DNA of 64,000 bases from Ischnura elegans. Lineage: Eukaryota > Arthropoda > Insecta > Odonata > Coenagrionidae. The stretch is from NCBI RefSeq assembly GCF_921293095.1, contig NC_060254.1, positions 868,001 through 932,000 on the forward strand. The letters are read 5' to 3'. The notes under the pieces were generated by a model. The model saw only the letters and a list, made by a program, of their open reading frames with translations, was not told the DNA's origin and made no database searches. Both the position numbers and the translations under genes were made by a program. This document shows, one piece after another, positions 1-64,000 of this stretch (positions are counted from its first letter, which is position 1; each line of letters starts with the position of its first letter).

Positions 1-969
1 TTAGTCCTAATTAGAGGGTAGAGTCTACTTCATTACAGTTCGCAGGTAAATATAAACGTGAAGGAGTGCATGAAAATATTATATGGTTTGACTCAAGTTA
101 TCATTCATAATTTTATATAGGCTATTCTTAACCAATTTACTAGTTTGAGAGAAAATATTATGATTAAAATTAACGTAATTTTCTTTTATGTGAACTACGA
201 TTTAACATTTGATTCCTGATAAATATTTTTATACACGCTAAAACTTATCTGCCCCTAAATTAGTAAACAATTTTGCGCAACCGTGGCCTCGAAAATTTGT
301 CAATAGCTGTCAAAGGCACACGAAAGGACTCAAATTTACAGACTTAGTACTAGAAATTTCTTTACGTGATATCTTACCATTGCCACACGATGTTACTCAT
401 AGCATACGAGGTAAACGATGAATTTACAAAATAGTCCCTGCATGAATGAGTGCGCAATTATTTAGTTCAATTTGCATTAAAAGGGAATAATTCCTGATTT
501 TCGAATGCAATAGGGGCATCTAAGTTCTTGATTACGAAATCTTTAGCATATCCACTTAGTTTGTCTGACTGATTCACGTTCACCACTTTTTTCACATGTG
601 TGGGGGGCGATACACGGTCAATGATTCGATTAGTTAATACATACAATAAAAAGACTTTTCAACTTAAGCATCCGCCTGTGATATGAGACATTCCGTCCAG
701 CTTTCTTCGTTTTCGACAAGCTGTTGGAGCACGTTGTCACAGTACAACGGGAGCCTGGCATATCCGACGATTAAAGGCGCTCTTTACCCACAAAAAGTTT
801 GTCTTATGAGTAGTGGATTACAAAGACGATTTCCAGTGAAATTGCAGGAAATGTGTTCAGATTCACGTTAAACACAAGGCGGCACAATGTCTCAGGAACT
901 TATTCTCTCTCAATGTCTAGCGTGCAAACAATGAAATGGCTAGGATCAGCTGGGATACAGGGTCTACAG
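1..969. other. AT-rich intergenic stretch, nothing recognised
   Basis: Both strands were read. The open frames here are short and have no recognisable motif, terminal repeats or codon pattern. No feature is supported. Confidence 0.5.
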
Positions 970-1001
970 TGACGTAACGGGACTTCTGCTGGCGCATGCG
1001 C
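970..1001. promoter_or_regulatory. Possible promoter: CRE-like and NRF1-like sites
   Basis: TGACGTAA at 970-977 matches a CRE/ATF half-palindrome, and GCGCATGCGC at 992-1001 is a perfect NRF1-type palindrome. Such pairs mark animal promoters, but no transcribed gene was found beside them. They could also be chance or part of an unseen repeat. Confidence 0.2.
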
Positions 1002-1261
1002 AGTTACGAATGAGGCAACCTTACAGTCTAAGAACCTTGGTTCTCAGCCATATCCATATACAATAAATATTTCAGATTTCTATTGAAACAATTTGGAACC
1101 AGTGGAGGTTTTTGCTTTGAAGTGATATGACATTTGAGTTCCACATGGTGTTTACTGAAGTCTTTCATTTTTGAGGAAAAAAGAATTGCTAGGAACACCC
1201 ATCCGATTCGATAAGTATGTCAGTTATTTTATGTTCCTCTCTACCTGGAAAGATAGGTTCT

Positions 1262-1620
1262 TAGATTAGTTTAGATGCATTGCTCAGAGAGTTATATATT
1301 CTTAATTGCTTGAAGTCCAAGCATAACGTGTAACATTGAAGTCTCTTGCAGCTGCCAGTTCAATTTGTGCAATGGTTTTGGTACTCCCGTAGCAGTTATT
1401 GATGAATTTCACACCATATCTTGGTGTTTGTTGAAGTTCACAAGTCCTTCTGTGCTAGATCCCAAATACATATTAGTTGCATATTCAAGGTGTGGCATGA
1501 TAAGTGCAAAATACCACTCCATAGCTCTCCAACACTTTTCCGTTTAAAAACATGCATTAATTACTGGAGCATATACTTGAATTGGATTGCCATACCTAAC
1601 CAAGGACGTGCTCAATTATG
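1262..1620 (-). pseudogene. CR1-like LINE, C-terminal end of the RT ORF (decayed)
   Basis: Read on the minus strand, about 1515-1410 encodes YFALIMPHLEYA followed by a segment ending KHQDMV. This is the pattern after the RT palm in CR1/L2-type LINEs (PHLEYAS..W, then a Q-rich helix). The frame then meets a TGA and continues with frameshifts to about 1262. No EN or RT core is nearby, so this is a 5'-truncated copy, normal for LINEs. The clade is inferred from this one motif. Confidence 0.55.
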
Positions 1621-2649
1621 AAATAATGAGCATTAAGGATTACATATTCCATACTAGAATCAATCTCAAACGAACGATTTGTGCATACACACATTCAAAG
1701 CAAGTGCAGGTGAAGGACTTAGTTCTAGATCTTACGTGACCAATTTCAAATCTAAATTTTCCACGCAAAGTGTTACCATGGGCGTACACAGCTCCCCCCA
1801 TGGAAGCAAAAGTCGCATGTATTCAAAAATTTTCTTTAAACCCACAACAAATGATACATAGTAGATAAGATGTGTAACTAAAATAAAACTATTTTTTCAA
1901 GGAAATAATTTCATAAAATAATAAAGCGCTGTTATAATTTTCTTAAAATGTTGGTTTAATTCTCCTTTTCCATACTAAAATGTCACAAATTGGCTTGCCT
2001 CCCCCCCTCTAGTTATGATCCTGGGTGGGCCCTTGAGTGTTACGAAAATGTTGATAGTCATTCACTTCTCACATTATTATTTATTGCCTGGAGTGGCATG
2101 GTCTTCAGTTTGTCTTTTTTTACTTTCAGTGGTGGGACGGAGTTTGTGGTGAAGAAGTTGGTGCCGTTTAAATAGAACTACTTCCTGATGGTGGACTTAA
2201 TGGCATTTATATTTTCCTTCACTTTCGAAGATGTAAAAGCAGCAAAGTGAAAGTTTTACGTGGATGCTACCTAGCCACTCGTGGACTGCAGTGTAAAATT
2301 TGGTTATGTGGAAATAAAAGCTTCTGCTAGAATCTGACTGCATTGATAAGATCTATCTTACTTATCAACCATCACTTGCCTAGTTTATTTGTTTTTAACA
2401 CATTCCCTGCCAGGCCAAAATCCCACGGTTGTTCCGCATGTGCCATGTGCATTTTTCTAACCTATTACCAAATGGCAATAATGATATTGAGCCTAACCCT
2501 GGGATTTATTAAGACTTCTCTGTATATTTACACTCATTACATGATGCTCTATCACTCGCAACTTGAGTCATGTGTGATGCCATATGGCATGTGCCCACTT
2601 TTGACAATGCCTAAAATTGATGAGATGTCATTTTGCAGCTCAGGCAATA
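1621..2649. other. Non-coding stretch, nothing recognised
   Basis: Short unrelated open frames only. No motif or inverted termini were found before the TIR element beginning at 2650. Confidence 0.4.
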
Positions 2650-3309
2650 GGGTAGTTTCCTTCATCAAAGAAAACGAAAGGCATTGATTGCGATTCGTTA
2701 CCCACCATTACTGTATTCATAATATACAAGTTATTTCGTTTTATAAATACCGGTTTAGACGAATGGCAATGGTCCATTTTTATCCTCATTTGAAAAGGGC
2801 CAGATTGGCGCCCATGCGATGCCACTCCACGTGACGTCACAGGGACCTAGTTTCTATACGAGAGGATAGGAGTTATACATCGTCTGAGGTTACCAATACA
2901 TGCATGAGGCGCAGAGCTCAGGGAAACATGTCTTAATAATCACTTATTAAAACTGGCTAAGGTCAGAAAGTTTTCTTCATTTGATAAGGTATTAATAATC
3001 CTTATTTAAGCCAAGTGCTACCAGCCAGCAGGGTACTCAGCTACCCGCTAGCAGCCTGCGTCGTATCAGCGCTCAACTTGCCTCAAGGTCACCTCACAGG
3101 GCGGCAGCGGGAACCAGAAATACATCACACGGAGAGATTTCCCGGCATTCATACTTTCGCGTCGCGTTTTCGCGCGCTTGAAAATTTTCACTTTTCATTT
3201 AATCGCGAAAAATAGATATCGTCATTTAAAAATCTAAAAGCGTGAAATGCGTACCCCAGGAGTAATAATCTTTCGATATAGGCAATAAAAAAATAATAGG
3301 AAACCACCC
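2650..3309. mobile_element. 660-bp TIR element (MITE family A, copy 1)
   Basis: Termini are GGGTAGTTTCC at the left and GGAAACCACCC at the right, flanked by TA on both sides (2648-2649 and 3310-3311). A near full-length second copy lies at 10804-11462 and a 99-bp deletion copy at 45079-45177. It carries no transposase. A TA duplication and short TIRs suggest mobilisation by a Tc1/mariner-type enzyme. The third copy supports the TA boundary because a related sequence lacks the insertion. Confidence 0.8.
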
Positions 3310-3451
3310 TATTGGATCTGCATTCCAACTTTTTAATGCGCCCTCAAAAGCTATGAATGAAAATAATGTAAAACAAAATTTTTAGTGAAAATTTTGCTTT
3401 TAATTCTCAGTTTTACGTAGCCTTTTTTAAAAATTAAACCAATAGGAGTTA

Positions 3452-3668
3452 TTAAAAAATAATTTTCATCCTATTCGATGAGCTACAATTTGCTGTCCTA
3501 TCCGGAGATGATTCGTGCAAAGATTTAAAATATGGGAGGCATAGGTATGGCTGGTCCGGACAGGTCATGCATTTGTTAGAAACACGTTTGTTTTTACTGA
3601 GGGCACCTTTGCAGCTCATCATCCGGGTCAGTTCTTGGTAACATCCGCGACAGCACCCTCGGGCTTTT
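3452..3668 (-). pseudogene. piggyBac transposase, C-terminal Cys-rich exon
   Basis: The minus-strand frame contains a Cys-rich zinc-binding tail with CCRGCY, then KCMTC and YLCLPYF..LH, as at the C-terminus of piggyBac transposases, where it helps bind the transposon ends. A splice acceptor (TTCATTTTAG) lies immediately upstream at 3669-3670. It pairs with a GTAAGG donor at 3757, giving an 89-bp intron to the preceding segment. The tail continues to the stop at 3452. Part of a decayed gene with pieces at 3758-4098, 5927-6985 and 9494-9683. Confidence 0.65.
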
Positions 3669-3757
3669 CTAAAATGAAGAAACATCGGTACAAATAGTGC
3701 GAAAAATACTTGTTCTCAATTTTATGTAATTCTAATCTGATTCTCTGAAGTCCTTAC

Positions 3758-4098
3758 CTTTGAAGACTTCCTTCAGTGTTATCAGTATTCACCAGGTAGT
3801 GTGTCGATTTTTTAGTGGTGCTATCAACGGAATCCCGAGGAATATGCAGCCATTCTTCAATAATTTCTCGTCTAAACTGCTAGATACACATCATGCGGGT
3901 GCCTGGACTCCGTGTTTCATTCCATAGTAGAAAAGCGTTAACAATGCAAGTCCCAAAAAGAGCATCATCTGTCACCTTTTGGTTCCACCTTAATATCTTT
4001 CGATGGGTGCAATGATACGACGAAAAGGTGTCGGCAATGTCAATTCCACCCTTTACGTTATTATATTCAATCATCATCTATGGCTTGGTAACACTCAG
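3758..4098 (-). pseudogene. piggyBac transposase, segment after the catalytic core
   Basis: The minus frame reads MIEYNNVKGGIDIADTFSSY then HRKILRWNQ..., corresponding to the piggyBac motif YN..MGGVDLAD..... HRK..RW, which carries the third catalytic Asp (here in GGIDIAD). An in-frame TAG just upstream (before MMIEYN) and the split from the core by the foldback element at 4099-5926 show it is dead. It ends at a good donor, CAAAG/GTAAGG, at 3758/3757. Confidence 0.75.
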
Positions 4099-5926
4099 GT
4101 AAAAATTTCTCCCTTGCAACTTGACTGAAACTGGGCTGAAACTACCTTGAAACTCACTGCCTTGCTTCTATGCTGAAACTGCATTGAAATTTAAACAATA
4201 CTAGTGGAGTTTGGAAGAGGGATGGTAGTGCAGTAGCAGTGCAATTAAGTACTCCAGCTACTCCAATGAAACTCCCTTGGCCACTAACTAGACTGAAACT
4301 CTCTTGGTTACCAGCTAGACTGAAACTCCATTGGATAGCTAGGCTGAAACTCCCTTGTTTGGCTGAATACATTTCCCCTACCCAATCCATTAAAATTCCC
4401 TTGTCAAATCATATGGAACACAGTAAATTAAAAACTTGCGCAACCCAGCCAACAGTGGATGATCACATAACAGATTTCTCCCACAATTTTGCATGCATGA
4501 TAAAAGATAAAGGGTGGACAGGTGATTGCGATCAACAATAGTTGTAACTGCAATGACCACAACATTTTTCAAGACACAATTTATTAGAACATGAAAATAC
4601 ATCAATAAATTAATAACTGTTAAAAGCACATACAAAAATATTCCAAATGAAAGAAGTCATGGAAGTTTGATGCTCCTGCAATAGAGAAGAAACATGACTG
4701 ATGAGAATCACAAACGACTTAACTCAAAATCAAATTAGCAAATTGCACATTAAAGTCTCCTTTACTTGGCTTATTAGTTATATGGTGCATTAATGTGAAG
4801 CATTCAAATTATAGAAAGCAAAACTTAAATTATCTCTGGGGAAGCATGCGCTTTGCATCGAAGTGATGACTCGTTACTTAGGCTATGTGTGAACTCCAAA
4901 CGAAAACCACGCAAGATTCCAAAACATTAAGCAGTAAATATACATTGCTCACCCGCATTCCTTATTTCTTCGAAAGCCCACTCGAGCTCACTGATCCTCT
5001 GCAGGATGACTAACAGACGGCGCGGCATCGATGACCGGTCGGTGTATTATCCTCCTCATCCGGGGTATCCATGAGGCAGGAAAAGTGGATGGCAGTCGCC
5101 AAAGCGTTGAAAGAAGAATTCGTTATTGGCGGCATGAAGCCCGAAAAAGGAGCTCGAAATCCTTAAACCTGCCTGGATTAAAACTCGAATTCAATGTCAA
5201 CGTTCTCATGGCTAAACATGGAAGGAATAAGCATGCCAACCTCCAATTTTGACTGCAGTCAACATTACCGACCTCGTTCTCCCCTTCACCTTAATTTCGA
5301 TTAATTCTTGCCATTAACAACCGTCGAAGTACCGGGAAAATAATTATGCCATCAATCTTTTCATGCCAAAACCCCGCTCACCACTCGTCTTTCGCTCCTA
5401 GCAACGAGAGAAATAACAGCAACCGACAGCTTTACGCGCAGGAAAAGATATGCGTGTTGCCAAAAGCTAAATTAAAAAAATACATTGCCGCTGAAAACCG
5501 GGGTCGCTTATATGTCCGGTAGATGGGTTCCGTACGTTGGCAAAACTTACGAAGGGTAGCACACGTGCAGCAAGGGAGTAGCAGTTCAAATTCATGAGGG
5601 AGAGGGGATACCCAAATGCTGTAGCAGCTCTATGGCAGGGCAGTAAAGACATTCGGCAAGAGAGATGCAGTGGAGCCATAAATTCGGCCTGGCCTGAGGC
5701 TATTGTCCAGTTCAGTATCAGTGGATCACACATGCAGCAAGGGAGAAGCAGTTCAAACGCAATGGACTTGCAAGGGAGAATAGCATCAGAGTTTCAGTTG
5801 AGTGCCCTTTTTCTTGTTGAGGACAAGGCAGTGCAGTGCAGTTACAAGGTTATTTCAAGGCAGTTTCCACACATTCAGTGGAGTTTTAGCCCAGAATCAG
5901 CTCTGTTTCAAGGGAAAAATTTTTAC
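4099..5926. mobile_element. Foldback-type element with subrepeat-rich inverted ends, inserted in the piggyBac gene
   Basis: The left end GTAAAAATTTCTCCCTTG (4099) is matched by the inverted right end CAAGGGAAAAATTTTTAC (to 5926). Both arms, roughly 4099-4380 and 5560-5926, are built of degenerate repeats such as CTGAAACTCCCTTG and its complement. The middle (about 4400-5560) has no recognised gene. The insertion splits the piggyBac protein between the codons for KSKREV and VTKP. Flanks GTGCTCAAG and GTGTTACCAAG on the minus strand may be a decayed target duplication. Family is inferred: foldback or Mutator-like. Confidence 0.65.
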
Positions 5927-6985
5927 TTGAGCACTTCCCTCTTCGATTTCTTTTCCCCGTTGGAATCATCTATGATCTGGAGATCATCATTATGTCATGC
6001 TGATCTTCATTATTGTGGCTCCACTTCTTGAGTTTTCCATCGCACATATATCTCTTTTCTTTAATTTAGCAGTGGTTATTTCTTTTGGGATCCCTTTCCT
6101 ATTTTTCCCAATAGTTCCCACAAAATGAGTCTTTCTCTCAAAAAGCTTTTCCAGAAGCTCAATGGAGGTGTAGTAATTGTCTGTGCTTACCACTCGTCCT
6201 CGGTCCAAATAAGGTTCCATTAAAGTCATGACTATCTTAGTAGCCATACTGAGATTCACACAGCGTTCGCATATCCCTTTCCCTGCATAATAAATAATCA
6301 CCTTGTAGGTGTAACTGTGCTGTGGGGTTGCATATCCTTTTGAACTCCTTCACACCGTACCTTGCTGCCTTCAAGGGCATATATTGTCTAAATATAAGGT
6401 GCCCATGGAATAGTACCATTGACTCGTCAAGTACTAGGAACTTTCCTGGTGTTTTAACTTCCTTGTACCGCATCTCAAGCATATCCAGTAGGGGCTGAAT
6501 TTTGTGCAGGCGGCCGGAGTTAGGATCATTTGGACCAAAATGCCAAAATTTTAAGATCATTTGAAAGCAATTGCGAGACAAGACTTTCCTGGCAACACCG
6601 TTTTCACATATTGTATGTATAGCCTCAGACCAGTAGTGTGTAATTAGAGCTGGCAGTTTGACGAGTCCCATCCAAATGCAAAGGCCTAAAAACTCTTCCA
6701 TTTCTTTCCGAATGATATCAATCCAAGTTTTTACCCTGCTTGAGTGTTTAAATTGGTGGGATGCAATATAGTCATCTGCATTGATATTTGTGTGTGTCAC
6801 CATTATAATCGATGATTTCATTGGTAAGTGGTAACTGGTTTAAACATCCCTTGGCGTCAGCGTTCTCTTGTTGCATTCTAGATTTATTAATTCTGTATCT
6901 GTGAATGGAATTACACGTTGCCCGCCAATGATTGTCCCCAAGACGTTTTTTCTTGATTACCAGTGTCGGCATTCAGACTGTCTAT
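5927..6985 (-). pseudogene. piggyBac transposase, catalytic core (DDE_Tnp_1_7)
   Basis: Two overlapping minus-strand frames together cover the core. One (6821-6237) has FLGLCIWMGLVKLPALITHYW, then LDMLEMRYKEVKTPGKFLVLDESMV with the first catalytic Asp, then FRQYMPLKAARYGVK. The next (6301-5990) has PYLDRGRVVSTDNYYTSIELL with the second catalytic Asp, then GTIGKNRKGIPKE. The upstream part (6972-6772) gives the region before the core in another frame. At least two frameshifts and a TAA near 5990 break it. The order and motifs are those of piggyBac, and the TTAA-type elements elsewhere in the window could have used such an enzyme. Confidence 0.85.
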
Positions 6986-7393
6986 TATGGCCTTAATCTA
7001 CGGAGAAAGATAAATAAAAGCGTAAAAGTTCTTCAAACTGTCGTCTAAATTACAGCTAGAATCTTTCATGATCATTTTGTTTTTGATTAATCTGCATGCA
7101 AAAAATTAGTCCCTTGAGAATTCATTCATCACACTATTCTTTTGCTGATGAACAGTTCAGCAGTAGTATAGTAGTGTTTATTTGCCATAAGATCAATTAC
7201 AGGATTGTGCCTCGATATAATAGGCATGTCAATAAATTGCACAAAATACATATACAAGATAATATAAAATACAAACTTATAAAATAGTAAAATGTAAATA
7301 CAATTAATCACTCATTCCACTCCCAAGTATTCATTTACTGAGTAAAGGAGGTTTTCAAGTAGAAAATCCCTTATTTTTCCCTTAAAAGTAATA
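6986..7393. other. Non-coding, probably intron or spacer of the piggyBac gene
   Basis: AT-rich sequence with short open frames on both strands and no motif. It lies between the piggyBac core and the pogo-type element. Confidence 0.35.
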
Positions 7394-8691
7394 CAGTAGA
7401 CTCTCGTTAATACGAACAGCGTTGTTACGAAGTTCTCGTTGTTACGAATCAAATAGTTGGTCCCGTCGAAAAGGCCTATCCAAGTAAAAGAAACGTTATT
7501 ACGAAATTTTCGTTTTTACGAAATTACGAACCTAAGTCCCGGTCCCGGCGGTTACAATATGAATTCTATTACGAAGTTCAACGCACAAGTCAAGGCATTT
7601 AGGTGGATATTCACCACACTTAAGTTTCAATAATCGCGCCACGTTTCATTCTTCTCGTGTACTGTGCTTAAGAGTGTCAATCGTTCTAAATTCAGTTTAC
7701 ACGCTACATCATAAAACAAGCTTCATTCCTGTGAAGTCATAGTGACCCACTCATAATCGTTAGTAAATTGGATGTACAGTCAATCCTCTTCCTATGCATA
7801 TTCCATTAACGAATTTTCAGAGATACGATCATTCAAATTTTCAAATTTCGAATTTGGCCGATACTACGCGGTGTGGCGCTGGGAAACTCACTGTGATCAC
7901 AATCTGGATAAGGTATCATTGAATCCGGTGTGAATTTAGGAACTGTTCAGCGTTTCGCCCATTCTTCGTCACCGCGGGGAGCTATTTTTTCGGCTCCGGA
8001 TGCATCGCAGGCCACGCTAGATCAGTTCGTCACAATCGTGAGTTAGCGCATACGTGTAATGCAGTGTTGCATTCCGCAGGGTAACAGTACTCCTCGATAA
8101 CTTACATACAGTCCGGCTGGCGAGGGTTTTTCGATTTTTAAAGCAAATCGCTGTCCCCCAAGCGCACCTCACACCCTCATAGTCATACAACGTTGTCAAA
8201 TGCATAAATGAGCACCGAAGTAAGCCTGATCAACCAAAATAAGCCCATTCTTCGAATCACAAGAACAAGTGATTATTCCTTTAGGTCCTTCACGCTTGTC
8301 GTCCCTTGTGGTTCTTTTCTTCAAGGAACACTTTGTAAGCGTTTCCCTTTCTTACCTGGCAGCCTTGCCCCCTACCCAGACGTAGACCATTCTGTCTGTT
8401 ATTTGACAACTCGTGGTCGGACTGTAATTTTATCAACCTAGGAACAAGGTCTTGGGACGCATCTAGTTTGAATATCGGAGTTCATGTATTCGGGAAGATA
8501 TGAACCCTCGATTACATCATGGCGTAGTCTTCTGTTGAAAAACTGGAACGAATTTTCCTGTTTATTTATATTTCCGCGTACTTTAATCACGTTCATAGTA
8601 CACTACTTTTTTCGACGATACCTAAAAGAAACGTTATTACGAACCTCCGGTTTTTCGGTCCCGTGAACTTCGTAATAACGAGAATCTACTG
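7394..8691. mobile_element. Non-autonomous pogo/Tigger-type element, 1.3 kb
   Basis: The left end CAGTAGACTCTCGTTAATAC (7394) and right end inverse GTAATAACGAGAATCTACTG (to 8691) are inverted repeats flanked by TA (7392-7393, 8692-8693). Internal subterminal blocks also match: AAGAAACGTTATTACGAA near both ends and GGTCCCGG/GGTCCCG. This end type, with charge-like ACGAA repeats, is typical of Tigger/pogo. No transposase reading frame was found inside, so it would need an enzyme in trans. Confidence 0.8.
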
Positions 8692-8737
8692 TATTAGATT
8701 GGATTTCCTTCAATGCAGAGGGCAATCTATTGTAATA

Positions 8738-9380
8738 ATAATGATAATAATAATAAATCTAATGAATACAATAAATATCAGATTTAAAAATTTGAATCGA
8801 AGAATTCTTTTAACGAATAAAACATTTTGGAGTGAAAAAAATTCAACACCTTTTTCCTAAAGACTTCAGTACTTATCTTGGTTTTGAGGTCCAGGGATTA
8901 TGATTGTAAATATTTAACGCCATGGACATTGGTCCATGCTTTGCAATGGTAGTCCTAACAAAATTTGGGTGAGAGTCCTTACGCCTTTTGGTATTGTAGT
9001 TATATGAATCCTATCATTTGTCACGTAGTCTACTATATTTTTATGGACAGACACACAAACAGCATACATATAAACTCTAGGAATTGGCAGTAAACCAAGT
9101 CTCTTAAACAGCGGGAGACATGGTGTAAGCACTGGAACTTTGCATATAAGTCTTATTACACGTTTTTTATCTTGAAGATTATGTCTGCATGGGGAGAGAA
9201 ACCCCAAATCAGGATGCTAAACATCACTTGCGTATAAAATTCACCATGACAAATGGCTAGCAGGTTAAAAAATATCTTCAAAATAAATCTTGAATGAATA
9301 TTGAACAAATGAAAAAATTGGCAGCTGAGTGCAAAATATAGCGTGTAGGGTTCGTAGAATAACTTGTTACAAATCAATTA
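8738..9380 (-). pseudogene. LINE 3' end (jockey/CR1 group), with ATT-rich tail
   Basis: On the minus strand, GEFYTQVMFSILIWG followed by KIKNVIRLICKV and LFKRLGLLPIPRVYMYAVC is the post-RT region of jockey/CR1-type LINEs (Y..f.S...YGi..WG, then K..R.I). A frameshift lies near 9190. Coding similarity fades through about 8790 and ends at an (ATT)n run at 8741-8758, which acts as the 3' tail. The copy is 5'-truncated and sits between the piggyBac N-terminal exon and the pogo-type element. Confidence 0.7.
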
Positions 9381-9493
9381 CTCTTTTCTATAATGCCATG
9401 ACGTAATAAGCTACCAGAGCCGTATAAACGCGTGGGATGACTCACCTCACTACAGCAAGAGAGTGAATAAAAAAATCGAATGGGGAATCATAC

Positions 9494-9683
9494 CTGTATT
9501 AGAAGAGGAAATATTATCTGATGATGCATACGAGTCCTCAGAAAACACTAAATCAGCGGTGTCTTCATCAGAAAATCCTTCGAGGTCATCGGTAGAGGCC
9601 GAATTGTCAGAATGAGACATACACTTGATTTCTTCTTCGTTAAAATGTTTCTTTCTCCCAGTAATGCATCTCGGAGTACACAT
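9494..9683 (-). pseudogene. Probable piggyBac N-terminal exon
   Basis: The minus frame starts MCTPRCITGRKKHFNEEEI and runs into an acidic Ser/Asp-rich stretch ending SSDNISSSNT, the usual unstructured acidic N-terminus of piggyBac transposases. AATACAG/GTATGA at 9494/9493 is a plausible splice donor. The next piece of the protein lies 2.5 kb away because a LINE tail and a pogo-type element sit between. That the exon belongs to the same gene is inferred from strand, order and composition. Confidence 0.5.
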
Positions 9684-10803
9684 GATAACTTCACTAAACT
9701 GGTTATCACTGCCATATCAAAGACACAGCCAAAGCAACACTATTTGGTATACTGATACGCTCCTCACTTGGTTAGGTCTGAGCAACAACTGACAGAAGGG
9801 ACAAAACTCTGGAAATATTATTGGAAACATTGTGTATGTACTGACAGGAGCGATAGAAGCTCTGGAGATGTTATTTGAAACATTGTGTGGGTGTATAATA
9901 CCTCAACACTTCCACTTGAAACATTGAATGATATAGCCATTGAAATGTGCTACTCCCAAAAATACGGGAAACGGAAGGCAAAAAAAAAACATGAAATTCG
10001 AGCTGAAATGTGTTACCAATATAGAAGAACACATTGTCTCATCAGTGCATCAGAAAATGTAGCTGAAATTTCAAGTTCTATACATCACTTGATTATTCAA
10101 TGAAAACGCTATTTTGACGCCAATAGGCATCTCAGCCCTATGGCAGCTCACTAACTTGGATTTTGAAATTATGTGAGATGCCCTTTGGCGACACATGGTA
10201 AGGAACGTGTTAAGCAATGAGTTGTTGGTTATATGTGTACTGCTTGGGATGGGGAAAGTTGAATTTGCCATTTTATCGGTATTCTTGTGCTCCTCAAGAA
10301 ACAAATAAATGAAAATTAGAAAGACTCGCCACATTTTTAACATCGCCTTACATTAAGTGCTTCATACACAGGGTGTTTGAAAAAAAGTGTCCAATACTTT
10401 GAGAGACGGTAGTAAAAAAAGTCCAATAAACCTTGGCCCAGAAATGCATACTTTCTGAGTTATGTACTCTTGTTCATAGTGGCTGAAGATGTTTGGTCTG
10501 GAAACGCATACTTACGGCAACCTGCAAAACATATGCAATTTTGCTATGCCTCTTGGAGTTTTCCTCTGTCTGCTATGATCCCTGATTCACATTTGCGTTT
10601 GGCCAACCCTGAAAATAGTATAAGAAATGCAAAATTCACAAATACCAAGTGAGATGGCCAACTCCTTTCCATACTTGGCAGTATACCACAAAGATTTTGT
10701 TTGGGGGTGCATGTAGTCACCCAGATTTGAATCCAAAACTCTTAGATCAGTAGCCTTATGCTCTCTCTTCTACGCCAACCCTTGTGAAAATTGTGAGCCA
10801 ATA
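9684..10803. other. Non-coding stretch with a diverged 52-bp tandem repeat
   Basis: CTGACAGAAGGGACAAAACT at 9788 and CTGACAGGAGCGATAGAAGC at 9840 begin two diverged tandem units, both ending near GAAACATTGTGT. ACAGGGTGTTTGAAAAAAAG at about 10369 resembles a transposon end but no partner was found. The rest holds no recognised gene. Confidence 0.4.
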
Positions 10804-11462
10804 GGGTAGTTTCCTTCATCAAAGAATACAATAGGCATTGATTGCGATTCGTTACCTACCATTAGTGTATTCATAATATACAAAGTATTTGGTTTTTGAA
10901 ATACCGGTTTAGATGAATGGCAATGGTCAATTTTTATCCTCATTTGAAAAAGGCCAGATTGGCGCCCATGCGATGCCACTCCACGTGATATCACATGGAC
11001 CTAGTTTCTATAAGAGTAGGCAGGAGTTTTACATCATCTGAGATTACCAATGCATGCATGAGGCATAGAGCTCAGGGAAACATGTCTTAATAATCACTTA
11101 TTAAAAATACCTAAGTTCGGAAAGTTTTCTTCGTTTGATAAGGTATTAATAATCCTTATTAAAGCCAAGCGCTACCAGCTAGCAGGGCACTCAGCTACCT
11201 GCTATCAGCATGCGTCGTATCATCGCTCAAGCCTCGCCTCTAGGTCACCTCACTTGCGGCAGCGGGAACCAGAACGACGTCACATGGAGATTTCCCAGCA
11301 TTCCTATTTAGCCGTCGCATTTTCGCGTGCTTGAAAATTTTCACTTTTCATTGAATAGCGAAAAATAGATATCGTCATTTAAAAATCTAAAAGCGTGAAA
11401 TATGTTCTCCAGGAGTAATAATCTTTCAATTTGGACAATAAAAAAATAATAGGAAACCACCC
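10804..11462. mobile_element. 659-bp TIR element (MITE family A, copy 2)
   Basis: Same termini (GGGTAGTTTCC and GGAAACCACCC), TA flanks (10802-10803, 11463-11464) and interior as 2650-3309, in the same orientation. The two copies are collinear throughout with scattered substitutions, differing by one base in length by eye. No coding capacity. Confidence 0.8.
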
Positions 11463-11475
11463 TATTAGAGACTGG

Positions 11476-11753
11476 TCATGTTTTCAAGAGGATTTTTGCC
11501 AAAATCTCATTGAAACTTAACCCTTCAGGTGAGGTGGCTAGATCACAAGTCTTCCACTCTGTGCAGGATAATTCCCCAAATAGGCTTGAGTCTATGCTTC
11601 TGCCGTAAGGGCCTGTGTAGTCAAAAGAACCTGGCATTACCCTTCTGATCCGATTCCTGAGGGCCTTCATGGAGCACCCCACCAACTGTGGCAGAGTAGT
11701 GTGGAATATTGGAGAATTCGGTGAAATTATTTCACCTGTCAAAATCTATGAAA
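11476..11753 (-). CDS. Possible exon of an unrecognised gene
   Basis: An 88-codon minus-strand frame follows a good acceptor (TTTCTTTCATAG, ending about 11754). It reads ...LTGEIISPNSPIFHTTLPQ and later RRVMPGSFDYTGPYGRS. The mixed composition looks like a folded protein and not AT-rich noise. No family is recognised, there is no partner exon, and it ends in a TGA beside the TIR element. It could be a last exon or a transposon fragment. Confidence 0.25.
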
Positions 11754-13364
11754 GAAATATTACATGAAGTCTGATATTAATTTTCTTTTTTGACACCTAA
11801 CACTAAGGAAATAATTGATATTTACCCACATAAGTTAAAACTTTTCCCAGGCTCTTATTTCTTTCATTCATTCCCCAGAGTGCATTGAGAGGATAATGGA
11901 GATATAGGGTAGATAGAGACAAGGGAAAGGAATATGACTGCTGGCAAGGGAGAGTGAGAACAAGTTGGGTAAGGTGGAATTGCCAATTTAGTTTTGCCTA
12001 GTTAGGATGCGTGGCTAAGGCACCTTCATTTAGTTTTCAAGTGGATAGATAAAAAATTATCTGGCAATCCTCTTGAAAACCTGACCAAAGATAGATTCTT
12101 CACCCCACCAACTCAAACCCACGTAAACACAAGGAGAATACAATTCTCATTTCATCCTGATTACCATGTTACTTGTTAACCAACAGAAATAAAATCATTA
12201 TTATTATTATTATAAGAGGACTTCAGAAGTGAAGTGGAAACATCGGCAACAAACCCACGAGAATGTGAAGCTACCCAAGAACCCTTTCACCATTTACTGA
12301 GGGAAGGTGAAGAAGTTAAGAAATGCTTCAGGTGCAGCCCATCAAAATGAACCAACCCAAAATAGGCCAGGTGACCAGAAATCTGTTTTGGTGTATGCTC
12401 GTGAGGTATGCAGGATACTTATATTGATGCTTTTTGCTGTAGAGTCGCACATATCAGAAAATCATACGTTTCATTAAGTAAGCCCTACCTACATTTCGTT
12501 TGCATTATGCTGTAAATTAAAGACATCATTATAGCTATTCACAGACATTATGGAAATGCAACTACATCAAAAATGGAGTTTCTAAAGGTAGATGCCCCTG
12601 AGCTACTGATGTCCTCATCAGATGTGTTGTTGGTAGTGACCGCAAAGGAAAAATTTTTTTGGGGGGGAAGACCCTCCCCTGGCAATGTGAATGCCCAAAA
12701 ATGCATTCCCCCCAAAAGTTTACCTCCTTCAAAACTTTTTATGGCTGAAGCCTTGATGTAGCTGTTACTGTGTACTATTTAATGCTCTCTTCAGGTGACA
12801 TCCTACATGGCCCCATAACTCCCTACACCTAGGAATGGGCATTCCTTGCTTTTAAAATTGACACTCCAACAGTCAAGAACTTCAAAATTGATTAATTACA
12901 CTAATGCAAAACTCACAATTATCCAAATGCGCTATAACGGACATTTCCATTTCATAGTCCCATGCTTCAACTATGAATTAGAAATACATGGAACATTTCC
13001 GATACATTACTGAAGGGCCTTGCCATGCGAAATGTTTTTGCTTGGACCTTGTAGTTCACCTGGGCTGGGGTGCATTCTGAATAATGCATGATGTGCATCA
13101 ATGCACATCAAGTCCTTCCAAATCGAGCATCACACCGCATTAATGTGGCCCTACAGGGAGCATATTTCAAGGTTTGGGATGCATCTGCTTGTGTCAGAAA
13201 TTCTTGATGCAGTGAATGCAAAATGCAATTCTTACAGAAAAAAAAAAATGATGAATAATTCACACATAATTTCTATCAACATTTTCAGTCCAACTTACAT
13301 TATCATCGTTACTCATTGTTTACTTGCCTATCATGATAGTTATGATTGAAAATCATTAAGATAT
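11754..13364. other. Non-coding stretch with an (ATT)n run
   Basis: AATAAAATC followed by (ATT)n at about 12190-12215 resembles a LINE 3' tail, but no RT sequence precedes it. A G/C homopolymer patch lies at 12655-12720. Otherwise no gene or inverted termini were recognised. Confidence 0.4.
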
Positions 13365-13526
13365 TGTAACGTAAGACAATTAATTTTCATAACCTTTTTT
13401 ATTTACTTCAATTCTCTCCACAATACTCCACAAAACCTCTCCTTTTTCACATCTCTCCCAACAATCCCCTCTCCCAAACAAACCCTTCACAACCAAAATA
13501 ACAACTTCAAAAAATCAGACGTTACA
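13365..13526 (-). repeat. 3' LTR of the Gmr1-type element (162 bp)
   Basis: Begins TGTAACGTAAG and ends CAGACGTTACA on the plus strand, giving TG...CA termini. It matches 18742-18893, differing mainly by an extra ACTCCACAAA-type segment near 13426. The outer flank is the target duplication ATAT. Confidence 0.93.
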
Positions 13527-13545
13527 GTCTTTCCTCCCCCTTTTA
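13527..13545 (-). promoter_or_regulatory. Polypurine tract of the Gmr1-type element
   Basis: On the minus strand AAAAGGGGGAGGAAAGAC directly abuts the 3' LTR. This is the expected primer site for plus-strand DNA synthesis. Confidence 0.85.
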
Positions 13546-13661
13546 AGAAATTTGTCCATAAATGTTTTAATGCTTCAATCACTGGACAAAATTTTATTGC
13601 GATGCCGTTGGAGTACCCCTTGCCAGATGGTGCCACACCCGAACACTTACCGACTTCCAAT

Positions 13662-14241
13662 CTATTTGATGTCGCCCATCGCCCTGCTTAGCGCATCCGC
13701 GTTCTTATGAGCTGACCCCGGCCGATGCACGATCTCAAAGTCGTATTGTTGAAGCATCAATGACCATCTCAACAGCCTTGGATTACTTCCTGACGTTCTA
13801 TCTAGCCATCGTAAAGGATTGTGATCTGACACTACCTTAAAAGGTCTGTGGCCATCTAGATAAACGTGGAGTTTTTTTTACCCCCCAAACTATTGCCGCA
13901 CATTCTTTTTCGATGGTGCTAAACTTACGTTCGGTTTTATTGAACTTCTTACTCAAGTATACAATTGGGTGTTCATGTCCTTGATTATCTGCTTGACTAA
14001 GAACTACGCCAATTCCCAAATCCGAAGCATCCGTTTGCAACACAAACTCTTTGGAAAAATCTGGTGCACTAAGCACCGGTTCCGCCACCAGCATCTTCTT
14101 CAACTTATTGAATGCATGATTGCATTCCTCAGTCCATTCTATCTTGCCTTTCTTGGATTTCCCTTTTAATGCATCTGTTAAAGGTGCTGCTATACGAGAA
14201 AAATCAGGAACGTATCTTCGATAATATCCTGCCAATCCCAA
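13662..14241 (-). pseudogene. RNase H domain and RT connection, Gmr1-type element
   Basis: The frame 14241-13837 opens with MGLAGYYRRYVPDFSRIAAP, the connection just after RT, then FVLQTDASDLGIGVVLSQ with an RNase H catalytic Asp, and KFSTIEKECAAIVWG with a catalytic Glu. A frameshift in the homopolymers near 13870-13885 moves the rest to another frame: DHNPLRWL, then IVHRPGSAHKNADALSRA with the final catalytic Asp, and a stop at 13662. A second frameshift at about 14265 separates it from RT. RNase H removes the RNA template during reverse transcription. No integrase follows it, confirming the unusual order. Confidence 0.9.
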
Positions 14242-14249
14242 GAAACTTC

Positions 14250-15482
14250 TTACCTCTGTTTTGGACTTTGTGTCGGGTACTGTCTCACAGCCTGAATCTT
14301 CGTGCCTACCGGAGACAGTTTACCTTGTCCTACCATGTGACCAAGATACTTCACTGAATGCTGAGCGAGTCTACATTTTCCTGGTTTTATTGTTAAATTT
14401 GCAGCTTTGATTCTAGTCATTACTGCTTCAAGATGTTTCAAATGTTCATCCCAAGTTTCTGAAAATACAGCTACATCATCAATATATGGCACAGCAAATT
14501 TCTCTAATCCTCTAAGTACTTCAGTCATTAAACGGCAAAAGTCATGTGGAGCATTTTTCAATCCAAAGGTCATTCGTAATGGTCTAAAAGTTCCAAAACT
14601 GGTTATAAATGCAGCGTAAATACTTGCAGTCATGGGAATCTGCCAGTAACCCTTAGTTAAATCAAACAAGGTTATGTACTTAGCTCGAGCTACTCGCTCC
14701 ACGCATTCCTCTACGTTAGGTACCGGAAAATACTGTGTTTTAATTTTTTTGTTCAATCTTCGATAATCCACAAATGGTCTTGGGTCTTTCCCCGGCACTT
14801 CCACCAAAATCATTGGAGATGTGTATTCGGAAGGGCTCTCTGTGACTATTCCCATATCCACCATCTTTTTCACCTCCTTCTCCAAAATCTCCGTTTGCCG
14901 TGGTGACAAACGATATGGCTTGATTTGCACCTTCTCTGAATCGACTAACTCGATGTCATGCTGTATTATATCTGTAATACCGGGTTTATCCGTAAATATT
15001 TCTGCATACATCTTCAACAATTCCCTAAGACTACTAATTTGAGAAAAATTTAAACGATCAGGTAATGAACTTGCTTTGATCCATTCTAGATCTTTGGGGT
15101 TGTTGTCCTGAACAATCTTCGTTTCACTGTCAGGGGCTTGTGATAAAAAATTTACTATCACCTCCATCGTTTCTCTTTTATGGTATTTTTTTATCATATT
15201 CACGTGGAATACTTGAGATTTTGCCCGTCGCCCAGGCAAGCTGACCACGTAGTTTGTGTCGGAGAGCTTCTTCTCAATAACACCAGGACCCATCCATTGT
15301 ACAGATAATTTGTTCTTCCTTCCCGGCATTAATACCAGAACTGAATCCCCCGTTTCAAAACTTCTGTGAGTTGCATGACGGTCATAATATATTTTCCTTT
15401 TAAGCTTCTCCTCCTCCATTTTCTCCACTGCCAGTTCACGTGTAACTCTGAGTTTATTCAACAAATTAAACACATACTCCAC
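14250..15482 (-). pseudogene. GPY/F module plus reverse transcriptase, Gmr1-type element
   Basis: 410 codons. Residues about 44-100 are the integrase C-terminal GPY/F module (TGDSVLVLMPGRKNKLSVQW, then GPGVIEKK). A linker follows, then reverse transcriptase: FVDYRRLNKK, LFDLTKGYWQIPM with the first catalytic Asp, RMTFGLKNAPHDFCRLM, and YIDD at about 333-336 with the other two. KYLGHMVG lies in the thumb. The presence of GPY/F immediately before RT shows the domain order is genuine and not two adjoining fragments. The frame runs directly out of the integrase frame except for the 64-bp duplication at 15472-15547. Confidence 0.93.
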
Positions 15483-15547
15483 CGGTTTTCAACATGGTTT
15501 TTGTAGAAAAGCTAAGAAATTTCCTTCCAAACATTACATACTCCACC
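15472..15547. repeat. 52-bp insertion flanked by a 12-bp duplication
   Basis: ACATACTCCACC occurs at 15472-15483 and again at 15536-15547. Between them lie 52 bp (15484-15535) with no match in the rest of pol. Removing one repeat plus the 52 bp (64 bp) would rejoin the integrase and GPY/F frames, so this is a secondary event in this copy. The source of the 52 bp is unknown. Confidence 0.75.
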
Positions 15548-16299
15548 ACTGATTGTTCCTCCGGATTCTCTTCCAACCATTTTTCTTGTATCAACGTTAA
15601 TGGGGTACGTAAGTTTTTTCCGTATACCAATTCGGCTGGTGCAAATCCAAGACTTTCATGTGTAGTGGTCCTCAATGCAAATAAGGCAGCCGGCAGATAT
15701 TTGTCCCATTCGTTTCCGAAATCTACACTCATAGCTCTTAAAACCTTTTTGAGTGTTCGGTGCATTCTTTCAACCGGATTAGACTCAGGATGTTGAATAG
15801 ATGAATATACAATACCAATACCACACTTGTTAAAGAAACTTGTAGTCAGCTCACTGGTAAAAGACGTTCCACGGTCCGACTGAACTTCATGTGGGAAGCC
15901 TATTCGACAAAATAAGTCAATTAATACCTCCACAATTGTTGGTGAAGAAATATCCTCAATCGCTATTGCTTCGGGAAATCTCGAAGACACGCATATCGCC
16001 GACAAAATATACCTCTTTCCTGAACTAGTTTCTGGTAGTGGTCCACAAGTATCGATGTTAATTCGATAGAAAACTTCTGACATAGATGGAACAATGGTTA
16101 AGGGAGCTTTCTTTCTGTCACCTCCCTTCCCAGCCTTTTGACATGCATCGCACGTTCGTATGTAATTTTCCAGGTCAACATACCACTTTGGCCAATAAAA
16201 ATAACGCGCTAGTTGACTTTTTGATTTTGTAACACCTAAATGGGCTAGCGTTGTCTCATGGCGTAGTTGTAAATTCTGAAATCTATACTGTGTTGGTAT
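15484..16299 (-). pseudogene. Integrase, Gmr1-type element
   Basis: The frame shows an HHCC zinc domain (H15, H21, C51, C54 of the open frame; HETTLAH and CDAC), then the catalytic core: NIDTCGPLP (D84), EVQSDRGTSF (D143) and NPVERMHRTLK (E178), a D,D35E arrangement. ALRTTTHESLGFAPAELVYG is the usual motif after the core. The enzyme would insert the cDNA into the genome. The N-terminal side is interrupted at 16300 by a 201-bp TIR element, and the C-terminal side by the 64-bp insertion. It lies upstream of RT. Confidence 0.93.
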
Positions 16300-16500
16300 C
16301 ATAGGCGGATCCAGGGGGGGGGCACGGGGGCACGTGCCCCCCCCAGACCCTTAAAAATATGCTAGATTTTTAATACGGTCCCATTATCATTTCGTTCGTT
16401 TTGTATGACAACGTATTCTTGTGCCCCCCCCTAACCAAAATCCTGGATACGGCCTTGCTTGTGCCCCTCCCAGAAAGAAATCCTGGATCCGCCCCTGGTA
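16300..16500. mobile_element. 201-bp GGCGGATCC-type TIR element (copy 1), inside gypsy pol
   Basis: Starts CATAGGCGGATCCAGG, ends CCTGGATCCGCCCCTG, rich in G/C runs. GGTAT lies on both sides (16295-16299, 16501-16505). Removing it rejoins the pol frame between codons for NLVVIP and TQYRF. A second copy is at 26633-26836. Confidence 0.8.
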
Positions 16501-17309
16501 GGTATTACAACTAAATTCTTCATTTCGTTTAACTTATCCTTTCTTCTCAGAACAAGCACTTTGTTTCTAAGAAAAAATCCTTCTTCATTCTTGCTCTCTG
16601 CCCCTGCGGGTTTTAATTCCCGAAAACATTCCTGTAGCGATGAGTCATTTTTCTGTGCTTCAATTAATTCATCTTGTCTTATTGAGATCACGCTATTCGC
16701 CTCTTTCGGCGTTCTGCCGACTTCAAACCGGCATCCTCCTTCTTGATTTGAGTCTCTATCGCCTATTTCCTCTGAAGATTCCTTATTTTTCCCTTCTTCC
16801 ATATGTTTTATTCGTTCCGCTTCTAATTCACCTCTTCTCTTTGCCGCTCGAGTCTGCAACGTATTTATCCAATGTTTTTCTTGTTGCTCTAATTGAGATT
16901 TTTCAATTAGTTCTGCGGTGGTATTTCCCAAAATATATACACCGCGATCCAAATCATTCTGTACTACCACAGCCTTCCCAAATACTCGACCGAACTCTCC
17001 AATTACTTCTACTTCTGCTATAGGAAGAAAACGATCGCGTACTTCTAAAGCTTGCTGTATCCAAACAGTTTCTCCTGTATACATGTGTGGGGCAACATAT
17101 TTCTGAGCCACTACATCGATTGTTGCACCTGTATCTCGTAATATCTTCATTGAATACCCATTTACCATTCCCTCTGTCAAGTATTTGCCAAACATATTTT
17201 TATTATTTTCATTTTTTAAAGAACCAACGAATTCTTTTTCTTCGTTATCCTTAGTTTTTTCTTTGGGCAATTTGCGAGAAAATGTTGAGTGGAACCACAC
17301 CCGTAGCAC
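16501..17309 (-). pseudogene. Protease-containing start of pol, Gmr1-type element
   Basis: About 270 codons before the TIR insertion. It contains MKILRDTGATIDVV near residues 55-68, where DTG is the aspartic protease active site that matures gag-pol. A charged linker follows (AAKRRGELEAERIKHMEEGK). It overlaps the 3' end of gag by 94 bp in the -1 frame, so it would be made by -1 ribosomal frameshifting, common in gypsy elements. The overlap includes an A-rich tract (AAAGAAAAAACTAAGG) that could act as the slip site, though no perfect X-XXY-YYZ heptamer in the gag phase was found. Confidence 0.8.
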
Positions 17310-18367
17310 TTGGGTTGAAACCTCTTTTCGAAATTAAGCCCCGAAGACGATGATTTAGGCATCTTTTCCATAGCCAAGTCACGCCTTTCTTCATCAGAAT
17401 TTACAGAAACAGTCTCCGGCTTTGTAAACTGGATCCTTTTATTTTGTTGATCCTTAATGTAATGATCCGTGGTTTTCCGTCCCATGCTTTCTCTAATAGC
17501 ATCAAAACTATCCAACTTCTCAGCCAATACATTCGGATCCTTAAAATTTGGCCATTCGTCTATCAGGAGATCTCGCACCTCTATGGGTACTTTTCTTTTC
17601 ATCTGATCAGTCACCATCAGTCCTTTTAACTCCTCAAAAGAAATTATATCCATCCCGTCAATCCATCCTTGGAAATAATTAGTCATTTTATATACTACAT
17701 CACTCCACGCCATACCATTTGATTTGGACTGCTCGTAAAATAACTGTCTGAACATTTCTGAGCTCAATTTGTATTTCTTAAGCAGTAAATTTTTCACAAA
17801 TTCATAACTATCAGCTTTTTCCCTAGGTTCTCGAGAAATTATATCATTAATCTCGTTTGATAGTAATCCCGTCAAGTAAAATACTAATTGGTGTTCCGGA
17901 ATACCGGCCCTATCTGCCTGCCTTTCAAAACGTTCAAGATATAAACTAATGTTTTCCCCGTGAGGATCAAATTTATCCATAAGCCGAGTTATATCTATTT
18001 TCGGCAGTGTCCTCTGAGCGGTCTCCGTCTCCAATCCATCACACTCGCGGTTTAAATTGGTTTGTGAAAATTTTAGTTTCTCCATTTCTAACTGAAATCT
18101 TCTCTGTCTTTCAGCGTCTTCTCGTTCCAATCTTCTCTCTTCCGCTTCCCGTTCTAATCTTCTCTCTTCTGCCTCTCGTTCCCGTTCCAATCTTTTCTCT
18201 TCAGTCAAAAACTTCAGCATCTCTTTAACAAATTCCTCATCATAATCTTTACTTTTTAGTATCGCTTGTTTGTACTCTACGACTCTAGCTTCCCTCCCCA
18301 CGTCAGCTCCTACTTCATATGCGATTTTGCACAAAACATCTTTAGGGACTCTAGCCAAATACGACAT
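17216..18367 (-). CDS. gag, Gmr1-type element (383 codons, intact)
   Basis: Begins MSYLARVPKDVLCKIAYEV. Residues about 50-95 are a highly charged repeat of EERRLERE type predicting a coiled coil. A retrotransposon gag region follows (FERQADRAGIPEHQLVFYLT, later FRQLFYEQSK). The zinc knuckle CYGCGSTQHFLANC at about 354-367 (C-X2-C-X4-H-X4-C) binds RNA, and a basic tail follows. Gag forms the virus-like particle that packages element RNA. The frame is uninterrupted, unlike pol. Confidence 0.9.
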   Translation of the reverse strand: MSYLARVPKDVLCKIAYEVGADVGREARVVEYKQAILKSKDYDEEFVKEMLKFLTEEKRLEREREAEERRLEREAEERRLEREDAERQRRFQLEMEKLKFSQTNLNRECDGLETETAQRTLPKIDITRLMDKFDPHGENISLYLERFERQADRAGIPEHQLVFYLTGLLSNEINDIISREPREKADSYEFVKNLLLKKYKLSSEMFRQLFYEQSKSNGMAWSDVVYKMTNYFQGWIDGMDIISFEELKGLMVTDQMKRKVPIEVRDLLIDEWPNFKDPNVLAEKLDSFDAIRESMGRKTTDHYIKDQQNKRIQFTKPETVSVNSDEERRDLAMEKMPKSSSSGLNFEKRFQPKCYGCGSTQHFLANCPKKKLRITKKKNSLVL

Positions 18368-18741
18368 TGTTTAAGTTTTTCTGCAAATCTATCACCTAAA
18401 CAACTCACTAAAATGAGGAAGTCAGAAACAGCACCCAGTATGCTCACACCATCCGGCAAAAAGGGTACTCACCTTTCCCGAAGCAAAAACGCCACACCAG
18501 CGAATTAAACTTCCACTTCTTCCGAAAAACACAAAGTCGTCTTTGCTTGCAGCTCCAACTTCTCAATGTGCGTCCTTCCTTGAAGCAAATACCATCTCCA
18601 GTCCGCTTCCTCGAACCAGCAACCGTTCCAACGCTCAACCCGGCCGCTGCGTCTTCTCAATTTCACTCAGGCTAATTTTTCCAAACCTGTGTCAAACATC
18701 CCATCCTCGTCGCCAGAAAAACGTGGGCTCACACTTACGTC
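18368..18741 (-). other. 5' untranslated leader of the Gmr1-type element with probable primer-binding site
   Basis: On the minus strand TGGCGACGAGGATGGG begins at 18715, 26 nt inside the 5' LTR. TGGCGACGAG also follows directly after the 5' LTR of the gag-only element (33615), so it is probably a tRNA primer-binding site. The 26-nt gap is larger than usual. Confidence 0.55.
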
Positions 18742-18893
18742 TGTAACGTAAGACGATTAATTTTCATAACCTTTTTTATTTACTTCAATTCTCTCCACAA
18801 TACCTCTCCTTTTTCACATCTCTCCCAACAATCCCCTCTCCCAAACAAACCCTTCACAACCAAAATAACAACTTCAAAAAATCAGACGTTACA
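18742..18893 (-). repeat. 5' LTR of the Gmr1-type element (152 bp)
   Basis: Matches 13365-13526 with TG...CA ends and a few substitutions plus one small indel. Followed by the ATAT target duplication at 18894-18897. Confidence 0.93.
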
Positions 18894-18897
18894 ATAT

Positions 18898-20090
18898 CAT
18901 GATGTCAATATCAAAAACTCAAAGAAACAGATTTCAAAATATAAATTTATTTTAGTACATACATATTTCTAAAGTTTGAATTCTCCCTCAAATCCTCCCT
19001 CTTTATCTGCTGCACCCAATCTGTCACTGCCATACAAAAATGGTGGATTCCATACATCTACTTTGGCTCGAGTAGAATTCTCTAAGCTATTTCTGCTGCG
19101 TTGTTTGACTCAACAGAATGGTACAGCTGAGTGTCTCAACTAAACCCTTCTAAATGTTACCAGATGTCTTCTGTTAAGATCCAGCTGGTCTCATCACTCC
19201 TGGGGAGAGAGATCATCAACTGCAAGCTATACCAGAAACTTTGTTTAGAAATTCATCAATAGAGTACTACATTTTTAGTTTGAGATATTTTAGGAGGTTG
19301 GTCTTAAAAGCAGTTACACTTATTGGTGCCTTAAGGTCAACCAAAAATTTATTATAGAATTGAAGGCCCATATAGTTTGGACCAGCACATGTATTCTTAC
19401 ATATATGAAATAGTGCACATATGAAATGTGCAGCTGATCAACTTGTTTGGTAGAATGATGGTGAACATCACCATTCTTAACATAATGGGATAGATTTCTT
19501 TAAGAATATACAAGTAAATGAAAAATTTATACACATGGCACTGGTAATAATTCAGTTTTTTTGAACAGGGGACGGCAAGGGGCATTATGCTTCGAAAAAG
19601 TCATGAGCCGAATGGCTCTTTTCTAAATTCTGAAAATGGGTGGATGAGCCCCAAAAAATTATACTGTAGGCTATCTGGGAATAAAATTCTCCATAGTATA
19701 GTCCCTGAAGGACTTCAACAGAAACAGTGGGTCTATTGGATCTAATTAAATAGCAGGCTGAGCTTAACTTACAAGCTAAAGTATTTATATGCTCATCCCA
19801 ACAAATTTGAAAATTGGCATTAAAGCCCAGAAATTTGGTATTTTGTACCTGTGGGATCACCTTCAATGGGAAGTGCTTTACTTGCTTTATTTTTATTTGC
19901 AAAGTAAATTAAGTGAGACTTTCCTATGTTTAAATCTAGAAAATTTTGATGACACTAGGTAACTGAGGTATGGCTCACCTGTTTACATTTATCTTTCAAT
20001 TGTTCGAAAGTTGGTGCTGTGAGAACAATGTTGGTGACATCAGCATCTAATACGGTGGGTAGCACCATTTTTACTTTGAAAACTTTTTAC
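18898..20090 (-). pseudogene. LINE, RT C-terminal part and 3' region (minus strand)
   Basis: Minus-strand frames give a palm fragment near 20060 (DADVTNIVLT, in place of the YADD box), LNIGKSHLIYFANK, then VQNTKFLGFNANFQICWDEHI, LSSACYLIRSN and GEFYSQIAYSIIFWGSS, the post-RT signature of jockey/CR1-group LINEs. Near 19330-19260 LYGLQFYNKFLVDLK and FKTNLLKYLK are the C-terminal end. 18898-19254 is probably its 3' UTR. Several frameshifts are present. It abuts a plus-strand LINE at about 20095-20110. Confidence 0.75.
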
Positions 20091-20109
20091 TAGATCATTA
20101 ATGTACGAA

Positions 20110-21690
20110 ATAGACCAATATCTATTTTGTCAGTTTTCTCCAAGCTATTTGAAAAATTATTTTATACACGACTGCTGGGCTATTTACTATCTTGCAACTT
20201 ACTCTGTGACAACCAGCATGGTTTTAGACCTGGCAAATCCACTATCTCTGCCTCTTTTGAGCTAGTTGATAACATCTTACTTGGCCTAAATGACAAACTC
20301 CTAACTGTAGGAATTTTCTTTGACTTAACTAAGGCCTTTGACCTAATTGATCATAGTATCCTAAAAAACAAGCTCATCACTCTTGGCATCACTGGTCCTG
20401 CCCTAAAATGGATTATGTCCTACTTAAGTGACAGACAACAAGTTGTTTGTTATCCATATGGATCCTCAACTATAAAATCTGGTCCCTTGAAACTAACCAG
20501 AGGTGTACCTCAAGGATCTCTCCTTGGTCCACTGCTTTTTTTACTTTTTATTAATGACCTTCCGAATCACTTGTCACATGGTAGAACCATTCTTTATGCA
20601 GATGACACCTCCACCATTGTCACAGCCAAAAGTGCTCAACATTTGGTGGACATCACTAATTTGACCATTAAGGAAATGCATCAGTGGTGTAAAAACAACA
20701 ACCTCATTATTAATGAAGATAAAACTCTCTTCATACAATTCTCATTAAAAGCTCTAACAAGAGAGTTCTTCTCCCTCATATTAATAATATTAATCACTCC
20801 ACAAATGTAACTTCAACAAAGTTCCTGGGGTTCCTAATATCAGATGGCCTCGATTGGTATCCTCATATTCAGGCCATAATCAATAAAATTTCTGTGGGTA
20901 CTTATATGATCAGGAAATTATCTCCTATTGTGTCATTTGAAACCCTGAAAATGGTTTATTATGCCAAAGTACATGCTCATATTTCCTATGGAATATTGCT
21001 TTGGGGAAATTCAACTGCTGCCAAAAAAGCCTTTTCTGCTCAGAAAAAGGCAATTAAGACTATGCATCAAGTTCCTATCCGCACCCCTGGCAAGCCCCTC
21101 TTTGCTGCATCAAAAATCCTAACACTCCCTTCTCTCTATATCCTGACATGTGCCAACTTTATTAAAGCAAACCTTGATAAATTTCCTTCTAATGCCACCT
21201 TCCACCATCACCACACAAGATCAAGTAATAATATACACCACAAGCAGTACTCCAGCTCCCTCTGTTTAAAGGGTCCCAGGCATTCAGCCTCTGCTATATT
21301 TAACAAAATCCCTGACGAAATAAAAGATTGCACCTCAATTTATGTATTTAAGAACAAGCTGAAACTCCTTCTCTCTAAAAAGTGCTATTACAGCATTTCC
21401 GAATATATGGAAGATAATTTGTAATTATGATAATCTCCATGATGCTAGTTGTGACATCTTATTTTGTCCATACTATTGTATTGTACTTATTATTTTCATC
21501 AATTCTTATGTATTTAGAAAAATTATTTTTATTGTTTCCATGTAAATTGTAAATCTTGATGACACATCATCATTGTATTTTTATTTGATATTTGTATTAG
21601 CTTTTTTATGATGTAGCCATGCAATTGTACTCTTGCCAATCGGTGAAATAAATTATTATTATTATAATTATTATTATTATTAAACAAGAC
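20110..21690 (+). pseudogene. LINE, reverse transcriptase to 3' tail (plus strand)
   Basis: From 20127 the frame has QHGFRPGKSTISASFELVDN, FFDLTKAFDLIDHSIL with a catalytic Asp, LTRGVPQGSLLGPLLFLLFI and ILYADDTSTIV with the YADD box. After one frameshift near 20800 it continues KFLGFLISDGLDWYPHI and then, in the 20894-21424 frame, HAHISYGILLWGNS and FKNKLKLLLSKKCYYSI to a stop. AATAAATTATTATTATTATA follows as the 3' tail. This is the jockey/CR1 group. It is 5'-truncated, lacking endonuclease and the RT N-terminus. Confidence 0.85.
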
Positions 21691-22870
21691 AGGCCCAAGG
21701 ACAGAGCCTTGAGGAACAACCTCGAATTGGGATCTTACCCGGAGAAACAAAATTTGCACCATTTACCAAGATAACAACATGTTGAATTCTATCTGACAGG
21801 TAGGATTCAACCCAAGCATTAGGTCCTCAAATACCCACCCTGTTAAGTTTCTTGAGAAGAAATTGATGGTCCACACTGTCAAAAGCTTTTGAAAAATCTA
21901 AAAACATTGCAGCTACTTCCATTTTGTTATCTAGTGTATTCAGAGTCTGGTTTATTAGCTAACAGGTTGCAGTAGATGTGGATTTATATTTCCCAAAACG
22001 ATGCCAGGATGGAGAAAGGACATTGTTAGCCTCCAGGTAAGAAATTAGCCTAACTTAGAATGCCTTCTCAAATATTTTGCTGAATTGGTTCAGCAGAGAA
22101 ATTGGGCAGTAGGAGTTAATGTCATGTCTATCACCCTTGTTATGTAACCCAATGGTATGATAATTATTGCTGGTGCACCCTCATATTACTTTTTAAAAAG
22201 TGTGTAGTTTCCCTTTCAACAACAAAAACCTCGAATCACCTCGTTCGAATAACCTCGTCTGCAGTAAACACGCTGTAGAAACCAATCAGGGATCACCGCT
22301 AAGTCTGCGAGCATAGGAAATTTTCACTGTTGAAAATGGCCTCAGCTGGAGGTAGTGAACTCCTCAGCAGAGCGTTCAATCCCGAGAAGTGCTGTTCGCT
22401 AGCTCAGTGCTAGCCTGGATGAACGCACCCAATGTTAAGATCACCAGCAATAATTATCATACCATTAGGTTACATAGCAACTATAACTTCTAAAAGACTC
22501 ACAAATTTGTCCTAAGGAACAGAGGGTCACAAAAAATTTGTTGATAGCAACATTCATCACCGAACATTCAAAATTGCGCTCATCTAGCAAATGTTTATAA
22601 GGAATAACATTAAAAGAGTACTCAAATACATCCTTAGAAAGCAGCATGACACCACCATTTTGTAGTTAGTTTGGCAGAACACATCAAGAGCCCTGTAATC
22701 AGCGAGTTTAAAGGATGGTAATTCCAGGTTTACATAAGCCAATGTCCACGTAAACACAGAAAATCAGGTTGATAGTGGTCTAGCAGTATTTCCAATTCAG
22801 AAATTTTGTTCCTGACACACTGAATATTTACATGCATGATATTGAAAGTCCTCACAAATTTCTCACTGTC
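21691..22870 (-). pseudogene. LINE, APE endonuclease and RT N-terminal part (minus strand)
   Basis: Reading from 22860 down: NIMHVNIQCVRNKISELEIL with LLDHYQPDFLCL is the start of an APE-type endonuclease, then a frame with GGVMLLSKDVFEYSFNVIPY, then IIIAGDLNI near 22450, an endonuclease motif. After a gap, 22140-21700 encodes KGDRHDINSYCPISLL, FLDFSKAFDSVDHQFLLKKL with a catalytic Asp, and a final PQGSVLGPVLFN that runs into the ATT repeat at 21690. Many stops and shifts. Its RT stops exactly where the plus-strand LINE tail ends, so the two meet tail to break. Confidence 0.8.
22141..22476. repeat. 35-bp inverted duplication within the LINE
   Basis: TATGTAACCCAATGGTATGA... at 22141-22175 is the reverse complement of 22442-22476 with one mismatch in 35. 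The right arm is in place in the endonuclease frame; the left arm is inverted and interrupts the path to RT. The 266 bp between show no LINE similarity. Confidence 0.75.
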
Positions 22871-22873
22871 TAG

Positions 22874-23565
22874 TCACATTGTCTTTTTCACATATTTTTG
22901 AGGTTCTCCTACCGAAGTGGAGGCCTTGCTGTTCTTTCGCGTGACCATGCGATTTACCTGGACAGAATTGGCATCAATTGATTGCTCCACTTTATCTGCT
23001 AGGTGTTTCATCCCATCCTTGGATACGGAACTCCCAAGAAACTGCACCTCGGCAACACCAAATACGCATTTAGCACATTTAATTACAACACCGAAGTCAC
23101 GCAAACAGCCAAACAACACTCATAAATGGCGCTCATGCTCTAGTTCATTGACAGAGGCAACCAATACATCGTCCATGTAAGCATAGCAGAAATTCTGTCC
23201 TTTCAACACTTCAGCAATAAATCTTTGGAAGGTCTGTGCTGCATTTTTTAGCCCAAAAGTCATCACTGGAAATTCGAACAAACTGAAAGGAGTTATGATT
23301 GTTGTTTTTGGGACATCGTCACTGTTCACGTGAATTTGATTAAATGCCCGCACGAAATCAATTTTGGAAAACACAGCTTTACCACACAAACCGAGCACGA
23401 AATCCTCTATGTGTGGCACGGGATAGCGGTCGTGTATGGCCCTGGCGTTCAACCCACAGTATTCTCCACACAAACTCACGCCACTCATCACCAGTCTTAG
23501 GGCTAAATGAAGAGCGGAAGACCAGCAGTTGTCGGATCTGCGCGCAGTTCCTAATTTCACCATTT
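22874..23565 (-). pseudogene. Second gypsy element: RT, minus strand
   Basis: The frame 23563-23120 has CWSSALHLALRLVMSGV, CGEYCGLNARAIHDRYPVPH, FSKIDFVRAFNQIHV with a catalytic Asp, MTFGLKNAAQTFQRF and YMDDVLVAS with the other two. It continues, after a shift, with FGVAEVQFLGSSVSKDGM in the thumb. It ends near 22874 against LINE sequence. The upstream domains of this element lie on the opposite strand from 23566, so RT has been inverted relative to them or two copies adjoin. Confidence 0.85.
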
Positions 23566-25328
23566 CTGTTGTCTGTTCCTGGGAAGGACAATACCGTTGC
23601 TGACGCGATGTCTCGAGTGGAGGAAATACCTGGTCCCATTAATTTTGCATCATTGGCTGATTCCCAGTTACATGACAAAGAGCTGTCCGATTCTTTCCAA
23701 CACTCCTAGCTTGTGTTCAAGGAAATTCTACTTCCAGGATTAGAGAAGCCCCTTATATTTGACCTTTCCACCAAAAATGCTCGGCCATTTGTCACATCAC
23801 CTTTCCGAAGGCAAGTGTTTGCATCCTTCCACATCCTTTCTCATCCTGGAGTTCGACAAACAACACAGATGGTTGCAGAACGTTTTGTGTGGCCATCCAT
23901 GAGAAAAAGATTGTCGTAATTGGGTCCGTTCGTGTCTGCAGTGTCAGAAAAACAAGGTGACGCGACATGTCCTTTCCCCTTTGGGTGATTTCCCTCCGAC
24001 AAGTGCAAAGTTTCAGCATGTTCATATTGATATTGTTGGTCCTCTCCCTAGCAGCCAAGGGTTTCGTTTTGTTGACTTATGTGGCTCATTTCAGCCGTTA
24101 GCCTGAAGCCTATCCACTAGTGGATGCCTCTGCTGACACAACGGCCAGGCTGTTCTTTCAGGAGTGGATATCTCGGTTAGGTATGCCTCTCCACATCACA
24201 ATCGACCAGGGGAGGCAATTTCAGAGCAGCCTGTTCCATGGGTTGATGAAACGCACTGGCACGAACCACCTGAGGACTACGACTTACCATCCTGCAGCTA
24301 ATGGGATGGTGGAACGGTTCCATCGTCAGCTGGAGGCCGCCCTACGCTGCCACTCTGATCAGCAGTGGTATGAGGATCTAGCTACTGTACTTCTGGGAAT
24401 GCGAGCAACCTGGAAAGAGGACCTGCATGGCACACCTGCTGAGGTGCTGTATGGTCAGCCCTTAAGACTGCCTGTGGAATTCCTTTCTCAATCACATAAT
24501 GAGGTAACCGCTGATGCAGACTATGTTACTTCCCTACGTGGGTATATAAGCAAGTTCCGTCCTCAGCAAGCCACACACAATGTTTTTGTTTTTAAAGATT
24601 TGCAAACATCCTCACATGTTTTCTTGAGAAATGACATAGTGCATGCTTCACCTTACGATGGCCCATTTCGTGTAATCAATCGTGATTAAAAAAAAACTTT
24701 TACAATCAGTGTGCATGGGCGTGAAGTGGTAGTTTCAGTGGATCGACTGAAACCTGCATTTGTAGAGGATGACACAGTCACAGATACACCCTTTAGTGAC
24801 ACCCACATATCTTTGCCATTTAGTTTACCTCCAAGTATTCCACCTGTCAGCAGTCCCTCCCCTAGTGAATCTGCGAGTGACACAATAGTGCCACAAGTTC
24901 CTATCCGACGTACTGGGAGATGGGTGCCATTTCCACAGCATTTAACTGATTATATATTGCGAATACCAACGATAACAAGTGATAAATCTCTGATATTTCA
25001 TTCTTTATTTAGTGTCTATTTGTGTTTATTATTAATGCAGATGATTTTGTTGGGCATGAACACAGTTCACTTATGTATATTTGCTATTATGTTTGTTTTT
25101 CCTATCTCTTTTATCTGATCGTTTTTCATTTCTTTATGTAAGGGTAACATTTATGACAAGGCAAATAACTTTGAGCATTCTATTTTCTTTTTGGTTACTT
25201 AGCTTTTTCAACCAGTGTATCTTTGGGTATCCCTGGCAATGGGGATGAGTTGTTGAGTACCATATGTTTTTTGTGTGTTCTGTTTACTTATATCTCAAGG
25301 CATGCTCCACTACTGCCAAAGGGGGTTT
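23566..25328 (+). pseudogene. Second gypsy element: RNase H end, integrase and C-terminal tail, plus strand
   Basis: VPGKDNTVADAMSRVEE at about 23577 is the last RNase H motif. FHILSHPGVRQT (HH) and CLQCQ (CC) form the integrase zinc domain, with HVHIDIVGPLPS carrying the first catalytic Asp, TIDQGRQFQSSLF the second and NGMVERFHRQLE the Glu. AEVLYGQPLRLP follows, then SVDRLKPAF near 24735, the usual end of gypsy pol. A stop and frameshifts occur near 23919, 24100 and 24690. 25119-25328 is a spacer ending in a purine run AAAGGGGG at 25318, a likely polypurine tract. Confidence 0.88.
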
Positions 25329-25549
25329 TGTGGCGGACCAGCAAAAGACATTTCAACTATTTTTCCACCAACTGCCACGAGAGGGCGTTGGGTGGAGAGG
25401 ATGCTGCAGAGGAAAGAAGAGGGGACAGTCCGGATGCGAAGAGTCTTTTGAGTCGATACCATAGAGCTTGTCTGTACCACTCAAATACCGAAATAAACCA
25501 ACATTATTAGTGATTGCATTTATTTACTGTGCGCCTGATCATCCCCGCA
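25329..25549 (+). repeat. Probable 3' LTR of the second gypsy element
   Basis: TGTGGCGGACCAGC follows the polypurine tract and an AATAAA lies near 25492. Only one copy exists in the window, so the right border (a CA near 25549) is inferred. Confidence 0.5.
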
Positions 25550-25659
25550 CTATAGTGTTCACTGAAATGACCCAGAGTACTCAAATGCAAGGCAATGTGT
25601 TTTAATGCTGAAATAGAGTGAAGACAGACTTAGTGCTTCCCTGGTGAATAGATTTCGTA

Positions 25660-26330
25660 AAATGTTCTTGGTATCGCCACTGGGTTAGAAACTGCATAAC
25701 TGCCGAAGTTTCGTAGTCCCACTCGGCAATCATCCTCAGGGCTGTGAGTGTCAAGTGAGATTTTTCCTTGCTTATATACAGTCATGCTCGTGGTCAAGTG
25801 ACTGCTGATTGGCTGTCATCAACGGCACACTCTGATTGGCTGGCATATTGGTGATGATTTTGCCTAGCCATTTTGAATGTTTTAAGCACAAGTTTCCAGG
25901 TGTTGCTCAATGCATATCCGGTATTTCTTTTGACTGTGTTTTGGGCCAGTCTAATTTCAAATGCCTCTTTGATAAGTCGATCCCAAAAACCATTGGATCT
26001 GCAGAGCATCTAGGTGTTGTCGAACTCAACTGTATTTCTGCAATCCATCCAATGCTCTGCGATGGATGACTTTTCGGGCCGCCCTAAGCAGAGGTGACAC
26101 TTGTGCTCCTTGATCCGCGTACCTTTAGTGCCGCCCGTCTCACTATTGTATATCTTCCCGCACCCAAATGGGACTTGGTAAACGCCAGGTGTCTTCAAGC
26201 CCATCGGATCTTTGGCTTTTACGAGCATGTCCCGGATCTTCTGACGTCATCTTACGCTGGTTGAGAATGATGAGTTGGCCTGACCGTAGTTGGAACCATA
26301 GAGGTCCCTGGAGGGGGCATAAGCGCTATG
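25660..26330 (-). pseudogene. Penelope-like element, GIY-YIG endonuclease end
   Basis: On the minus strand, VKAKDPMGLKTPGVYQVPFG then CGKIYNSETGG, RIKEHKCHLCLG, SSIAEHWMDC and, in the next frame, FWDRLIKEAFEIRL with NTGYALSNTW. This matches the GIY-YIG endonuclease of Penelope-like elements (GVY.ipC.CG..YIG.TGR....R+KEH). The Tyr-Ile-Gly is changed to Tyr-Asn-Ser here, and a stop near 26010 splits the domain, so the enzyme is dead. 25660-25793 is its 3' region and carries a CTGAGGA...GAAACTTCGGC motif resembling the hammerhead-type sequence of Penelope ends. The RT part is absent: a truncated copy. Confidence 0.85.
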
Positions 26331-26632
26331 ACGTGAAGCCAGCCCTAACAGTACTCTTACGCATTTGGCCATCATACCGGGCCCCGCTTCGTCAATTTAC
26401 CATAAGCGTACATGTAAAGAAAATATTAATTTTTTCTGAAACCAGTGACTACAGAGGTCATATAAAGGTACGTAAATATTTAGTAGTGCGTTTATTTTTC
26501 TGGATATTATTATCTATATCCGGAAACGTTCCGTTTGTTGGACCCCCTGGTTGGCGCACGTAAAACTATTGAAAAATATGTAAAATTACTGAAAAATACA
26601 ATTAAAATACATAATTTTGTTTGCACTTACAC
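26331..26632. other. Non-coding spacer
   Basis: No motif recognised on either strand. Confidence 0.4.
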
Positions 26633-26836
26633 TCATAGGCGGATCTAGGGGGGGGCACGTGCCCCCCCCCCCCCCAGAACCTTAAAAATTATGGAAGATT
26701 TTAGTAAAGTCCCATTATCATTGTGTTCATTTTGTATAACGAGGTATCCTTGTGCCCCCCCCCAGAACAAAATCCTGGACACGGCCTTGCTTGGGCGCCC
26801 CCCCCCCCCCAGAAACAAATCCTGGATCCGCCCCTG
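26633..26836. mobile_element. 204-bp GGCGGATCC-type TIR element (copy 2)
   Basis: TCATAGGCGGATCTAGG at the left, CCTGGATCCGCCCCTG at the right, flanked by a perfect 7-bp CTTACAC (26626-26632, 26837-26843). Collinear with 16300-16500, including the internal CATTATCATT...TTTTGTAT segment and long C runs. Confidence 0.85.
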
Positions 26837-26941
26837 CTTACACCAAAAAGAAATAATTAATAAGAAATTTATAATTTTACAGAAAAAAACAATTTGACTT
26901 CGATTTTGGACGATGAAACCTTCATTCATACACCAATCTAA

Positions 26942-27186
26942 AGGCCTGTTTACACGGTACATTAACACGTACGGGTTAAAGTCTAAATGTATGAACGCGA
27001 GAATGAACGCCAAAATGCACCGTGTAACCACCCAACTTGTGCAAATGAATGCACAGAAAATAGAACCTGTTCTAATTTGGTTCATGCATTCGTACATGTT
27101 CCGTTCCGGTCCACAAAAATCATTCACGCAAACTGTACATAAACTCGTACGTGTTAATGACGTTAATATATCGTGTAAACGGGCCT
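26942..27186. mobile_element. 245-bp TIR element with TAA duplication (Harbinger-like)
   Basis: AGGCCTGTTTACACGGTACA (26942) and inverse CGTGTAAACGGGCCT (to 27186), with TAA on both sides (26939-26941, 27187-27189). The arms continue to match inward (TTAACACGTACG / CGTACGTGTTAA). A 3-bp TAA/TTA duplication is typical of PIF/Harbinger. No coding capacity. Confidence 0.75.
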
Positions 27187-27332
27187 TAACACATAGTTTT
27201 GACCGTATAAAGGCAACAATGCGAAATCCGCTTGAATATTTCACCTCTTTCAAAAACGCGATTCATCCAAATTCTTCTTATAATCCACAGATTCCATCGA
27301 AATCATGCTCGAACGCTTTCTAAATGGGTCAC

Positions 27333-27444
27333 TGCAATCGTAGCCTACGTTATTCATAAGGCCGTCCAACGTGAGCCTAAAACGGCCAGAATGAGCATGT
27401 CTGGAGTTAGTTCCAATTTTCGCCGCTGGCGCTGTTTTGAGAAC
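27333..27444 (-). repeat. Dispersed repeat, inverted relative to 29935-30039
   Basis: CGTAGCCTACGTTATTCATA and GGCCGTCCAACGT, through to CTGTTTTGAGAAC, are the reverse complement of the segment at 29935-30039 (GTTCTCAAAAGAGCGCC ... ACGTAGGCTACG), with divergence in the middle. Possibly two copies of one element or the ends of a larger one. Confidence 0.55.
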
Positions 27445-28177
27445 AAAATTCGTATGGGAATGAATGGCGAACATTTGAAACAGACGCGATTTTTGTCAAA
27501 ATTAGTTCTCTTTTCGTGATTATGCTAACATTTACCATATTTATTTAATTTTGGCCTTTATTTTTTGGTATTTTTCACGGAATAATGTTTTCAAAATTAT
27601 GGGTATTTCCGACAAAGTGATATTTTTTTAAACGCAGGTGCTGTTACTTCTTCCATGTTACAGTGTCCGTTTCATTTTAGCATAATTGTCCAGAAGTGGC
27701 CTAAAAATTTTTTGTAATATTATACGAAGCAATACCGGGTTTGTGCATTGTTTACAAGCAAATTCCTTCAGAAATCTTGGTAAAATGAATGTCAGTAATT
27801 GCTCTTCAAGTAGCTGGCGTTGCAGAAAGAGTACTGCCCGAATATAAAATTTTGCTGTCAAGTTTGCGCACTGCTTACACTGAGAAATATGTAAAGTTTT
27901 TGCTAGGATAACAATCTATCTATGATCTATTCAAATGATTCACTAATAACAGTGAGGGAGCACTTTTTTGACATGCGGCGAGAGGTTCCAGACACCCTAT
28001 ACATTCAGTTCTCTCCTCTGCGATTCGGACTAGGTAACCCGCCACGAAAGCTACTGCAGCTTCTCTCATATATATTTCAAATATATAAGCGATGGTCACT
28101 TGGGGAAATTTGTTAATAATAATTAATTAACTATCAAATAATTAATCAGTCGACAAACACTTTTTCAGTAACCTTAC
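27445..28177. other. Non-coding stretch
   Basis: AT-rich with short open frames in all frames; nothing recognised. Confidence 0.4.
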
Positions 28178-28396
28178 CTGGACTAGGTCTACTTAATATC
28201 TCGAGAAGATCTTCCGGTTGCGTTGCAGGAGTTTCATGGCCCTTAGAAATGTCATTGAGTTTCCTGATAAGCAACAGTGATTTGCAATCTTCAGAGTCAT
28301 TTACTCTATCGCAGAGAGGTAAAAAGTTTTGAAATTCAAGTTCTTGACATGTTTTCACTGTTTTCCTGCTGTCGGTAGAGTAACTTGACGAAGTCA
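28178..28396 (-). CDS. Possible internal exon of an unrecognised gene
   Basis: A 219-bp minus-strand stretch lies between an acceptor (CGTTTCCAG, ending 28397) and a strong donor (CCAG/GTAAGG at 28178/28177) and is open in one frame: ELEFQNFLPLCDRVND, then SLLLIRKLNDISKG and PEDLLEILSRPSPG. The Leu-rich helical character and good splice sites look like a host exon. No family is recognised. Another possible exon lies 20 bp upstream, too close for an intron, so at least one boundary is wrong or a frameshift exists. Confidence 0.35.
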
Positions 28397-28414
28397 CTGG
28401 AAACGTTTACTCCG

Positions 28415-28549
28415 TCATGTCAGTCTACGGTCAAGAAACTGATTTCTCATGTTCTCAAGGGTGTGACTAGAATCGTAGCTAAGGAATAGAGGCCGAAATG
28501 GGGTCACAAGGCGCAATGGAATACTGTCTTCTGAATGAACGTTGGCCAT
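28415..28549 (-). CDS. Possible first coding exon of the same unknown gene
   Basis: ATG at 28549 follows AATTTTCACAG directly, an acceptor-like sequence. The frame reads MANVHSEDSIPLRLVTPFRP then LFLSYDSSHTLEN and ends in TGA at 28415. The sequence just beyond continues open in another frame into 28396-28178, so the two may be one exon with a 1-base error or a decayed copy. No family recognised. Confidence 0.25.
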   Translation of the reverse strand: MANVHSEDSIPLRLVTPFRPLFLSYDSSHTLENMRNQFLDRRLT

Positions 28550-29499
28550 CTGTGAAAATTCCCACAAAAAATATAATTTAACTAGTTTAATAGAGGAACA
28601 CGTTTTGCTCAATTCCACCCAGTTTTCTTACAATTTTACGCTGTTTCTTGCGGAAAAAATGACGTGATACTTGCCAGGACCCCCCTCCCCTCCACGTGAG
28701 ATTGGGTGAGAATCGGTTCGACCCCCTTGCCCCTGAACGATTCACGCAATCAACCTGCTGCGTGAACGGCGGTGATATATCCATGAATTTCCCATGAGAA
28801 AATATTCCCCTGAACCGGGAATCGAGGCTGTGATCTTGGATTTCCAGGCCACTGAGCAGACTTTCTTTGATTCCCATGGAAATTGTTCCGAGGCTCATGG
28901 TACAAGATGAGAGTGGCGGATCCATGGGGAGGGGAGATGCTTAGGAGTCGTAACATACGCTATAGATAAAAATTGAAATTTTCATATGTCACTACTTTGA
29001 CGTAAAGCAGATAGCAAAATTTTCCGGCAAATTTACCAACTATAACGAGTCAAAATACAAATTATTTTTAACCTTATAGGGCCTATTTTAACGCTTTGGC
29101 ATTGGTAAAACGATCTACTACGCCTGCATAATATAGTGTCTTTTTTATCAATGAATTAGTCTAAAACAGCCGTTTTTGAGTCTGGAAAATCCTAACTTTC
29201 AAAATCCCCGAACCCTGGAGCTAGGGCGTTGCAGGGGGGCGTGTGCCTCTGGCGAAGATTTCAGAGAGGGGAGCAGAAAATTTTGAAACATTTATTAGAA
29301 AAGTTATTTAACTTTCATAATTAAATTAGTTAGGCAAAATAATTAAAAATCATTTAAACTAATATTAATAAAAGTTCTTCACAGCATACATACGGCGAGT
29401 AATTTCAACTAACGCACAATAAAAAAAATGGATTACAGAGGTATTATATTTTAGGGGTGGAAGAGAGAAGGGGATCACGGGAGGGTTAGTGGCAAACTG
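28550..29499. other. Non-coding stretch
   Basis: No supported feature. A G-run followed by CGTGTGCCTCTGG near 29234 and CACCCCCTGAAAAAAGTCC near 29510 may be remnants of a short TIR element but do not pair well. Confidence 0.35.
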
Positions 29500-29519
29500 A
29501 TCGTTGCACCCCCTGAAAA

Positions 29520-29650
29520 AAGTCCTAGTTATGGCCCCTTCACGACCGGTTAAGAGTCTCAACCCTGCCCTAAAGACGCGCATGGCGGTATGACCGCAGT
29601 TCGATTCCCGGTTCAGGAGATTTTTTTCTCGTGGCAATTCTTGTATATTT
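29520..29650 (+). repeat. Possible tRNA-derived SINE
   Basis: GTTCGATTCCC at 29599-29609 is a perfect pol III B box (GTTCGANTCC). A weak A-box-like segment (GGTTAAGAGTC) lies about 45 bp upstream, and the sequence between has tRNA-like spacing. No second copy or clear tail was found, so it may instead be a decayed tRNA. Confidence 0.35.
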
Positions 29651-29934
29651 GGTAAGTTTTGGTTAGTGAGTAATCATTTCCATCGAAAAATATTTTGCAA
29701 TAGGGTCCAAAACCAATCGCCTTAGGACTAATTTTCTCGAGACCTCCTTAAAATAAATATCCTCGCTTTTTCTCATTCTTCATTATTTTCCCCTGCCAAA
29801 CACCCTAAAGGTGGCTTGCTGGGTATTATGTAGATTTACAAGTATTAGAAAGAATTTAGAGCCTCTCTTAAGATAAAAATAACGTAATTTCATCATTTCC
29901 GTTGCTATTTCCCGTAAGATCTCATGTAATTCAT

Positions 29935-30039
29935 GTTCTCAAAAGAGCGCCTCTACCGGCCGAAGACTCAACTACGTGCGCTGTCCCAGCCTTTTCCCGA
30001 CGTTGGACGGCCTTGTATATAACGTAGGCTACGCTGCAA
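29935..30039 (+). repeat. Dispersed repeat, partner of 27333-27444
   Basis: GTTCTCAAAAGAGCGCC at the start and ACGTTGGACGGCCTTG then AACGTAGGCTACG at the end match 27333-27444 in reverse. A related GCCTACGTTATATACG block starts at 30515. Confidence 0.55.
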
Positions 30040-30514
30040 TAAATCCGGGATTGGTTAAAAGAAATGAAGTAAGTTACGCGCGGCGCCAATTGGCGAATAA
30101 GGGGTTCCAACTTTACACCGAGTCTTTTCGGAAAACACAAATTGATGTTTTGCAGATAAATCTGGGCAAATAAATATTATTATTACCTTCATTATATTGA
30201 TCGTAAAAGTCATCTCACCAAAACAATTTGATTGGTAAAACTTACTGATGGCTGAGAATGAGATATGCAATACACTACACGCCTCCTTGTCGCAGACCGT
30301 TTTCGGAGTTAACTGAATAAATTCCCACCAGTTTGATCAGTCTAGAGGTTTCCAGTTATGACTTACGAATTTTTGTGATTAAGATTCATCCACAAGTTTT
30401 TATATCAATATTCATTAATCTTTTTCCGTCATCATAGTAACAACACATATTGAATTAACACGTGCTTTGAGCGCATGCCCTTGAATTTCGGAACGGTACG
30501 TGGGATGGTGCGTT

Positions 30515-30674
30515 GCCTACGTTATATACGAGGAGGTTGTAAATATCAATAATATAATTTAATATCTACCTCCTTGGTGTTCTTCGTTATATACATTGAG
30601 GTTGTAAATACACAGCAAAGTATGTTTAGAACCTCCTTGATTATAAATATCATAAATATATCAATGACGTAGGC
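30515..30674. repeat. 160-bp segment with GCCTACGT inverted ends and GAGGTTGTAAAT repeats
   Basis: GCCTACGT at 30515 and ACGTAGGC ending 30674 are inverted. Inside, GAGGTTGTAAATA occurs twice in direct orientation and AACCTCC-type copies in the other. A perfect GGAGGTTGTAAAT palindrome occurs at 61265. Probably a short transposon; the family is unknown. Confidence 0.45.
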
Positions 30675-31013
30675 TAAGGATGGTGGCATCAAGGTCAAGC
30701 CGTCAAGCGCTGATGCGCGATTTGGAACGCACCCTTCAACTACCTTGAGCATTGAGGGTGTTTCCATGGCGGACGAGTGTTTGATGGTTGGTTGCTACGG
30801 TTTAGTGAGAACTGGGAGTACAAGACGGCATAAAATATTTCAAATTTAATATTAACAGAAACTCTTAATGGCGTTTTGAGAATAGTACCGCTCCTCAGTC
30901 GTATTGTGGAATAGTTTTGAATCAATCCAAATTTTCATATCCACAGCTTTTTTGAGAATAACAAAATGTCCTTCTGGTAATACTTTGATAACTATCAATT
31001 CTACTTCTTTCAG
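30675..31013 (+). promoter_or_regulatory. Upstream region of LRRC51, likely 5' UTR and first intron end
   Basis: The sequence before the first coding exon has a CpG-containing patch at 30700-30770 (GATGCGCGATTTGGAACGC) and ends with a good branch and acceptor, CTACTTCTTTCAG at 31013. A non-coding first exon near 30700-30850 is inferred; its donor is not certain (TTTA/GTGAGA near 30807 is possible). Confidence 0.35.
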
Positions 31014-31144
31014 GTGAATGATGAAGTGCGATAAGAAAAGAGTAAAGGAGGAAAAGAAGAGAAATGATCCCGAAGAAATACTCAAAGAAATTTGTGCAGG
31101 CCCTCCTATTGACTTTTCCTACAAAAAGATTAAAAGCTTGAAGG
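31014..31144 (+). CDS. LRRC51: LRRC51, first coding exon
   Basis: After the acceptor CTTCTTTCAG at 31013 the frame opens with ATG at 31018 (a second ATG follows at once). It encodes MMKCDKKRVKEEKKRNDPEE, then ICAGPPIDFSYKKIKSLK, ending G/GTAAGA at 31144/31145. The PPIDFSYKKI segment corresponds to the conserved PPLDYSFRSI near the N-terminus of LRRC51, a leucine-rich repeat protein linked to cilia. The phase-1 junction joins exactly with the exon at 46951: the split codon gives Asp and the protein continues in frame. Identification rests on both exons together and on remembered family features, not on a search. Confidence 0.8.
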
Positions 31145-32095
31145 GTAAGAATTTATTTTTTAATTTACAATATGTAAGTTCATCAGACTGACAGATGACT
31201 TCAGTTTAAAAATCCCTTAAAAAGAACTGGTGAAATAGGTACAATAATTTTGGAAATAATATAGAGGAAAGATGAGTTCTGAAAGTAAATGATTTTTTAT
31301 AATACCGAAGTAGTGCCTACAAGAGAAATGCATGAGGTATAAAAGCTCCGTTTCTATCAAAAGTATTTTATGCACAGTTCAAAGTCTTGCCCGAAAGCTG
31401 ACTATTTTAAAGTACATATTTCAATAAATGTGACCTAAAACCAATGGGTTCCAATGATTACAAGTATTAAAGAATTAATCATAGCTGCCACAATCCTGTG
31501 AGAGTGTACATGCCCCACTCAGCAGCTTATTGTTACAAATGTGTAAACAAAATGTCCATTTAAGTAATACACATCTCCTCTAATGCCTCCCCTTTAAAAG
31601 GAGAGAAAATTTGCAACCCCCTTTTTTCCTGCCCTTTATTGACACACACAGACAGTCGTCTTCTTCTCTGGTCACCTGACTCTGTTTTATTTTCATCAAA
31701 TTTGCTAAGTCCATTGCACATGAGAGAGAGAAAAATACAAAATTTATAGAATTTTAGCGCAAACAACACGAAATGGCCACTTGAAGTTCTTAAAATGTGC
31801 AGAAAGTTTTACCAACCCTCCTGACAAAAACGGCTATAACTTCAGTTATAATAAAGGTTTGACAGTGAACTGGATAATTTCTGAAAGGCCTTGAAGCAAA
31901 CTTTTCAATGATTTATAATTTTGTCATACTTGAGGCCCCAAAATTCATTTTCAATTTTTTGAATTCTCCAACTTACAAACAAAAAATTATGCAATTAGTC
32001 CTGCTGGATGAGGTGCAGGGGATTCATTGGAACTATGCACAGGGGACCATTCATCCATTTTTTGTTTATTATAGACATCCAGAAATCCATCTGTG
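31145..32095 (+). other. Start of the 15.8-kb LRRC51 intron, no element recognised
   Basis: AT-rich sequence with no supported motif up to the LTR element at 32096. The intron runs to 46950. Confidence 0.5.
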
Positions 32096-32276
32096 TGTCG
32101 TGTCTTTGAGGATTCACAGCTTTGAGGGGATAAATTACGAACTCCAGGGACAACGTGGTTCTGTTATCAGCACTTTTATTCTGACCGACTTCTCATACAA
32201 AACAATAGGCAAACACGCTCCGTAAAACAAAACAGCAACCTGTGCCGCCAACACAAAATGGCTTAGGGATACCACA
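32096..32276 (-). repeat. 3' LTR of the gag-only element
   Basis: 181 bp, TG...CA ends, matching 33616-33796 throughout its length. Confidence 0.92.
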
Positions 32277-32332
32277 AAACCCCTCACTTACATAATTATC
32301 CTTCTTTGGAACAATAAACAGCGGAAAACAAA

Positions 32333-33511
32333 TTACAGGACAAGAAGAAATATAACATCACTAATATTTCCCTCATGGCCTTCACATATTTGCATTTCAC
32401 TTTGAATACCCATAGACAATTTTGTAGCCTCAAACTCTACATCAACCTCGTCAGCACACACATTTTCCCAACACCTATCACCGTTACCAACACTGACTTC
32501 ACGAATCCTCTTACACTCTACATAGTGGGACAACACCTTCTTCGAGATGTAAACTTCATCTTGTAAGTGGCTCAAATCCTCGACTTCATCACTTTGCTGC
32601 AGCTCATCATCCACCACAGCTTTGGTCCTGGACACGGAACATGCCTTCTTAATGTGCCCCTGGCGGTGACACATATTACAAGTATAACTCTTGAACCGGT
32701 AGTTGAACGATTTTTGGCCCTCATCGCCACAGGCATAGCACCGCACGGACCCTCCATTGGCCCTTCCTCTAGATTGCTGCGATGGTTGAGAACTCCTCTC
32801 TCCTGGATCCCTAGGTTGTTGCGGTTCATATCCACCATGACCCCCGCGCTGACTAAAGCCGCCACGATTCTGCGCGCCACCTCGGCTGTAGAGCTGGGAA
32901 GCTCCACGCCCCCTCACAAAGGGAACACGCGCCCTGCTGGACGTCTTACACACTATGTCCGTAGCCCGGCTCTGCTTGGCTTCCTCAAAGCTCTCGAACA
33001 ATCTTTCTAGCTCCAAACACTTGGAAAGCGTAGTGATGTCGTCAGCCTTGGCCTTATCAAATTTTGCCTTTAACTTGGCACTTCTAACATTACGCGTAAA
33101 CGTGTCCACCAACACAGTTTCCAAATAAGCATTAGGGTAATCACATTTGCTGACAAGAACACACAGTGCATTTGCAAATTGAGTCACTGATTCACTCGGA
33201 TGCTGAACACGAATAGCCAGTTTGCGCCAATAGGACCTGGAAAGGGGCTGGGACTCATAATTTGCCCAGAAAATGTTGCACAGTTCATCAAAAGTCTTCT
33301 CTGCAGGCTTAATGGGCAAACAGGCTTGGTGCAGTACGGTATATACTTTGGGGCCACTGAAGTGAAGCAGCGCACTAATTTTGTCCCGTTGTTCAGTCAC
33401 ATTCATTAAGCTCAAATAAACATCCAATCGTTCCAACCACTCGTCGACAGTCTGCTCGTGGGGATTAAATTTCTCAAGATCGTCCGTCTTGAAATTGACC
33501 GCCATTGTCAC
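32333..33511 (-). CDS. gag of the gag-only LTR element (392 codons, intact)
   Basis: Starts MTMAVNFKTDDLEKFNPHEQ. A Ty3/gypsy-type gag domain follows (WLERLDVYLSLMNV, SYWRKLAIRVQHPSESVTQF, FTRNVRSAKLKAKFDKAKAD). An Arg/Gly-rich linker at about 200-260 (RGGAQNRGGFSQRGGHGGYE) precedes a degenerate CX2C (CYACGDEG) and a complete zinc knuckle CNMCHRQGHIKKAC (C-X2-C-X4-H-X4-C). The last 80 residues are acidic. The frame has no stop, unusual among the elements here. It encodes a particle and RNA-binding protein only. Confidence 0.88.
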   Translation of the reverse strand: MTMAVNFKTDDLEKFNPHEQTVDEWLERLDVYLSLMNVTEQRDKISALLHFSGPKVYTVLHQACLPIKPAEKTFDELCNIFWANYESQPLSRSYWRKLAIRVQHPSESVTQFANALCVLVSKCDYPNAYLETVLVDTFTRNVRSAKLKAKFDKAKADDITTLSKCLELERLFESFEEAKQSRATDIVCKTSSRARVPFVRGRGASQLYSRGGAQNRGGFSQRGGHGGYEPQQPRDPGERSSQPSQQSRGRANGGSVRCYACGDEGQKSFNYRFKSYTCNMCHRQGHIKKACSVSRTKAVVDDELQQSDEVEDLSHLQDEVYISKKVLSHYVECKRIREVSVGNGDRCWENVCADEVDVEFEATKLSMGIQSEMQICEGHEGNISDVIFLLVL

Positions 33512-33615
33512 ACACGTGTTTTTTCACAGTTGACGCATAAAATATCAAACAATTAGGTAACTAACAATGTCCCAAATCTAACAATACACTCATGTTCGAT
33601 TAATCTCGTCGCCAA

Positions 33616-33796
33616 TGTCGTGTCTTCGAGGATTCACAGCTTTGAGGGGATAAATTACGAACTTCACGGACAACGTGGTTCTGTTATCAGCACTTTTATT
33701 CTGACCGACTTCTCATACAAAACAATAGACAAACACGCTCCGTAAAACAAAACAGCAACCTGTGCCGCCAACACATAATGGCTTAGGGATACCACA
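33616..33796 (-). repeat. 5' LTR of the gag-only element
   Basis: 181-bp partner of 32096-32276. TTGGCGACGAG follows on the minus strand, consistent with a primer-binding site. Confidence 0.92.
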
Positions 33797-34599
33797 CTGC
33801 TGATGACATTTTCTTTGTTATAATATCAAAATGCCTTAAACATGATACAGCTAGTGCTCATCTTTATCAGCGACTCTTGATTACTTTATTAAATCCCACT
33901 TCCACATAACACCCAAATATGTGTAGTACCTACTACTTCTCTAATGGTGCTGCAGCCCTGTATAAGAATTGCAAGAATTTTGCCTATGAAACTCTGATCA
34001 GGCTGACTATTATGTAACTCGAGCAAAAATTCTGTAATTTGGTAATTTTTGTTCTCTTTTAATGTGCAATAAATACATGAAATTTTATGAAAATCTGAGA
34101 GCTCATTTCTGGTATCTAGTGTTGCCTCACAATAGTGAGTTTTACTGGGAACCGCATTATGCCCACTTAGAAAAAGAATTACTACAAACATTTTCAGTTC
34201 CTCAGGTTGAAAATTGGTTTTTGCTGTGTCGATTTGAAATGGAAGAACACCAACACAACATGGATCTGCCACCAGTGGTGGCATGTCACTATAGTTAAGT
34301 AAAGACGTAAACAGTCAAAGAACTCTTTTATCAATTTTGGAGCCTCAAAATTTCTAATATTTAGGTACATTCATAGCAGAAAAATATATATAAAAAAGAA
34401 GAGGTAACTTGAAATAAAAAAATCACTAATATTTCACTTGTTAAAAAAAGGTAAGGAAAGCGGGTTCTGGCACTGCTAATTTTGAATTGAAACCACTGTC
34501 TGCCTCTTAAAACCATTTACTTCTCAAAGAAATAAGGAACTATAGTAAGGATATTAGCCCAAACAAAAAGGTTATTCCACAAAAAAGGAGTCTTTTTAA
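33797..34599. other. Intronic stretch, nothing recognised
   Basis: Short frames on both strands without motifs. Confidence 0.4.
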
Positions 34600-35040
34600 C
34601 ATCTGGGAGTACAGGTAATGGATGAAGTAAGGAAGCATTTCATTAGACCTTTCATTTGGAGAACACTTTTTTATGGTAGTGAGGCATTATGATACGGAGA
34701 AACCAAGGTTGAAAGCCTTAAAAATGTGGCTTTACAGAAGAATGATGAAGATCAGCTAAATAAATCATGTGAGTAATGCAGAGGAGTGGGAGAGAAGACT
34801 TCTGAAAACTTAGGTAGAAGGTGTGACATTTCATAAGCCACATCATGAGAGACAATGGCCTCATGAAAATTATTGTTAAAGGACAGATTGAAAGAAGGAA
34901 TGGCAGAGTTAGTCCTCATATGAGATTCACAGAGCAGGGGATGAAGGATGCAATGCAGAGCAATAACATAGGTGTTAAAAGATAAACTGAATGGAGTGGA
35001 GAGCCTATGCTTCAAACCTATCTTTCAATGGATGGCTGTT
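34600..35040 (+). pseudogene. LINE C-terminal fragment (same type as the nested LINE)
   Basis: Plus-strand frames give FIWRTLFYGSEA, then KPRLKALKMWLYRRMMKIS, NHVSNAEE, and later KIIVKGQIERRNGR and WRAYASNLSF. This is the pattern after the RT in a common arthropod LINE type (LYGSE.W....K+E.FEMW.YRR+.RI.W...V.N). Several frameshifts and stops. Both ends are truncated. Confidence 0.65.
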
Positions 35041-36605
35041 GCTGATGATCACTAAAAGGTATATTTTCAACATTAAAATACTAAATTCTACCCAGAAAGC
35101 AAGCAGGTTCAGAAGAAATAGCCACAGCAGCAAGGACTTTAGTAGCTGTGAACCCCATCTTGAGCAATGATTGGGCTTCATGAGAATAGGGGAATTGGCC
35201 TGCTATTATTGGGTAAAGTGCTAAGAGAGAAATATATATTTTGTCTTATATATTTTCTTGATAAAAAGGACAGAAAATAAGGCACAGGGAATATGTAGAT
35301 CAGGATTACAGTACTTTTGAAAGTAGAAATTATGTCAAACCAGTCGTCACCGTTTACACAACACCTATGCTTATAATTTCAAGTTTTACACATGGGTGAA
35401 TAAGTAACTTTTAATTGAAGTTTAGGGTAAAGGTCGTCATGTTGATACAACACCCAAATTTAAGGAAATATATTTGTGATTTTAACTAGGATAGAAGCTT
35501 GCGAAGTAAATAGATCAAATCAATATGACAGTATCTGACCATGTGGAATGAGATTGAAATTCTATAATATACGTTGCAAAGTAATTTCATGAATGATTTA
35601 AATGTAGTGGTGTTATCACAGCAATAATAGGGCTATTTATGTTTAGAAACCTGTCATGTCTCATCTATAATATATACAACCCGATGCGTGTCTATTATAT
35701 GTACAGTCCGATACGTGACATATACCTCACTCATTGACCACTGACTCACGTATACAAATTCCGGACGACTTCTAGAACAGCTAGAGTGCTGAAATGTGGC
35801 ATGCCTGTAGTGAACTGGAAATGATTTGGAGGAAAAATCCTAAAACTTGAAATAGTCGATTAGTTTTTGAGCTATATCGACTTGAATTAACACGGGAGCC
35901 TAATGGGACTAAAATGTTTTTCCTTTTATTGCATATTTGTAAATGTCTCAGGAAGATGAAATTCCTGTGATGAAAACTAGATTTTTGGGTTGATTTTTTG
36001 GTGTGATTGTCATTGCCATATTGTGATTAAGCCTTTTATTTTTTAAAATTTACAATGCTTTTCTTACGGGTCTATCTTTGAATTGTTTTGACCAACTTCC
36101 AATAACAGTAGGACAATTTACTTGAATCTCAAGATACTAGATTTTTTGACTATCTTGGAATATTCGTAAGTTGAAAGAATTCCGAGGAATAAATGATTTT
36201 CGATTTTCCATCGTCAAGATGACAAATATTCAATTTTGGATTTCGGCCTTGAGTCTTTGCCATATGAATATTTGGGATCTCTGTGAAAAAAAGCTAACTT
36301 AATCAGCTAAAAGTAATAAATGAATATCTAAACGCTACCTGTCTACACATATCAAACCCCAGATGAATTTTTGCTCAAACTCCACTCAGCTCCAGTTCGA
36401 TTGGTTCTTTCAATATGTGGTGGAACTGTAGAACTATGGAACTAGTCTCCCCTGCATAAATACAGAGCACAAATTCCAATAAAAAGGGAAAAAAATATTC
36501 TTCTGAGTGTATAAAATTGTAGCAGGAAGATCTCAAATGCATTAGATGGAGCAGGTAAGGAAGAATATAATTACATAGTTGTTTCAGGAGTGACTTTATG
36601 GAATC
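35041..36605. other. Intronic stretch, nothing recognised
   Basis: AT-rich. A pair of imperfect repeats (ATATATACAACCCGATGCGTG, 35665; ATATGTACAGTCCGATACGTG, 35697) was seen. No gene. Confidence 0.4.
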
Positions 36606-36765
36606 TGTGGAAGGTTAAACGGGATTTCCACCCGGTCAGGTTCTCCAACTCCATCTCGGCCGACAATTCAATGGGCGAGTTGTCCATCGTCTTCAGGGTA
36701 TGAAACGTCGACCGAGATGGAGTTGGAGAACCTGACCCGGTGGAAATCCCATGTAACCTTCCACA
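36606..36765. repeat. Large hairpin, 59-nt arms, Penelope-end-like
   Basis: The arm 36606-36664 (TGTGGAAGGTTAAACGGGAT...) is nearly the full reverse complement of 36707-36765, with a 42-nt loop. On the minus strand the loop reads CTGAAGACGATGG...CCCATTGAA, like the hammerhead-type core seen at Penelope-like element ends, with the conserved GAAA changed to GAAT. Probably a Penelope remnant with inverted ends. Confidence 0.6.
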
Positions 36766-37499
36766 ATTCTATACGCCGGGAAAGCCTACGATCATTTATG
36801 GAATCTACTTGGCATAATGAAAAGTAAAGAAAACTTTGTAATTCCACATAAATATTTGTTTTTCACAAAAACTGTCAGCATTTCATTGTAAGATCCATAG
36901 AGTAGGTAATATCGATTCCAATGTTTAATTCAAAAATTTTTAAGGAGCCTTAGAGCAATTTCAAATTTTAAGAAGTGTCAAAAATAGGGAACATATTGTA
37001 AACAAAATTTTGTATCCATCCCACTCCCCCATCTAGACCTTCCTTTCTTACACACTAAAAAGAAAACGAACCCTTTTCCCACCTTGCCTCCCCTACTACC
37101 TCAGATGACTATGCTTTTACGGTTGCACTGCTATTTCCCTCTTCCCTTTCATCCGACCCATGTGCTGCTAAACTTCCCCCCCCCTCTTTTGGAGACAATG
37201 TAAGTACGGAAATCCCAAATCCTCTCAAATGTGCTCTTACACCCATTCCCCACCACTATGGTCAAACTCCGCCCCTGGGAATTTCACCCCTTGCCCCTCT
37301 CCTCAGGCCGTTGTTTTTTTGAGATTTGAAGAAAATAATCTTGTGTGTGACTGTTTATTCTCTGTCTTCTGTGTATCTGTACCAGATGATTACGTGCTGC
37401 ATCAAAACCTAAGTCGTACATTAAATATTTACGTGGAATAACAAAGTTTTCTTTACTTTGCATTATGCGAAGAAGAATGTGAAAGAGAAGAAAACTGTG

Positions 37500-37865
37500 A
37501 GTATGAAAATTGCCTGAGCCTTGCTGAGGAGAATTGAGAGGAGACCTGTGTAAACCAATCTAAGGATTATTTACCAGTGATGGCAAAGTACATGAATAAG
37601 TTTCCATTACTAGGGGAAGTTCCTAAGGATTGGGAAGAAGCAATAATTGTCCTGCTGCACATCAATGGTGACAAACATGACCCTACAAACTATAGAGGAA
37701 CATATCTCTTTTAAATACCGCTTACAATTTTTTTTCTTAAAAAATTGTGCTAAATAGATTATAAGTGTATACAAATGAGATTGTAGAAGAACACCAAGCA
37801 GGATTCATAAAAGGCAGATCCACTACTCACCAAATATTTATACTTAAACAGCCTGTTATAAAATA
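37500..37865 (+). pseudogene. Nested LINE, RT N-terminal segment (part 1 of 4)
   Basis: Frames encode EVPKDWEEAIIVLLHINGDK, DPTNYRGTYLF and, after a shift in a T/A run, VEEHQAGFIKGRSTTHQIFI, the fingers of a LINE RT (W..A.++P..K.GDK.DP.NYRGI.LL ... Q.GF..GRST..Q). It breaks at 37865 where a Tigger element begins. The frame resumes at 43126. Protein order across the breaks shows one LINE copy. Confidence 0.75.
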
Positions 37866-37985
37866 CAGTGAAGCCTGCCTTTAGCAGAAACCTGTCTTAC
37901 CTGGAAATATTGTTGGTCCTGGTGGTCGCAGTACAGTTTTACGTGCATTGGTGCCCTCTGTTAAACGGAAACTGTCAAACATGGA

Positions 37986-38214
37986 TGTTAATAGTGTGTC
38001 CAAGATCGAATAACTGATGTTTGCTTCTGCTAGGAGAGCAGTAATTTTTCTTTTGTTTTGTAAAAACGTGCGTCCTTTGTTTTGTAAGTATGACGCAGTA
38101 GTCTTCTTCCTGTTGTGAGGAGAGCATGTAGTTATGGTGTGCTAAGTCATAATAAAGGTGTGTACAAGTACTAGTTGGATGTAGTCATTGTGTAAGAACA
38201 GAAGATAATCAACA
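37986..38214 (+). repeat. 5' LTR of the copia element, with primer-binding site
   Basis: TGTTAATAGTGTGTCC starts and GATAATCAACA ends this 229-bp LTR; an AATAAAGG lies inside. GGTTACGGATCCAG follows directly at 38215, resembling the initiator-tRNA-Met primer-binding site of copia elements. The 3' LTR is missing, so borders rest on these features alone. Confidence 0.55.
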
Positions 38215-38290
38215 GGTTACGGATCCAGTAGCGCTGTCGTTGGAGTGGACATGTTTTTTGGAGTGAATCGTCTGTTCGCTGAAGTCAACA

Positions 38291-38938
38291 ATGGCTACTC
38301 AGCACCACGAGATAGATTGGAGACGCACACCCATAGTTTTATCGGGAGAAGAAACTTACTTCGAATGGTCTATATGTACGCAAGCGGATTTAATGGCCAA
38401 GAATTGTTGGAATGCAATTGATCCTGGCTTTGGCAATGTGGAGGAGGTAAATGCTGATCAAGTGCATATAAACAGAAAGGCTCATTCCCATATCTTTTCG
38501 GTAGTTAGTGATGATATTTTGGAGGATATCGGAAGTATTGATAATGCACAGGAGATATGGGCTACTTTGGAGGAGATCTATACTTCGTTTACCACACTGC
38601 ACTCCGTCATCATTCTGAAAGAAATGGTAAGCTTCGTAAAAACTGACGACATGACGATGACTCAGTATTTTGCAAAATTCAGAGTGCTAACAGAAAACTG
38701 ACCAAAGGAGGAATACATTTTGACGATGCTGCCATTGCAATGTTCATTTTGGCAGGACTTCCTCTAAACAAATATGAGGGACTTGTTAGGTCGGTGGAGA
38801 ATCAAAACGTAACAACTAGACAAGTGAAGAAGTTACTTCTTATAGAAGAAAAGAGACAGAAAAGGAATGATGAATTAAAGTTGAAAGAAGATGAAGTGAA
38901 GGCATTGGCTGTTATGAGGAACTAGAATGTCAGAGTTG
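38291..38938 (+). pseudogene. copia gag-like region
   Basis: MATQHHEIDWRRTPIVLSGE, then YFEWSICTQADLMAKNCWNA and EIWATLEEIYTSF, the UBN2/gag-like domain of Ty1/copia elements. A TGA at 38701 and a frameshift near 38720 interrupt it; it continues as ILAGLPLNKYEGLVRSVENQ and a Lys/Glu-rich helix. Gag would assemble the particle. Confidence 0.8.
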
Positions 38939-39640
38939 CTAAATGGAAAGGGCTAACAGAAAAAAGTGATGACATGAAGAGTGGAATAACAAGAAATCAG
39001 GATCATCGCTTGAAGGTACACCACAACCACATTCAAAGACATTACAAGTGTTACACATGTGGAAAGTTTAGGCACATTTCCCACAATTGTACTGAACTTA
39101 AGGAGTATTGTCAATCAAGGCAGGTCAGAAACAGAGGTGAAGTTAAGACAGCAGTGAGTGAACTAGCCGAGAAAGTAGAGTGTGTTAAAGCATACTGTTC
39201 AGTAGGGAAAGCCATGTTGAAACAAAAGGAGTGGTACCTGGATTCCTGTTCTTCAGACCACATGAGCCCTATCAAAGAAGATTTTGTTGAGCTACAGGAG
39301 GATGTCTCCAGAACCATACGAATGGGAAATGAAGATGCAGCCATCATTGCAGGTAGGGGAATAGCATCAATTAAGACATCCATGGAAGATGGAGGAATGA
39401 CAGTGACCCTATCTGAGACATTGTATGTTCCTCAACTAGAGTGTGGGCTGATGTCAGTGTCAAAATTAACTGACAAGGGTTTGGACGTTGTCTTCTCCGG
39501 GGAGAAGAGAGTCATTCTCGATAATGGTAAATTAATCTTTAACGCCAGGAAAAGAGAGAGGGTATACGTTGTCAACACCTTGGGGAGTGAATGGACAAGG
39601 GAGAGCTGCGACAACAGTAATAAGATTATAACTGGCTAAT
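38939..39640 (+). pseudogene. copia zinc knuckle and protease
   Basis: CYTCGKFRHISHNC (C-X2-C-X4-H-X4-C) at about 39049 is the nucleocapsid knuckle. WYLDSCSSDHMSPIKEDF is the copia protease active site region, with DSC in place of the usual DSG, which would abolish or impair the site unless Cys is tolerated. LYVPQLECGLMSVSKLTDKG is the conserved segment downstream. A stop at 39640 and a shift lead to integrase. Confidence 0.85.
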
Positions 39641-40855
39641 AAGAGTAAAGCGGTGGTAGGAGTAGCAAGAAGAGCAGTTGGTGACGTCAAGACGTGGCAT
39701 CGGCGGTTTGGACATTTACATCGTGAGTCCTTGGTGAGCGTACGGTTCTTGAAAGACCTTAAGGGAGAGAAGGATTTAGGTGACTGTTCAGTTTGTAAGG
39801 AAGGCAAGTTGTGTAAATTTAGTTTTCCCAGGAGCCGTGTGGAGAAGTCTGAGCATCTGTTGGAGTTAATTCACAGTGACTTAATGGGCAAACTAACACC
39901 AGCTTCTATTGGAGGGTCTCAATATGTGATGACATTGATTGATGATTTTTCGAGGTATGTGACAGTTAAGTGTTTGAAAAATAAAAATGACGTACATGGA
40001 GAATTCCTTAAATTTCAAGCGTTGGTAGAAAAACAACATGGAAGGAAGATACTCAAGTTCCAATCTGACAATGGAGGGGAATACACTAGCAAAGAGTTTG
40101 AGAACCACTTGGAGCAAGAAGGCATATTTCATCGAAAAACTGTTCCAGGGTGACCACAAAAAAATGGAGTTGCTGAGAGACAAAATCGAACCTTGACTGA
40201 AATGGTGAGGTGCATGATGATGGAATCAGGATTACCGAAAAACTTCTGGGCTGAAGCCATGGTGACTGCAGCATTCATCAGAAATCGGTGTCCATGTGCT
40301 GCAATTCAACATAAATTTCCACTGGAATTATGGACTGGTCGAGAAATTACTCATGATGAAGTTAACAGAATCAAGGTGTTTGGATGCAAGGCATGGGCAA
40401 AGGGTTCAGAAGGAAACAAGCTAGACACTAAAGCAGAAGAATGCATCATGATTGGATATGAGGAGAGTACCAAGGATGGTTACAGACTTTGGAGACTGGA
40501 GAGATGCAGTATCATCATAAATGTTATGTTTCAGGAAGAATGTTTTCCATTCAAAGAAAAAGTGGGATGGGAGAGGGAGAAATTTTTCTCTATTTCAGAT
40601 GGAGCTGTCACTCCGGTTCCAGCCTGCACCATGATTAATGATGAGGATGGAGACAACCCCATTGGTGAGCTATTGGGAATGGGCATAACTCCAGGGGAAG
40701 TAATGGAAGGAGAGCCAGATGGTGACCAGGCAGAGCCAGTGGAAAATCAGCTCAAAGAACAGCCTGAACGAGGTGGAGTGGAACCACACCAGCAGTCAGC
40801 ACAGGAGGAGCCAAGAAGAACCCAAAGGCAGAGGAAAGAGAAGACATGTGGGTAA
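39641..40855 (+). pseudogene. copia integrase
   Basis: WHRRFGHLHRESL and CSVCKEGK form the HHCC domain. The catalytic core has LIHSDLMGKL, LKFQSDNGGEYTSKEFENHL and NGVAERQNRTL, giving Asp, Asp and Glu. KVFGCKAWAKG and KAEECIMIGYEESTKDGYRL follow. A TGA at 40153 lies just before the catalytic Glu. The tail 40640-40855 is acidic. In copia, integrase normally precedes RT, as here. Confidence 0.9.
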
Positions 40856-41130
40856 TGTAATGCAGCTGAAGCAGAGACTGATGTGACAAAAGTAGAAATC
40901 AAGGAGCCTGAAACACCAATTGAGGCAATTAGTGGTAACTATTCCTGTAGATGGAAGGAGGCCATGGACATGGAAATAGGAAACATGATTACTAATGATG
41001 TGTGGGATATTGTGAAGAGACCACATGATCAACGAGTCATTGGGTCAAAATGGGTGTTTAAACTCAAGTATGATGAGCATGGGAATGTAGAAAATTTTAA
41101 GGCTAGACTTGTTGCACAAATCAATTCCCA
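40856..41130 (+). pseudogene. copia RT, first segment only (truncated)
   Basis: WKEAMDMEIGNMITNDVWDI, VIGSKWVFKLKYDEHG and FKARLVAQ are the start of the copia RT_2 domain. The sequence leaves the family just after LVAQ (about 41130), so the rest of RT, RNase H and the 3' LTR are missing. Tigger sequence follows. Confidence 0.85.
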
Positions 41131-41499
41131 GGCACATGTACATGGGTTCAGCTGAATTGCAAAAAACAATGCATGGACAATTTTTACCGTAAGGGAATAA
41201 AATCCTAAAATGTTTTGTTAAGCCCTATCCCATGAAAAAAAACCTTCAGAATGGAACCAGCCAAAGGCGTTATCAGTTCACTATGGTCTACGTCATAATT
41301 GACTCATATCACGTTGTGTGAGGGAAGTTTAAATGTGGAAAGATGCAAGTTTACGAAGCAATTAAGAAGAAGGACAAAATTAAAGAAGGCTGAAAGAGAT
41401 AGGTCATATGAAACATATTTCTTCATATCCCATACCACAACAGTTTGCAAAACGACACATTTTAAAATAATTGTTGTTTCTGTCAATTATTTTAGGCCT

Positions 41500-41925
41500 T
41501 AGTTCACATTCAAAGAGGAAAACACCTCTATGCAAATATGAAGAAGTAAACAAATTAGTTTGGGAACGGTTTGTGCGAGCAAGATTGAGGAATATTCCAT
41601 TGTCAGGTCCCATGGTACAAGAAAAGGCAAAGGAGTTTGCAGTTTCTTAATGAAAATTAGATTTGAAGGCCTCAAACGAATGGATAGCTAGAGAGCTTCA
41701 GAGCAAGACACAATGTTGGTTGGAGCAGTGTTGTTGGCAAGTCAAACGACTTGGAAACTGTAGAGGAGTAGAAATGGATGGTTCAAATAGAAATTGAAGA
41801 CTATCAACTATGAACCATGTGATATTTACAACTGGGATGAAACCAGGATGCTTTTTAAGGCTCTGCCATCTAAAAAATTGTGTAATGTAATGACTAAATA
41901 TGTGATTTTACCTGTTACAGATTGG
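41500..41925 (+). pseudogene. Tigger transposase, CENP-B-type HTH and start of DDE core
   Basis: KYEEVNKLVWERFVRARLRN, IPLSGPMVQEKAKEF, then after two stops KASNEWIAREL, match the second CENP-B-type helix-turn-helix of Tigger (V..W....R...PLSG..+Q.KA..FA...FKAS.GW). At 41830 IYNWDETRMLFKALPSKKL carries the first catalytic Asp. ATTATTTTAG at about 41495 may be an acceptor. The enzyme is dead. Confidence 0.75.
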
Positions 41926-42374
41926 TCCATAAGCCTAGCTAAAATAACTTGAGGTGGATGTGTAACATGTTACTGTCTCAAATCCAAGGAAATATTGTAA
42001 TACCAGCTTATCTGCAATGTTGTTATGTTTTTTTAGTGCCTAACCTAGGCGATCATTAATGGTTATATTATGTTAATTATGGTGAATTTACTGCAATAAT
42101 AAAGTACTTACAAACATCATTTACTAAGTAGGAACTTTTATTTGCATTTACCTTTCTGATACTCTATATCGCAAAGTGCTACTTGGGGTATGGGGTGCCA
42201 ACCAGAGGGCATTTTAACGTATTTATTATTTAAATTGATGGTGAATTAAAATTTTTGGTTCGCATCTAATTTTCCAAAAAATCATTATTTTTGCATTGAT
42301 GGGCATAGCTAGGATTGAAGGAGGCATTACAATACTAGTAAAAAGGAATTATTATATGTATAAATATTAATATA

Positions 42375-42550
42375 TTAGTAGCGGAGCATTGTGGCTAGCC
42401 AAAATGTGGCCATAGTGTGGCTATCCACACTAAAGCCACATTATGGCTAGCCACAGTGTGGCCGGGGGTCAAAACCATTATGGCGCCATAATGGCAACCC
42501 ACTATGGCCATAATGCCTTGCCACAGTATGGCCACATTGTGGCCATAATT
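42375..42550. repeat. Palindromic TGGCC/TGGCTAGCCA repeat block within Tigger
   Basis: Repeats of TGTGGCTAGCC, ATGGCCATAATG and their complements fill this block (for example ATTATGGCGCCATAAT). It interrupts the Tigger transposase between the first catalytic motif and KGRKVILFLDN, and probably is a separate foldback-like insertion. Confidence 0.6.
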
Positions 42551-42800
42551 GTTGTGTTGACTGGGCAGCTTCAATCATGGAAGAGTGGCTTGAAAGTTTC
42601 AATGCCGAAATTAAGAGGAAAGGTAGGAAAGTCATACTTTTCCTTGATAATGAAACTTTTCACGCTAAAATTTGCCTTGTGAATGTGGAGCTAACCTAGT
42701 TTCCAGCAAACATATCTAGCATCACTCCACCAATGGATTAGGAACTAATTAGATCACTGAAGACACAATATGGGAAGTACATGATGGGGCTACTGGCAAC
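42543..42800 (+). pseudogene. Tigger transposase, end of DDE core
   Basis: ASIMEEWLESFNAEIKRKGR, KVILFLDNETFHAKI with the second catalytic Asp, and ITPPMD followed by ELIRSLKTQYGKYM with the third, match Tigger (AWM...F..WL...... K+LL+DN..H ... PMDQG+I...K..Y). A TAG and TAG interrupt it. Confidence 0.75.
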
Positions 42801-43123
42801 GTAGATAATTGCATTATGTACAGGAAAAACAGAAAAAAATGACAGATTACATGTATGCTTATTTTATAGATCGCTCTTTATGTTAATTACTTCATATAAA
42901 CAAGTTTAACCACAAGGTGATGCTTTCTTTTATGATTTCATAATAATTTCGTCTACATGTGGAATTTGAGTCAAACCAACCTATCAGGTGACGCATGTAA
43001 TAGACGTGATATGACTTTCATGGATTGTCATTTCTGCATTGTCAGACCTTGAGTTGAGCGGATTATGTACTGTCCAATCTGGAAAATAAATGATGGGTCC
43101 GAGAGATCCTGCTAAAGAGGAGG

Positions 43124-43169
43124 TACTAAGAGTTTAAGAAACACTTCTTTGGCATATTTGTCGATTTAA
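43124..43169 (+). pseudogene. Nested LINE, RT segment (part 2 of 4)
   Basis: The frame FKKHFFGIFVDL leads into the RT catalytic motif and breaks at TTAA (43166-43169), where element A begins. The next codons, SKAYDN, resume at 44579. Confidence 0.75.
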
Positions 43170-44578
43170 CCTTTTCCCTACTATACACGTATATACCTAT
43201 ACGTGTGGACGTTTCCTGACCCGGGAGACGACGGCCGTATATTTACATGTGAGATTTTGCTAGCCAGGAGAACGAAAGCCGTATATATACTTTTTCTAGC
43301 TCTCCCCCTTTTCATAAGGTCGAGGGTTTACGACGTCTTTGTTTCGGGACCCAACCCTGCGGGGTTTAGGATTTACCCTCGGAATCCGGGAGCAGGTACC
43401 CGGACCCCTAGTACTTTATAACCCCTCTTAGCAGTAAGGGACAGCGGTCATTCAATTGTTAACCAGTCACGTTTCGAAATAAATATTTGTTCTTTTCTCA
43501 AGAAAAATAAACTAAGAATTGAATTACAGTGGAACCTCGTTAAAGCGAGTACGGGCTATAGCGACACCCCCGCTATTACGAGAGATAACCGATGCACCGT
43601 CAATTGACCCTATAATAATCGTGTTGAAAAATTCGTTTTTACGAGACCCTTTCGGTGTTGGCTCTCGCCATAGCGAGGGTTTCACCGCCGGAAGACTTTC
43701 ATCAAGACTCCTTAACCTCTGTAATTGTAGAAATGAAGTTAATGGAGTGCTCAGTCTCAAATTTATGTGGTAAACTGTCGTTCGATAAATACAATGATTG
43801 ACGAAACAATGCTTTGCATGATTTTTATTCAGTGCGGCGCTTATAAATTGTTTGAATAGTTAGTCGTTATTTGAGTAAGGAAATTTAGTGACGCAAAACA
43901 ACATCGCCTTTCGTCTGGATTTATGCTTACGTTTATCGGATAGATGTATATCTGTCGCCGCACCACTCCTGTTCCTGTATATCTGTTCGCAACAGGTATA
44001 TTGGCTATTATTTGCTCCACCTCCGGTAAAGCGACAATTCGCTATAGCGAGTGTTTATTAGTGCACCGTGGGGTGTCGTTATATCGAGGTTGCACTGTAT
44101 TTGTTTTTCGATCAGCGTTTCCAATTTTTAAACGAAATTCTACGATAAATATTAACTTGTATCTCGAGTTATGTATAAACATCTACATGGAAATTGTTGC
44201 TGCATTAAATGCGTTAATAATAGACTTAAAACTTCGTTAAAAATTTGACAATGCTCAGAGAAAAATGAGGAATTCAATTCAAAGTCTGCCATTTACGTGC
44301 AAGCAACAATTATCCATGTGCTAAATACACATAAGCAATACATAAGTTGACAGCGAACCAATGCAGCAGGTATGGTCGTAAACCCGGAAAGGAGGGAGCA
44401 CAACTACTCTCGGAGTCCGAGATAATGCGAATTCCCTGCGTGGAGGGGTCAAAAAGGTTCAGCGAGACCCTTCTTAACGAATGCTCTCCAAAAATGCTCC
44501 GTACCACGAGAAAGAAGAGTCTCTTGGGGCTCAGTACAGCAGTCATGCTAAGACGAAAACTCTGCCGTCTCGAAAGGG
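43170..44578. mobile_element. piggyBac-like TTAA element A
   Basis: TTAA occurs at 43166-43169 and 44579-44582. Ends are CCTTTTCCCTACT and the inverse of CCCTTTCGAGA. The left end has a near-palindrome CACGTATATACCTATACGTG. It is the reverse orientation of element B (44785-45738) and aligns with it throughout, except for a 571-bp pogo-type insertion at 43527-44097 that B lacks. No transposase. Removing A with one TTAA restores the LINE frame. Confidence 0.9.
43527..44097. mobile_element. 571-bp pogo/Tigger-type element inside element A
   Basis: CAGTGGAACCTCGTTAAAGC (43527) and inverse ATCGAGGTTGCACTG (to 44097), flanked by TA (43525-43526, 44098-44099). CTATAGCGA repeats occur in both ends. 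Element B has no such insertion at the matching point, which confirms the borders. Confidence 0.9.
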
Positions 44579-44784
44579 TTAAGCAAAGCTTATGATAATT
44601 TAAACTGGGGAAAGGTATGAGAAAAAATGAAAAACTTTGGATTTCCAAGGAAATTAATTGAGTATGCAAGGATCAGTGTCAAAAATTGAAAATGTAAGGT
44701 AAAAGTTGAAAATGAATACTCCACAAGCTTTGAAGTAAAGACTGGTGTGACCCAAGGAGATGTCCTATCACCAACACTTTTTAA
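44579..44784 (+). pseudogene. Nested LINE, RT segment (part 3 of 4)
   Basis: SKAYDNLNWGKVWEKMKNFG (with a TGA in place of one Trp), PRKLIEYARISVKN, VKTGVTQGDVLSPTLFN. This is the RT region with the first catalytic Asp (VDLSKAYD, split by element A) and the GVTQGDVLSP box. It ends at TTAA (44781-44784), where element B is inserted. Confidence 0.85.
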
Positions 44785-45738
44785 CCCTTTCGAGATGGTG
44801 GTGTTCTCTCCTTAGCATGACTGCTGTACTAAGCCCCAAGAAACTCTTCCGTCCCCTCTGTACGGAGCATTTTTGCAGGACATTCGTGAAGAAGAGTCTT
44901 GCTGATAATCACACACTCTCAGCACCAACCTTTTTCGACCCTTCCTAGTGAGGACTCCGCATTATCTCAGACTCCGATGGTGGTTGGTCTCCCTACTTTC
45001 AGGGCTTATAATCCTACCAGCAGCATTCGTTCGCGGTCAATCATGCTTCGTTTACATGAATTAGCTATAAGGGTAATAGGGTAGTTTCCTAGTCATTTAA
45101 AAATCTAAAAGCGCAAAATATGTACTCCAGGAGTAATAATCTTTCGATTTAGGAAAAAAAAGAATAGGAAACCACCCTATTGTTGCTTGAATGAAAATTG
45201 CAGACTTCGAATTGAATTCCTCGTTTTGTTCTAAGGATTGTCAAATTTTGAACGAAGCTCTACCGTCAATATCAATGCATTTAATGCATCAACAATTTCC
45301 ATGTTGATGCTTATATTGAAAACGAGATATAAGTTAATAATTATCGTATAATTTCATTTTAAAATTGTATATGCTGCTCAAAAGACAAAGACTTCAATTC
45401 TTAGTTTATATTTTTGAGAAAGGAATAAATATTTATATCGAAAACTGACTGAATGAACAATTGAATGACTGTGGTCCCTCACTTTCAAGAGGGGTAATAT
45501 AAGACGAGGGGTCCGGGTACCTGCTCCCAGATTTTGAGGATACTGCCTAAGTCCCTCTTTGTTGGATCCCGAATCTAAGACTTGACCCGTGACCGTAATG
45601 AAAGTAGGAGAGCAAGGAGACATACATTTATAGCACTCCATCGCCTGCGTAGAAACATCTCTGACGAAAATTTGTGCCTTTCGTCTCCCGGGTCAAGAAA
45701 TGTCCTGCCACATATTTTCGTCATTAGTAGGGAAAGGG
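44785..45738. mobile_element. piggyBac-like TTAA element B
   Basis: TTAA at 44781-44784 and 45739-45742. Ends CCCTTTCGAGA and AGTAGGGAAAGGG. Same family as element A in opposite orientation. It carries the 99-bp family-A TIR element at 45079-45177, which element A lacks. Removing it with one TTAA joins TLFN to LVLEKAL in frame. Confidence 0.9.
45079..45177. mobile_element. 99-bp deletion copy of MITE family A
   Basis: GGGTAGTTTCC and GGAAACCACCC ends with TA flanks (45077-45078, 45178-45179). The interior retains only the right part of the 660-bp copies (CATTTAAAAATCTAAAAGCG and following). Comparison with element A shows an empty site, supporting a TA target. Confidence 0.88.
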
Positions 45739-46690
45739 TTAATTTGGTGTTGGAAAAGGCACTAAAAGAAATCAGGAAAACTGACTTAGGAATAAGAATA
45801 GGGAGAAAGATAACAGTGCTCGCCTTTGCAGATGACTTAGTATTGCTAGCATAAAATAAGGAAGACTTAGGAAGCTTGACAGAAATTCTGATAAAAGAAA
45901 CCCAAGAAGTTGGACTGAAAATTATGATAAAACCAAATTCATGTCCTTTGATTGAAACCCTGATAACTCAAGAAACATTACTGTTGAGGACCACATTTTT
46001 GAAAGAGCAAATGAATTTAAATACCTATTCATCATGATCAACACAAACAACGGTGAATCACATGAGATACAATACAGAATAAATTCAGCCTATAGAAGTA
46101 CATTCGTATAACCTGTAAAAACTGATAACATCGAAAATTTTATCCATCAGAACCAAACCTAAAATTTATAAAACCATAAATCCTTTTTTATGGAGATAAA
46201 TCATGGGTTATTGACAAAAGAACAGAAAAGAAGTTGACTAAATTCGAAAATAAAGTTTAAAGAAAGTTTTTGGGACCACAAGAGAAAAATGGAACCTGGA
46301 GAATAAAACACAACAAGGAAATCAGGGACCTTTTCAACTCATCCGACGTAGTAGCTGAAGAAAAGAGCCAGGGATTACGTTGGGCAGGGCACATCATGCA
46401 AAGAGTAAGAGGCCCTATTAAAACATATCTTGGCAGAAAATCCAGACGGAAGATGACCTCCAAGAAGACTGAAAAAAAGATGGAAGGATGAGGTGTTGAT
46501 TGATACAGGAGTCAGTGAGGAGGATGCAGACGATAGGAAGAATTGGAAGCAGACAGTTGGTGAGGCTAACTACCATCTAGGGTATAAATGGCCATGGGGG
46601 TAGGAGTAAGTGAGAGTATGTATAGTGGAAATTCAGTGAGTGATGAAAGAGCTTCTGAGACCATGAACTGTGCTGCAGAAAATTTTGTTG
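45739..46690 (+). pseudogene. Nested LINE, RT palm to C-terminus (part 4 of 4)
   Basis: LVLEKALKEIRKTDLGIRIG, then TVLAFADDLVLLA with the two catalytic Asp residues, then frames with LGSLTEILIKETQEVGLKI. The C-terminal region has RKFLGPQEKNGTWRI, IRDLFNSSDVVAE, GLRWAGHIMQRV and RPRRWKDEVLIDTGV-type sequence. Stops and shifts are frequent. The LINE clade is not certain (RTE-like or related); the same type is at 34600. Confidence 0.8.
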
Positions 46691-46950
46691 CCTAAAGGTA
46701 GGCATATGTTAAAGAACAATTCATTTGTGTGGTCAAAAGTTTTAATTAAAGGATAATCGACAGCATTAAATAGAGAAACAAGAAGGTCTAAAAAATTTCG
46801 TATTTAAAAAAAAGGGAATCCAAAAATAATTAAATACTCTTCTATTAGTGAGCATGTCTTAAAACAATTTGAATTTAGAGTACAGACTAAAGTACATATG
46901 ATAAGAATCAATTACATATATTTCAATATAATAGCTTTCTTTCTTTGTAG
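46691..46950 (+). other. End of the LRRC51 intron
   Basis: AT-rich with the pyrimidine tract CTTTCTTTCTTTGTAG ending at 46950, the acceptor for the next exon. Confidence 0.6.
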
Positions 46951-47162
46951 ACTTCAACAATGAGCACCCACGATCAGATCGGGTGGGAAGAGCTTCTGAA
47001 AAAGGACCAAATAACAAATATCTTTCTCGCTCTTTATGGCTGTCCAATAATGTGCTTATTGACCTACAAGGATTTAACGCATTTGTGAGCAAAATATTTG
47101 AGCAGCCCTTTACGCTTGCATGGCTTGATATATCATCAAATTACCTCAGCACCATACCAAAG
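46951..47162 (+). CDS. LRRC51: LRRC51, second coding exon
   Basis: Between acceptor TTTCTTTGTAG and donor CCAAAG/GTAAGT (47162/47163). With the last base of the exon at 31144 the frame reads DFNNEHPRSDRVGRASEKG, then NKYLSRSLWLSNNVLIDLQG, then FEQPFTLAWLDISSNYLSTI. SLWLSNNVLIDL and LAWLDISSNYL are the first leucine-rich repeats and match the LRRC51 pattern SLWLNNNVL.DL ... LAWIDLSFN.L. The exon ends in phase 0 inside the repeat array. The later exons, with the remaining repeats, were not found before 64000, so the gene likely continues beyond the window. Confidence 0.85.
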
Positions 47163-47259
47163 GTAAGTTCAAGTAATGCGGCCGATAATAATCAGCACTT
47201 TAACCCTTTGAGTGCGGATGGCATAGCATTGATGCCCAGCGTAGGTCCTGCCAACGGGC

Positions 47260-48999
47260 GGGTGGCATCACATTGATGCCACGCCGGCCTATGTTCTTCA
47301 ATCGCTCCCTACGCTCCTCCGCTCTGTTCTATATACTCTCATGATGGTTTCCCGCACACAAAATGGATTAGGCTACCTGCATATGCCTTCCGTTTTTGAA
47401 AAATAGTTTATATTTTTTTAGTAATTTTTTTTTACATTTATGGAGTACTTTTTTATTTGTAAGATTTTTTGCCATTACAAAAAATTTAAATGTGATATTT
47501 TCTTTACTTTTCTGAATATTTGTACTAAGTGTTGCCACAATTGAAGGTTATTATTTTCGTTTTAGTCCTTTTAAAATTTTTCAAACAATATTTCCTTTCA
47601 TCTCATTGACAAAAAATATTTTCGTATTTCAAATTACGGTCACTATACCTACACACGCTAAACACAGTTGAATAATCTGTTGCTGTTTTTATTAATGTTT
47701 AAACTTAATATTTACATAATGCCGTTATAACTCCTAACATTCTTCCATAATATATTTGCCACTCATTTTCTGAACGATCCTTTCAATAGGGGTCTGATTA
47801 TATTGGCTACGGAAGGAGAAATAGAGTTTTCGACATTTTCTCATCTATTTCGTATGAGTTTGTTAAAGTTACTAGGTGGGAATAATTACGACCAACAATT
47901 CGTTATTCACGGGAAATAATGAAGGTTCTAGGGAAACTTTTATATTTTTTCCATTTTGAAGGAGAAATTAGAATTGGGGAAACCTTGGGGAAAAAATGAT
48001 CGAATTTCGGGGCTCAAATAAAAAAGTTGTTTTCTGTCACCGCGGAATAGACTACAAGTCGCTCTGTGTCGCCTGTTATCTCTATTTTTAGAAGTATTTT
48101 TGCCATTCTTATTAGAAATCCATGCAACTATTCTGTTGTGTGCATGTCGTAGAAAAGGTCAGCTCTTCCTTCTCAGTTTTTGCGACTCTCGTTATTAGTA
48201 CAGTCTCTCCTTCGGACATCTTTCGATTGCGTGCATTTTCACTCCTCTATAGAGATTTTTTTTCTAATATTACCGTATGGCCTTTTTCCATTGGACATTT
48301 TGGTATTTTACATATATTTAGCCACTTACGTGGAATATGGGAGACATCTTCATTTTTAACTTTATTCCTATTTTCAAACCCCAAAGACCGTTTATGTATC
48401 AGCCTTTGGTCAACTAGGCTTAGAATATCTCCTCGCAATAAAACTACCTCTGGCACAATTTACTCAAGTGTATGCATGGAACACTGGGTCTTCTCCGTGA
48501 AGGTTTTTTTTTTAACTTTGAAGCAATTTACATATTTTACTTCGACCAAATAGAGCTATTATAATCAGAAAAGAAAGTCAGCAAAATTTCTATGCGCAAA
48601 GAAACAATTATTTTTGCATTATTATACGTTGCCGTTTTATCTGGAGCATTCACGTTTAGATATTTCTTGTACGTCGGTTCTAAACTTTAACGCTTACATC
48701 TCTTTCTGACTGCAAAAGAGCAACCTCATCAGTCTTGTGCATTTTGTAAGTGTAATGTATTTTATTGTAGTATATTTTATAGGTGTTAACTGAGGTTTAC
48801 GTTGAGGATGCAAGTATGTGGAGCTGGAGGAAATATTGTCGTCTGAGAGGCTTTGGTCCATATTGCCAATGCCTCTCAACATGCAGTTCTTCAAGGATAA
48901 CCGAGCATAGGAATCTTACTCGTGGGGTATGGGAGACATTTTTGGTCCGATATACCTAATGTATGATTGTATGAAGTATTGTAAGATGACCATCCATTC
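47260..48999. other. Left half of the piggyBac element, no clear gene
   Basis: The expected transposase N-terminus was not recognised. A minus-strand frame at 48456-48247 (PEVVLLRGDILSLVDQRLIH) is well-formed but unassigned. The rest is AT-rich. Confidence 0.35.
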
Positions 49000-49705
49000 C
49001 AGATTATTGGAAAAGGTAGGAAAATATCTTCGATTTTTCCCTCCTTCACAGCACTTTTTCCCGAGACCGATTTCAACTGATTTTCCGTTACATGCTGTTT
49101 GGCAGGAACCGTGGAGTAGGTGATCCGATACCAAGAGACCCCTTGTATAAAATTCGACCCCTTTTGAAATTATTTACTCAAAGAATGAAAGAAATTTATT
49201 ACACGTTTAAAGAACTCTGCTTCATTAGTCCAATGTGCTTTGGCGTCACAAACGCGGCATAACATTATATATGCTTTCTGAGCCTAATGGCCTCATGCAA
49301 GATGCTGGAGGCAGGGGACATGCAAACAAAGTCGTGCGAAAATTAATCGATAGATTTCTCCTCAGTGGGCACAGTTTATACAGTCGCGTAGCCACGATTT
49401 TGAAATGGGGGGTTTTTGCCGGAGGTTTGAGGGCCCTTCTGGAGGGTGCGGGGGCCATTTTACCCGTTTTTGGCACCTCAACGGGGGTTGTTACCTATTA
49501 CTCCCCTCCCGTGGCTACTCTACTGAGTTTATACATGGAAAATTATAACCATCATAAAAAAAATTATAATAATGTGTTCAAATATCTATTGAGTTACTCA
49601 AAAAGTCACACCACTGAAACTCTAAGGACAAACAGAAGAAATAATCCTCCTCACGTCCTTAGAACGACTAAAGTGGCGAACCAGTTTAACTCTGATGGTG
49701 TATGA
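49000..49705 (+). pseudogene. piggyBac transposase remnant
   Basis: In scattered frames: DPLYKIRPLLKLFTQRMKEI, then from 49235 LWRHKRGITLYMLSEPNGLM, GHANKVVRKLIDRFLLSGHS, LYMENYNHHKKN and TLRTNRRNNPPHVL. These follow the piggyBac core order (PL.KIRP......KRG.K.Y.L.....G ... V..L........G..LYMDNYY.S ... GT.R.NR...P). The second catalytic Asp is Glu-Asn here (YMENY), so it is inactive. A 144-bp TIR element lies between HS and LYM but does not close the frame. Confidence 0.75.
49382..49525. mobile_element. 144-bp TIR element within the piggyBac ORF
   Basis: AGTCGCGTAGCCACG and inverse CGTGGCTACTCTACTG form the ends. A perfect 9-bp duplication AGTTTATAC (49373-49381, 49526-49534) flanks it. With the duplication the insertion is 153 bp, a multiple of three, and it contains no stop in the transposase frame. 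Confidence 0.88.
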
Positions 49706-50268
49706 TGTGCAGATGCTCCAGGGCTGTGTTTGAACCCTTTTTTCAAAGAATTTCACAATTATTAGTTAATATTTTCAGCATTAACGCAAAAGAAAATGGC
49801 AAAAAGATAAAATAACTTTCATATGTTAGCATCCAAATCTAAGTTACTAGTAAATTTAAAAATTTAGATGTGAAATTTAAAGTTCGAAAACTTTTATTTA
49901 CCCAAAATTTGATGCATGGATAGTGGATGACATCTGAAAAATTATTTATCTTATTTTATAATTCAATTCTGCCATCATTTCAGAAATTATTTCAAGCTTC
50001 TTAGTTGCTATGTAAAATATGTTGCCCGTCGTTTCTAATGTTTGTGTGACGGGTTGCATAAATATCCGGAGCATTTATCACATGGGTGCGGATGGCATCA
50101 CTGTGATGCCATTAACAAATTGTTTAATAAATTGTCAAATTAATATAAAAATCCCTTTTTTATTGAAATTGTTTTCATATTTTCGAAAAACAAAGTGAAT
50201 GCAGTGAAAAGAAATTCTCTGCCAATGTCAAACAACTCTGAGAAAATGTTACGCAATGAAAGGGTTAA

Positions 50269-51866
50269 GCCAGATATCTGCAATATCCTAAAATGAAACA
50301 AGAAAACTCACGAGAATATTTTGCAGGATATTATGATCACTGTACAATGGCTTATGTTAATTTCCAATCCCAATTTTTGCCAGTGAGGAGTGAGAAAAAG
50401 CATATCTTTCAGGATTAAAGAAAATCTTATTTGTGGTGTCATGGCTATTGGAACTTTTGCGGTAGTTAAAAAACTTATTGTTTTCAAGCATTTCCAAAAT
50501 ACTTAATGTGGGGTCATAGCCCAAAAAGTACTATGACGATACATACATTAATACATTGTTCATTACTGTGTGTTTAAGAGCGAAGTATTTTACGACCACG
50601 ACGAGCACCCACAAAAGTTGATTGCACAAGGCAGTCCGGTTGTTGACCCAGAGGTTGAGTGAAGTGGTGGTCATACTGATGTAGATGGCGGGGCAAGGGT
50701 TTCATAAAAAGGATGTAGATCACATTGGTAGTGGTGCAGGTGGGGGATGGAGTGTAAGGAAGAGGAAAAGCGAGGGTAGTTAAAGTGTTGATTCAAGATG
50801 TAAACCATGAGAGTGGTCAGGTGGCTTTAAGGATGGAAGACAGATTTGTTGACTGTTGGAAGGCTAAGGAGGAGTAGTTAGTGAAGATGTTTCCAGTAGT
50901 GAGGTTTTAAGAAATAAGAGGAGAGACTTTTAATAATTCTATTCAAAGCTTATTCTAACAATTCTATTTATTGAAAATGACATGTTTATTTGCTGATGGC
51001 TTGCTGCACGGCATATGGGTGCAGTAATTGCCCCGATAAAAAGATACCTGGACTCATATATACCGGTAAGATGCTAAATAGCCAATTTTTAGTCATATCA
51101 TTTGCTTGAAATGCATGGTCAACCTTGTTAATTGTCAGTGTATGTGCCATGTGCAGAAGGTGGATTTTTGTGCGGCAGTCTACAGTTTAATCATTACTTA
51201 TCATTTGTAGTGCTAAAATTGTGTTATACTATGTTCAATTTTATCGTGAGGGATAATACTAGTCATAGTGAAGTAAGAAATTTAAAAAATGACCGTCTTT
51301 TTTCAACTTTTTTCATCTCAGCATAGGTACCTTTGCTCGTGAAAATTTCTGTGCATTGAAATAATGGTACAAAATTCTGGTACCTATTCATTGTACAAGT
51401 TGTGAGATGTGAGTGAATTTTGTGCTTCAATGAACACTTTGTGTTCAGGTTTTAGGTTCAGATAAACAATTTATACATATTTTTAATTACAAATTCAGCT
51501 AATCCAGTAGTCAATGCCATTGAGGGTATATGAATGTAGTAAAATTGAAAATAATGCCGGATGGCTGCCTTCATCACGTATTCATTATTCTCTCTTGCTA
51601 ACTTGAATCTATTTCTCCTGTTATTGTAGTCCTCTGTAATTGGCCTCGTGCTGTTTTTGGATTAAATAAATTTTAGTACTAATGTTACATCATGTGTGCT
51701 TAAGATTTATTGTTAATTTGCTTACTTTGCATTGATTGTATAAATAATCAGTTTCAATAGCATCGTTAAATCATACTGGAAATTTGAAAATGTAAGATTT
51801 GATGGGTGTATACATTATATGAGTTGGAAAAATGCGAATTGTTTTCCTTTTGAATACCTCCTTCAA
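50269..51866. other. Non-coding stretch downstream of the piggyBac element
   Basis: Presumed LRRC51 intron or beyond. No further LRR exon, motif or terminal repeat was found. Confidence 0.4.
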
Positions 51867-51868
51867 TG

Positions 51869-51900
<32 letters not shown>

Positions 51901-52230
51901 TTTTATTCACTTTAGGCAAGAACATTTGCATAGTTTCGTCAAATTGAATCAAATTAAATTTACAGAATTACAGCATATCAAAAAGAAGAAAAAAAAATTT
52001 TGTTTACAATAAAGGGCCTCTGCCCTTATCATACAATACATTCATATCACATTATATATACATAAAATAGTACAGTTGCCATTAAATAGTATTCCATTAT
52101 ACACAGCTGTTATCCTTGGCACAACTCTCATAAAAAAGTACATATTCTGCATGATAGCTAGTGGTTTGAATAGCTGTTCTTGTCTGATTTTGGGGAAGGA
52201 TAATAATTTCCGATTTGTCAGCACTTAAAA
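51867..52230 (-). repeat. (ATT)n run with possible LINE 3' end
   Basis: (AATAAT)n at about 51868-51901. On the minus strand it follows sequence open as FPKIRQEQLFKPLAIMQNMY with GTGAATAAAAATTATT, similar to the tail at 21640-21690. Coding similarity to a LINE is weak. Confidence 0.35.
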
Positions 52231-52820
52231 TGCAGTAGACTCATTCTCAAATTCCTTGGATTATATCCATTGTACTGTTTTCATAGAAGTTTACTTGGAA
52301 TTAAATGCAAAATCTCTTTCGATCTTGTATCTCAGCTGATATTCTACTTTCCTAATGCTCAAAGTTTTCCTTTGATGAGTAAGGCCTTTCTAATTATAGC
52401 TGTAAGGGTATTAACAGTTTCAGAAAGTATTTGCACTGTTTAGCACTTATATATTTAAGTTAAATTTCCAAAAAAATGTCTGGTGAAAAGAATCGAAGCT
52501 TGACTTAATCGTGTTTAAAATTTTCACTTCAATACATTTTTGTAGAGTATAAATAGCTAATGGTAGGCATCATTCCCACAGTAATTATTGTTGTAAGTCT
52601 TGCTAAACCATATTCTTTCACTTGATGCATGATTTATGTATATTTTTGACGGATTATTTGCCAAATAAAATCTTGTAATGCACGCAATATCGATTAAACA
52701 TGAATATTATCATAGCGTTCAGTATCCTCCCAGTCTTCTCTGGTCCATTCAACCTTTTTTCCTTACTTTTAAATTTAATCTGGTTTAAAAAATTCTGCTG
52801 TGAATATCAGAAGTTATGCA
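52231..52820. other. Non-coding stretch
   Basis: No motif recognised. Confidence 0.4.
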
Positions 52821-53499
52821 CAGTACACTTCCGATTACCCCAATGGGCTAATGACGATGGGCAGAGACAGCACATGGAACAATTGGAAAACATGGATAAT
52901 CCAAACTTTACCTTAAATCTTTTGTAATGTTTATAATTTACATAAAACAAACAATATATTATTATTTATGCAGTTATTCGATTATTTAAGAGTGCTTCTC
53001 GAACTCATTGAGAGATTTCTTCGCCAATTCCCGATCTTTTTAGCGGCGATAACATGGTTGCACTCTTATTATTAATGCTCCATGTAAGGCCTGGTTTTGA
53101 AAACCACACATCATGAATGCTTCAAACCACTGCTCTACGTCGGAAACTACAACGTCAGGCACCACGCCACGTAGTCGCGTCTCGCACAAGTTGCCGGGTT
53201 GCAACTGCAGCGCGACGTGTATCCGTGATCAAGGACTGCGGTCGCGCTCTGCAAGGCTTAGAAAACAGGCACACGGTGCTCCCGTGAATGCAGCTGATGC
53301 GTGATCGCTTCTGTTTTACGTTTGGGGATTCTAACGGAAATAATAAGCCCAGTGTATCCTAGAATTAATGCCGTGATTCCGATGATTTTTTGTCCAATTT
53401 TTTTTAAAAGATCGCGCAACAAATTGAGCGAGCATGAAAATCATGCACGGATAATCCGCAACCCGGATAAACCACAGCCTGATTATTGGGAGTTTGCTG
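52821..53499. mobile_element. Possible pogo/Tigger-type element, 679 bp
   Basis: CAGTACACTTCCGATTACCC at 52821 and the inverse of CAGCAAACTCCCAATAATC ending at 53499 are about 70% matched by eye, with TA after the right end. GGATAATCC motifs lie near both ends. A CpG-rich patch at 53130-53270 is internal. No transposase. Confidence 0.45.
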
Positions 53500-54090
53500 T
53501 ACTTCGTGATTCACATGTATTCATCAGTTATTTTTTAGCATTCAGCTGAAAATGAATTGCCATTACTGAAAGTGACTTTGCATGCGTCGTATTTTTAATT
53601 TTCTGCAGTGTGGTTGAATCTTCTATTTTATCCAAAATATTATTTTTTTTATATTCTTCGCTCTTCAGTGGGAACTCTTCGCTCAGTTCGCTCTTCTTTT
53701 TTCTGGCTGTCATTTGGGAAAATATTGAGTTTCTTTTGACAAATATCCCATAAAGACCCCTGTATTTCTGCTTTACCCTAGGTAAAGCAATGTGACGGAT
53801 GGGCTTAAGTGCCACGCCCCCCTGGCTTCACTTTCCAACCGTGGGAGGTATAGCTAACGCCCTCTCCAGAACCCCTATGGTCCTAACCACCATTTCACTC
53901 AACCTCTGGATGAATAACTATGGCACCTCGTGCAATCCTCCGTCCCCATCTGCCCTGCTTCCAGTCCCCACTCGTGCTTTTTCCCACAATTCAGATTTTG
54001 ATTATTGTGTCAACCAAGGAATATTTACCTCCTCCCACCCGTCACCTCACAGGTTGAATTGAAAACTTTGGAGCAATCATGCATATGGCT
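53500..54090. other. Non-coding stretch
   Basis: No supported feature; ends in GCATATGGCT, the duplication of the next element. Confidence 0.4.
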
Positions 54091-54237
54091 AGCAGGGGAT
54101 CCGGGATAGGGACAAGGGACTAAGAGGCTCTCCTTTGCAGTATATGTATATGTATTTGACAACTGAACAAAATTACCACTTTATCTAGTGTAAATTGGAT
54201 ACCCAAGTGGCTATAGCCCATCTCTGGATCCGCCTCT
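54091..54237. mobile_element. 147-bp GGATCC-type TIR element with 10-bp duplication
   Basis: AGCAGGGGATCCGGGATAGG and the inverse of AGAGGCGGATCCAGAGATGG form the ends. GCATATGGCT flanks it perfectly (54081-54090, 54238-54247). The ends are related to the GGCGGATCC family at 16300 and 26633, but the interior differs. Confidence 0.8.
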
Positions 54238-54929
54238 GCATATGGCTGCACCAAGCGTTCAATCCTCCCAGTTTTAACAGGGCCCACCAATCACTATGAC
54301 CCTCTCCTCCTTTCTCTCCCTCTCTCCACCCCCTCCTTCCCACTTTCTTCTCCTAATCTCCTCAGCCTCTGGCTATTCACCATTGTCCTCGTTATTTCTC
54401 TGTTATGTGTTCCTATCACTCACTTTCCTTCACTATAAATTATTGTTTATACATACATAAGAAAATGCTTCTAGCGATGACACTTAGAATAATAAAAAAT
54501 AACTAAATTTTTAAACATAGAAACACTGAAAAGGGAACACTCAAAATGTTTTGCCACACACTTTACTGGGATGATCCACTCTTCTCAATGAAAGAGAATG
54601 AACTGCTCCTGTTTTCAATAGATGCATTCAACAGCTAGTTGGGGGGAGGGGGGAGGGAGTTCGAGGGGAGGGCAGAGGTGAGGGGGAAAGGGGAAGGATT
54701 GGCTGGTGGCCAGAGTGTGTACATGTCCAGCTTGGGCGGTGTAAATGCTTTTTCCACCCAGATGTATGCCAATCTACAAGTTCTCAAGTCAATGCTGATG
54801 TCATACTCGGGAAGTATTTCAATTAGGGAAAGGGAAAAGCACTGGTTAAAAAACTATTATGGGAGGCGTTGTGTTGGGGAAAAAGCTCAATGAATGGGGG
54901 AGGAAACTTGGTGGAGTGACGATGGTTAT
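54238..54929. other. Pyrimidine- then purine-rich stretch
   Basis: CT-rich at 54290-54370 and G/A-rich at 54640-54710. No gene recognised; open frames there reflect skewed composition. Confidence 0.4.
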
Positions 54930-55367
54930 TCATCCGGACGAATACTGGCGTTGTGCATTCTCCAATGCAGAGGGCAAGACAGAAATTGCACGACAGTCTG
55001 TAGATAGCTTTGAAGGGTGTGCAGCAGGGAGAAGAGGAAGATTTGATGATGAGTGGGGGGAGCGGAATGAGTGGAGCAGCACTTGCAAGGGAGAGAGAGA
55101 GAGGGGCCTGAATATGTTGCGCAGGTTGGATGCTTTTCTGTATGTGATGGTAGGGCAGGAAGGGAGGTGACTGGATGAGGTATGGTTTGCGCTGATGACT
55201 GGGTACATGTACCGGGTCTGGATAATCTTTATTTTGTTGGTTCCGGGGAAGAACGTGGTGAGGTTCAGTCTGCTACTGTTCTGTAAACAGAAGTATGTTT
55301 TAGTTGTCGTAACGGCAACCGGAGGGAGTAGTTTTATTCGGATATTCAATTTTTTGTGTGTGTGCAT
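54930..55367 (-). pseudogene. Possible retroelement C-terminal fragment
   Basis: A 145-codon minus frame contains CPTITYRKASNLRNIFRPLS, resembling the FRR..NL...LV segment found after RT in Penelope-like and some other retroelements. The rest is Ser/Pro-rich. Evidence is a single motif. Confidence 0.3.
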
Positions 55368-56627
55368 GTGAGCAGTTGTCGTCAGTCTCGGAGTCAGTGG
55401 TGAGAGTCAGTGCGTGGAAGTATCTCATAGTGAGAATGTGTGGTCCCTCAGCTGCCCCACCCCCTCCCCCCAAGTGTGCTCAAGTGTCGGCGGAACTGCA
55501 GACAAGGAGGCTTACCGACTGAAGACTGACTGATAAGTGAAATTCCCCCCATTACTATTAACTATTTTCATGATATTGTTAAAGCTATGAACATATATTT
55601 TTTTTAAGTTTAAAAATGCGTTGTATTTCTCTGGTCCTTCGGGTTATAGTTGTATGAACATCATTCCTTTTTCATCGTGTGACAGCTAGATTGATTTGTA
55701 TTGACTAATATCTTCAGTCTATTGTCACCTCCCTTCCTTCTTTCATCAAAGACTATAACCTCTTTCTTAATATTCTACTATTGATTCCATCAGAGGAGAT
55801 CTTCAGTTTTTTTTTAAATGTGTGGGACATAAATGATTATAAATATTTAATTTTACTCCTTGAAATACAATTGCCTCCTTTTTCATTGATGTAGCTCTAA
55901 CTATGATTAAGAGAAATTCTTCCGATATCTTTTATCTACATGCACTTATTTTGTAGAAGTAGAGGAAGAGGAATGATGAAGTGCTGGACTTGGTGAACAG
56001 TAAGAGAAAACTGCTAGATGAGATGCAGGGGAGACAGAGGGTTTAGACTGAGTGAGTACCGAGTGAGGAGGGGATGTTAAAAATGTCAGAGGGAAGGCAG
56101 ATGGGGGAGAAAGAGAATAAGATTTTCAAACACTGGAAGAGAATGCACTTCATTGTAAATTGAAGAAGTTGGTCCAAGATGAGAGAGGAGATGGCCACAA
56201 CAATTCACAAATGCTCCATGTAAACCTACCTTAACAATAATTAGAAGGCTTTCTTAACTATAATAATGATGCACTGAAGAAGGATATTTAAGGTGGGAAG
56301 ATGGACAGGCCATGGTGATTAACAAAAGGTATCCTACAAACACACCTTAACCAGTTGATTACCAATACAAATGATTGTTTATTAGCAACGGCCAAGATGA
56401 GTTAATTATCCCAATTTTCTCTTTTTTAGGCAAGCTTCTTTAACTTAATTATATATTATTGAAATTTAGATGATTTAGCACTTGGTAATTGAATAGGTAC
56501 CTATACAATAGAGTAGTTTACTTCATCAAAGAAGTATTCAACGGTGTTCGGCGAGATGTTGTGGAACATAATGATACAATGGTAAATGAAGAGCAAACTT
56601 AGTGCATGTCCACAGTAATTTTATTTG
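55368..56627. other. Non-coding stretch; one MITE-A-like end
   Basis: AATAGAGTAGTTTACTTCATCAAAG near 56510 resembles the first 25 bp of MITE family A, but similarity stops there and no right end follows. Confidence 0.35.
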
Positions 56628-56670
56628 GTACGATGCGTTTCAGCGACCTTACTTCGCTATCATCAGGTAC
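56628..56670 (-). ncRNA. Hammerhead-ribozyme-like motif
   Basis: On the minus strand the order is GTAC, CTGATGA, then stem II AGCG / CGCT around a 9-nt loop, then GAAAC, then GCATC and GTAC. CTGATGA and GAAA are the conserved hammerhead core. The outer GTAC arms pair and extend with T/A pairs (GCATTTT with AAATAAAA), and ATC before GTAC fits the cleavage triplet NUH. Stem III would be minimal, as in hammerheads linked to Penelope-like elements. Activity is not shown. Confidence 0.5.
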
Positions 56671-56814
56671 AAAATGCCATATTTTCGTCAAGAAGTCATA
56701 TATATATACAATCATGCAAATGGGAGGGGTATATTTATGAGTCGGCGGAAGTGGGAGAGGGTTTGGGGGGGGTAAAGGATGGGGGAAGGGGGTGGGGAGG
56801 TGGTTGGGATACGT

Positions 56815-57100
56815 AAGGATTTGGAGTTCACTGTGCTATGGCAACTCCACTGTGACTGTGCTATGACAACTCCACTGTGACTGTACCCCAGACAGCACAA
56901 CCATTTGTATACAAATGGTAAATCTTTTGTACCCTTACAAATTGTACCGATTTTTGTACGTGCTATGGCAACTGCACTCTGACCGTGCTATAACTGTACT
57001 GCGATGTTTCAATTCAAGTGCAGTTTAAGTAGAGTCACAGTACAGCCCTTTTAGCACAGTTACAGTGCAGCTTTAGTACAGCCACCGCACAGATTTTTTT
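56815..57100. repeat. Degenerate ~29-bp tandem repeats of GTGCTATGGCAACTCCACTG type
   Basis: GTGCTATGGCAACTCCACTG occurs at about 56834 and 56860 with one change, again diverged at 56962, then inverted forms (GTCACAGTACAGCC, TTAGCACAGTTACAGTGCAG) to 57085. CCCCAGACAGCACAACC at 56885 sits in the middle. Resembles an end of a foldback-type element. Confidence 0.55.
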
Positions 57101-57775
57101 GTATGGGTTATTATGACCATTAAATTTTATTTCCTAACTCGGAATATTCGAAAAATAGCTAATTACATACACTCAATGAACATGAGTAACGTGGAATGTT
57201 ATCAGGAATATTTATTAATGATGTCTGTTGTTCAAACATATTGTCCTAGTCATGTTATCTAAATAGCTCTAACTGAGTAGATCATGAGGGCACAATTATT
57301 GGATATAAAATGGAATTTTAACTACCTTAGCAACCAAAAAGCACCTCTCACGCTGTATTTAGCTTTTGATACCATTTACGGGTATGAGTTACGCTAATCT
57401 ATGCTCCTCAGTGATTGTAATCTAATTTAGGGTTAACATTTGTCTTATGTTTAGGAAAGATACGAAATATCTAAGCTGAACACTTCAAAATAATAGTAAA
57501 TAATGAAATAAATAGCATTTGCCACTCCCATCCCAGACGGCACAGAACCCTCCGTATCTAATTCGTATGTACATAGTACCCATTGACTACGGGGATACTA
57601 TGCCGCTTCGTCGCTTTTCGTCAATGGATACTTTCCATTCGCGGCCTGTCGACGAAGCGCGTACGCAGCATGTGAATGTCCGCTATGAAGCACGTACGAT
57701 AGGATACGAAGCGCGCAGGAACACAGCACTCAGGCTAACCTCAATCGATGAGAATGTTATGAATCATTATGAATT
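57101..57775. other. Non-coding, with CCCAGACGGCACAG motif
   Basis: CCCAGACGGCACAG at 57532 is inverted relative to CTGTGCCGTCTGGG at about 60427. ACGAAGCGCG-type subrepeats lie at 57600-57720. These may be ends of one element enclosing 57.5-60.4 kb. Confidence 0.35.
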
Positions 57776-57857
57776 GTAAGTTCTCAATAGGTAAATAATA
57801 CTATATCATGAATTCTAATTACCATGATACAGTACTATTTACCTATTGAGAACTTAC
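57776..57857. repeat. Near-perfect hairpin, 35-nt arms, 12-nt loop
   Basis: GTAAGTTCTCAATAGGTAAA... (57776-57810) pairs with 57823-57857, two mismatches in 35. It could be a pre-microRNA-like fold, a short foldback element or a double-strand-break repair scar. Confidence 0.75.
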
Positions 57858-58502
57858 AAAACTTACTCGGCCACTTAAATAACTGCGAAAAATGAGATTC
57901 TCAAGGCTAATTCACGCACCCCCAGCATTCTTAAGTGGCTCGTACTTACATGGAAACCTTGAGATGTTAATAAGAGTAAATTGTTATTAATTTTGACACT
58001 AAATAAGACATCACATAGCCCACGAGCATTAAAAAGCTTACCCTAAACCCTGACGAAATAAAATTTTTAAATAAAAATTGCCGATGAAACAGGATTGCTG
58101 ACACATCTGCTATTAGTATGATCGAATTCATCAAAATGCAAGCAAAAATTAACGTATAGTTCAGTCTCAGCTACTAAAACTTACCCATATCAGGCGCTAA
58201 AGTATTTGAAAAATTATTTGGGATGAGTAAAAGTCTCTAGGTCACTGCAGTAAATGTATCAACCTATTAAAAATATGAAAGTCCTGCCAAATCACCAGCA
58301 TAAACACTTGTAAAATAAAACATGTTATCTCTTAGATCACACCTCCGATTTTATACTTACTTTGCATGAAGTCACCACCGCAAGAAATTTTAAAGAGGCA
58401 GGAAAGAAAAAACCCACATAAATACAATACATATATTATGTATTTTCTATTGTCAACCACAATAATATTTCCAATTTTCTCTTCTATCCCACATCTAATT
58501 AA
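57858..58502. other. Non-coding stretch
   Basis: AT-rich, no motif. Confidence 0.4.
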
Positions 58503-59058
58503 CCCATTATTCCCCAGACTGCATGTAGGGCTTTTTACTTCGGTTTTTTTCGCATTTTCCGATTTATTTTGGCCTAATTAATATGAATTTTTGGAATAAA
58601 AATATTTTCATCATATTACATATATGATTTTCATTTTTTTTCAGCGCTGCGTATACGCAACGCTGGGAAAACTCCGGTTAAGTAAATACAAAAAAGTAAT
58701 TTTTAAAAACTTGAGTTACATCTTTTATTTTACCTTGATTTGTACACTCGACATCTTCGCCGGGAGTTATCGGTATTCCTTCGGAGGAAATGCCCCATCC
58801 TGCCTTTTAACGGACTTGCTGGGGTATATCATTTTTCCTAGGGTGTCTCGTATGTGCGCATCGATTTTTATGCCAAACGCCATCAATCGTAAAAATACAA
58901 TGATATTAATGAAAATGTTGGTGAAAATGACAAAATTAGAACTAGAGATTCTTTAAAAAAGTCAGTAAATCGAAGAAATAATTATTCTGAAGTAGAAAAT
59001 ATTTCTGAGAATTAGGATTCAATAACGTTGCGTTTACGCAACGCTGGGGCTTAATGGG
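58503..59058. mobile_element. 556-bp TTAA element (piggyBac-like, non-autonomous)
   Basis: TTAA at 58499-58502 and 59059-59062. Ends CCCATTATTCCCCAG and the inverse of CCCATTAAGCCCCAG. Internal palindromes GCGTATACGC (58650) and TTGCGTTTACGCAACGC (59028) lie near the ends. The internal frame (58624-58956) has no recognisable product. Confidence 0.8.
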
Positions 59059-59209
59059 TTAAGCGAAACAATTACTCTTATACTCTTTCGAGTAGAAAAT
59101 TATTTAAAAGAGGACTGGTCGATACATAAAAACTATCTTCAATACTTTCTGCGATGAACGTCCACTATCACAGCATCAACTTGCACAAATCAAATCCACA
59201 TCCACAAAT

Positions 59210-60006
59210 ATGTCACTTCTGCCACAATGTCTGTCTTCTTGGCGACAGGTAACAGTGAAGCAATGGTACCTTCCTCCAATCTGGGCACCTTCAATTCAGC
59301 AAGAATTTTCTCCTCGTCTTCTCGTCCAAGGCCACAGATTATTTTCTGATATCACAAGGTGCGATGTGAAGCTCACACACCTAAAATTAATAAATAATAA
59401 AATACCATGTAACTTATTAGGTCAAATCATTTCCAATTTTTGGTATTTCTGCATGAGAAATAAAATTACTAGGCTCGTAAATATAGTAAATATTTGTATG
59501 CCTGATATTTTTTTTTGTTTTAAACTATAGCATAAGATAATTTGAAATGATGAAAGCCGACGTTTAATACACCATAGGGCAAGCTAAGAAGCAATATTCG
59601 ATCCTATAAACTTGGCAGCTTATTCCTAGTTTCTCCTTTAACCACACGTTTACCGAATGAATTAATACAAAAAAGACAACTAAAATGCAAGAATTTTCAA
59701 AAGAATTGCTGCTACAATATTTTGAATCACCATTTTTAGTACTGAATAGTACTACAGTACTTCAGTACTGAATAGTTCGGGATGTTGATGCATCAACATC
59801 CCGAAGCCACTTCTAACTTAAAATTACATCCAAATAATTACAGCGAGAAAGAGTACATACCTCACAGTTTTTCGCAGGGGTGAAATGTTTTCTTCTTATC
59901 GCCCAAATGCACTTCTTCTTCAACTCAGGATCTTTTGGAAAGCTAAAAACTTGAACCATGTCCCGGAGTTTCCATTACATCCCGACAATACACTCACGAA
60001 AGGCAT
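59210..60006 (-). pseudogene. THAP-domain gene remnant, two exons
   Basis: Exon A (60006-59861): MPFVSVLSGCNGNSG, then after a shift VFSFPKDPELKKKCIWAIRR and KHFTPAKNCE, a THAP zinc-finger domain, ending GTGAG/GTATGT. Exon B (59380-59210) follows TTAATTTTAG: VCELHIAPCDIRK completes the C2CH ligands, then a stop, and in another frame LAELKVPRLEEGTIASLLP. The intron is 480 bp. THAP binds DNA; many arthropod copies belong to transposons (P-element-like or others), and the frameshifts favour that here. One expected N-terminal Cys appears missing. Confidence 0.65.
59776..59805. repeat. 30-bp perfect palindrome
   Basis: TTCGGGATGTTGATG followed by its exact reverse complement, with the CAGTACT/AGTACTG repeats at 59737-59775 just to the left. 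It lies in the THAP intron. Confidence 0.85.
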
Positions 60007-60864
60007 TTTTAACAGAAATATCTCACAAACACGTTTCTGAAGCCCAGTGAATGAAATTAAAGAATAAGGGAAACTTCACCATTACCAGACACTCTATTTT
60101 TCACAAACTTAACCACAAAAATCCCTGAAATGTGGTGAGACGTGACGTAAACGATGCGATCTCCAACGGCTTGTGAAGGCATGTGATCTTTCTAGGAGGA
60201 TATGGCACGATGGCACCAGATGGCACCACCCGCAAAAGAAAATAGTCCCAGACCGAATACAGTTTTATCGATGAGATACAATTTTATCGATGCATATGAA
60301 CTTGCCAGTCCTCTTGCATCTTTTTTCGTCATTAAAGGAAATAAAGAAACAAAACCTTTTTAGTAACTTCCTAAGCGTGATTTTTGCATCTTGATGGTCC
60401 ACCCTCGTATTCAGGTACGAAAACTTCCTGTGCCGTCTGGGATTAGAGCTAATCTTGCATATTTGTATACCCAGAAACAAACACCAATTCGAAATCGTCG
60501 GCGTACTGCCGCCTTGACGCAGAGAAAATCCGACTGGTTCAGTTTTTCTGCGACGACGCAGCGAGCTGGAGACGTGATGTCATCAACTCTCAAAGACGGG
60601 CTCTGATTGGCTCGCTAGCCGCGGCGTCAACGCAACGCCGAACTGTGAAGGCCCCCTAAGCGTGGCCTCGAGGAGACAAGGCACATAGGAGACAATACGA
60701 GGGCACAACTTCCCTACAAATACTTAAAAAAGGTAGTAAAGGTCGAAAAGCCTTTGCCTGCCTTAAAACCCCTACGCACGGCTGTGATAATTCGGACTCA
60801 TTAGCCACCTCAATATTATTCATCCATCTTTGATCCACTCACATCGCTTCCTTATGCGCCCAGC
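60007..60864. other. Non-coding, CpG-containing stretch
   Basis: Contains CTGTGCCGTCTGGG at 60427 and a GC-rich patch at 60500-60670 with GACGACGCAGCG and GCGGCGTCAACGCAACGCCG, which resemble transposon subterminal repeats. No transposase or exon was recognised. Confidence 0.35.
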
Positions 60865-61128
60865 AGGGACGCCGACTTCCAAAAAATATTGAGGGGGCCC
60901 AAACCGGGGATCTTTCCCCGGGAAATTTTATAAGTAGTGAGTTTTAAGTTTTTTAAGCATTTATTTAGAGGAGTCATATGATCAACATTAGAACCCTTAT
61001 AACTACAATCTCGATACCTGGACACTCAGGGGAAAATCGACAAGCCTGACACAATTTTTTCGAATTTTTGCAAACGAATTTTTGAGGGGGCTCGGGCCCC
61101 CTCAAGCTCCATGGAGTCGGCGCCACTG
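60865..61128. mobile_element. 264-bp TIR element with perfect 9-bp duplication
   Basis: AGGGACGCCGACTTCC at the left and the inverse of CAGTGGCGCCGACTCC at the right, each followed inward by TTGAGGGGGCC. GCGCCCAGC flanks it exactly (60856-60864, 61129-61137). No coding sequence. Confidence 0.88.
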
Positions 61129-61264
61129 GCGCCCAGCGTGTGGCTATCCTTTCTTATACTCCCATCTACGGTGCATATGTATTTTCACCTTTCTTTGCCG
61201 TTTTATGGGAAGGACATTAATTTTGGAATTCTCCTCTATCTACATTGTCACCTGTTACCATCAC

Positions 61265-61290
61265 GGAGGTTGTAAATATTTACAACCTCC
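61265..61290. repeat. 26-bp perfect palindrome GGAGGTTGTAAAT x2
   Basis: GGAGGTTGTAAAT followed by its reverse complement. The same 13-mer core occurs at 30531 and 30598. It lies about 105 bp before the transposase start. Confidence 0.85.
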
Positions 61291-61394
61291 ATGGTTACCA
61301 TACCCTCCTTCCATAACTCCATTGTCGCAGTGGAAAGTAAGTTTTTGCAAGGCATTTACTCCTTCAGTTCGACTGAATATTCTGTGCGTTAAAG

Positions 61395-62999
61395 ATGCCT
61401 CCCATAAAGAGAAGTGTCCTTAGACTGCAAAATCTAAGAACGAATAATTCTAACGAGGAAAATAGTGAAAGAGAGAGACCGAAAAACTTGAGAAGACGCG
61501 ATAAAGTTACCATCGCCAACATTAATAAGTTTTTTGACAAGGTAAAATCAGGTGATTTGGTTATTGACACCAAAAAAGTGGTGTACAATACGGCAATTTG
61601 TGCAGGTGTGAGTATGAAGACTGTACGGAAGGTCATGAAAGAAAAAAGAGAAAGTGCCGATGGTGAAGTGTCTTCGCCGAAAAAAAGTTGCGGACGATCG
61701 CGCATTGTGCTCGATGAATTCACCCAAGGAGTTTATTCGCCGAAAAGTGCATGATTTCTATCACAAGAAAGAATTTCCGACAGTCATCAACATTCTGGAT
61801 GGATTGAAGTCGGATCTGGAGGATTTTCCTGACATAAGCTCAAGTACAATGTTGAGGTGGCTGAAAAGGCTAGGGTTCTCATTCCGGAAATTAAAAAAAT
61901 AAGCCCGTGCTATTGGAAAATCCGCGAGTGGTAGATCAACGAATGTTTTTCCTCCGAACCATTAAAAGACTTCGTGCCTCAGGCTGGTTAGTGTATTATT
62001 GTGATGAAACATGGTGCGGTGCTAACCATACTGTGAAATACGCATGGCAGGAAAAATTAATGAAATCAGAGGTGGAATTGATTTTGATCGAGGAATAATT
62101 CAAGAGGTAAATAATCACAAATTTCCATAATAAACTTCGCATATGTATCGAGAATTTTCCAATTTCACATTTAATTTAATCATCATGCGTAATAATGAAA
62201 TCAATAATTATCACTATTTCAGGTAAATGGCTGGAAAGGTGGAATTTTGACACCTTCGGGAGCAGGAAGGCGAGTGGTTATTCTGCACGTTGGAAGTGAA
62301 AGTGGTTTTCTCCAACCCGAGGAAGAAACAATGCTCGTCTTCGAAGGGAAGAAGGACAGTGCAGATTATCACTCCGAGATGAATGCTCTCCATTTCGAGG
62401 AGTATTTCAGAAGAATATTAAGGCATCTGCCAGAAAATCAGTTTTGGTAATAGATCAAGCGCCCTATCACACCATGCAGGATCCTCAGACAAAGAATCCT
62501 AATTTGAAGTGGACAAAGGTAGAAATTATTGACTGGCTTGTTAAGAATCGCATCGAGCCAGCTGTCAACGAAGATGGTACCCAAGATAATTATGAATCTT
62601 TAACAAAAAGTGAACTTATCGAGTTAGGAAAACAGAAATTTAAAACCTTTAGGTATCTCCATGATACTGTCATTCAGGAAAGTGGGAAAAGGGTAAAACT
62701 TCTGTGGACTCCAGTCGCACATTGTGAATTTAATGCTATTGAATTAATTTGGGCGTGGGTCAAAAACTGGGTGGCAAAGAACAATAAAACACATAAGATC
62801 AAAGATGTTCTTCAGCTTTGTGTTCAGGCTCTTGGAGACGTAACAGTGTCGACGTGGAAGAACGCTGTGGAGCATATTTAAAAAAATAGAAGACTACTAC
62901 TGGATAAAGGACCGTTTGGTGGAGGAATTCACCGAACCCATTATTATCAACTTGGAGGACGAAAGCAGCAGTTCTTGGAGTAGCAGCGATGAGGATTGA
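61395..62999 (+). pseudogene. IS630/Tc1-like DDE transposase with intron and long D-E spacer
   Basis: Starts MPPIKRSVLRLQNLRTNNSN. An HTH region (NTAICAGVSMKTVRKVMKEK) and a second DNA-binding part (SSSTMLRWLKRLGFSFRKLK) precede the core: YYCDETWCG (first Asp), LVIDQAPYHTMQ (second Asp) and HCEFNAIELIWAWVKNW (Glu). 95 residues separate the second Asp and the Glu, against about 34 in typical IS630/Tc1, and this spacer contains LTKSELIELGKQ. A 116-bp intron (62107-62222, CAAGAG/GTAAAT...TTTCAG) is supported by motif continuity. The C-terminus is acidic and Ser-rich (SSSSWSSSDED). At least five frameshifts occur, two in A7 runs, so either it is dead or the assembly has homopolymer errors. No terminal repeats were identified. 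Confidence 0.8.
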
Positions 63000-64000
63000 T
63001 TCGGGAAATGAAATTTGAAAGGAAAATATGTATATGTACAGGAAATGGGTACGGTACATTATGTTTCTTTGAGCAGACCTGGTAGTATCGTACTTGAGGA
63101 GTTGGTATTTTTTGTAACGTCCGTATAAAAATGTTGCTACGCATAAATCCAGTATTATCGTATCATAGAAAAATTACGAATAAATTAAAAAGTGTTTCTA
63201 TCAGTTTAATTTTTCTTTCCTAAGAAATTGTAGGACTAGATAATGTTTAAATATTTTCATTAATTAATAACAAACAATGCGTTTCAAAAGTATGAAAAGG
63301 CCTTTTTATGCATCTCCAGTAATTTTCGCAACTTATTGTGAAAGATGAATACTGTAGACCTAGTAGTTTTTCCCTAGGCTGAGTTACAAAGTTGCTGAGG
63401 TTGACAAAACGGCAAATTTTAGGGTGCGCAGAGTCATTTATTGCACTGGCGTGTCCACAATTTTGAATTTACATTTAAAAAATAAACTCAACATTAAGAA
63501 TAAAATTATCTTTGAAACGACGCATTACTCGTTGTTGTAGCATTCGCACAAATCCAGATATAAATTTGCAAAGTACAGCGGCATATCATTTTGACGCCGA
63601 CAGTAGATATGGATTATTGTTACTGCTTGAAGAACGGTTTTATTTACAATATAATTAAGAAGAAAATACTTTAAATGTTCAAGAAATGGATAGAGTACAT
63701 TATATTTCTTTGATCCGCGTTCGGAGCAGGGTCAACGGACTTGCACTCCTACCTCTGTGCAACAAACAGCCTCGCTTCCCGCGAACCAGCAATAGTCCCG
63801 CGCGGCCCCGATTCAACGGGCCGTTTGGCAACATGGCATCAATATATTTTATTAACAGTCACAAATATCAATATTTTTATAGATTTCAGATCATAGAAAA
63901 ATTACAAATAAATTAAAAAGTGTTCTATTAATTTAATTTTTTCTTTCGGAGGAAATTGTAGGACTAGATAATGTTTAAACATTTTCATTAATTGACAACA
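63000..64000. repeat. Diverged direct repeat downstream of the transposase
   Basis: Two blocks recur in the same order: GGTACATTATGTTTCTTTGA at about 63055 and GAGTACATTATATTTCTTTGA at about 63694; then ATCATAGAAAAATTACGAAT (63161) and ATCATAGAAAAATTACAAAT (63891) with about 110 bp following to the window end. Spacing differs by about 90 bp because of different inserts. Two copies of the 3' part of one element are likely. Confidence 0.65.

Follow-up and report, generated by a model that had tools for sequence, protein, structure and literature searches.

The window, which covers 64,000 nucleotides of chromosome 9 in the damselfly Ischnura elegans, contains an LTR retrotransposon at positions 13365-18893 on the minus strand. 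Read along the element, its domains follow the order gag, protease, integrase, GPY/F, reverse transcriptase (RT), and RNase H, with no second integrase after RNase H. The features are collected in Table 1. Rfam and tRNA scans of the 64-kb window returned no match.

Table 1. Features of the element and its immediate flanks (window positions)
Feature	Position	Strand	Basis
Target site duplication ATAT	13361..13364	.	identical to 18894-18897
3' LTR, 162 bp	13365..13526	-	repeat search and alignment
Polypurine tract adjoining the 3' LTR	13527..13544	-	from sequence
RNase H	13662..14241	-	Pfam RT_RNaseH_2 1e-34, frames
RNase H, N-terminal part	ORF 14241-13837	-	Pfam RT_RNaseH
RNase H, C-terminal part, other frame	end at 13662-13664	-	frame reading
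Reverse transcriptase, YIDD	14334..15062	-	RVT_1 2.4e-26, match spans 14334-14789
GPY/F module (SH3-like integrase C-terminal domain)	15180..15329	-	SH3_Tf2-1 6.5e-8, Integrase_p58_C 3.3e-8
Integrase zinc finger and catalytic core	15598..16302	-	Integrase_H2C2 3.5e-15, rve 4.1e-8
Short insertion, protease/integrase boundary	16300..16497	.	flanks ATACCTAC / ATACCAAC
Protease from DTGA motif (17124-17135) onward; N-terminal linker of integrase	16506..17135	-	motif, ORF 17309-16431
gag ORF: charged N-terminus, capsid, CCHC knuckle	17216..18367	-	
SCAN-like stretch of gag	about 17546-17761	-	SCAN E=0.11
Primer-binding-like site	18698..18715	-	26 nt inward from 5' LTR end
5' LTR, 152 bp	18742..18893	-	repeat search and alignment
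Target site duplication ATAT	18894..18897	.	identical to left ATAT

The two LTRs differ by one substitution in 152 aligned bases and one 10-base gap, and both start with TGTAACG and finish with CGTTACA on the element strand. Integrase_H2C2 and rve were both matched by Pfam in the ORF 16302-15466(-), and SH3_Tf2-1, Integrase_p58_C, and RVT_1 all lie within the single ORF 15482-14250(-). The gag knuckle scored below the Pfam cut-off (zf-CCHC E=0.074), and the protease, which has no Pfam match in the window, was assigned from its DTGA motif and position. From the RNase H stop to the 3' LTR there are 135 bases, which is too short and leaves no room for a trailing integrase. The preliminary description is borne out: the element has a gag-to-RNase H order on one strand (by Pfam, plus motif and position for gag and protease), matching LTRs with a 4-bp target duplication, a polypurine tract with no later integrase, and a GPY/F module fused to RT.

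The copy in the window is degraded, and because its reading frames are broken it most likely cannot make the element proteins on its own: the ORFs for gag, protease, integrase, RT, and RNase H lie in changing frames. A 198-bp repeat splits protease from integrase. It is flanked by 8-bp repeats that are alike at seven of eight bases, a further copy with 82% identity lies near 26633-26802, and its ends suggest a hAT-like origin. The identity of the LTRs points to a fairly recent integration of the element, in which case the frame breaks would also be recent or partly inherited. An A-rich run raised the idea of a programmed frameshift between gag and pol, which was rejected, since the related locus L030 has gag and protease in a single frame; open frames of more than 1,000 codons around RT or integrase in some genomic copies also speak against it.

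A search of the I. elegans genome with the LTR scored 40 of 172 candidates, and all 40 were at least 96% identical. Among 20 regions around LTR matches, 13 held an LTR only within about 4.9 kb, and seven carried internal domains, none of which contradicted the integrase-first order. The full domain set lies between two LTRs in L018, and L021 has everything except one LTR. The remaining five regions hold partial domain sets, integrase and RT being found together only in L018 and L021. A 4-bp target duplication was detected by script at 12 of the 13 lone LTRs and by reading at the thirteenth (L020).

Integrase and RT matches were also paired by position. The pairing used 32 integrase and 31 RT matches, representing the element family and its nearest kin, from the 150 integrase and 142 RT matches listed (those that were scored among 3293 and 2675 candidates, respectively); matches of 32-40% identity were excluded as other families. 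Among the matches listed, 25 of the 32 integrases have an RT within 20 kb, and seven have no listed RT match nearby. Integrase is upstream of RT on the same strand in all 25 of these pairs, at a distance of 2 kb or less in 20 of them. Copies with RT before integrase, which the preliminary description had named as a finding that would count against it, numbered none among the matches listed. Two of the pairs share one RT match, and one pair is spaced 18.6 kb apart. Four of the 25 pairs are kin loci (integrase 53-56% and RT 54-58% identical to the window family), and these probably represent more than one family. As controls, four more distant RT matches, three more distant integrase matches, and L001 were read; the order was RT, RNase H, integrase at all eight of these gypsy loci, and likewise at L042. 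An integrase after RNase H was not found in L018 or L030. The integrase-first order is a property of the family, not an oddity of one copy. A conventional Ty3/gypsy element (Mag, CsRn1, Mdg, Osvaldo), with RT-RNase H before integrase, was rejected on the same count of listed pairs.

L030 is one of the nearest kin. It has 208-bp LTRs with one substitution between them and a CCCT target duplication. Its domains run gag, protease, integrase, GPY/F, RT, RNase H, and in the capsid region it shares 43% identity with the window copy. RT and integrase trees were built from 11 sequences, without clade names and with a midpoint root. The window element, L018, and L030 form one branch in both (100/99 for RT and 100/100 for integrase). 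On this comparison of sequences, the trees show a common history for the RT and integrase of the group, the clade itself being left unnamed. The alternative raised earlier, that RT and integrase might fall in unrelated clades, was checked against eight gypsy loci without clade names, and both proteins placed in the same integrase-first group.

The capsid provides a further character. The SCAN domain is reported to be homologous to the gag of Gmr1-like elements in the accessible portion of PMC4592553. A SCAN profile search of the 1.72-Gb genome, with 150 of 160 candidates scored, gave four places above the curated cut-off of 27 bits. Three of them are followed on the same strand, at a distance of 1,099-1,160 bp, by integrase matches 41-56% identical to that of the window, and the fourth has no listed integrase match within 6 kb. 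A listed RT match follows the integrase at just one of the four (C2:93359087-93362167). The SCAN match of L030 (E=4.9e-5, 23.5 bits) falls under the cut-off. The match in the window gag (E=0.11) is at the expected place and also below the curated cut-off; SCAN was absent from a scan of the whole window gag ORF and from that of one shorter piece. For the shorter piece, no solved chain was matched by sequence. A structure model of the window gag piece had low confidence (mean pLDDT 59), and of the 50 structural matches listed none carried the name SCAN or capsid and the top ones were middling and helical, a result that says nothing either way.

We consider this degraded element to belong, very probably, to a Gmr1-like Ty3/gypsy family in I. 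elegans, a comparison made with the named Gmr1 elements by description only. The integrase-first order together with the SCAN-related capsid in kin is good evidence for kinship with Gmr1, as far as sequence characters can indicate it. The arthropod host that the preliminary description had called probable is a damselfly, and the genome yields insect odorant-receptor matches (family 7tm_6; four matches of 14 candidates). Each of these has internal stops, which is to be expected when insect genes are read across introns. Odonates have few odorant-receptor genes. The proposal that the Gmr1 group reaches arthropods is supported in part, in its domain order and its host; its novelty for arthropods does not hold, since decapod elements were already described in the part of PMC3587641 available to us.

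Integrase-first order could instead have evolved separately, convergently with Gmr1, within a gypsy lineage of odonates or of arthropods. The RT tree joins the group of the window element, L018, and L030 to two conventional loci, L031 and L034 (95/98), as such an origin would allow, although this tie has no support in the integrase tree; moreover, the group was placed against loci without clade names. The SCAN-like capsid of the kin, a domain reported to be homologous to Gmr1-like gag (PMC4592553, in part), and the Gmr1-like elements already reported from decapods (PMC3587641, in part) argue against convergence, which we regard as improbable. A rearranged single copy, or two gypsy elements nested into a chimera and integrase-first in appearance only, might be suspected from the broken state of the window copy and its nested insertion, but the nested piece is the 198-bp repeat, one ORF holds both GPY/F and RT, the LTRs at both ends are intact, as is the ATAT duplication, and the uniform order among the listed pairs refutes it, leaving this explanation with next to no probability. 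A Ty1/copia element, for which protease, integrase, RT, RNase H is the usual order, is equally negligible, being refuted by RVT_1 with RT_RNaseH, by an integrase with a GPY/F module, and by the nearest solved structures, which are Ty3 for integrase (1.4e-21) and the Ty3-type 4ol8 and Ty3 RT for RT (2.9e-46). Copia-type RT is RVT_2; both this family and gag_pre-integrase are absent from the Pfam matches of the window. By Pfam and by its closest solved relative, Ty3, the window RT and integrase are of gypsy type, not copia.

The start of DNA synthesis in this Gmr1-like family may be unusual. An 18-nt primer-like site, which we take to be complementary to tRNA-Ser(GCU), is separated from the LTR end by 26 nt in all six copies that have the 5' junction (window, L015, L018, L021, L023, and L026). 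In L015, the site is 27 nt past the aligned LTR end. In L030, it was not found by exact search. A 7-bp inverted repeat straddles the LTR/internal junction. Solo LTRs with target duplications define where the LTR ends, so that priming of the textbook kind would produce a tail of 26 nt, and the integrated 3' LTRs are without it. The 26-nt spacer of these copies does not fit textbook priming. A tentative idea, and one we think rather doubtful, is that a Gmr1-like lineage has persisted in insects with its DNA ends made unusually, either by long integrase trimming or by use of a second, LTR-adjacent priming site. If true, integrase would trim a tail far beyond the usual 2-3 bases, or the second priming site next to the LTR would be used.

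The life cycle of an intact copy can be outlined from established LTR-retrotransposon biology, from which we infer its steps. Transcription would be driven by the LTR, and the single RNA would be translated as Gag-Pol. Gag would assemble the particle, and the protease would release integrase and RT-RNase H. RT would then copy the RNA, primed by a tRNA and at the purine tract, and integrase, made ahead of RT in the polyprotein, would insert the DNA with a 4-bp stagger. The altered pol order would thus shift the position of integrase in the polyprotein and leave the steps unchanged.

Should the assignment hold, it would extend Gmr1-like elements with linked domains, and with a SCAN-related capsid in their kin, to an insect. 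An insect member would suggest an old switch of pol order within bilaterians. It would also suggest that the capsid lineage thought to be the source of vertebrate SCAN domains is not limited to vertebrates.

Other sequence collections were searched for relatives. Viral contigs gave no close relative by RT, integrase, or RT alignment, and phages gave none by RT. Prokaryote genome contigs contained one distant conventional gypsy element, L001. Three plasmid records were matched by each of two queries. RT precedes integrase in NZ_CP087956.1, as read in the sequence, and in NZ_CP065945.1, by match coordinates. In NZ_CP065944.1, the best places for integrase and RT share a strand, with integrase first by 7.5 kb; these are the best of two places per query, and the record counts neither way.

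Among known systems, yeast Ty3 has the nearest solved RT and integrase to those of the damselfly element. Ty3 encodes integrase after RNase H. The Gmr1-like group includes Gmr1 of Gadus morhua, Saugg1 of Sparus aurata, and tunicate and frog members (PMC3587641, PMC8220671, PMC6238403, and PMC4131045, each in part). The damselfly family shares with this group the position of integrase upstream of RT and gypsy-type RT and integrase, its kin share the SCAN-like capsid, and it differs in its insect host. The 26 nt that separate its LTR from the primer-like site may be a further difference. In the available text of PMC11117352, four pufferfish Gmr elements have LTRs of 337-518 bp, compared with 152-162 bp in the window and 208 bp in L030.

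Gmr1-like elements outside deuterostomes have been described previously. No report of an insect Gmr1-like element was found among the matches listed from open-licence papers; in one insect genome paper the name occurs just within a DOI. Gmr1-like elements in arthropods being already known, the insect host may be the new part, and the novelty is modest. An annelid family, LGF3 of Lamellibrachia luymesi, was later placed in the Gmr1 clade (PMC8220671, in part) and resembles the damselfly family in lying outside deuterostomes, although its host phylum differs; according to the accessible text of PMC8556966, LGF3 was not recovered in a separate annelid analysis. In 2013, four crustacean elements related to the Gmr1 clade were called the first in protostomes, as given in the available part of PMC3587641. 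The same text covers the decapod elements GyRex4/GyRex5, Gychoro2, GyMaja1, and GyLiva4, which are likewise Gmr1-like with an arthropod host. There, RT/RNase H is known from GyRex4 and integrase from GyRex5, two fragments that do not overlap, whereas the damselfly element has gag, protease, integrase, RT, and RNase H linked together with its LTRs.

Within 18698-18741, a primer-binding-like site lies 26 nt inward from the end of the 5' LTR in the window copy of the Gmr1-like element. This offset is shared by all six copies read across the 5' junction (the window copy and L015, L018, L021, L023 and L026, other members of its family in the same genome), and the junction between LTR and leader is spanned by a 7-bp inverted repeat. 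The short repeat inserted between protease and integrase (16300-16497) occurs twice in the window, the second copy being at about 26633-26802; it contains G-rich stretches, and its translation contains a GRIQD-type peptide.

Pieces of a second gypsy element, distinct from the Gmr1-like copy, were found at 23120-24689. Its RT piece is on the reverse strand and its integrase piece on the forward strand, and the element is therefore rearranged. Remains of further transposable elements are listed in the table, among which the RT pieces appear, as read from the sequence, to be of the non-LTR retrotransposon type.

Remains of other transposable elements in the window
Feature	Position	Strand	Domains and basis
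piggyBac-like transposase, broken	5990-6839	-	DDE_Tnp_1_7
RT pieces	20094-21424	+	RVT_1 at 20094-20810
Ty1/copia element pieces	38267-40855	+	Pfam: Pol_BBD, gag_pre-integrase, rve; remaining pieces by reading
Transposase piece	62300-62881	+	DDE_3

Gypsy-type RT and integrase are also encoded in records labelled as Wolbachia or Bacillus plasmids (NZ_CP087956.1, which is L042, NZ_CP065944.1 and NZ_CP065945.1) and as an Acidobacteria bin contig (L001), all of which look like eukaryotic contamination.
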